IMG/VR virus record: IMGVR_UViG_3300023178_000119
Coordinates: 1 to 37,690 of that record
DNA length: 37,690 bases
Source: a virus
Strand: one strand, 5' to 3'
Part shown: positions 1 to 37,690 of the stretch, piece after piece
Layout of the letters: every line of letters begins with the position of its first letter
Numbering within the stretch: the stretch's first letter is position 1
The notes under the pieces: model-generated
The model's database searches: none
Told to the model about the DNA's origin: nothing
What the model saw: the letters and a program-made list of their open reading frames with translations, nothing else
Made by a program: the position numbers and the translations under genes

Positions 1-1
1 T

Positions 2-1922
<1,921 letters not shown>

Positions 1923-1930
<8 letters not shown>

Positions 1931-2363
1931 GTATATTGCTCACAAAAAACACCTGATAGCAAGATGCGAACAACGTGGGTATTCAGTAGAAGAAGTTATG
2001 CCATGTGTTATAGAACAAAGAGAAGGTGACATATGGGTTATAGACGTAAATCACCCAGCTTATCCTAAGAGTAGGAGAGATGACTTTGTGCCAAAAAATG
2101 ATATTGGTGAAGGCGTCGGAACTGAACTTAAAAAGATCTTGTCTTGGATGAGAATTAAATCAACCCCTACCTGTTCTTGCAACCAAAGAGCTAAAACAAT
2201 GAATGATAATGGAATAGAATGGTGCAAGGAAAATGTAGACCAAATATGCGATTGGCTTCAAGAAGAGTCAGAAAAAAGAAAGATACCATTTTTTAGATAT
2301 GGCGCTAAAAAGCTCCTTAAACTTGCTATATCCAGAGCAGAAAGAAACCACATTACAAAATAA
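1923..2363 (+). CDS. Conserved phage-type hypothetical protein with CxC motif
   Basis: A 146-residue protein whose ATG lies inside the last codons of the preceding gene (8-base overlap), suggesting coupled translation. The N-terminal half is charged and ends in a run of short polar segments. The C-terminal half has TCSCNQRAKTMN (Cys84 and Cys86), then WC (Cys101), IC (Cys109) and a helical DWLQEESEKRKIPF segment. The pattern CxC...RA..M...G..WC...N...I..WL resembles small uncharacterised proteins I recall from tailed-phage structural regions; this has not been checked by search. The four cysteines could bind zinc, but the spacing is not a classic zinc finger. Its role is unknown; the context suggests a virion or morphogenesis protein. 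Confidence 0.6.
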
Positions 2364-2440
2364 ATACCACTACAGACATTTAGTGTATAACTTATTGAGG
2401 AAATACCTTATTTTTAACGCTTTTAGATAATAGGTGCAGT

Positions 2441-2962
2441 ATGTCTTGGCAGTCTGAAATAACGACAATGGTTCGATATTTGCTTGGAGATGTAGATGAT
2501 TCAAGCTATACATATTCTGACAACAGAATACAAACAACCGTTTTAGTTGCTACCCAGCTTTTGCTATCTAGCGTTAATTTTAGTCAATCATATACCGTTA
2601 GCCTTTCTGGTTTAACTTTATCTCCAGATCCTACCGATTCAGCCACTCAGGATGATAATTTCATCGCCTTGGTTTCGCTGAAAACGGCTTGCATAATCGT
2701 TGGGGCAGAAGTTAAATCTGAATCTGGCAATTCAATCTCTATTAAGGATGGACCATCTGCTATAGACTTGAGAGGGGTTAGTAGCACACTTATGGCCTTG
2801 TATAAAGACCTGTGTGTTAAATATGACTCATTAATGTTATCTTATCAGGCTGGCAATAGTATTGCTGGACAAGCTGTTCTTGGTCCATATGCTCCCGGCA
2901 GCGATTTTGTTAGAAGAAGTTATTCAAACAACGACCTTAGAGGTGGTTATTTTAGAAATTAA
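2441..2962 (+). CDS. Probable head-tail connector (adaptor) protein
   Basis: A 173-residue protein with N-terminal MSWQSEITTMVRYLLGDVDD followed by YSDNRIQTTVLVATQLL. A short helix, a 'L.GD....Ysd.ri' turn and then a long helix is the pattern of gp6-type head-tail connector proteins that sit under the portal ring. The middle and C-terminal parts have further helices (FIALVSLKTACIIVGAEV; LMALYKDLCVKYDSLML) and a disordered Gly/Arg-rich tail. Its place upstream of the fibre, neck and tail genes agrees. The gene follows a 77-base gap with a weak ribosome-binding site. The identification rests on pattern and position only; a minor virion protein of another kind is possible. Confidence 0.45.
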   Translation: MSWQSEITTMVRYLLGDVDDSSYTYSDNRIQTTVLVATQLLLSSVNFSQSYTVSLSGLTLSPDPTDSATQDDNFIALVSLKTACIIVGAEVKSESGNSISIKDGPSAIDLRGVSSTLMALYKDLCVKYDSLMLSYQAGNSIAGQAVLGPYAPGSDFVRRSYSNNDLRGGYFRN

Positions 2963-2973
2963 AGGAGAAACAA

Positions 2974-3960
2974 ATGGCAGTGTCGAAAACCGTAACAGAA
3001 TTAGTTGATGATATCAACGAACGCCTTGCAGACAATAATGCTGGACAGATTAGCGCAAAAGACGTTAGAGAGACTATGCGTAATGTTGCTTATTCTATTC
3101 CATTCGTTGTTGCTAGCGGAGACTGGGATGTTTCAAATAAAGAATTCATTAGTGATGTTCGTTTAATAACTTATAATAATCAAGGAATTATTGAGGGTGG
3201 CACACTGGTCGTACAATCTGGTGTAGTTTTTGAAAATGGCAATCCCGATGGAACCGCCCAGCAAACTCGACCTTATCTCGGTCCTACTGGCATTAATCAT
3301 GGTGAATTGGCTGATTTAACTGGTACTAGCAATGATCATCACACACAATATTTGTTAGTCGCTGGAACTAGGTCAATGGCTGGCGACTTAGGGATGGGTG
3401 ACAATTTCATCAAGCACCATAATGATGGAACTTCACACGCTGGCCACGGAATCAGGTTTGAACATGTAGACGCTAACGAAGAAATTTTACATGTTGGCGA
3501 TGAAACTAAAATTCAGTTCGATGTTGATGGCACTCAGATGACAACGGCTAGATCTAATGCTCAAGCTTGGGTTAGCTTCAACTCCGTTTCTGGCGTAGGC
3601 GAACTTAACACTCTTATTGTCAATAGCTCTTATAATGTAAGCAGTGTTAGGCGAGTTACTGAAAATGGAATTCCACAAGCTGGTAAATTCAGAGTTTATT
3701 TTAAAGCCGGTACGTTCGATAACCCTTCTGGTATATGCGCCATTGGTACAAGTAATGCAAGATCTAGTAATGCTTCTGGTGGAGATTTTGATCAAAACAC
3801 AGTATCTTGCGTTGTTAGAAATGCAAATTATGTTACATTCTACGTTCAAGACGATACCAACGCTTTTAGAGATGCCGAAGTAAATGACCTTATGGTTTTT
3901 GGAAATCCATCCGGTGTCACACCATCAGATACAGTTACCGTAAGCTATGTAGCAGAATAA
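2974..3960 (+). CDS. Fibre-like virion protein
   Basis: A 328-residue protein. Residues 5-41 form a helical segment with the wording 'ADNNAGQISAKDVRETMRNV', close to the N-terminal attachment segment often seen in phage fibre and appendage proteins. Residues 121-140 carry DHHTQYLLVAGTRSMAGDLG, a well-known fibre motif (DDH.QYL...GTR.M.GDL), which is usually followed by a beta-structured shaft and head. The C-terminal 150 residues are beta-rich with Ser/Asn/Val and no catalytic motif. A clear AGGAG-type site (AAAGGAG) precedes the ATG. Lying between connector and neck genes, it may be a neck or collar fibre like T4 whiskers, but a tail-fibre role is equally possible. Confidence 0.7.
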   Translation: MAVSKTVTELVDDINERLADNNAGQISAKDVRETMRNVAYSIPFVVASGDWDVSNKEFISDVRLITYNNQGIIEGGTLVVQSGVVFENGNPDGTAQQTRPYLGPTGINHGELADLTGTSNDHHTQYLLVAGTRSMAGDLGMGDNFIKHHNDGTSHAGHGIRFEHVDANEEILHVGDETKIQFDVDGTQMTTARSNAQAWVSFNSVSGVGELNTLIVNSSYNVSSVRRVTENGIPQAGKFRVYFKAGTFDNPSGICAIGTSNARSSNASGGDFDQNTVSCVVRNANYVTFYVQDDTNAFRDAEVNDLMVFGNPSGVTPSDTVTVSYVAE

Positions 3961-3970
3961 TAACATCAAT

Positions 3971-3977
3971 CAAAGGA
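3971..3977 (+). promoter_or_regulatory. Ribosome-binding site fixing a GTG start
   Basis: AAAGGAG lies 7 bases ahead of the GTG at 3985. No in-frame ATG is nearby, so this strong site supports the GTG as the start of the second fibre-like gene. Confidence 0.7.
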
Positions 3978-3984
3978 GTTAATT

Positions 3985-5358
3985 GTGACTCAAAATGCTG
4001 TCAATTTATATGATCGTGTAAAAGAATTATCTTATACAATTGGTACAAATGACTTAGAACTTTCTGGAGCATCTGCTGGTTTCAGTAGATTCAGGAGATT
4101 TTATGATCATGACGATATCATATTTTATGCTATAACCGATGGTACTTTTTACGAAGTTGGATCTGGGGTTTTTAAGAGAGAAGATTATAGTAGCATCGAC
4201 ACCATACATGTTGACACTATTGTTAGGCATCCGTTTAGAAGCAGTAACTCTGATGATAGCAAAGTAAATTTTCCTGCTGGAACTAAAGAAGTTTATGTCA
4301 CATATCCAGCTACACATTCTGTTATAATGGGTTCTGGATTAAGCCAAGGATTAAATATTCCACAAAGGCACGGTATTGCTGTGTGGGACTCAGAAAACGT
4401 TTTGAATTATTTCTCTAATTTTGTTTTCACTGAAAACGGAGGGTTGGGAATCAACCAACCAAATCCATTTTATGGCATTGACTTAGGGGGTGACGAGCAA
4501 GATTATTCATCTCGTGTGAGAGCTTCTGGGTATTATGTTGGCCCAACTGGTATTTATTTTCAAGCTAATACCACTGGAGCAAATAGTAATGATGTTGGTT
4601 TAAACTCTGAGGCATCGCCCTACGTTGGTGGCCGTCAGTTTGTACATTTTAAACCAAACTTAACAGATGTAGGCATTACCCCTAGTACGAATTCTCATTT
4701 GGTTTTTGACGTAAGCGGTGTAGTTAATGAGTATTTACTTTTAAAGAAACAATCTGCCGGTCAAGTATTCGCTGGCCCCTTAACGTCTTGTGGTAGTCCA
4801 CCTTGTGATGCTGATTATCCTTCTTTTAGGCTTCTTGGTAGTGGAGACTTGCCTATTAGTGAATTAGACACACTATACACAACCAATGATCAATTAGCAA
4901 TTACTTCTGGCTATTTAGCTTCTTATACTGACTTCGAAATATTATCTGCTTCAGGCGCACTAGATATATCCATTAGTGGTGTTCAAGCAAATTTAGATAT
5001 TCATACTAGCGGATATGTTTCGGATTTCAGAGATTTTGAAATTGCCAGCTCTGGCAGAATAGATACTTATCTAGACAGTGCTTCTGGTATACTTTATCCT
5101 CACACGGCAAGTGTTTCTAAAACCTTAGCCGCCATGTCTGCCGGTGATGTTATAGCAGAATCTTTCACCGTCAACAATGTTTCTGCTTCGTCTAACTATA
5201 CGGTTAATATTTCTCCTTCTGGAAACCTGAACGAGAACTTGCTAATTACTCACGGATTTGTGGCGTCAGACAACACTGTCTCTGGCATTTTTTACGCACC
5301 CTCTGCCTTTAGCGGCCAAACAATGACTTTCTTTATTTCTGCACACGAGGTTCATTGA
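3985..5358 (+). CDS. Fibre-like virion protein with chaperone-type fibre repeats
   Basis: A 457-residue protein starting at GTG. Residues 153-169 (GLGINQPNPFYGIDLGG) match the short motif 'lGIGt..P...LdV.G' that often precedes trimeric fibre tips and intramolecular chaperone domains, although no S74 peptidase Ser-Lys pair is seen. After it comes a regular stretch (about residues 300-365) of alternating Ser-Gly and hydrophobic positions, such as ASGALDISISG and TSGYVSDF, that looks like a trimeric shaft. The C-terminal about 80 residues are a small beta domain. Its stop overlaps the next ATG (TGATG). It probably works with the fibre protein upstream; which virion part carries them is not clear. 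Confidence 0.6.
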   Translation: MTQNAVNLYDRVKELSYTIGTNDLELSGASAGFSRFRRFYDHDDIIFYAITDGTFYEVGSGVFKREDYSSIDTIHVDTIVRHPFRSSNSDDSKVNFPAGTKEVYVTYPATHSVIMGSGLSQGLNIPQRHGIAVWDSENVLNYFSNFVFTENGGLGINQPNPFYGIDLGGDEQDYSSRVRASGYYVGPTGIYFQANTTGANSNDVGLNSEASPYVGGRQFVHFKPNLTDVGITPSTNSHLVFDVSGVVNEYLLLKKQSAGQVFAGPLTSCGSPPCDADYPSFRLLGSGDLPISELDTLYTTNDQLAITSGYLASYTDFEILSASGALDISISGVQANLDIHTSGYVSDFRDFEIASSGRIDTYLDSASGILYPHTASVSKTLAAMSAGDVIAESFTVNNVSASSNYTVNISPSGNLNENLLITHGFVASDNTVSGIFYAPSAFSGQTMTFFISAHEVH

Positions 5359-5840
5359 TGCCAGTTAACATACCACAGTCTGTTTTCGATAAATACTTCG
5401 ATGTTATAGACTCCACGTTTGATATATTTGGAGTTACTTGTCAGCTTGTTTCTATTGAAAAGAAAGAAGTTATTATAAAGACACCCGATAATAATCTCCC
5501 AAATATCAATACCATAAACGATCACCGCAGAGGTGGTGGAGATAGGAATCGTGGCACAAAAACAATAAAAGAGGTAGAGGTGTTAACAGACATTAAATTG
5601 AAGGTTTATTGGGACGCAAAACAATTCATCAGAATAGCTCCAAATCTTGTAGTTCCTGATGCAGAGATTCAAACTATTAGCTTTATGTCTGACTTGCCAA
5701 AATTCCAAAGAGCAAAGGCGTTAATAGTACACAAAGGCATTAAGGATTACAAAGAGATGAGATTTGTTAGAATAGGTGATCCGATTCCTATGGGTCTCAA
5801 ACAAAATAGATACCTTGGATGTTTTTGGAAACGAGCATGA
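5358..5840 (+). CDS. Probable head-closure or neck protein
   Basis: A 160-residue protein. I take the ATG at 5358, which overlaps the preceding stop (TGATG), rather than the TTG one codon earlier. The N-terminus (VFDKYFDVIDSTFDIFGVTCQLVSI) fits the beta-barrel start of head-closure proteins, which cap the connector in long-tailed phages. A basic Gly/Arg loop (RRGGGDRNRG) separates two beta-rich halves, and the C-terminus ends in FVRIGDPIPMG. It lies between the connector and tail-completion candidates and is coupled to the next gene by an ATGA overlap. The family assignment comes from size, position and general pattern; no diagnostic motif was found. Confidence 0.4.
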   Translation: MPVNIPQSVFDKYFDVIDSTFDIFGVTCQLVSIEKKEVIIKTPDNNLPNINTINDHRRGGGDRNRGTKTIKEVEVLTDIKLKVYWDAKQFIRIAPNLVVPDAEIQTISFMSDLPKFQRAKALIVHKGIKDYKEMRFVRIGDPIPMGLKQNRYLGCFWKRA

Positions 5841-6463
5841 TATCTATTAAATTACTAGATAGTGTCCAAAGTGTTAATAAAAAGGTAAATACGGCTTTAG
5901 CTTCAACTATAAACTCTAAGATTAAAAGCAAGCAGTCCTCCATAACCTCACAGGCTAAATCCTTAGCTTTACAATGGTTAATGTCTCAACCAGAAATATC
6001 TTCTTTGGCTGGAGGAGAATTAGCTGGAGCTTTTGGTCTTCCTATTGGTTCTGGTCCATCTGTCATATCAGCAATTAGCAGAGCTTTTGTTGATACTGTA
6101 TACTGTAAAATCCAGCTGTTTGACAGAAATCTTAAAAATGGCGGTATTTTCATTTACTTTCAACCTTCAGATTTTTCAAATTTATTATCTCTACCAGAGG
6201 GCCATGTTCTTTACGGTTTAGGAGACTTACACTGGCTTCAATGGCTCTTAGAGCGTGGCGATCAAATTATTGTAGCTGGATATAGTTACAATGCTAAAAG
6301 CGGTCTAGGAAGATCTAGACTTGGATATATGGCAGAGGGTGGAGCATTCCGTGTTCCTCCTGAATTTTCTGGTACAGAATCTGATAATTTTATCACAAGA
6401 GCTTTGATTGGTTCTTATCAAGAGCAAGCAATATCAAACATAATACAAAAGGCTTTAGCATAA
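5837..6463 (+). CDS. Probable neck / tail-completion protein
   Basis: A 208-residue protein. The start at 5837 forms an ATGA overlap with the preceding stop and has GGAA..GAG ahead of it, so I prefer it to the in-frame ATG at 5819. The first 60 residues are helical (KKVNTALASTINSKIKSK); the rest mixes strands and helices, with GLGRSRLGYMAEGG (about residues 153-166), then RVPPEFSGT and NFITRAL. 'GRSR.G.M..GG..rVP..fsGt..nNFIt.al' resembles the HK97 gp10 / neck-protein type of fold found between head closure and tail terminator proteins. It overlaps the next gene by one base (TAATG). Its exact neck role is inferred from order. Confidence 0.5.
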   Translation: MISIKLLDSVQSVNKKVNTALASTINSKIKSKQSSITSQAKSLALQWLMSQPEISSLAGGELAGAFGLPIGSGPSVISAISRAFVDTVYCKIQLFDRNLKNGGIFIYFQPSDFSNLLSLPEGHVLYGLGDLHWLQWLLERGDQIIVAGYSYNAKSGLGRSRLGYMAEGGAFRVPPEFSGTESDNFITRALIGSYQEQAISNIIQKALA

Positions 6464-7428
6464 TGGGATTAATTGGTTTTAATAATATATTCTCTTCTAA
6501 TCTCAACAATAAGCTACTGGATAGCTTTATAGAGTATTTTGATTGGGAATTACTTAATAAGGGTAACTATTTCAATTCATCTCTAGGAGAGTTATCTCCC
6601 AACGGCTTAGACTACTCCGAATTGAAAATATCCTCATCTGAACATTACCCATCTGGATCCGCTTGGGAGGGATTTAGATCTAATTGGATATGGCAGTCTG
6701 GAATTGCTCCAGATGGCTTCTCTGAGCCTTTGGTTGGCTCAAACGATGTCATTCCGGGAATTTCTGGCGTATATGTAGATGATACATTTTATTCAAGCTC
6801 AACTACTGGAGATTATGCACACAAGGTAGACTATTTTGACGGTAGAATTATTTTTGATAACGCTATACCCATTTCCAGCAAGGTTCAAGCAGAATTTAGC
6901 TATAAATATATCAACATAATGTATGCCTCTAATTTACCTTATATTAGAGAAATACAATATAGAACATTAGATAAATCATCATTTTTCAATACTACTGACA
7001 AGGGAGATTATGCAACACCTAGCGAGATGAGAACTCAGCTTCCCCTAATAGCCATAGAAATAGTTCCAACCAGAACGTTTAAGCCTTTGGGGTTGGGATC
7101 TGTAGCTCATAAATTCGTGTATACAGATATGCTATTTCACTGCGTTGCAGAAGATGAATTCACCAGAAATCAGCTAGTTGACATGGTTTCTTTTCAGGCA
7201 GATACAGAAATTCCATTACTAAATTTAGACAGTATATCATCTAATAATGCATTTCCAATAGACTACGAAGGAGTTCCCGTTTCTGGCGCTTTAAGATACC
7301 CAGATTTAATTAGTACATATTGTAGCGGTTCTGCTCGTTTTTTAAACCCAAGAGTTCAAGGTATGGAAATGTTAAACTCTAGATTATATGGCTCAGTGGT
7401 TAGAATAACCGCAGAAGTAATACAATAA
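6463..7428 (+). CDS. Probable tail-completion / tail-terminator protein
   Basis: A 321-residue protein starting in a TAATG overlap. It has a helical N-terminus (LNNKLLDSFIEYFDWELLNK), a beta-rich middle with VYVDDTFY and YFDGRIIFDNAI followed by VQAEFSYKYINI, and a C-terminal part with FHCVAEDEFTRNQLVDMVSF. The strand-turn-strand element 'DG.iiFd..i.....V.a.fsYkyi.i' recurs in phage neck and tail proteins I have seen, but I cannot name a family. As the last gene before the tail tube it occupies the place of the terminator that ends tail-tube growth and docks the tail to the head. The gene ends 78 bases before the tube gene, and no tail sheath gene intervenes. Confidence 0.4.
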   Translation: MGLIGFNNIFSSNLNNKLLDSFIEYFDWELLNKGNYFNSSLGELSPNGLDYSELKISSSEHYPSGSAWEGFRSNWIWQSGIAPDGFSEPLVGSNDVIPGISGVYVDDTFYSSSTTGDYAHKVDYFDGRIIFDNAIPISSKVQAEFSYKYINIMYASNLPYIREIQYRTLDKSSFFNTTDKGDYATPSEMRTQLPLIAIEIVPTRTFKPLGLGSVAHKFVYTDMLFHCVAEDEFTRNQLVDMVSFQADTEIPLLNLDSISSNNAFPIDYEGVPVSGALRYPDLISTYCSGSARFLNPRVQGMEMLNSRLYGSVVRITAEVIQ

Positions 7429-7433
7429 ATGTG

Positions 7434-7441
7434 TATAAATA
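7434..7441 (+). promoter_or_regulatory. T4-type late promoter match (TATAAATA)
   Basis: A perfect match to the T4 late promoter -10 box lies in the 78-base gap before the tail tube gene, 65 bases ahead of its ATG. T4-family phages use this box without a -35 element, with a phage sigma-like factor and sliding clamp. In AT-rich DNA such an 8-mer can occur by chance a few times per 38 kb, but its place in one of the two longest gaps, before a gene needed in many copies, supports it. Confidence 0.45.
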
Positions 7442-7506
7442 TTCAGAACTTCCACCAAATACAGACAGCCCCCACTAACAATACTTACCTTTAAACGGAG
7501 AGAATT

Positions 7507-8490
7507 ATGCCATTTCAAGTAAAAAGAATTTATTATGGCTTACATAGCGTAAGCGTTACTGCATTTGACACATGTAACAACAGTAATTCAAGTGGCTCAT
7601 GTGGTTCCTTGATGCAAAGCGTTGGGGTTAATGCGAGTACAGAGTATGATCAAGTTTTTGAGCTTGGTAGAGTTGGAATTTATGCCAACATTGAAGGAAT
7701 TCCGACAGCCGAAGTGACCGTTGAAAGAGCAATGACTTATGAAACTTTTGGTAGACTATGGTCTCTCGGCGGCGGCGACCCACAAACAATAGATAACGTT
7801 ACATATAGGATAGATATGGGTATTAGACCCGAGGCTGGGTGTAGTAGTAGCGCAGCGTCAGGCTTTGTGCAGTGTAACAATGCTGTGTTAAGTAGCTACA
7901 CTATGAACTTTTCAACTGACGGCCCGCTGACAGAAAGCGCTACTTTTATTGGTAATCAAATTGGTTGGACTTCTGGAGTTGCCGGCTTGACTGAAACTGA
8001 TCCAGATGACCCACCTTCTGGAATTGTTCTTAACAGACAGCATGTTGTTGGTGGTGGTCCTTTCTCTACAGATGCTAATGCTCTTCAAAGCGCCTCGTTT
8101 AGTATTTCTTTAGATCGAGAAGATGTTATTGCGTTAGGTGATCGGTATCCTGTTCTTAGGCCAATTAATTTCCCAGTAGAATCTACCGCAGAATTTGAAT
8201 ATTTAGCTGGTGGTGAAGGAACTACTTACGGATTATCCTTCAACCAAAATGACTCTGGCGGGCAAGTTCCCGGTGGCGTTGCTGGTCAGAAACGGGGCGT
8301 TTTTCTTGGTGTTAGCCTTGGTGCTCAGTCCACCGCTGTACCAAAATACATCTTCTTAGAAAAAGCCTACCTTGTATCATCAAATTATAGCGGTGGCGAT
8401 GCTGGTGGTGGAAATGCAACTATCACTCATGCTTATACTAGCTATGAAGGTTTGGGTGTTAGTACCTCTCTGCCGTCGGGTGTGGCGTAA
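7507..8490 (+). CDS. Major tail tube protein
   Basis: A 327-residue protein with a strong ribosome-binding site (GGAG, 6-base spacer) and its own likely late promoter. Residues 50-80 read FELGRVGIYANIEGIPTAEV, followed by TVERAMTYETFG; this 'elG..giYa.ieGiP..eVt.er' signature and the later ALQSASFSISLDREDVIALG are typical of tail tube proteins that stack into the DNA-conducting tube. The middle contains a beta-sandwich pattern (YTMNFSTDGPLTESATFIG) and a segment RPINFPVESTAEFEYLAGG. The C-terminal region is a small beta domain. It is placed, as expected, between tail-completion and tape-measure genes. A second related tail protein may be the one at 29331. Confidence 0.8.
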   Translation: MPFQVKRIYYGLHSVSVTAFDTCNNSNSSGSCGSLMQSVGVNASTEYDQVFELGRVGIYANIEGIPTAEVTVERAMTYETFGRLWSLGGGDPQTIDNVTYRIDMGIRPEAGCSSSAASGFVQCNNAVLSSYTMNFSTDGPLTESATFIGNQIGWTSGVAGLTETDPDDPPSGIVLNRQHVVGGGPFSTDANALQSASFSISLDREDVIALGDRYPVLRPINFPVESTAEFEYLAGGEGTTYGLSFNQNDSGGQVPGGVAGQKRGVFLGVSLGAQSTAVPKYIFLEKAYLVSSNYSGGDAGGGNATITHAYTSYEGLGVSTSLPSGVA

Positions 8491-8511
8491 GTGCGACATT
8501 CACATAATAGC

Positions 8512-8516
8512 GGGAG
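8512..8516 (+). promoter_or_regulatory. Ribosome-binding site supporting the ATG at 8519
   Basis: GGGAG lies just ahead of the ATG at 8519. It supports that start over the ATG at 8372, which would overlap the tail tube gene by 119 bases and add a non-phage-like hydrophobic leader. Confidence 0.5.
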
Positions 8517-8518
8517 AG

Positions 8519-9529
8519 ATGAATAATAGGAAAAGAGAATTTTTAATAGCTAATATCCGATCTGGATATACTAGGATTAAAAAATTTGACATATTAGTAC
8601 GTCCAGCGTCTCTAGAAGATATTATAGATTCTTACGAAGTTTACGAAGAGTCTTTTCAAGAGGCGCTTGACGACGGATTAATGAAAACAGAGGATATGGA
8701 GCTTTGGATGGCTGCTAATGGCTTTTGGACTAATTTGGATGAGGATTTATCTAAGAAAATACAAAAAGAAATTGAAAACAGTAAAGTTACCTTGTATAAA
8801 CATTATGGGAACCAATCCCTAGTTAGAAAAGAGAGGAAAAGATTAAGATCATATGAAAAACAGTATTTATCGCATGTGACGAAAAAAAATATTTTTTACT
8901 CAAACACTTGCGAAAGTTATGCTGAATCTAATAGGTTGATTTATTTAGTTAAGCTTTGTTGTGAAAGAAGGAAAGAAATTGAAGATGAACATATTGATAG
9001 CATAATCAAAGAATACCATGATAGTATACTTTCCGAAGAGACCATTCGTTTTTTGGCAAGAAACGAACCTTGGAGATCTCTTTGGTCTATTAGTCAAAAT
9101 TGTCAATTAAAGCTTTTTTCTAACGAAGAACCTACTGTTAATCAAAAAAATTTAATATTGTGGTCAAAGACCTATGACGGCGTTCATGAGTCTATGGAGC
9201 CTCCTCCAAAAGTGGTTATTGATGATGATGATTTTTTGGACGGGTGGTTTATAGAGAAATCGAGAGAAAGAGAAAGAGAAGCAGTCAAAAAAGGTATAGA
9301 AAACAAAACTAAGAACGCAAAAATTAGCTCTTCTAAAGAAGTTTTTGTTTTTACCGATAATGAAGAAGAGGCTCAACAAATATATGAACTTAATAGTCCA
9401 GAAGCCAAGAACACTATCAGACAAAGGATGGACTCTTTAAATAAAAGTAAAGGGGGATATGTAGGTTATGATAAGTTTATAGATCAAAAAGAAGAGGCGT
9501 TAAGTAAATTACCGCCAAGAAGAAAATAG
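8519..9529 (+). CDS. Charged helical protein in the tail-assembly chaperone position
   Basis: A 336-residue, largely helical and highly charged protein with no visible membrane segment. The N-terminus (FDILVRPASLEDIIDSYEVY, then GLMKTEDMELWMAANGFW) resembles proteins I recall between tail tube and tape measure in some large phages; I could not verify this. The middle has two Cys-containing helices (LVKLCCERRKEIEDEHIDS). The C-terminus is basic and Glu/Lys-rich (EKSREREREAVKKGIENK) and ends in PPRRK. In long-tailed phages this position holds chaperones that coat the tape measure, so that role is the best guess. The gene ends in TAG and the next gene is in the same frame. Confidence 0.45.
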   Translation: MNNRKREFLIANIRSGYTRIKKFDILVRPASLEDIIDSYEVYEESFQEALDDGLMKTEDMELWMAANGFWTNLDEDLSKKIQKEIENSKVTLYKHYGNQSLVRKERKRLRSYEKQYLSHVTKKNIFYSNTCESYAESNRLIYLVKLCCERRKEIEDEHIDSIIKEYHDSILSEETIRFLARNEPWRSLWSISQNCQLKLFSNEEPTVNQKNLILWSKTYDGVHESMEPPPKVVIDDDDFLDGWFIEKSREREREAVKKGIENKTKNAKISSSKEVFVFTDNEEEAQQIYELNSPEAKNTIRQRMDSLNKSKGGYVGYDKFIDQKEEALSKLPPRRK

Positions 9530-9535
9530 AAAGGA
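9530..9535 (+). promoter_or_regulatory. Ribosome-binding site between two same-frame genes
   Basis: AAAGGA directly follows the TAG stop and lies 6 bases before the ATG at 9542. It explains expression of the downstream 99-residue gene by ordinary initiation, even though both genes share a reading frame. Confidence 0.6.
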
Positions 9536-9541
9536 CAAGTC

Positions 9542-9841
9542 ATGAGGGATAAAAATCAAATACATTCAGATAAAAGCAGTGCTAGACTAGAGAGGATAGC
9601 ATGTCAAAAAATCAAAACTACAATGATAGGCGCTATAGCCTCAATTGAAGAAAATCTAGGCTTTCTATTAGACGAAGAGGGTTCAGACCAAGACAACAGA
9701 GAGCTTTTTAACAAACTGAGATCTGAAATTTTAGATAAGGGAAATCAGCAAATTAGAAACTTAAGCAAAGAATTCAAGCTATATGATATTTCAATGAAAA
9801 GATATCAATACATTTTACCCGTTAGGAAAATAGGAGAATAA
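9542..9841 (+). CDS. Small conserved-type helical protein ahead of the tape measure
   Basis: A 99-residue helical protein. It carries ARLERIACQKIKTTMIGAIA (residues 14-33), then a loop with acidic residues and LRSEILDKGNQQIRNLSKEF. The pattern 'RLErIa.qKikTT.IGA....E...g' followed by 'R..ILD.GN.Q.R.L..E...Y' strikes me as conserved among phage proteins of this genomic position, from memory only. It starts 12 bases after the preceding stop in the same frame and ends in a double stop (TAA TAA). A tail-assembly chaperone role is plausible by context but is not shown by the sequence. Confidence 0.5.
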   Translation: MRDKNQIHSDKSSARLERIACQKIKTTMIGAIASIEENLGFLLDEEGSDQDNRELFNKLRSEILDKGNQQIRNLSKEFKLYDISMKRYQYILPVRKIGE

Positions 9842-9845
9842 TAAG

Positions 9846-10715
9846 ATGGCTACAGGAAAAACCAAAACTATAGACGTAGAGAAAGAAGATGGAAGCAAGG
9901 TTAAGATTGTTATCAAAAAGCCAACAGCAAATGTTATCAATCAAGCGCAAAAGGTTGGAGCGAAGGTCTGGACTGAATCTATTAGAGAAGGCTTGTTTAC
10001 AAAAATTTCATTAGATAAATTCATGAAAGATAACGGAATTTGGGATTCTAAGAAGGAACAGGAAAAGGATGATATTGTAAATAATATCAAGTTGCTAGAA
10101 AGGCAGATTGCTTTAGGTGTTGATGGTAGAAAGCTTAAAGTCTCTGAAGGCAAACAGAAAGCGCTTGAATTAAGAGGCTTAAGAAATCAGCTAAGAGACT
10201 TGTTAGCTGAAAAAATTAATCTAGAATCTAATACAGCAGAAGGCTTGGCTGATAATGCTAAGTTCAATTTCTTGGTGGCTAATTGCACCTTTACTCCAAA
10301 CGGAGAAAAAGTGTATAAATCTCTAGATGACTACAATGAAAATGCTGACGATGAGGTAGCTTTTGCCGCAGCTGCTGGACTAGGCCAAATGATGTATAGC
10401 CTAGATTCTAGCTATGAGGAAGAGCTTCCTGAAAATCAGTTCCTGAAAAAGTTTAACTTGGTGGATGATGAACTATCGTTAGTGGACAAAGATGGTCATC
10501 GAATTGACGTTGATGGAACTCTAGTCAATGATAAGGGCTGGTTGGTAAATAGTGATGGCAAAAGAATAGACAGAGAAGGTAATCTTCTTAATGAAAGTGG
10601 ACAAATTCTGCTACAGGCAGAATATGAAGACGATGTAAATGAAAAGGTAAAAAAATCAAGAAGTAAAAACAAAGAAACTCCTGATTCCGAAGAAGATACT
10701 GAAGTCGAAAATTAG
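9846..10715 (+). CDS. Probable tail-assembly protein with C-terminal xxGxxxx heptad repeats
   Basis: A 289-residue protein. After a short beta element (TIDVEKEDGSKVKIVIKKPT) come helices: WTESIREGLFTKISLDKFMK, NGIW, a long central helix pair (about residues 75-130), NTAEGLADNAKFNFLVANC (about 134-152), then an LPENQFLKKFN segment. Residues 215-256 hold six consecutive seven-residue units with a conserved Gly at position 3. The last about 35 residues are acidic, basic and probably disordered. It lies directly before the tape measure, the usual place of chaperones that keep tape measures soluble, and the helical core with a flexible tail fits that. No enzyme motif is visible. The ending TAG TAG is a tandem amber stop. 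Confidence 0.5.
   Translation: MATGKTKTIDVEKEDGSKVKIVIKKPTANVINQAQKVGAKVWTESIREGLFTKISLDKFMKDNGIWDSKKEQEKDDIVNNIKLLERQIALGVDGRKLKVSEGKQKALELRGLRNQLRDLLAEKINLESNTAEGLADNAKFNFLVANCTFTPNGEKVYKSLDDYNENADDEVAFAAAAGLGQMMYSLDSSYEEELPENQFLKKFNLVDDELSLVDKDGHRIDVDGTLVNDKGWLVNSDGKRIDREGNLLNESGQILLQAEYEDDVNEKVKKSRSKNKETPDSEEDTEVEN
10488..10613 (+). repeat. Six seven-residue Gly repeats
   Basis: Six back-to-back units, KDGHRID VDGTLVN, DKGWLVN SDGKRID and REGNLLN ESGQILL, each with Gly at position 3 and mostly Asp, Asn or Leu at position 7. The regular spacing suggests a small beta-hairpin stack or solenoid. The units are read from the protein; the codons differ between copies, so the repeat is not recent at DNA level. 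Confidence 0.85.
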
Positions 10716-10760
10716 TAGTGGATATGCGCTTAGGACAGTACGAAATAACTGGAGAAAAAT

Positions 10761-13700
10761 ATGTCAAAATTCGTACTTACGGCGCAACTTCAACTACAAG
10801 CTCCTAATAATGTAAAACAGGTTGTCCAGCAGATACAATCTCAACTGGGCAACCTTAAAGTTAATGTCGCCGCCGCTGGAGCCGTGCAGGCGAATAAAAA
10901 TCTTCAAAATTTAACAAAGAGTGCTGACACAGCTTCTGACAGTTTTACTCGGATGGGTAAATCTTTTACTGCTAGTGTTAGGAGGTTTTCTGCTTTAGCA
11001 ATTGCAACAAGGGCGGTTAGTTTATTTACTAATACGCTTAGTAATGCTATACAAGAATCTATTGATTTTGAGCGAGAGTTAGTGAAGATTTCCCAAGTTA
11101 CTGGGAAAACTGTTGCCCAACTTCAGGGATTGACAAATACAATAACCTCACTTTCTACTTCGCTGGGAGTTTCTTCTAATTCGTTGTTGAGCGTTTCTAG
11201 AATTTTAGCTCAGACGGGTTTATCCGCTAGAGATACAGAGGTGGCTCTTGGTACTCTAGCTAAATCAGAACTTGCACCAACGTTTGATAATATTACACAA
11301 ACGGCTGAAGGCGCTGTTGCTATCCTTAATCAGTTTGGCCAAGGGGCAGCTGCCTTGGAAGCACAGCTTGGTTCCTTAAATGCTGTTGCTGGTCAGTTCG
11401 CTGTTGAAGCTGGAGACTTAATTTCTGTTGTTCGTAGAACTGGCGGTGTGTTTAAAGCTGCCGGTGGTGATCTTAATGAGCTTATTGCGCTATTTACTAG
11501 CGTTAGAGCTACTACGCGAGAGTCAGCTGAAAGTATTTCAACTGGCTTAAGAACTATCTTTACACGTATTCAGCGCCCAGAGACTATTGAGTTTCTTAGA
11601 CAGTACGGCGTTGAACTTCTTGATTTAGAAGGTAAGTTTGTTGGTCCATATGAAGCGGTTCGTAGATTAAGTCAAGCTTTAGCTGGATTAGAACAGGGCG
11701 ATATTACTTTCGTTCAAATTGCAGAAGAGCTTGGTGGTTTTAGACAGATCGGCAAAGTCATTCCATTACTGCAACAGTTTAGCGTTGCTCAAGCTGCCCT
11801 TAATGTTGCTCAAGAAGGTTCTGGTAGTTTGGCTACAGATGCTGCAAAAGCCCAAGCCGCCCTTGCTATTCAAATCACTAAAGTTAAAGAAGAGTTTTTA
11901 GCTTTAGTACGAAGCATAACTTCTTCGTCTACGTTCCAAATCATGGCCGACACAGTGCTGACACTTACAAGCGCTTTGATAAAACTAGCAGACGCCTTAT
12001 CTCCTATTATACCTTTATTAACTGCTTTTGCTGGAATCAAACTTGCTGGTGTGCTTGGTAGTGGACTTGGTAAATTAGCCGGATTTAATAAGGGCGGTAA
12101 GGTGATGCAGTTCGCCAGAGGCGGTATGGTTCCGGGATCTGGAAATCGTGATACTGTGCCAGCAATGTTGACTCCGGGTGAATTTGTAATTAAGAAGAGT
12201 AGTGTTCAAAAGCTGGGTGCTGGTAATCTTGAGGCTATGAATAATAACAAGTTTGCTGCTGGTGGTGTGGTTACTTCTGATAGACACATGTATGGAGATA
12301 ATGCTCCTTCTGCGGCAACATTGAAGGCGCTTGAGACAAGAAAAAGAAACGCAGCATTAAGACGAGAGAAGGAAGGGAAGCAAGGGGGTACAATTCAGGG
12401 TGCTACTTTAAATTCTAGATATGGTGTTTCATTTCTGGAAGGTGGCGCTGGGAACATTGGGGCAACTATTAACCAAGTTTTAAAGTATGGCAATGCTACT
12501 GGCAAAAAGATATTACAGCAAGCTATTAGAGAGAGCGGCAAAACAGTAACGCCTGGAGCTAGAATAGATTCTCCAAACGCTGTACCAGCTACACTTAAAT
12601 CAAACGCTAAAGATATTTTTGATGAAGAAATAATGGCTGGTCTACCAAACCTATTTGATCAAGCCACTAGTAGATTTGGCGCTCCATTAAATCCCGGCAA
12701 AGTTGGTGTTAATCAATTAGTTAGTAAATCTGCTTTGCAGGCGATTAAAGGTTACTTCTTTGAGGCTTTCGCAAGGAGAATTAGTCAAAACCTTATTGCT
12801 GACAATAAGCAAGATAAAGTAGATTCCATTTTTGATTTCACGGGTGCTGGAAACGTTGCAGATTTGAAAAAAATGTTTGGTGGAAAATTTGTTAATCCAA
12901 ATGAATTTAAAGTATCTGCAACGCCAGAAAATGTTGCTAATGCTATTTCTAAAGCAATTTCTACAAGGGGCATTGGCTCAATAAGTTTATTTGCCAAGGG
13001 TGGTTCAGTTGGCACAGACACAGTTCCCGCACTATTGACTCCCGGTGAGTCTGTTGTTAATCGTGAATCAGCCCAAAAGATTGGGTACAGCAATTTGCAT
13101 CGCATGAACAAAGTTGCCAAGTTTGCCAAAGGTGGAGTTGTTGGCAAAAAAGTAAAAGCTTTTGCAGACGGTGGCACTTCTGGTTCTGATACTGGATCTG
13201 TGATGATAAATGTAGCTCCACTAAACGCCGCATTGACATCAACCGCTCAAGCTCTTACCAGTTTAGTTTCTGGTGTTGTTAATACTGCTACGGCTTTGAA
13301 TAATCTTACTCAGGCTACTTTTAACAATTTGGCTGCTACTGGTCAAATAACTTCTCAACAACAACAGGCGGCTAATACTGTTATAAAGAGTAATCAAGCT
13401 ACATTACAAGCTATCAATGCAAAAAATCAAGAATTTAAAGCTAGTTTACAGGCGGCGGCTGCTGATGATACAGAAGCTAAGAGTAGTTTAGGTGCTGCTA
13501 AAGCTGATCAAGCAGAAGCTAAATCGGGCAATGGATTAATGCTTGCTTTCTCTGCTCTAACAACTGGAATCTCTATGCTTACTCCAACAATTGATGAAAA
13601 CTCATCAGCTGGAGCAAGATTTGGGGCAAAGATAGGAGATCTTATTTTACAATTTTCTACATTGGCTTTTCTATTACAGGGGCTTGAGTGGAAGACGGTG

Positions 13701-16700
13701 GCTGGTGGTCTTAGCTCTGTAAGTCAAAGTCTCTCTGGTCTTAGTTCAGGAATCGGAAGGCTGGGTGGTGTACTTGGTAAAATTCCCGGCGCAGGATTAG
13801 TAAAAGGCGCTGGAAAATTGGTTGGTGGATCTGTTGCTTCAGCCGGTGGTTTTGTAAACCAAGGCATAGGGAAGGTTAGTAGAATGGCAGCTAGAGCAAC
13901 TGGTGCGACATCAAGCATGGGTGGCTTTGGAACAGCTGGTTCTGCTACTGGCAACTTTGCACAAACCGCTAAGGCTTTAACTTCACTAGCTAATCCAGCA
14001 ACGCTTGCAGCTGCTGCCATAGCTGCTGTTATTGCCAGTATTTATCTATGGAACTCTTCTATCGCTGAAGCTGCTGATGCTGCTAAGAAAAAAGCTATAG
14101 AAGACGGCAATGCCGCTGAAGCTGTTAAACAAGCCCAGATTCAAGCCGGTGGAGAGCAAGGAAAAGGCATGGCTAAAGGCATGGCTGCTGGAGCTTTAAC
14201 TGGCGCTGCACTTGGCGCTTTCCTTGGTCCTATTGGTATGGCGGTTGGCGCTGCTCTTGGTGCATGGGCTGGCAGTTTTTTCAGCGACTTCTTTACTCCA
14301 TTCGATAAAACCGCCGAGGTTTTAACTAAAACAGCCAATGCCGCCGCTTTACAAGTCGCTGCCCAAAAAGCATTAGCAGAATCAGGTAAGGCAGCAACTG
14401 AAGCTATGGAGAAATTTAGAAATGGTAATGCTACTGCTAGTGAAGCTCTAGCTGCAACTAGTGCTGGAACAGCAGCGGTTGTTGCCTCTCAACAAGCCAC
14501 GATTGCTGCTAATACAGCATTAATGAAAAATACTAGAACGGCTGCTAGTGCTGTTGGTGATTTCTTAGTTGGTCTAACAGGTTTTAGTTTTGGTTTTGGA
14601 ACTACCGCTCAAAATGAACAAAAAGCTCAAGCACAAATTGATGATAATAACAAAGAACAAGACCGACTTTCTAAAGAGGCTGTATCGCAAAACCAACCGG
14701 CAATTAATGCTCTAAGCAAACAAGTTGCTGTTGCTGGTGGAGATTTTGCTACATTCTTTGCCAAATTACAAGCTGCAAATCCGGGATTAGCGAAGTTAGC
14801 AGATCAAGACGAACTTAAAAAAGCTTTTGAAAACGTACAAAAAGAAGTTGAAAGAACACAGGCGGCTTTTGCAGCCATGAATCTTGGCTTTCAAGGTGTT
14901 AACGCTGCGGCTACAGCTGCTGGACTTGCTGTGGATAATCTTGTTGGTGGTTTTGAAGGCACTAGTAATGCTATTGAAAGATCTATTGCAACACTAGAAG
15001 CTGGGGTTACTAACGCTGCCCAAGGTATAAGTGATGAAGCTTTCTCTGGCGCGGTGGATTCTGCTGCTGCTCAAATTGAAAGATTTGGTGGTGATGCTAC
15101 TAAGTTTAGAGAAAACTTAACCGCGATTAATACTGCTCAAAAATTCTTTGCTAGAGCTAGCGCGGATGCTAAAGCGAAATTACAAGCAGATTTTGCACGA
15201 GGCGTGTCTGACTCAGGCGTTAGTACAGCCGAAGGAAGGCGAGGCGCACTTGCTGATGCTATAGTTGGTCAAATGGACGGTGTTGGAGAAGACGTAAAGA
15301 AGAGAATCAAAACAGCCTTAGAGGGTGCTGATATTTCTCAAGAAGACATGGACGCCATTCTTGCTGGAGATATGAGTGTATTAGATAAGGTTTTGAAAGA
15401 CCTTGGAGACACAACATTATCTCAAGTCATGCCAGCACTTAAAGCTGCTGCTGAAATACAAAATAAATTGAATTCCGTCATATCTAAACGGCTAGCTTTA
15501 GAAAATGAATTTGCGGCTGCTACAAAAAGACAAATTGATGTAACACTTGAGGCTGCTAAAATTATGCAAGAGTTTGGTGGCGCACAAGTAACGCCCCAAA
15601 TGCAATCTCAAGCTGCTGTTGACAGGCTAAATGTAACTGGGGCGCAGCTTGGCTTGCCACAAATGTCTACTGGAAGCGCAGATGAAATAAGAAGAAGAAA
15701 TGCTGAAATTAATGCTCAGATGCAAGCACAAGCTAACGATAGAAATTTAGCTGCTGCTGGTGACACTGAAGCTCAAGCAAGGATTAACACTCCTGAATTC
15801 CAAGCTAACGAAGAGAGACTAAAGAAGGCCGCTGAAGAAACTTACAATGAAACTAAGAAGTTAATCGACGCCAGAAGAGAAGAAATTAAAATTATCAATG
15901 CTAAAACTGCCGCTGAGAAAAAAGCCACAGACGCATTGCTTGGTAATAACGTTGAAGAGTTTCTTGATCAGATGGCTGGACGAGGCGCAGCCGCCGCAGC
16001 AGCAATTGGCGATCCAACTCTTGCTGGCCAGTTTGGAGCTAGTGCTTTTGGTACTGCTAATAAGCAATTAGAAGAAATGCAAAACGCTGGTGTGACTACC
16101 TTTATGGGGCAAGACATTGGGGCTGTTAGGCAAAGCGCTGTTGGTATGGGCTTATCTAACGCTGGTCTTAGTGGAGACATAGTATCTGATTTAGCAAAAG
16201 CGGCAACTGGAACAACAGACGCAGCCGAAGCGGCTAAAGCTGCCGCTAGAGATTTAGCAAGCACTCTTCCACAATCAACTGGTAACTTACAATCTGCTAC
16301 TGGGCATATGTTACAAGCAACACAAATTCTAGAAAGCACGGTTGAAAAACAAGCAGCAGAAGCAACAGCTAGGGTGGAAGAAAGATCAGCCGGTGCAGCA
16401 CCAGCCGCTCCAGCCGCTCCAGCCACCCCCTCCGGTGCTGTTCCAACCGGTGCTGCTCCAACCGGTGCTACTCCACCAGCCACCCCCGATCCTTCTACTA
16501 CTACCACTACTACTCCCGCTCCAGTTCCAACACCACCCTCTGCTCCAACACCACCTTCTAATATATTTGAAGCTGGTTATAATGCGTTTAGTAGCCCAAG
16601 TGCAATGGCTCCATCTGCCCCAACGGCTGCTGCGCCCGCTAGTGAGCAACAGGGCTTTGCGTCTGGTTTACAAAGCGTACAAACTTCTACCGACTCACTT

Positions 16701-17081
16701 ACATCTGCGATTACACCTCTAGTTTCTCAATTTGCTGGCTTAAGTACGTCGTTAAATAGTGTAAATACTACTATGCAATCTTTGATACAAAGCTTTAGCA
16801 ATTTACCCTCATTCGATTTTTCTGGACTTGAAGGCATAGCTAGCACTTTTGATAATTTCAATAGCACGTTTTCTGCGACTGTAGATCGCCTTGAAGGGTT
16901 AAACATTCAGGTTCAAGTCGCGCCCACTAATGTAAATGTAAATCTTACTGGTGGTGAATTCTTGAAGAGTATAGAAGGTAGGATAAGAGAAGATATTATG
17001 AACAGCGTTGCTACTCAGATTAAAAACATTAAACACACCCCTAACGGTGGCCACGAATCGTCTGGTGGAAACTTAGCATAA
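10761..17081 (+). CDS. Tail tape measure protein
   Basis: A 2106-residue protein that sets tail length and is probably injected with the DNA. Residues about 50-370 match the TP901-type tape measure core (FERELVKISQVTGKTVAQLQ; then SLGVSSNSL, GQFAVEAGDL, RRTGGVFKAAGGDLNELIAL, GLRTIFTRI). Residues 442-498 and 744-795 carry two copies of a Gly-Gly / DTVPA.LTPGE motif. Between them (about 500-743) is a nuclease-like segment. Hydrophobic stretches at about 1077-1098 (ANPATLAAAAIAAVIASIYL) and a glycine-zipper-like segment at 1134-1178 may insert into the host membrane. A long helical Ala/Gln-rich part follows, then a Pro/Ala/Thr linker at about 1877-1934. The C-terminus (VQVAPTNVNVNLTGGEFLKS) is the usual beta/helix end. 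At the usual rule of about 1.5 angstrom per residue the tail could be about 300 nm long, less if the inserted domains do not span the tube. Confidence 0.9.
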   Translation: MSKFVLTAQLQLQAPNNVKQVVQQIQSQLGNLKVNVAAAGAVQANKNLQNLTKSADTASDSFTRMGKSFTASVRRFSALAIATRAVSLFTNTLSNAIQESIDFERELVKISQVTGKTVAQLQGLTNTITSLSTSLGVSSNSLLSVSRILAQTGLSARDTEVALGTLAKSELAPTFDNITQTAEGAVAILNQFGQGAAALEAQLGSLNAVAGQFAVEAGDLISVVRRTGGVFKAAGGDLNELIALFTSVRATTRESAESISTGLRTIFTRIQRPETIEFLRQYGVELLDLEGKFVGPYEAVRRLSQALAGLEQGDITFVQIAEELGGFRQIGKVIPLLQQFSVAQAALNVAQEGSGSLATDAAKAQAALAIQITKVKEEFLALVRSITSSSTFQIMADTVLTLTSALIKLADALSPIIPLLTAFAGIKLAGVLGSGLGKLAGFNKGGKVMQFARGGMVPGSGNRDTVPAMLTPGEFVIKKSSVQKLGAGNLEAMNNNKFAAGGVVTSDRHMYGDNAPSAATLKALETRKRNAALRREKEGKQGGTIQGATLNSRYGVSFLEGGAGNIGATINQVLKYGNATGKKILQQAIRESGKTVTPGARIDSPNAVPATLKSNAKDIFDEEIMAGLPNLFDQATSRFGAPLNPGKVGVNQLVSKSALQAIKGYFFEAFARRISQNLIADNKQDKVDSIFDFTGAGNVADLKKMFGGKFVNPNEFKVSATPENVANAISKAISTRGIGSISLFAKGGSVGTDTVPALLTPGESVVNRESAQKIGYSNLHRMNKVAKFAKGGVVGKKVKAFADGGTSGSDTGSVMINVAPLNAALTSTAQALTSLVSGVVNTATALNNLTQATFNNLAATGQITSQQQQAANTVIKSNQATLQAINAKNQEFKASLQAAAADDTEAKSSLGAAKADQAEAKSGNGLMLAFSALTTGISMLTPTIDENSSAGARFGAKIGDLILQFSTLAFLLQGLEWKTVAGGLSSVSQSLSGLSSGIGRLGGVLGKIPGAGLVKGAGKLVGGSVASAGGFVNQGIGKVSRMAARATGATSSMGGFGTAGSATGNFAQTAKALTSLANPATLAAAAIAAVIASIYLWNSSIAEAADAAKKKAIEDGNAAEAVKQAQIQAGGEQGKGMAKGMAAGALTGAALGAFLGPIGMAVGAALGAWAGSFFSDFFTPFDKTAEVLTKTANAAALQVAAQKALAESGKAATEAMEKFRNGNATASEALAATSAGTAAVVASQQATIAANTALMKNTRTAASAVGDFLVGLTGFSFGFGTTAQNEQKAQAQIDDNNKEQDRLSKEAVSQNQPAINALSKQVAVAGGDFATFFAKLQAANPGLAKLADQDELKKAFENVQKEVERTQAAFAAMNLGFQGVNAAATAAGLAVDNLVGGFEGTSNAIERSIATLEAGVTNAAQGISDEAFSGAVDSAAAQIERFGGDATKFRENLTAINTAQKFFARASADAKAKLQADFARGVSDSGVSTAEGRRGALADAIVGQMDGVGEDVKKRIKTALEGADISQEDMDAILAGDMSVLDKVLKDLGDTTLSQVMPALKAAAEIQNKLNSVISKRLALENEFAAATKRQIDVTLEAAKIMQEFGGAQVTPQMQSQAAVDRLNVTGAQLGLPQMSTGSADEIRRRNAEINAQMQAQANDRNLAAAGDTEAQARINTPEFQANEERLKKAAEETYNETKKLIDARREEIKIINAKTAAEKKATDALLGNNVEEFLDQMAGRGAAAAAAIGDPTLAGQFGASAFGTANKQLEEMQNAGVTTFMGQDIGAVRQSAVGMGLSNAGLSGDIVSDLAKAATGTTDAAEAAKAAARDLASTLPQSTGNLQSATGHMLQATQILESTVEKQAAEATARVEERSAGAAPAAPAAPATPSGAVPTGAAPTGATPPATPDPSTTTTTTPAPVPTPPSAPTPPSNIFEAGYNAFSSPSAMAPSAPTAAAPASEQQGFASGLQSVQTSTDSLTSAITPLVSQFAGLSTSLNSVNTTMQSLIQSFSNLPSFDFSGLEGIASTFDNFNSTFSATVDRLEGLNIQVQVAPTNVNVNLTGGEFLKSIEGRIREDIMNSVATQIKNIKHTPNGGHESSGGNLA
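12084..12257 (+). repeat. First Gly-Gly / DTVPAMLTPGEF motif in the tape measure
   Basis: Residues 442-498 contain FNKGGKV, ARGGMVPGSGN, then DTVPAMLTPGEFVIKKSS and a run ending LGAGNLEAMN. This motif is common in tape measures. The second copy lies at 12990-13145; the two share the order GG, DTVPA.LTPGE.V....S..K.G..NL..MN. Confidence 0.85.
12260..12989 (+). other. PD-(D/E)XK nuclease-like segment within the tape measure
   Basis: Residues about 500-743 form a mixed alpha/beta segment unlike the helical rest. It contains GYFFEAFARRI (Glu668 in a helix), then DKVDSIFDF (Asp688, Asp692), then 22 residues later NEFKVS (Glu715-x-Lys717). Helix Glu, Asp, spacing of 20-odd, E-x-K is the signature of PD-(D/E)XK endonuclease folds. 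The match is by eye; the fold is not confirmed. Confidence 0.4.
12990..13145 (+). repeat. Second Gly-Gly / DTVPALLTPGES motif in the tape measure
   Basis: Residues 744-795 contain FAKGGSVGT, DTVPALLTPGESVVNRES, KIGYSNLHRMN and FAKGGVVG. It repeats the element at 12084-12257 and closes the nuclease-like segment. Confidence 0.85.
16390..16560 (+). repeat. Pro/Ala/Thr-rich linker in the tape measure, including six Thr
   Basis: A low-complexity stretch of Pro-Ala-Ala units, two Val/Ala-Pro-Thr-Gly-Ala units and a run of six Thr codons (16497-16514). DNA units CCAGCCGCT and CCAACCGGTGCT repeat nearly exactly, so it probably grew by duplication. It marks a flexible hinge before the C-terminal tape-measure domain and resembles the poly-Thr linkers at 2-1486. 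Confidence 0.8.
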
Positions 17082-17094
17082 ACAGGATAAAAAG

Positions 17095-20000
17095 ATGTCA
17101 CAAAGATGTGCAGAACAGGATTCTTTTGAAGTTAGAATCAAAGCTACTACAAAGCTAAGAAATCATCTAACTAAAAAAGTAAAACTTAAAGCGAAACCAA
17201 GAATTAATTCTAGGCTTAAAGCTTTTGCGTCTGTGCAGATTATTGGTTTTGCTAGAGGTGGTGGCGCTTCAGAATCTTTTGCTAGTAACAATTTTGGCTC
17301 TGTAGATTTTGGAGCAGAACAGTTACAATCTGGGCCAATTATGCCCAAACTGATGCGTGGTGATACAAATATTGGTTTCAATTCTGTAAAAGAGTTTACC
17401 AAAAAACCACCAAGGTCTTTACCTTCACAGTTGGTTGATATTGAATCTGCTGAAATAAAGAATGGTGGGTGGGATGCTATTCCAGATTCTGTATACGACC
17501 CAGCTACTTCAAATAATCACTCATATACTTATGTCAACTCTCCACAATTCATACATCGCCCTATAGCTAGGTTTAAATCTTCTTCTCGTTTTAGATCTTC
17601 TCTTGGAAGTCCACTTGTTGGCATGGTTGCAAAGATCAATGCTTCTACGAAATTTGTATCTAAATTCTTCCAAAAGATTAAGGGTCATCCAGCTACTTTA
17701 AACTCATTTAATTTTGATAGCCCATATATACAACGGTTATATCCAGAAGGAGACGGCGTTGTTGATAATGAAGTTGTTTTTGTTGACAAAATATACAGAT
17801 CAAGTGGAGTTTACAGTAGTGTTGACGAGGGCGTGTTTACTGGTAGCGTTATGCAGAATGGCGGTACTGGCTTTTTAATGTCAGATGATAGCGATACTTA
17901 CATTACTCCATCTTCCATAAGTACAGATCATATTGCTAGCTATAAATGTTTTCTTACTACTCCCAATATTACTCCGCTTGAAACGCTGCTCTTTTTTCGT
18001 GCCAATACACCATTCCACGTCAATGAAACAGATCAGCCACCAACTTATGATATAGAAAACATACTCTTCTTAGATCCTTCTGGAAACAAAATAGCTAAGT
18101 ATAAGGACGTTACGGTTAATGCTGAATCAGATTATTACAAGTCTTCTGTCTCTAAGATAGATAGAGATTGGTTTACCATTGTTACTGAGCCTCTAGAATT
18201 TTATGCTGGAACTGGTGTTAATAGAATAGACTATCCAATACTTGGTGAACCAAGTGGTTATACGCTTTCTTTTGATGTTAAATCTCATTGTAAATTTGAA
18301 CCGTTTGACGATGGCTTTAATGAAGGCTTTGAGGAAGGTTGTGATATCAGCAAATTGGGCTTAGATCTTGCTACACACTATTTGCCAGCAAATTCTGTTA
18401 ATAATCATCTTGGAATATCAAGCACACCATTATCAACACGAACTCAAGGTTACAGATTAAATCTAAACAACTCCATAAGATTCTCTGCTCTAGAAATTGT
18501 TAATCGCGGTATAAATTTTGGCATTATAGAAGACGCAGTTTTAAATCTAAATATGCAACCGCAACCAACCGGCCAGAGGTTGGAAAGAATTTTATCACCT
18601 ACAAAGGTTCTTACTACTAGCTACACTAATAATATTTACCCAACTGGAATAATTAACACTTGGGTTTCTTCCCCTGACACCGAAGGCGCAACGTTTGACA
18701 ATACTTCAGATGAATATTCGAACGTGCTTAAGGATAGGCTTAATAATCGTTTTGTTGATGGATGGATTACTTTAGATGATATTAATCCAATCTCTGCTTC
18801 TGGTAAGCTACAATTACAATACAGACACAGTGCGCCAAAATCTACTAAGCAACCAACTGGTGGATCATTTTTGTTTGGTCAAAAATATGGTGGTTCAGAC
18901 TTTGGTACAGCAAGGATAGAATTAGTAGCAGCCGATGATTCATTCTATGTTGTTGAAGAAATTACTCTTAGGGTTTCAGCAAAGAAAGCTCCCGGAACTT
19001 ATGATTATCCTATTGATGTTGTTGGCTACAGCAATGATGGAGTTTTAGCTATAACACCACAGGTTGGTGGATTTTTGCAAAATGCAGAAATTGGTTCTGG
19101 CACAGTTCCTATGGGTTCTGGCTTTGCACCTACTGATGACTTAGGAATTTCTACAAGTTCTCTATCTGACAAATACGCATATTTCCAAGAGAAGATTATC
19201 CAACATGCCGCTGGAGATCATTATCTTATTACCCAATCTCCAGTTGTAAACAGCACATCATTTAAAACATATGACATCCCACTTAAGATTTACAATGATG
19301 TAGTTGAATTGGGCCGATCAAAAGATTACTCCATGAGTACTTATTTTGAGGATTTGTATTTAGATATTTATCCTATACCTAGCGGAGCCTCTATACAACG
19401 CGCTGATTTGATTATCAAATATAAGCCAGCTGGCAGTATGCCTCTAATGACAGCTGGTTATCTTTCAAAACAGTTCTATAGCAGAGAAGGCCGTCTTTAT
19501 CCAGACGCAAAACAAGGCGCTGATGTTATAACTAACTCAAACGCTTCCCCACTATCTTTGATTGAAAATATTCCGCATGGTTATACATCTTTAGAAGATA
19601 CTCTGAAGACAAATTATGCTAGAAGGTGGCGTGGTAACACTGGAAATGTTGACAGTTCGCCCTTTGATCCAGTATCTTTTGATTTCTCTTTTGAAAGGTC
19701 TGCGTTAGACCAACCGTTCCTACTTGGGTATTTTGACTTTAATAAGAAGAATGGCAATGTAATACAAGACAATAACGGTGACAATATTATTTCTGGAGTT
19801 TTCAACTCCGACTTATCATCAAGTTTAACTCGTAATATTGGCTTAAGGTTTAATTCAGACAGCTTATTTGCTAGCAATTTAAGAAATTACAAAACAATTG
19901 ATTGGTGTGGCAGTGGCCACGAACTAGAAGGAAAAATACTAGACGCATATGATAACTCTCTTAGGGTTTCTGGCGTTAATGGCTACTTGGATTTCGGCAA

Positions 20001-23000
20001 CGTCCCGACCTATAGCGGTTTCTCAATTTATACAAGATTCTCTCCAGACTCTAGTATTAGCGGGGTTGGTTACAACGGTTGGGACGATGGTGTTATTTTT
20101 GGAAAGTGGGATAATGGACAAGACTTAGAATATGCACTTGCCTATGAAAATGGATATCTTTGTGCATACGCAAGATCTCAAGACGCATCAATTATTAAAA
20201 TTACTGATTCAGAACCATACACATCTTATCAATACCCTCTTTCTACCTTGGTTACATACAATCAGAACAACGATCAAAAACTTAGACTCTATACGTACAA
20301 TGAACTTTCTTCTGGTATTATAAGCTCCACTTCTGATGCATTTGTTTTACACAGTGGTAATAGCAATTTGTCATTTGGTTACTCTGCTGGATCTGGCGTG
20401 GGCATTAATGCGTTTATTCATGAGATTGGTATTTCTGATGTAAATGCTAGCGGCTCGACCAATCTCGTTGAGGGAATAGCCAATAGGTCAATACAAGAAG
20501 ATACAGTCGAAGATTTCTTCGCTTCTCAGGCGATTAATTTCTGGGACGGTTCGGACAACTTGTGGAAATACGTTGACGAAAAAACCGACGATTGGAAGCT
20601 TGGTGCTTTTAAATATTGCTCCTTTTCACCCGACTTTGATGTAATGAGTCTTCGCATTGGAAGAGACTTCATATATCACAAGTTCTACAATCATGGCCAA
20701 AGTTATGCTGACTTAACAGATCTAAGTCTACCAGATTCAGTCAATGCTTCAAGTTTAGCATATCACACACAAATTGAAAATGATATGTTGAGAGTTCACC
20801 TGTCTGGTCGTGAGGATAGATTTTATGCAGTTGCTCCAAGAATTTGTAAAAACTTCCCACGAAGTTATTTATTTGCAGAAGATTCTTTGTTAGTAAATAC
20901 TATTATGCAACACACCTGTGATCAGGATATTGTGTGGCCAGATGGAAAGCGTGGAGTTAAAGTTATTGTTAGTCTTTACACCCCAAGAAAAGAGAGCGTT
21001 TACACACCAACTACCAACTATGGCTTGATTAGTAGAGACATACACTATGTTACTCAGGAAGATTGTTGGTTTAAGCTCAGAAGTAAGTTTACTTTAGAAA
21101 ACTACAATGACTCCAGCAGTGAGCCTTGGGCTTACTTCGATAAAACTATAAGCAAGAAGGAATTCACAGAGAACTATTTTGCAAGAGACATTGACGAGAT
21201 GTTTGTGCAGTATGACTTAGTTTATCCATCGGGGTCTTATGAAGAGTCTAAAGTTTTGATACATTCTCTAGACATTAGCCTTGACAACATACTGTTAAAC
21301 AAAGCGAATGAAAACGAACGTTTAAATGTTTACACTAGCGGAGAAAAATACAGAGACGCATCTTTAAATCTATCTTGGGCTGAAGGGGCAGTTAAGGGCG
21401 TTATTGCTGCACAAGATTTTGGTTCTTCAAACTATGGCGTAGTTCTTGGAGATGTTATTACGCTTAACGATCTATCGCTTGGTCTTTACACAAGCGGAAA
21501 TGTATATTCCAATATTGATACACCTAGTGGACTCAGCCTGTACGCTTCAGGTTATACCTATGATGCAGATGTTCTTAATCTTTACAACATGGGTAGTCTG
21601 CCAGATAGTGGGTTACTAAATATTTATAGCTTTGGTTGGTACGCTAACGAAAACAACCTCAACAATCCATTCACTTTATATTCTGATGGATTCTACGCAA
21701 ACGCAGAACGCATGAATGGCTCACTAAATGTTTACACAATTGGCACTAATGATGAAGGACAGTTCTATAACACATATACTAGCGTATTAAATAACTTCAT
21801 TCTTGGTGGTCCTCCAGCTACTGCTTTCCCATTAACTTTTGCTGATTCAATTTCCCTATACACAGTTGCTCCTGCGAATACTTTTTCCACTATCAACACA
21901 TCTATTGATCTACATATGCCTGTGCGTAAAGTTGAAGATACAATCTTCGATAATATCACTCTTTATACTCACCATGAAGCAATAGTAGCCAAAGAAGAAA
22001 ACCAGCTAGAATCTTTCTTGTGGAATGGAAGCAACTTTGGTTTTGAGATTTATGTCGATGATAATAAATATGCTTCAGTACCAGCAGATGATGAAATTAG
22101 AGGCGTTAACACTATGTGTTATGGTGATTGTAATTCTCTTGCTGGATTACCATGTTCTGAAACAGATATCATTACTCACGATACATTGTGGTATTCGCCA
22201 GACTGCGTGGATGGTGGAGTAATAAGACCTTTTACCGTTTATAGCAATCCAGACGTAAATGCCTTTGGCACAGACGAACCTTATGATAAGCAATATTACG
22301 GAATTAGAAAGTTCACAAATTTAATACCATATGCTCCTTATAGGATTAAGATAACTGGCCAGAGTGGTGGCAGTGAAGTATTGGAAGTGCCTAGAGAAGT
22401 TGCAGAATGGAACTATGGTAAGTCAGAAACTCCTAGCGGCGTCGTTAGCCCAGAAGTTAACTACTCAGGCATAAAACTTCTTGAAGATCTAAGCAATCGC
22501 TCCGCTGGAAATAAATTTGGTAAAGCCGTCAAAGTGGTTGGCGACATGTTGGCTGTTGGCGTCCCACACGCAGACAATACAGTTGGGGTGGACGATTTAT
22601 TAAATTCCGATACCGCATCTCGTCCCGTAGATAGTCATGGCAAGATATACGTTTATCGAAGATATCCTGCACCATCGGGTTATGATTGGACAAATCAAGA
22701 TGATCAATCTCAATGGTATGTTGAGCAGGAAATTGTTTTACCAACTGGATGGCGCAGAGACTATTTCACAAACACAGTTGCAAAATTTACTGATGACACA
22801 GGAAACACGTTACCATTTACTGGAACTGTAAGAAACTGGTTAAATTCGGGTGAAGGCAGAGAGCTTGGTTATTCCTTAGACGGAACAAAGGTTGGTGAAA
22901 AAGAAATTATTGTAGCTGGCGGTCCCGGATGTAAGTGGACTAGAACATTTGATCCAGTATCAACTACTCCAGTTTCTATTGGGCTGTTTGTTTTTAACAA

Positions 23001-26000
23001 TGAGCTAGAGCCAAACGTGAAAGATTGGAAAAATATTTTAGATGAGTTACAGGATAGAGATATTCTTTATCGCTACTTTGCTGACCCACCTGTAGAGTTT
23101 GATATCAAGATTATGATATTAGAGCCGCATCTCGGTTCAGATATTCCCTTCCAGCAGTCTGATGAGTTTAACAGCCCTCAACCAGATTTTGTATCCAAGC
23201 ACTTAACAACCAGACATTGGAATAGAAGCACTACTAGTCAAGAATGGATTGATGCTGACGCAACAATTCTTCAAGAAATGCAAAACATTTTCCACGAAAC
23301 GTTCCCTCTTACATCTGAAGCTTTACATAGCGGTATTCCTCCACTCCTTGGTATATTTATCGATGATTCAGTTTCTTTAGGAACTGAAACTGTTGGTTAT
23401 TATACCAATGGTTTCAAGGGCGCTGTTAATAAGTTTATTGATTATTATAAGTCCTATTCATACAACAACGGACTAGCAGATTATGGTGGAGATGCAGCAG
23501 AAGGCTACGTCCAAGTTACTACTAGTAAACAAGAAGTGAACTGGGTTGATCAATCAATCTCATGCTTGAAAGACGTTACTGATATATCAAAGATAAATAG
23601 CGCAGGAAAAGCCACTCTGATAGCTAACAATATCGGAACTTTCAATTCAAACGCTAGTGAATTCAATAACCCACCACCGAGCGGTGGGGCTGTTTACATA
23701 TTTGAAAAAGATAATGAAAATTCTTCTTTTGAACTTAAACAAGAAATAAGATCTCCAATTACATACACCAACGACGCATCCGACAGGTTCGGCCACGACG
23801 TTGCAATCAGTGAAGATGGAAATATTATTGTTATTGGTTCACCTTATTCTGAGTATGCAGTTCAGGTTTTTGAAAGAAATGATTCACACGATACCGATTT
23901 AACTAATCTCATACACCAGAGATTGCCAGCATTTTTAAATGCAGAATACAATAAAGAAATTAGAAATGAAACCTTTGGCGAAGCATTCAACTTGTATGAA
24001 GATTATCTTGAGGGCAGAAATACCGTTCATGAGTTTAAGCTAACCGAGTCTTTATTTGATAGAATGTCAGAAAGCCTTAGATTCTCTTTCTACAAGTCCT
24101 ATAGCATATCGCCGTACAAAAAGATTAAAGATGTCACATATTCTGATGTTTATCAAGATCGTGGAGATCGTTGGAGTGAATTGTACTCTAATTACATACC
24201 CACGCCTCGTCTTGGTTATAGTGTTGATACAAATAGCGACGGTACATTAATTGCTATTGGTTGTCCTACCGATAGCCTTGGTGAACGGGATCAAACTATT
24301 ACTTGGTTTAGATACGATAATGAACAAACGCAAAATTGGCAATGGCAAAACTATGTCAATGCTGGATGTGTTAGAGTTTTAGAAAGTAGAAAATATTATC
24401 CACATACTAATAAGGTGGTTGAATTCTACAAGTATGGAAACCTTCATGAAGATCTCGCCACAGAAGATACCAAGTATTTATATTATGATAATCTCAAGCA
24501 AATGTTTGAAAGTCAACGGCTAGACTACTCTCGTACAAGTTTTGCCGAAGATGTCGAAATACCAGAAGATGCTGGAATGGCTTTAATTATAACCCCAGCA
24601 ATAGATGCCTCTAGCGATGAAGTTGTAAACAATATTAAGACTTGGCTTGCCAAGGGCGATAGGCACTTAGTTCTTGTCGCTGATGATCCAAGATATGAAG
24701 AAAATGGAAGGTTCCAGAAGTCAACTGGTATTATCAATACACTGCTTGAAAAGCTCGATATCAATATGAGAGTTTATCCAGCCAGAAACGAAAGAGAAGC
24801 ATTACTTGAAAGTACAAATATAGAACTCAACGTTCAAAAATCTTTCGTACCAGCTAAATCTACTCCTCTAATTGGTTATACTGGTAGCAAATTAAAAGGA
24901 TATGGAGTTGGTGATATTAGGCATTATAATAAGGACAAGTTAGACCTGTACAACTGTACTCTTCCCTATGGAACCAAACTGACTAGTAATGGTGAATTAA
25001 CTGAGGACTATAGCGATCCTTTTGCTATCTTAGAAAAGATTGATCTTGGTGGAAATATTGAGCAGGCTAATAGAAAAAAGATTTACAGAGAAATGCATAA
25101 TAAGTGCCACTTGCCAATTATGCATGAGGGCGATCTCAGAGCAGAATATCAAGACCAGTGCGCTTTAGAAACTCCGAAGGGAATTGTTTGGTTAGATTAT
25201 AAGCGAAACCTAGCTTTTGCTTACGAAGATCATAATGTTGTTAATTGGGGATGTTTTACTAATAATGGTCCTAAGCCAATAGACCCAGATCCGAATTTAA
25301 GAGATTCACACGCTCCCGTTCCTATGCTTGCAGCATATGAGAATATTAATCTCAAAGTTGATGTTCCAGAAGTTCCTGCTTCTGAAGATATTCAAAAATA
25401 CATTGCTTCTTATAAGTATGGTGCTGATAAAAATGAATTTGGTAAAGTTCCTTACTCTGGAATTGTTTTCTCTTGGACTGCTGATCAGCAAAATTACACA
25501 TCCATAGAGCATAACATTAATAATATAACTAGTGAAAGTTTATTCTTTGATCCCCCAGCTACAGCCTCTGCTGATGGCTTCATTGACGCAGTAATGCAAG
25601 CAAAAGCAACAACACCGCTTCAAGATGTTGAAAAAGAAGTTAATGCTGGCCTATTCAATGTTGCTAATGAGGAAGCCTATCGCCCCGGTGAAGTGAATAA
25701 TTCTTATGTCACTTTAATAGCTACAACTTTCCTCGAAAGAAAAGATATATTACTTTCTTCTAACAATGATGAGAATCTGCTTTTCTATAAGAATATTCTT
25801 GGTTATAAAAACCCATTAAATTCTCAAGGTTTTTATTCTAAGGTTGCACAGCTTGGTAGTTTCACAAATAGATCAAGTTATACAGATGGTTACTTTAAGA
25901 GTGACATATCTATGCAAATGTACGGCCTGGGCATCGACATGAGAGATCTTAATGTTGACATCGATGATATATCGTTAGAGCATTTAGAATACAATGTTGT

Positions 26001-29000
26001 GTGGATTGCTAATACTGACCAGATGCCATCTGATGAAGATATTGAAAAGCTGAAAAACTTCTTAAGTCTTGGCAACAAAAAGTTGGTTATTACTTATGGC
26101 CAAGAACCAGCAAAGGCAACAGAAAGTCATGAGTTAACTCCATACATGATAAGATCTGCTAATGTGGCCAAAGCAATCTGTGAAAAACTAGGCGTTACGA
26201 TGCGTCCCAACTTCTTAGTTGGTAAAAACAAATATGCAGAAAAATTAGACCACAGCTTGTACAACAGTTATAATGGGTACACCTTCTTAAAAATTATCTC
26301 TCAGTATGCCGGTGATGGCATAGAGGACGTTGGTGATGATTACAAGATTTTCGAAACTAACGCCCCACCATATGATAGATCTGGCATAGGCACTACCTTG
26401 GATCATAACATCATACCAATATCAAAGGGTAATAGTTCAATTTTATTGAGATGCGATGGGTTTGTTTCAGACATAGAAACTGTTTTGCTAGGAAAGCCAC
26501 AATTAAACACAGGAATTACTAAGGTAACATTTGATATTCCAGATCACTCTACAGAACTATCGCACGAGCTAGGTCGAGAAAAAGAAGACGAGTTCTACTT
26601 ATTCAGAATGTATTTTGATGTAATATCTTTGACGGAGCAAGAAAGTCAAAATATTAGAGTGTATGTTGAAAATGGACAAAATATAATTAGCACCAACGAG
26701 CAGGGTCAAGCAATTTCACCTCAGTCTATTAGGAGTAATTCTGTTACAGTTCTCGACGGCGACGACCTCGGCAATATTATTAGGACCAAGCTAAACATTG
26801 GCGCTTCTAGAGGTCTTAATGCATCATCATTCCTAAAAACTTATGAGCTAGACTTTCAGGCTGTTAGCGGTAGTCAGGTACATTTTTATTTTACTGGATA
26901 CAAAGCTTGGCCAGAAAAAAGTCTAGTAGAAAATCCAGAACAAGTAAGAACAAGTAGACTTGTTAATGTTTCTGGGGTTAGAGTTCCTTTGCAAGTTTCT
27001 GTTGGTGAAAAAGTTCCAGTATATGATTTTAGAACAATAGAAATTCCAGCCGTACCCGGATACTCTTATGATCAGGATGTTAATAGACAAATTAGCACGA
27101 ATAGCTCTAAGTATTGTGCAGAGAATTATTCTGAGATCTGCGCTGCCGAACCCCCAATTGGATATGGTACAGATGGTCCTGATTTAGACATAGCTGATGG
27201 TCCAGTGGTAATTGCTCAACAGGTTTATGATCAGGGTGGTTTTTTTGCTGGACATAATAGATCTAGAGTGACTGTCATTAGTGATGCTAGTTTAATTCAA
27301 GGTCCAAATATTGCAAGTCAAGATGCTATTATTTCTGACTTGCCTAACTTCTTGCGTTCATTATATCCAACTATTCCAGAGTTCTTCCAAGACGAATACT
27401 ATGGAACACAACAAAGTACCTTCTATCCAAATGCTTACAAATTAATTTCTCCAGAGCGTTCTAGTCCAAGTAGATTAGCCAATGCATTTCCCCAGAACTC
27501 TGGCCTCAACGCTAGGTTTGGTGGATATCCAAGCTCTGGTTTATCTGTGAGCTTGTATGCTGATGATGAAGGCAAAAAAGACATTGAAATTCCTTTAGGT
27601 AAAGAAAAGCCTGAACAGCCATTCGATCTAATGCTTGGACTACTTGAAGCTGACGATCCCGGAACTTTTAGAAAATTACCCAAGTCACCAAGATTACCCC
27701 CAAGTCACTTCTTCTCTATTCCTCCATATACTTATGGTGAATATACAAAGGAGCAGTACGAACAAAAATGGTATGTAGACGAATTCCTTACTTATCAAGA
27801 TTATTGGGCCTCTACTTCCAAAATTCAAGACGTTTACCAAGGCCAAACTTATGTAGATGCTGGCTTGTCTGAAAGAATTCCACCTATTATGAAGGCTACT
27901 GGGTTTGACCATCTTGATCTAGATGTATTTAACTCTGGTTATCCCGGAGATTTGTTTGGTTATAAGGTTTGTATACACAAAGATAAGATTTATGTAGGCG
28001 CTCCGTTTAGTCCTTACAATTCTGAAACTATACTACCTTGGTCTGGTATTCTTAATAGCGGATCTATGCATGGGGTTGAGGTTGGTTATAATGGTGGCGC
28101 TGGCGCTGTTTATCAAATAGAAAAGGTTGGCAATGATGGTGATGGAAGGGGTTCAATTCAAGGATCTCCAAAAGTCACTTCGGGTCTACCTTGGAAGACT
28201 GTTAAGAAATTTAGACCAGATCAACTTGGTGTTGGCTTCACTAATCTTACAGCATCTGAAGCATCTGGCATTTTTGGCACTCATTCTTATACAGATAATT
28301 TCTTACAAAACAATGCTTTCGTTTCAGATATGTTTGGTTATGATATCACATTAGATGCTGACCTTATGGCGATATCCGCTCCGGGTCATGACTTTGAAGT
28401 ATTTTTTGAGGATCAGCCGGGAGAATTTGTTAACAAAGCGTTTAATGAGCAATTCGCCATTGCTAAACGAGTTGAGCATGATTTAGCATATCAGGAAAAT
28501 AGATTTAATTATCCAGATAGCGGAGTAGTAAGAATTAATAATGGCGCTGTATTTACTTACGAAAATAAGATTAGCGATTGGGGATCTAAGAAGCAAGCTT
28601 GGACGCCAATACATAAACTTACATCTCAATATGCTAGCTCAGATTTAGATAATTCTTACTTTGGGCAAGCGATCAGCATGTATAGATCCAACAGATCTGA
28701 TGGAGATTACATTTTAGCTATTGGCGCACAGCGTCACGGCCTCTTGCCATCTGAGAACATAGGGGCAGTATATACTAATGATGCAATGTTAAGAAAATTA
28801 AGACCCGGATTTTCTCATCCAGACACATATTTAGCTGGTAGAGTTTTTGGAAATTACAAAGACAAAGATGAGTATATTGAATTTAACTTTGCAAACGGTA
28901 ATATTCCTGATCAGAAACATATTTTTGAGGGATTACTATTTGCTAACGAAGAGGGAGAAATATTCATCGAAGCTTCAGGTCAGGACTTCGTAGAAAGAGG

Positions 29001-29331
29001 ATATGTGAACCATAGGCCATTTATTCAACAAATTCGCGGCGTTTACGAGTTTGGAGTAAAGAACATCGGTAGGCTTAATTTATATTCTGACGGTAAGCCA
29101 TTTTCTTCTTCTGGTGTCATAAACATGTTCAATAAAGCACCATTAATCGGAAATGTGTATAATAATCTAGGATTGTACAGTATATCACAGTTAGACAGCT
29201 CTGGAATATTGAATTTGTATGCTAGTGGAATTAATACGGATAATATTAACGAATATATTAACATGGTTTGTAGCGGAAGTATCTCTTCTGGCCCAGAAAC
29301 CCTCCCCTTATTTGGATATGGATTGTTCTAA
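17095..29331 (+). CDS. Giant tail adhesion-like protein (LamG, FG-GAP propeller, DxSxS insert)
   Basis: A 4078-residue protein directly after the tape measure, so probably part of the tail tip or an appendage. Visible parts in order: a basic N-terminal leader; beta-rich region to about 870; a LamG/concanavalin-like lectin domain about 943-1117; LYxxG repeats 1410-1626; seven FG-GAP-type segments with anchors at F1808, L1924, F2232, L2373, F3621, F3747 and F3856; LYxxG repeats again from 3995. Blade 2 is interrupted by an alpha/beta segment with the MIDAS-like D2090-x-S2092-x-S2094. Blades 4 and 5 are separated by about 1200 residues holding two related Rossmann-like segments (around 2495 and 2966) and a GldG-like end segment (3390-3430). 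No signal peptide, membrane segment or peptidase motif is seen. The next ATG overlaps its stop. A receptor-binding or adhesion role is inferred from the domains. Confidence 0.7.
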   Translation: MSQRCAEQDSFEVRIKATTKLRNHLTKKVKLKAKPRINSRLKAFASVQIIGFARGGGASESFASNNFGSVDFGAEQLQSGPIMPKLMRGDTNIGFNSVKEFTKKPPRSLPSQLVDIESAEIKNGGWDAIPDSVYDPATSNNHSYTYVNSPQFIHRPIARFKSSSRFRSSLGSPLVGMVAKINASTKFVSKFFQKIKGHPATLNSFNFDSPYIQRLYPEGDGVVDNEVVFVDKIYRSSGVYSSVDEGVFTGSVMQNGGTGFLMSDDSDTYITPSSISTDHIASYKCFLTTPNITPLETLLFFRANTPFHVNETDQPPTYDIENILFLDPSGNKIAKYKDVTVNAESDYYKSSVSKIDRDWFTIVTEPLEFYAGTGVNRIDYPILGEPSGYTLSFDVKSHCKFEPFDDGFNEGFEEGCDISKLGLDLATHYLPANSVNNHLGISSTPLSTRTQGYRLNLNNSIRFSALEIVNRGINFGIIEDAVLNLNMQPQPTGQRLERILSPTKVLTTSYTNNIYPTGIINTWVSSPDTEGATFDNTSDEYSNVLKDRLNNRFVDGWITLDDINPISASGKLQLQYRHSAPKSTKQPTGGSFLFGQKYGGSDFGTARIELVAADDSFYVVEEITLRVSAKKAPGTYDYPIDVVGYSNDGVLAITPQVGGFLQNAEIGSGTVPMGSGFAPTDDLGISTSSLSDKYAYFQEKIIQHAAGDHYLITQSPVVNSTSFKTYDIPLKIYNDVVELGRSKDYSMSTYFEDLYLDIYPIPSGASIQRADLIIKYKPAGSMPLMTAGYLSKQFYSREGRLYPDAKQGADVITNSNASPLSLIENIPHGYTSLEDTLKTNYARRWRGNTGNVDSSPFDPVSFDFSFERSALDQPFLLGYFDFNKKNGNVIQDNNGDNIISGVFNSDLSSSLTRNIGLRFNSDSLFASNLRNYKTIDWCGSGHELEGKILDAYDNSLRVSGVNGYLDFGNVPTYSGFSIYTRFSPDSSISGVGYNGWDDGVIFGKWDNGQDLEYALAYENGYLCAYARSQDASIIKITDSEPYTSYQYPLSTLVTYNQNNDQKLRLYTYNELSSGIISSTSDAFVLHSGNSNLSFGYSAGSGVGINAFIHEIGISDVNASGSTNLVEGIANRSIQEDTVEDFFASQAINFWDGSDNLWKYVDEKTDDWKLGAFKYCSFSPDFDVMSLRIGRDFIYHKFYNHGQSYADLTDLSLPDSVNASSLAYHTQIENDMLRVHLSGREDRFYAVAPRICKNFPRSYLFAEDSLLVNTIMQHTCDQDIVWPDGKRGVKVIVSLYTPRKESVYTPTTNYGLISRDIHYVTQEDCWFKLRSKFTLENYNDSSSEPWAYFDKTISKKEFTENYFARDIDEMFVQYDLVYPSGSYEESKVLIHSLDISLDNILLNKANENERLNVYTSGEKYRDASLNLSWAEGAVKGVIAAQDFGSSNYGVVLGDVITLNDLSLGLYTSGNVYSNIDTPSGLSLYASGYTYDADVLNLYNMGSLPDSGLLNIYSFGWYANENNLNNPFTLYSDGFYANAERMNGSLNVYTIGTNDEGQFYNTYTSVLNNFILGGPPATAFPLTFADSISLYTVAPANTFSTINTSIDLHMPVRKVEDTIFDNITLYTHHEAIVAKEENQLESFLWNGSNFGFEIYVDDNKYASVPADDEIRGVNTMCYGDCNSLAGLPCSETDIITHDTLWYSPDCVDGGVIRPFTVYSNPDVNAFGTDEPYDKQYYGIRKFTNLIPYAPYRIKITGQSGGSEVLEVPREVAEWNYGKSETPSGVVSPEVNYSGIKLLEDLSNRSAGNKFGKAVKVVGDMLAVGVPHADNTVGVDDLLNSDTASRPVDSHGKIYVYRRYPAPSGYDWTNQDDQSQWYVEQEIVLPTGWRRDYFTNTVAKFTDDTGNTLPFTGTVRNWLNSGEGRELGYSLDGTKVGEKEIIVAGGPGCKWTRTFDPVSTTPVSIGLFVFNNELEPNVKDWKNILDELQDRDILYRYFADPPVEFDIKIMILEPHLGSDIPFQQSDEFNSPQPDFVSKHLTTRHWNRSTTSQEWIDADATILQEMQNIFHETFPLTSEALHSGIPPLLGIFIDDSVSLGTETVGYYTNGFKGAVNKFIDYYKSYSYNNGLADYGGDAAEGYVQVTTSKQEVNWVDQSISCLKDVTDISKINSAGKATLIANNIGTFNSNASEFNNPPPSGGAVYIFEKDNENSSFELKQEIRSPITYTNDASDRFGHDVAISEDGNIIVIGSPYSEYAVQVFERNDSHDTDLTNLIHQRLPAFLNAEYNKEIRNETFGEAFNLYEDYLEGRNTVHEFKLTESLFDRMSESLRFSFYKSYSISPYKKIKDVTYSDVYQDRGDRWSELYSNYIPTPRLGYSVDTNSDGTLIAIGCPTDSLGERDQTITWFRYDNEQTQNWQWQNYVNAGCVRVLESRKYYPHTNKVVEFYKYGNLHEDLATEDTKYLYYDNLKQMFESQRLDYSRTSFAEDVEIPEDAGMALIITPAIDASSDEVVNNIKTWLAKGDRHLVLVADDPRYEENGRFQKSTGIINTLLEKLDINMRVYPARNEREALLESTNIELNVQKSFVPAKSTPLIGYTGSKLKGYGVGDIRHYNKDKLDLYNCTLPYGTKLTSNGELTEDYSDPFAILEKIDLGGNIEQANRKKIYREMHNKCHLPIMHEGDLRAEYQDQCALETPKGIVWLDYKRNLAFAYEDHNVVNWGCFTNNGPKPIDPDPNLRDSHAPVPMLAAYENINLKVDVPEVPASEDIQKYIASYKYGADKNEFGKVPYSGIVFSWTADQQNYTSIEHNINNITSESLFFDPPATASADGFIDAVMQAKATTPLQDVEKEVNAGLFNVANEEAYRPGEVNNSYVTLIATTFLERKDILLSSNNDENLLFYKNILGYKNPLNSQGFYSKVAQLGSFTNRSSYTDGYFKSDISMQMYGLGIDMRDLNVDIDDISLEHLEYNVVWIANTDQMPSDEDIEKLKNFLSLGNKKLVITYGQEPAKATESHELTPYMIRSANVAKAICEKLGVTMRPNFLVGKNKYAEKLDHSLYNSYNGYTFLKIISQYAGDGIEDVGDDYKIFETNAPPYDRSGIGTTLDHNIIPISKGNSSILLRCDGFVSDIETVLLGKPQLNTGITKVTFDIPDHSTELSHELGREKEDEFYLFRMYFDVISLTEQESQNIRVYVENGQNIISTNEQGQAISPQSIRSNSVTVLDGDDLGNIIRTKLNIGASRGLNASSFLKTYELDFQAVSGSQVHFYFTGYKAWPEKSLVENPEQVRTSRLVNVSGVRVPLQVSVGEKVPVYDFRTIEIPAVPGYSYDQDVNRQISTNSSKYCAENYSEICAAEPPIGYGTDGPDLDIADGPVVIAQQVYDQGGFFAGHNRSRVTVISDASLIQGPNIASQDAIISDLPNFLRSLYPTIPEFFQDEYYGTQQSTFYPNAYKLISPERSSPSRLANAFPQNSGLNARFGGYPSSGLSVSLYADDEGKKDIEIPLGKEKPEQPFDLMLGLLEADDPGTFRKLPKSPRLPPSHFFSIPPYTYGEYTKEQYEQKWYVDEFLTYQDYWASTSKIQDVYQGQTYVDAGLSERIPPIMKATGFDHLDLDVFNSGYPGDLFGYKVCIHKDKIYVGAPFSPYNSETILPWSGILNSGSMHGVEVGYNGGAGAVYQIEKVGNDGDGRGSIQGSPKVTSGLPWKTVKKFRPDQLGVGFTNLTASEASGIFGTHSYTDNFLQNNAFVSDMFGYDITLDADLMAISAPGHDFEVFFEDQPGEFVNKAFNEQFAIAKRVEHDLAYQENRFNYPDSGVVRINNGAVFTYENKISDWGSKKQAWTPIHKLTSQYASSDLDNSYFGQAISMYRSNRSDGDYILAIGAQRHGLLPSENIGAVYTNDAMLRKLRPGFSHPDTYLAGRVFGNYKDKDEYIEFNFANGNIPDQKHIFEGLLFANEEGEIFIEASGQDFVERGYVNHRPFIQQIRGVYEFGVKNIGRLNLYSDGKPFSSSGVINMFNKAPLIGNVYNNLGLYSISQLDSSGILNLYASGINTDNINEYINMVCSGSISSGPETLPLFGYGLF
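19921..20445 (+). other. LamG / concanavalin-like lectin domain
   Basis: Residues about 943-1117 of the giant protein: SLRVSGVNGYLDFGNVP, SGFSIYTRFSPDS, VIFGKWDNGQDLEYALAY, GYLCAYARS and FIHEIGISD. This is the 'l.f.g...yv.fg......sftis.wf......ilsk.d......y.l.l..g.l.......' and 'idevgIsd' order of LamG_3-type jelly rolls, which often bind carbohydrate. Confidence 0.7.
21316..21975 (+). repeat. LYxxG repeat cluster, first block
   Basis: At least nine strand motifs of the form L-x-hydrophobic-Y-x-x-G, such as LNVYTSG, LGLYTSG, LSLYASG, LNLYNMG, LNIYSFG, FTLYSDG and LNVYTIG, at 20-45 residue spacing (residues about 1410-1626). The last two copies have lost the Gly. Looks like a beta-solenoid or a row of short hairpins. 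Confidence 0.8.
22930..23680 (+). other. Alpha/beta insertion with DxSxS motif (vWA-like)
   Basis: Residues about 1946-2195 of the giant protein. Hydrophobic strands (IGLFVFNNE, EFDIKIMILE, LLGIFID) alternate with helices (NVKDWKNILDELQD, FKGAVNKFIDYYK). IDDSVSLG supplies D2090, S2092 and S2094, the metal-binding pattern of vWA domains, at the end of a strand as expected. The later MIDAS Thr and Asp cannot be placed with confidence. Confidence 0.4.
24430..27380 (+). other. Large insertion with two related Rossmann-like segments
   Basis: Between blades 4 and 5. Copy 1 has GMALIITPAIDASSDEVVNN, IKTWLAKGDRHLVLVADD and IINTLLEKLDINMR. Copy 2 has YNVVWIANTDQMPSDEDIEK, LKNFLSLGNKKLVITYG and NVAKAICEKLGVTMR. 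The strand, 'ss.ee...ik.wl..G.k.lvl.', helix order resembles the glutamine-amidotransferase-like / GldG-type domains. A later segment, SRVTVISDASLI at residue 3390, matches the closing strand of such domains. No catalytic Cys-His-Glu set is visible. Confidence 0.45.
29074..29310 (+). repeat. LYxxG repeat cluster, C-terminal block
   Basis: LNLYSDG, INMFNKAP, LGLYSIS and LNLYASG, continuing to the C-terminus of the giant protein. It is the same motif as the block at 21316-21975, separated from it by the whole propeller region. Confidence 0.75.
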
Positions 29332-31049
29332 TGTCTACTAGAAATTTACAAGTTTACAGTAATGGTGCATATGTTGATTTAAGCCCAGCTCCTTTTGTGG
29401 GAATTTCTGATTCTTTTAATCGTAATGAGGCAGGATTTCTTAACCAAGAAACGACCATTACTCTAGATGGATATGCTATAAGCGATTCCGCTGCTTGCGG
29501 AACTGCCGGAAGAACTCAACCCGTTCCACCAGTGTGTAAAGGATCGAATCAAGGTAGAGGTTCTAACGCTGGAGCAAACGTTGCGCAAGCTCAAACAATA
29601 AGAGAGAAGTTTGGTCGCGGTAGGGAGATTAGCGTTAGACTTGCTGACGCTGGTGGTTACGTACACACAAGCCTTAACCAGTGCTTTGTGGAATCTGTGA
29701 ATATAGAGCAGGGGGATTGGTCTACTTATGTAAAGTATCAAGTTGTATTGAAATCTTATACTGGGCAAGATTGTAATAAAAATTCAGCTGGTGCTGCCAA
29801 TATAAGTTTATGTCATGGCGCATCTGCACCATTGCGTTTAACACCAAGAGATTCTGGCGTTATTACAGATTACAGTGAAAGTTTCAACATAGAGCCAATT
29901 GTTGGAGATTATGGAGCTTCTGGTCAAGGTCTTGCTGGTGAGCCTAAAGTTGGCAGTATTTATTACAAGGGAAGCTCCTCCGTTAGTGTAAGTGCCAAAA
30001 GCCTTGGCAACAGAAGAGTAATAGGCTGTGGAGGGAACGGCGCGGCGAATGAAGATACTGGTTGGCAAATTGCTAGAGATTTATTTTCCGAACTGCATGG
30101 AGATCCTAGCAATCCATCAAGAAGACGCCAGTTCTTATTGAACAATGGATTGTTTAGCTACGATTCATCTCAAACTACTTATGGAAACACTGTTGGATTT
30201 GAGATGTATAATCTTACTCGTCGTCAATCTATAGATGTGCATACTGGAACTTTTTCAATTACTGACGATTTTATCATTGCCCCAACTGGGTCAACAGCGT
30301 TAGAAACTTGGAATATCTCGTATGATTCTAGTAATGATTCTTCGTCTCCAACCGTTTCTGTTCAGGGTACAATTAAGGGTCTCACTCAAATGAGTGTAGA
30401 TGCTCAAACTAGAAATTATACGGAACTAGGTACTACCCCCAATTCTGGCGCAATCGATGCTGCGTTATCAAGATATCATGAAATTAGCAATAACCTAGAT
30501 TATGGCGTTTGCGATTTATACACACGCGCCCAAACCGCAGCCCCGCATAACTTAAATAGTGGCCCCGTATCAATATCTTTTTCAACTAATGATATCACTG
30601 GTGAGGTTAGTTATACTGTTACATATGACGCTAGACCTTATAACTTTTTTACTGGAGTATTAACTGAAAGTATTAATGTAGAAGATACACTACCCGGAGA
30701 TTCATATACCACCATACCAATTCTTGGCAGGCCAACCGGACCTATATTACAATACTTGTATGGAAGAACTGAATACAGAAGAACCTTATCTATAGACTTA
30801 CTATTTGATAGCGCCGTAGTGGGAACAGCTGTTACATTTCCAACGGGCGATAGATCTAATTTACTTTCTTCAAAACCCAGCATAAGAGCAGGATTTAAAG
30901 AACAGTTAGCTTCTTTAATTTCGGCTTATAGTCCAGCTTATGAAGATGGAATACTGAATTGGATGCAAGATCCACCCGTTGAAACTTGGAATCAATCAGA
31001 ATGTCGTTATACGTGTACGGTTTCTTGGATTTATGAATTAAACAAGTAA
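29331..31049 (+). CDS. Distal tail or baseplate-type protein
   Basis: A 572-residue beta-rich protein whose ATG overlaps the stop of the giant gene (TAATG). The N-terminus (NLQVYSNGAYVDLSPAPFVG) is followed by SDSFNRNEAGFLNQETTITL. A Cys-rich loop follows (CGTAGRTQPVPPVCKG), then FVESVNIEQGDWSTYVKYQV and a long second half with TGTFSITDDFIIAPTGSTAL and VSVQGTIKGLTQ. These repeated strand pairs resemble tube- and baseplate-fold domains rather than an enzyme. Its place between the giant tail protein and the hub suggests a ring or adaptor at the tail tip. I do not recognise a named family. Confidence 0.45.
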   Translation: MSTRNLQVYSNGAYVDLSPAPFVGISDSFNRNEAGFLNQETTITLDGYAISDSAACGTAGRTQPVPPVCKGSNQGRGSNAGANVAQAQTIREKFGRGREISVRLADAGGYVHTSLNQCFVESVNIEQGDWSTYVKYQVVLKSYTGQDCNKNSAGAANISLCHGASAPLRLTPRDSGVITDYSESFNIEPIVGDYGASGQGLAGEPKVGSIYYKGSSSVSVSAKSLGNRRVIGCGGNGAANEDTGWQIARDLFSELHGDPSNPSRRRQFLLNNGLFSYDSSQTTYGNTVGFEMYNLTRRQSIDVHTGTFSITDDFIIAPTGSTALETWNISYDSSNDSSSPTVSVQGTIKGLTQMSVDAQTRNYTELGTTPNSGAIDAALSRYHEISNNLDYGVCDLYTRAQTAAPHNLNSGPVSISFSTNDITGEVSYTVTYDARPYNFFTGVLTESINVEDTLPGDSYTTIPILGRPTGPILQYLYGRTEYRRTLSIDLLFDSAVVGTAVTFPTGDRSNLLSSKPSIRAGFKEQLASLISAYSPAYEDGILNWMQDPPVETWNQSECRYTCTVSWIYELNK

Positions 31050-31059
31050 GGATTTTATT

Positions 31060-31713
31060 ATGGCTTGGGTTTATCCTGATAAGTCTCTGTATACATTAAA
31101 AGATCCAGACGGTGGTCCTTACTGGTATGATGTTTTTCCAAATCCACCAGAATTTAGCTTTATTGTTACGACACCACCTCCTCCTCACAGATCCAACGAT
31201 CATTTTGTTGTTGATACACAATATGATTGGCCAGATTTTTTCCTCAACGCCGCAGGTGGTAGAGGTTATACGTGGCATCATGCTGAATTGTATGACAATC
31301 CACGCAGACCAAACTCCGCTGGTTCCTCAAGCCATACTGGCGCTCCTATAAACCCCCTTACTCCTGAATATAACTTCGTTTCAAAAAAACACGAATATCC
31401 TTACGCAGAACCAAATGCTCATCCAGATTACGCTATTGCAAATCCTCTATCAAACAACGTCAGGTTTCCGGGTTTTCCAAATTTAATATTCTCTGATTTT
31501 CGCCACTACATATTTCCTACCCCCGTTAATTTCATCGGAACTCCATATACTGTTACTCAGTATGAGCCTATAAAAAGAAAGTCTTGGGGTGGTCAGTACA
31601 TAAGTCTTCAAAGAATATCTGTTTGGAGTCCATATTCTGCTGCTACTTGGATTGATTTTGCAAATGAAAACGCTTACAATATTTCTTTAGAAGCCTCTAG
31701 TATTTGGAGTTAA
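31060..31713 (+). CDS. Hypothetical tail protein, aromatic and proline-rich
   Basis: A 217-residue protein with AAGGA ahead of the ATG. It is rich in Pro, Tyr, Trp, Phe and His and has little repetition: MAWVYPDKSLYTLKDPDGG, PEFSFIVTTPPPPHRSND, HFVVDTQYDWPDFFLNAAGG, RGYTWHHAELYDNPRRP. The second half contains NVRFPGFPNLIFSDFRHYIF and ends in beta-like RISVWSPYSAATWIDF. I do not recognise it. Position and coupling with the next gene (whose ribosome-binding site lies in its last codons) indicate a tail or baseplate component. Confidence 0.55.
   Translation: MAWVYPDKSLYTLKDPDGGPYWYDVFPNPPEFSFIVTTPPPPHRSNDHFVVDTQYDWPDFFLNAAGGRGYTWHHAELYDNPRRPNSAGSSSHTGAPINPLTPEYNFVSKKHEYPYAEPNAHPDYAIANPLSNNVRFPGFPNLIFSDFRHYIFPTPVNFIGTPYTVTQYEPIKRKSWGGQYISLQRISVWSPYSAATWIDFANENAYNISLEASSIWS
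31706..31709 (+). promoter_or_regulatory. Ribosome-binding site deciding the ATG at 31716
   Basis: GGAG inside the last codons of the preceding gene is 6 bases from the ATG at 31716. The in-frame TTG at 31704 lies upstream of this site, so it is the poorer start. Confidence 0.65.
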
Positions 31714-31715
31714 TT

Positions 31716-34700
31716 ATGGGATATAATAGTATCGCGAATATTGGTGTAGGCACAAATGTTGGTGGCGCTGAACAACAATCATTTCTAGGATCTACAATAC
31801 AAGGGTTTTCTGTTACTGCTGGTTTTGGCGACTCTGCTTCGCAGTTAACTGTAAAGCTTATTCATGATAAAGACTTCAGATCTGACGGAAGCGCCTTAGA
31901 TCAAGGTGTTGATGTATATCATGGTGGTAATGGTGATTTATTTAGACCACCACCTGTTGGAACTCCAGTTTTCTTTACTTTTGGAAAAATCAGAGCTACG
32001 GTAGCTCAAGGTTTTGCAAGAACTATTGACGATTATTACGGATCGGTATCAAGTTTTGCGGGCGGTCCTACCGTATGGGATAAGGATGGTAAATACGTTA
32101 GTGGGAATAAGGGGTATTACAACTTTTCTTTTGGTGGGTTGCTGCAATCATATCATCAGACGCAAACAGCTACAGAAGGCTTGCAATATACCGTAAAGGT
32201 TGTTGATCCAAGAGAGATATTATCTAACTGCGTGTTAATTTTGAATCATTACACTGGTACTACTTTTGGTAACAGTAATCTCATTAATATTCATGGATTC
32301 TTAGAACACAACGCATCTGATACCCGACTTAGAGACGAAAATGAGCCAGACGATAATAGTATTCTAGGAATCGCGAACAAAAGCGTATTGAACAGCGCTG
32401 GAATAGGTATGGATGTTTATTTAAAAAACCTTCCACCCGCCAAGCCAACAGCTGAGAATTATCAGACCTACAAAAGACTGCTCTTTGATTTTCAGGGTGG
32501 CCACCCAATGACCGGAACTGGTATGTCACGTAGAACCTCTTCTGGTATACCATACTATAGAGTTGTTCAGGCTATGAATTATCTTACCTACAATAATATA
32601 CATCCAGAGTACCAAAAATATGGTGGAGACATATACTTCCGTGGATTAAGATACGCTTTAGATCTTTCTGACCTTCCAATTCTCCCAAAGACATACATGT
32701 TAGATTATGATAATTTAAGTATCTTAGATTATTGTCAAGAAGTTTGTGAAGCTGCTAATTATGAACTGTTTTTTACCTTGTTGCCAATTGTTAAGGGAAC
32801 AGCCACCGGTTCTAATAGTGATTATTATGCAGGTGTAATAAAAGCAATTACCGTTAATAAAAATGTCGATTCTCCTCCGGGAAGAATTAAGCAATATCTT
32901 GAGGCATTACCAAACAACTTAGCAGTTACAAACATAGAACTGGGATATGAATTAACAAATGAGCCAACGGACAAAGTTGTTACGGGCGGCAAGGAGTGTA
33001 GTATGTACTACTTCCCCACTCCTTACGGCGGTCCAACTCATGGTATGCATCATTATAATTCAAATAAACCAATTATTCCATTTTACGGCTTGTTAGGAAA
33101 ATCAACACCCACTATACCTAGAGGTGTGGGAACGTATTCCCAAATTATTTTAGACGCTGGAAGTTTAAATGCTTACGGGGTTGGAAAATATTATGTTACT
33201 ACTGAAATTGAACTTAGAGCAGCGTCTGTTTCTTTTGAAAAATGGTCTGAGTTTTTGTTGATGTATAATTCCACTTTTATGGAATCGATAGAAAATGATG
33301 ATATATCTGATCTATATTATGCTCATAATACCGCAGCTAGCGCTCAACAAAGAGATATTACCCTCAGTAATAATTACAGAGTAACTGTACCAAGATGTGT
33401 TTGGCCACCTCATAGTTCTGAAGACGGTTTTGTTGATGGGGAACCAAAAAATCCATGCAGCCCACCTTATGGATGGCCTTTATATTGGCACAGAGCTTTA
33501 AATATTGGTTTACCACAAGCTGGGGCAGTTGGTGTTTCCGCTATGGCCGCTCAAGTTATTGAACAAGGAAATAGCATTATTAATGACGAAATTAAAAATT
33601 CTGATAGTTCACCTACTGGTGCTGGTGAATCTACTGAGGACGTTGAGCAATCTGCTGGATATAATGCAGTTAACAGAGCAGTAATCAATAACAGGAATGC
33701 GGCATTGGCTACCGCCCTGTCTAATAAGCTTGGTAAAGTTGGTTTAGCTAATGCTAAGATTGTCTATAACTTTGTGAAAAAAGTAGCAGATGAGTGTCTT
33801 GGCAAAAAGTATTTAGTTCAGATTCCACAAAAGGCTAATGAGCAATGGTCTCCAAACGTTTTAACAGCTACCCCGGCCAATAGTTGGAATGGTACTGGCC
33901 CATATGGATTCCCCCCGATGCTAAGTGGCAGTATAGGTGGATATGCTGCCCCACCCTCTGTTGGAACTGTGGGCAACTTAATAGTCAATTACCTGTCAGG
34001 AGGGTATGGAGCAACTGGTGCGTTGACCGCAAACCTACATGCTCCAACTGATCAAGTCAAATATAATTATATTCCATCTACTGCTGGTGGTTATTATGGT
34101 TATTATGGCGCTCCAACATTGTCCCAAAGGCGATCATTTTTATTAGAGCCTTACGATAATAACTTCATACGTGGGGATGATGGTAGAACTAAATGTTATG
34201 TTAGATTTAGTCATTCTGAATCTTTAACGTTAGCTAACTTCCCTAAAGACAGTTTTGCTGTTCAGTATTTAAATTCTACAGGAGACGGTTATATTCCAGC
34301 ACTGGGTGTAGGCATACAAATTCAGGAACAAACCAAGACATTCGGCAATCCAGTTGCGGCTGGGGGTCAAACCTTTATACCACAGGGGCAAGTGGCTTTC
34401 GTAAAAGCTGATTTGGATTCAGAATTGTACACTGCTCCACCAACTATTTCTAAGACTACTTTTTTAACTGGTAATACTTATCAATACCAAACACTCAAAT
34501 TGCCAACAAGAAAAATATATGATCCAGAGAAATGCGAACAGGTGGATACAGTTACAGTAGTCGCTAGAAAATATGAACCTGTAGCAACAGCTGGCCCCAC
34601 TATTAATTTACAGACAATTGATTTAGATAGTCTATGGGATAGTAACTTTAGCAAAAATTTTCAAGGAGGTATATATGCCTTAATAACACTTCCTGAAAGA

Positions 34701-35921
34701 GCCGTTCCAAATCAGAATTCTCGCTTTAGAGATGGAATGAATATGCAAGTTAATACTGGGAATATTTACCACTACCTACAAAAAGACGTTGTTCGTGGGA
34801 TGCCGGGACTACAAAACCAGACACCCGGAGAACCATATGCTACAGCGATTAACCAAATACATGATCTTGATGATGATCCTGCTGGTTCATATGGCTTGGC
34901 CTTTAGAAGAAGTCACCAACAAGCCGTAAGAAAAGCTTTGCAAGGTTTAACTTTTGACCTTACTAACAGAATTAGTATTATTTCTCCTTCACCTGTAGTT
35001 CCTGATTTAGTTGCCATACCTCTAGAATCTCAAGAAAGAAACTATGGCCCTTGGACTTCTGTTTTTGAAGCATATGGACAAATTGGTGGTAAAATGGATT
35101 ATATCCACGATGAGAATCTTACTCCTTGGACTTGTGGAAGTTATTCTTTGATGGATAAAGCTGGTAAATTAAAATCTGAGTTTGGAACTAGTGCTAAGTT
35201 AATGTCAGAAAAAGGTTCTTTTTCTTATCCCTTTTGGCCTTCTGGTTTAACATTAGGTGCTGCACTTATCTCGGGTGGACCACTAACTAGTGATATTAGT
35301 ACTAGCGTTGATGCAAATGGGGTTTCAACATCCGTAGTTATGAATACTTATACTCAGTCTTTTGGCAAACTCCAAAAACAAAGAGAAGACCAACTTAAGA
35401 AGCTTAATAGACAAAAACAAAAAATAGACGATCTTAATAATAACCTAGTGAGAAGAAATATTGGCAAAGGACAAGATAACGCAAGCTTTAAGGCCGCTAT
35501 AAATGATATTAAGCACTTAGTAACATCTCAAGATTTTTCTAATAGAAATTACAGTGCGCTAGAAAAAGATAGCGGTAGTCAAACTTCAGACTATTTGAAC
35601 ATAAGCCACATGTCTTTTCCAACAGAAGCAGAGGAGCAAATGACAGAAGATACATTAAACAAAGATCACCGATCAACTTCTAGTGTTCAAAGTCAGGCTG
35701 GCCAAAATTACATGCACTCAATTTTGTCAGAAAATATAGTTCAGGCAGCGCAAACATATGCTAATACAGCGACTGAAAGAATTAGCAATTTATATTCGGC
35801 AGTAGCTCATGGTTTTCATCAATCCATGTCTTCAGCGCCCCCCCAATCGCCAATAGACCCAAATGCTTATGGTGATTCCTACGCAGATATTGAAGTTAGT
35901 ACATATCAACCAGAAAAATAA
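31716..35921 (+). CDS. Probable baseplate / tail hub protein
   Basis: A 1401-residue protein. Residues about 25-160 read STIQGFSVTAGFGDSASQLT, then VGTPVFFTFG and FGGLLQSYHQTQTATEGLQY, VKVVDPREILSNCVLIL. The order 'G.sv..gfg....sl.v.L..D', 'G.p..F.fG', 'f.G.lqs', 'l.DPreiL' is the one I associate with phage hub proteins (gp27/gpD type), as is LSILDYCQEVCEAANYELFF near residue 335. The middle has Gly/Tyr/Pro-rich beta parts and Ser/Thr spacers. Residues about 1215-1249 form a coiled coil (LQKQREDQLKKLNRQKQKID). The C-terminus is polar and helical. It lies late in the tail cluster, as a hub would. The large size means extra domains beyond the hub core; no peptidase or lysozyme motif was seen. 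Confidence 0.5.
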   Translation: MGYNSIANIGVGTNVGGAEQQSFLGSTIQGFSVTAGFGDSASQLTVKLIHDKDFRSDGSALDQGVDVYHGGNGDLFRPPPVGTPVFFTFGKIRATVAQGFARTIDDYYGSVSSFAGGPTVWDKDGKYVSGNKGYYNFSFGGLLQSYHQTQTATEGLQYTVKVVDPREILSNCVLILNHYTGTTFGNSNLINIHGFLEHNASDTRLRDENEPDDNSILGIANKSVLNSAGIGMDVYLKNLPPAKPTAENYQTYKRLLFDFQGGHPMTGTGMSRRTSSGIPYYRVVQAMNYLTYNNIHPEYQKYGGDIYFRGLRYALDLSDLPILPKTYMLDYDNLSILDYCQEVCEAANYELFFTLLPIVKGTATGSNSDYYAGVIKAITVNKNVDSPPGRIKQYLEALPNNLAVTNIELGYELTNEPTDKVVTGGKECSMYYFPTPYGGPTHGMHHYNSNKPIIPFYGLLGKSTPTIPRGVGTYSQIILDAGSLNAYGVGKYYVTTEIELRAASVSFEKWSEFLLMYNSTFMESIENDDISDLYYAHNTAASAQQRDITLSNNYRVTVPRCVWPPHSSEDGFVDGEPKNPCSPPYGWPLYWHRALNIGLPQAGAVGVSAMAAQVIEQGNSIINDEIKNSDSSPTGAGESTEDVEQSAGYNAVNRAVINNRNAALATALSNKLGKVGLANAKIVYNFVKKVADECLGKKYLVQIPQKANEQWSPNVLTATPANSWNGTGPYGFPPMLSGSIGGYAAPPSVGTVGNLIVNYLSGGYGATGALTANLHAPTDQVKYNYIPSTAGGYYGYYGAPTLSQRRSFLLEPYDNNFIRGDDGRTKCYVRFSHSESLTLANFPKDSFAVQYLNSTGDGYIPALGVGIQIQEQTKTFGNPVAAGGQTFIPQGQVAFVKADLDSELYTAPPTISKTTFLTGNTYQYQTLKLPTRKIYDPEKCEQVDTVTVVARKYEPVATAGPTINLQTIDLDSLWDSNFSKNFQGGIYALITLPERAVPNQNSRFRDGMNMQVNTGNIYHYLQKDVVRGMPGLQNQTPGEPYATAINQIHDLDDDPAGSYGLAFRRSHQQAVRKALQGLTFDLTNRISIISPSPVVPDLVAIPLESQERNYGPWTSVFEAYGQIGGKMDYIHDENLTPWTCGSYSLMDKAGKLKSEFGTSAKLMSEKGSFSYPFWPSGLTLGAALISGGPLTSDISTSVDANGVSTSVVMNTYTQSFGKLQKQREDQLKKLNRQKQKIDDLNNNLVRRNIGKGQDNASFKAAINDIKHLVTSQDFSNRNYSALEKDSGSQTSDYLNISHMSFPTEAEEQMTEDTLNKDHRSTSSVQSQAGQNYMHSILSENIVQAAQTYANTATERISNLYSAVAHGFHQSMSSAPPQSPIDPNAYGDSYADIEVSTYQPEK

Positions 35922-35933
35922 AAGGACTACATT

Positions 35934-37690
35934 ATGTCTAGAGGAAATTATTTTGTATCATTAAATACTCAGCATTATTTTTACATCCCTAAGTTTTATA
36001 GGATGGGGTTGGCGTATTTAGATAGCTATGCCTACAATGCATTACGTAATCCTTCTAACCCAATAGCGCAGCAAGCGAGAGAGATTACTGAACATAAATA
36101 TGTTAATATTTTTAACAATTCTTACGGAACTATGGATGAGTGGGTTGCGGGGCATCTTGGCATAACATCATTTTCTTGGGAGTATTTTGATCTTTCTGGA
36201 GACAAAGTGAGTGAGTCCATTTCTACAGCAAGGTACGGGGTTTTGCGTATTAGTCTGTCTGACATGATAACTTATTTAGAGGGTTACTATGGCGACAATT
36301 ACGCACAACAAGCACAAGACTTACGAGACGGCAAAGAGATGGCGAAAATGATTCAGTCCATACGTACTAGTATTAATGGATATGCCCAAGGGGAAAGTAA
36401 ATACGGTGATATAGTTCGCTTGTTTCTTCCACAGCCCAATGCAAATAGAACTGATCGCACCGTTGCTAGCAAAGGAACGAACTTAATCAACGCTGTTCCA
36501 CGTAGGGCCAGTGGAGCTAAATATCATGCTAGAGGAACCGCAAATGAAGACACCGGAGTTTATGTTGGTGATGATAATCTTTCTGTAGATGATCACGCCG
36601 CTACAGTAGCTGGTACTTTAAAGTTAAAATGGAATAATGTTCAAAAAGTTTATGAGTCTGGTCAAACTTTTTTAGCGTCGTTATTAACAGATGTTGACGG
36701 TGCTAATATATTAAAATCTGGATTTACTCTAGACAGGATTGCGGGCGCAAACTCTTCAGATTTTTATGGAAAAGACGCGCCACACAGAATGTTTGATTTT
36801 ACAACCGGGATAGCAATGCCCCTTGGGTTAGAATCTGCTCAACCCCAAAGCTTTGGCCCAAACATTATTAAGTGTGGCGGTGAGACGAAGGCAGAAACAA
36901 TTAGGGTAGTAAATAGAGGTAGAACGAATTATGATGCTGGAGAAATTGTAATTATTCATCAAATTGATGGAGAAAATATTATTGGTGGAAAATTTTCAGA
37001 AGCTACAGTTGAGCAACGACCACCAGAACCCCAAAGGTGGAATTTTACAAAGTTTTTTGCTAATAGTGATGAGTATTTTAGGATCAGTGTTCCGGGACTT
37101 GGCAACTATGCTGACAGACCCCATGTTTTCCCAAGTGAAGTGGTTGACATTTTATATCAGAGATATTATTTCAATGATAAAGGCGATGCATATAATTATC
37201 TTGCTGACGATGCTACTATTATACCAATAGATTTGATTGGAGGAATCGAATTATTTGAATACTACCAATCTAGCATAAGTGATATTGCACCATACTTAAG
37301 CAGAATTAATATTTATGTTGATCCAGGTGGTGGACCAAATGTTGGCACAGATAATGTTGATCTAACAGAAGTGCCTCTGTTCTTTGGGCCTATGTTTCCA
37401 GATGGCATTAATTCTAAAATTGGTAGCTGGGATAAATTTCAAACTCCCGGAGAATACGTATATCCGTTCATGTATAATGCTCATGGAGCTATTCGCCGTA
37501 TTAATCATGGCGGGTATAATTATACCTACGAAGATAAATACACCACAAGTGGCATTGTTCCAGTTGCTGATCCTACTCGTATTCAATTTTCTTTATGTAG
37601 CTGCGAATTGCTTGGTGCTGGAGATCAAGCTTCGATGCAATTACCAGTGCAAATAGCTGATGTAGGAAGATTTGGCGCTGCTAATACTAA
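35934..37690 (+). CDS. Tail/baseplate-type protein, 3' end outside window
   Basis: The frame starting at ATG 35934 (after AAAAGGA) stays open to the window edge, giving 585 residues and two more bases. N-terminus: MSRGNYFVSLNTQHYFYIPK, then helical SNPIAQQAREITEHKYVN. Later parts: VSESISTARYGVLRISLSDM, a helix with LRDGKEMAKMIQSIRTSING, VRLFLPQPNA, and beta-rich IIKCGGETKAETIRVVNRG. The first 160 residues mix short helices and strands and the rest are strands with many Gly/Asn/Asp. 'YGDIVRLFLPQP' (about residues 155-166) suggests a baseplate-assembly type of protein, but I do not recognise a family. The next ORFs on either strand inside this span are shadows. It follows the hub gene after 12 bases. 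Confidence 0.6.
   Translation, partial: MSRGNYFVSLNTQHYFYIPKFYRMGLAYLDSYAYNALRNPSNPIAQQAREITEHKYVNIFNNSYGTMDEWVAGHLGITSFSWEYFDLSGDKVSESISTARYGVLRISLSDMITYLEGYYGDNYAQQAQDLRDGKEMAKMIQSIRTSINGYAQGESKYGDIVRLFLPQPNANRTDRTVASKGTNLINAVPRRASGAKYHARGTANEDTGVYVGDDNLSVDDHAATVAGTLKLKWNNVQKVYESGQTFLASLLTDVDGANILKSGFTLDRIAGANSSDFYGKDAPHRMFDFTTGIAMPLGLESAQPQSFGPNIIKCGGETKAETIRVVNRGRTNYDAGEIVIIHQIDGENIIGGKFSEATVEQRPPEPQRWNFTKFFANSDEYFRISVPGLGNYADRPHVFPSEVVDILYQRYYFNDKGDAYNYLADDATIIPIDLIGGIELFEYYQSSISDIAPYLSRINIYVDPGGGPNVGTDNVDLTEVPLFFGPMFPDGINSKIGSWDKFQTPGEYVYPFMYNAHGAIRRINHGGYNYTYEDKYTTSGIVPVADPTRIQFSLCSCELLGAGDQASMQLPVQIADVGRFGAANT

Follow-up and report, generated by a model that had tools for sequence, protein, structure and literature searches.

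The DNA that we analysed, referred to below as the window, is the complete virus record IMGVR_UViG_3300023178_000119 (37,690 bases), and all features described here lie on its + strand. Its largest feature is an open frame for a giant protein of 4078 aa (P0001; 17095..29331), which adjoins, on the downstream side, the gene for a tail tape measure protein of 2106 aa (10761..17081; PHROGs tail length tape measure, best 2.8e-17). The giant protein itself had no match in a PHROGs search. The gene order is the same in its relatives, where the tape measure gene lies upstream of the giant gene and genes for proteins of 572 aa and 1405 aa lie downstream; in loci reaching that far the order is fixed as tape measure, N-terminal half, propeller, and the 572-aa and 1405-aa genes. 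We assigned the giant protein to the tail because of this synteny, which supports the 4078-aa product as a putative structural tail protein of a long-tailed phage. TerL is present in seven of the nine records searched for TerL and sheath genes, and Phage_sheath_1 is absent from all nine, the latter suggesting that the tail of these phages is non-contractile. At the beginning of the window (1-1930) there is a frame that is cut off, whose domains are separated by long threonine-rich linkers.

Scans of viral collections recovered relatives of the giant protein at roughly 30-80% identity, all of them on metagenomic contigs. The same order of seven propeller blades and two large inserts (insert 1 and insert 2) was found in 92 frames, 45 of which, including the window, remained after removal of near-copies. 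Both inserts are kept in every relative long enough to judge, and none of the complete ORFs lacks them; those relatives that miss a part mostly run into the end of their contig, and in one of them, L050, the break is within the gene. Mean identity is 25-53% over the main domains, only loops and linkers being much lower. The propeller half is a gene separate from the N-terminal half in L011, L035, L045, L053, L054, L075 and L079; the two parts overlap by 4 bases in L011, and the split position varies among loci. A close relative of this tailed-phage group was not found among 50,697 phage records, and cellular genomes gave a single match, on a contig of a SAR202 MAG. Two contigs of this MAG, L109 and L151 (C9 and C7), carry the tail module with the same tail gene order. 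They appear to be contigs of phages that were binned together with it, and would be either co-binned phages or else a hint of the host.

The preliminary description of this DNA placed a LamG-like lectin domain in the N-terminal part of the chain. The corresponding region (about residues 901-1150; 19795..20544) is indeed conserved, and Laminin_G_3 matches it in one of 44 members (1.3e-6), but the window sequence itself has no Pfam match there, so that a conserved LamG-like region stands and its identification as a lectin is weakly supported. Short repeats of the form LNLYxSG are located on both sides of the propeller, at residues 1410-1550 and 3994-4045; a loose version of the pattern has 12 matches in the giant protein, where shuffled sequence would give 0.9. 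These repeats may be small beta hairpins belonging to a fibre or linker.

We identified exactly seven FG-GAP units in residues 1805-3899, with segments starting near residues 1808, 1924, 2232, 2373, 3621, 3747 and 3857. The profile FG-GAP_2 (PF14312) matches the whole giant protein with an E-value of 5.8e-13 (49.3 bits; cut-off 23), and a search of the window with PF01839 gave no match. When the segments were searched singly against FG-GAP_2, segments 1, 3, 5, 6 and 7 scored E-values of 5e-6 to 0.01, and segments 2 and 4 were missing from the match list. When profiles of the seven segments, built over the 45 members, were compared with one another, 20 of the 21 pairs matched at 77-98% probability, the exception being blades 4 and 7 (14%), whereas 126 control windows taken elsewhere within residues 1786-3960 reached at most 11%. 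Since the segment pairs match and the controls do not, there are seven units and none further in residues 1786-3960. A unit profile recovers the identical seven segments in the window protein, and among the 45 non-redundant members it counts seven units in 41, with three members at eight and one at six. Thus the seven FG-GAP-type segments claimed in the preliminary description are borne out by both their number and their family.

The segments are assigned as follows: blade 1 at residues 1808-1824 (22516..22566; strand 3 at 1849-1856), from unit profiles and the structural model; blade 2 at 1924-1944 (22864..22926), from the segment profile comparison, with strands 3 and 4 at 2195-2220 (23677..23754) in the model; blade 3 at 2232-2250 (23788..23844), from unit profiles and its own FG-GAP_2 match (5.4e-6); blade 4 at 2373-2391 (24211..24267), from profiles; and, from profiles and model, blade 5 at 3621-3637 (27955..28005), blade 6 at 3747-3763 (28333..28383) and blade 7 at 3857-3900 (28663..28794). 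Blade 3 contains a helical insert at residues 2265-2335 (23887..24099; helices in the model, mean identity 23%), which, like the content of insert 2, had gone unmentioned before. The Gly/Pro/Gly positions of the Cage motif are near-invariant in the columns scored in register, with the flanking aromatics partly present; these counts leave out some motif columns of blades 5, 6 and 7. Metazoan integrins have Ca loops of the DxDxDG type in three or four blades. By reading the seven segments, we found a clear loop of this type in blade 4 only, namely the Dx[DN]xDG-like DTNSDG at residues 2378-2383 (first D in 20/45 members).

AlphaFold2 models, computed with 45-row alignments for residues 1786-2960 (pLDDT 77.7) and 2780-3960 (pLDDT 74.9) with the inserts retained, folded the propeller as two separate halves, blades 1-4 and blades 5-7. 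In structure searches of the PDB, integrin alpha chains rank first for both halves. For blades 1-4 these are 5e6r by Foldseek (E 1.3e-6) and, by VIA alignment, 7usm, integrin alphaM (Z 18.5, 2.5 A over 198 residues); for blades 5-7 they are 9dia by Foldseek (E 4.7e-5) and, by VIA alignment, 8xfg, integrin alphaV (Z 14.0, 2.8 A over 159 residues). The Foldseek TM-scores are low (0.09-0.2) over these multi-domain models, as is expected because domain placement differs, and we therefore put the weight on the VIA alignments. Sequence searches of the PDB with queries A2, A3, A4, A7 and A8 returned nothing credible. In integrins, the segment before blade 1 provides the last strand of blade 7; alignments that give the corresponding phage segment this role are plausible but weak. 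The integrin-type propeller proposed earlier is thus supported by the profiles and by the predicted structure of each half, and the two modelled halves would together close into one ring. We consider it highly probable that the C-terminal half of the giant protein contains a single seven-bladed propeller of the integrin type, into which inserts 1 and 2 are set. The least probable reading that we consider is that there is no single ring, with blades 1-4 and blades 5-7 either folding as sheets of their own or pairing across two copies of the protein: although about 1,100 residues lie between the halves, each of which has its own model, both superpose on integrin rings at 2.5-2.8 A, 41 of the 45 members have seven units, and the phage locus L104 has seven contiguous ones.

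Insert 1 (residues 1951-2194; 22945..23676) is an alpha/beta domain in the strand 2-3 loop of blade 2, modelled with a pLDDT of about 73-95. It exits after the GAP strand of blade 2 (GGP, 1942-1944) and re-enters at strand 3 (GGAVYIF, from 2197), and its length varies from 227 to 292 residues across members. Its mean identity is about 34%, with a nearly invariant DxSxS motif (DDSVS, residues 2090-2094; 23362..23376) in which the D is kept in 44, the first S, as S or T, in 45, and the last S in 44 of the 45 members. The model has the order beta-alpha-beta-(beta)-alpha-beta-alpha-beta-alpha, and the motif is located at the end of the third main strand. The first strand ends with FTDEF in most members, and its aspartate (D in 36/45, N in 7/45) is the best candidate for a second metal-site aspartate; the residue is N in the window's own subgroup. 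The insert had been likened to a vWA domain, and what holds of this is the DxSxS motif. Pfam VWA matches insert 1 in none of 40 members at E<=1, and vWA profiles align with the native, doubled or rotated insert at the motif only (10-13 columns, probability 0.5% or less), the vWA reference being 18 segments from loci L110-L146 picked by motif, with an unusual first row and a profile that is not ideal. VWA_2 gave one sub-threshold match in the genomes of the relatives, to a 266-aa frame away from the giant gene. The top Foldseek rows of the first half are the I-domain integrins alphaL and alphaE, aligned over more than 700 columns, up to 727 columns for the whole first-half model, and alphaX, likewise an I-domain integrin, is aligned over 177 columns only; the long alignments are suggestive at most of an I-domain-like insert 1. 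The VIA alignment lists contain no vWA chain besides integrins, but the propeller fills these lists, so that they are uninformative on insert 1. In vWA domains the DxSxS strand comes first and the TD strand later, and the modelled strand order of insert 1 could be that of a vWA domain with its halves swapped. We consider it unlikely that insert 1 is indeed a vWA-type MIDAS domain with swapped halves (TDE strand first, DxSxS third), in which case phages would have independently evolved an integrin-like, metal-dependent propeller adhesion head with a GldG/IFT52-like module opposite.

The preliminary description also located this insert close to the site of the integrin I domain, which is inserted between blades 2 and 3 (PMC3192720). 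The blade end should be the same, but the insert interrupts blade 2 itself, separating its strands 2 and 3, instead of lying between blades 2 and 3. According to PMC3192720, loop 3 contains segments B and C and loop 1 contains segment A; the blade end where they lie, which the strand 2-3 loop shares with the loop before strand 1, is opposite the end that carries the Ca-binding 1-2 and 3-4 loops. As the 2-3 loop is at the same blade end, insert 1 should share a face with the integrin I domain, one loop away. An origin around the first chordates is reported for I domains (PMC3192720). Because of this origin, the different loop and the undetectable vWA homology, we agree with the earlier view that the likeness to I-domain integrins is likelier to reflect convergence than common ancestry.

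Insert 2 (residues 2434-3600, the end being approximate; 24394..27894) separates blades 4 and 5 by about 1,100 residues (945-1198 across members), leaving the propeller after strand 3 of blade 4, and is present in all relatives complete enough to judge. Its domain 1 (residues 2436-2600; 24400..24894) is DUF4350/GIFT-like, with DUF4350 matching 27 of the 45 members at E<=1 (best 2.8e-4), and its domain 2 (residues 2870-3060; 25702..26274) is GldG/ABC_transp_aux-like, with ABC_transp_aux matching five of the 45 members (best 4.1e-5; 0.003 in the window, which is below the curated cut-off). They are followed by a beta-rich region (residues 3131-3300; 26485..26994), seen as strands in the model of residues 2780-3960, and by a conserved third alpha/beta piece (residues 3320-3440; 27052..27414; mean identity 42% in the alignment). 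The families DUF4350 and ABC_transp_aux presumably belong with GldG, and insert 2 appears to contain two weakly recognisable DUF4350/GldG (GIFT)-like domains. GIFT denotes the N-terminal domain of IFT52 and is named for GldG and intraflagellar transport (PMC10191852). Because its exit follows strand 3 of blade 4, insert 2 is probably on the face opposite insert 1, judging from loop order, and we assume that the strand after insert 2 completes blade 4.

Animal integrins use a seven-bladed ring to grip other cells. In the phage, the propeller ring would be a rigid hub of the tail tip, displaying the DxSxS domain outward, a divalent metal bound at this domain would help to hold a ligand on the host surface, and the opposite face of the ring would join the rest of the tail tip. 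We infer ring closure, faces, metal, tail-tip position and host binding, and to the architecture and this mechanism taken together we give a chance that falls just short of even. What counts against them is the lack of detectable vWA homology of insert 1 beyond the motif, the N at the FTDEF aspartate in the window's subgroup, and the conservation throughout the protein, as many receptor-binding tips are not conserved throughout. Alternatively, the protein could be a conserved scaffold of the tail tip or baseplate, whose propeller and inserts bind other tail proteins and leave host recognition to other genes, a reading that could well be right even though we lean against it. All domains, insert 1 among them, are kept in all judgeable relatives, the position beside the tape measure gene is fixed, and the propeller half is a separate gene in some relatives. 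The even conservation over the main domains would favour a structural hub, and suits a tip hub as well as a receptor binder. On the other hand, the near-invariant DxSxS in a surface-inserted alpha/beta domain, together with the LamG-like region, would favour ligand binding, and such a site would also be kept by conserved receptors on related hosts. With low certainty, we place host gripping slightly ahead of pure scaffolding. Very unlikely, in our opinion, is a trigger device modelled on the integrin head, which shifts upon ligand binding by the I domain: binding at insert 1 might shift the propeller and the GldG-like module and thereby open the tail. The loop positions of the two alpha/beta modules, on opposite faces of the ring, would suit such a device, but these faces are deduced from loop order and the movement is hypothetical.

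A giant tail protein common to dozens of uncultured phages, and apparently undescribed, is therefore a candidate host-gripping or tail-tip part. To our knowledge, chordate integrins are the only proteins for which a metal-site domain set into an integrin-type propeller has been described. A conserved counterpart in phages, with inserts on two of its faces, would, if true, show this solution reached independently, and at minimum we would have a new type of conserved tail-tip hub. A search of the open-access literature found no paper that treats phage-tail propellers of the FG-GAP or integrin-like kind; within this literature and the collections searched, the giant protein is a real, conserved and apparently undescribed variant of a known fold. 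With the I-domain integrin alpha chains (alphaL, alphaM, alphaX and alphaE) it shares seven FG-GAP blades, the best structural match of both halves, and an alpha/beta domain with DxSxS near blade 2, probably on the same face. It differs from them in the loop that receives this domain (strands 2-3 of blade 2 rather than between blades 2 and 3), in the second large insert, in the lack of detected vWA homology and in having a clear Ca-type loop in a single blade. Domains of the GIFT type (GldG, IFT52; DUF4350, ABC_transp_aux) resemble insert 2 through weak Pfam matches, but these are mostly sub-threshold, and the domain is duplicated and set inside a propeller. Bacterial integrin-type propellers, which have seven FG-GAP/Cage units in prokaryotic proteins, resemble it in the number of units, but they are reported to be compact and to have a Ca site in each of their blades (PMC3192720), whereas the phage propeller is interrupted twice. 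FG-GAP units are also found in the large phage proteins of L104, Phage C48C1 (WJE88002.1) and Sinorhizobium phage Phosso (XYS97267.1), but these are tandem arrays of more than seven units in all, with no match to either insert: L104 has seven contiguous uninterrupted units (residues 1376-1793) and a second, partly degenerate set (2189-2576), C48C1 has about 13 units, and Phosso more than 30. Given these uninterrupted arrays, a phage protein with FG-GAP propellers is nothing new in itself; the giant protein described here differs in having a single seven-unit set with two large conserved inserts.
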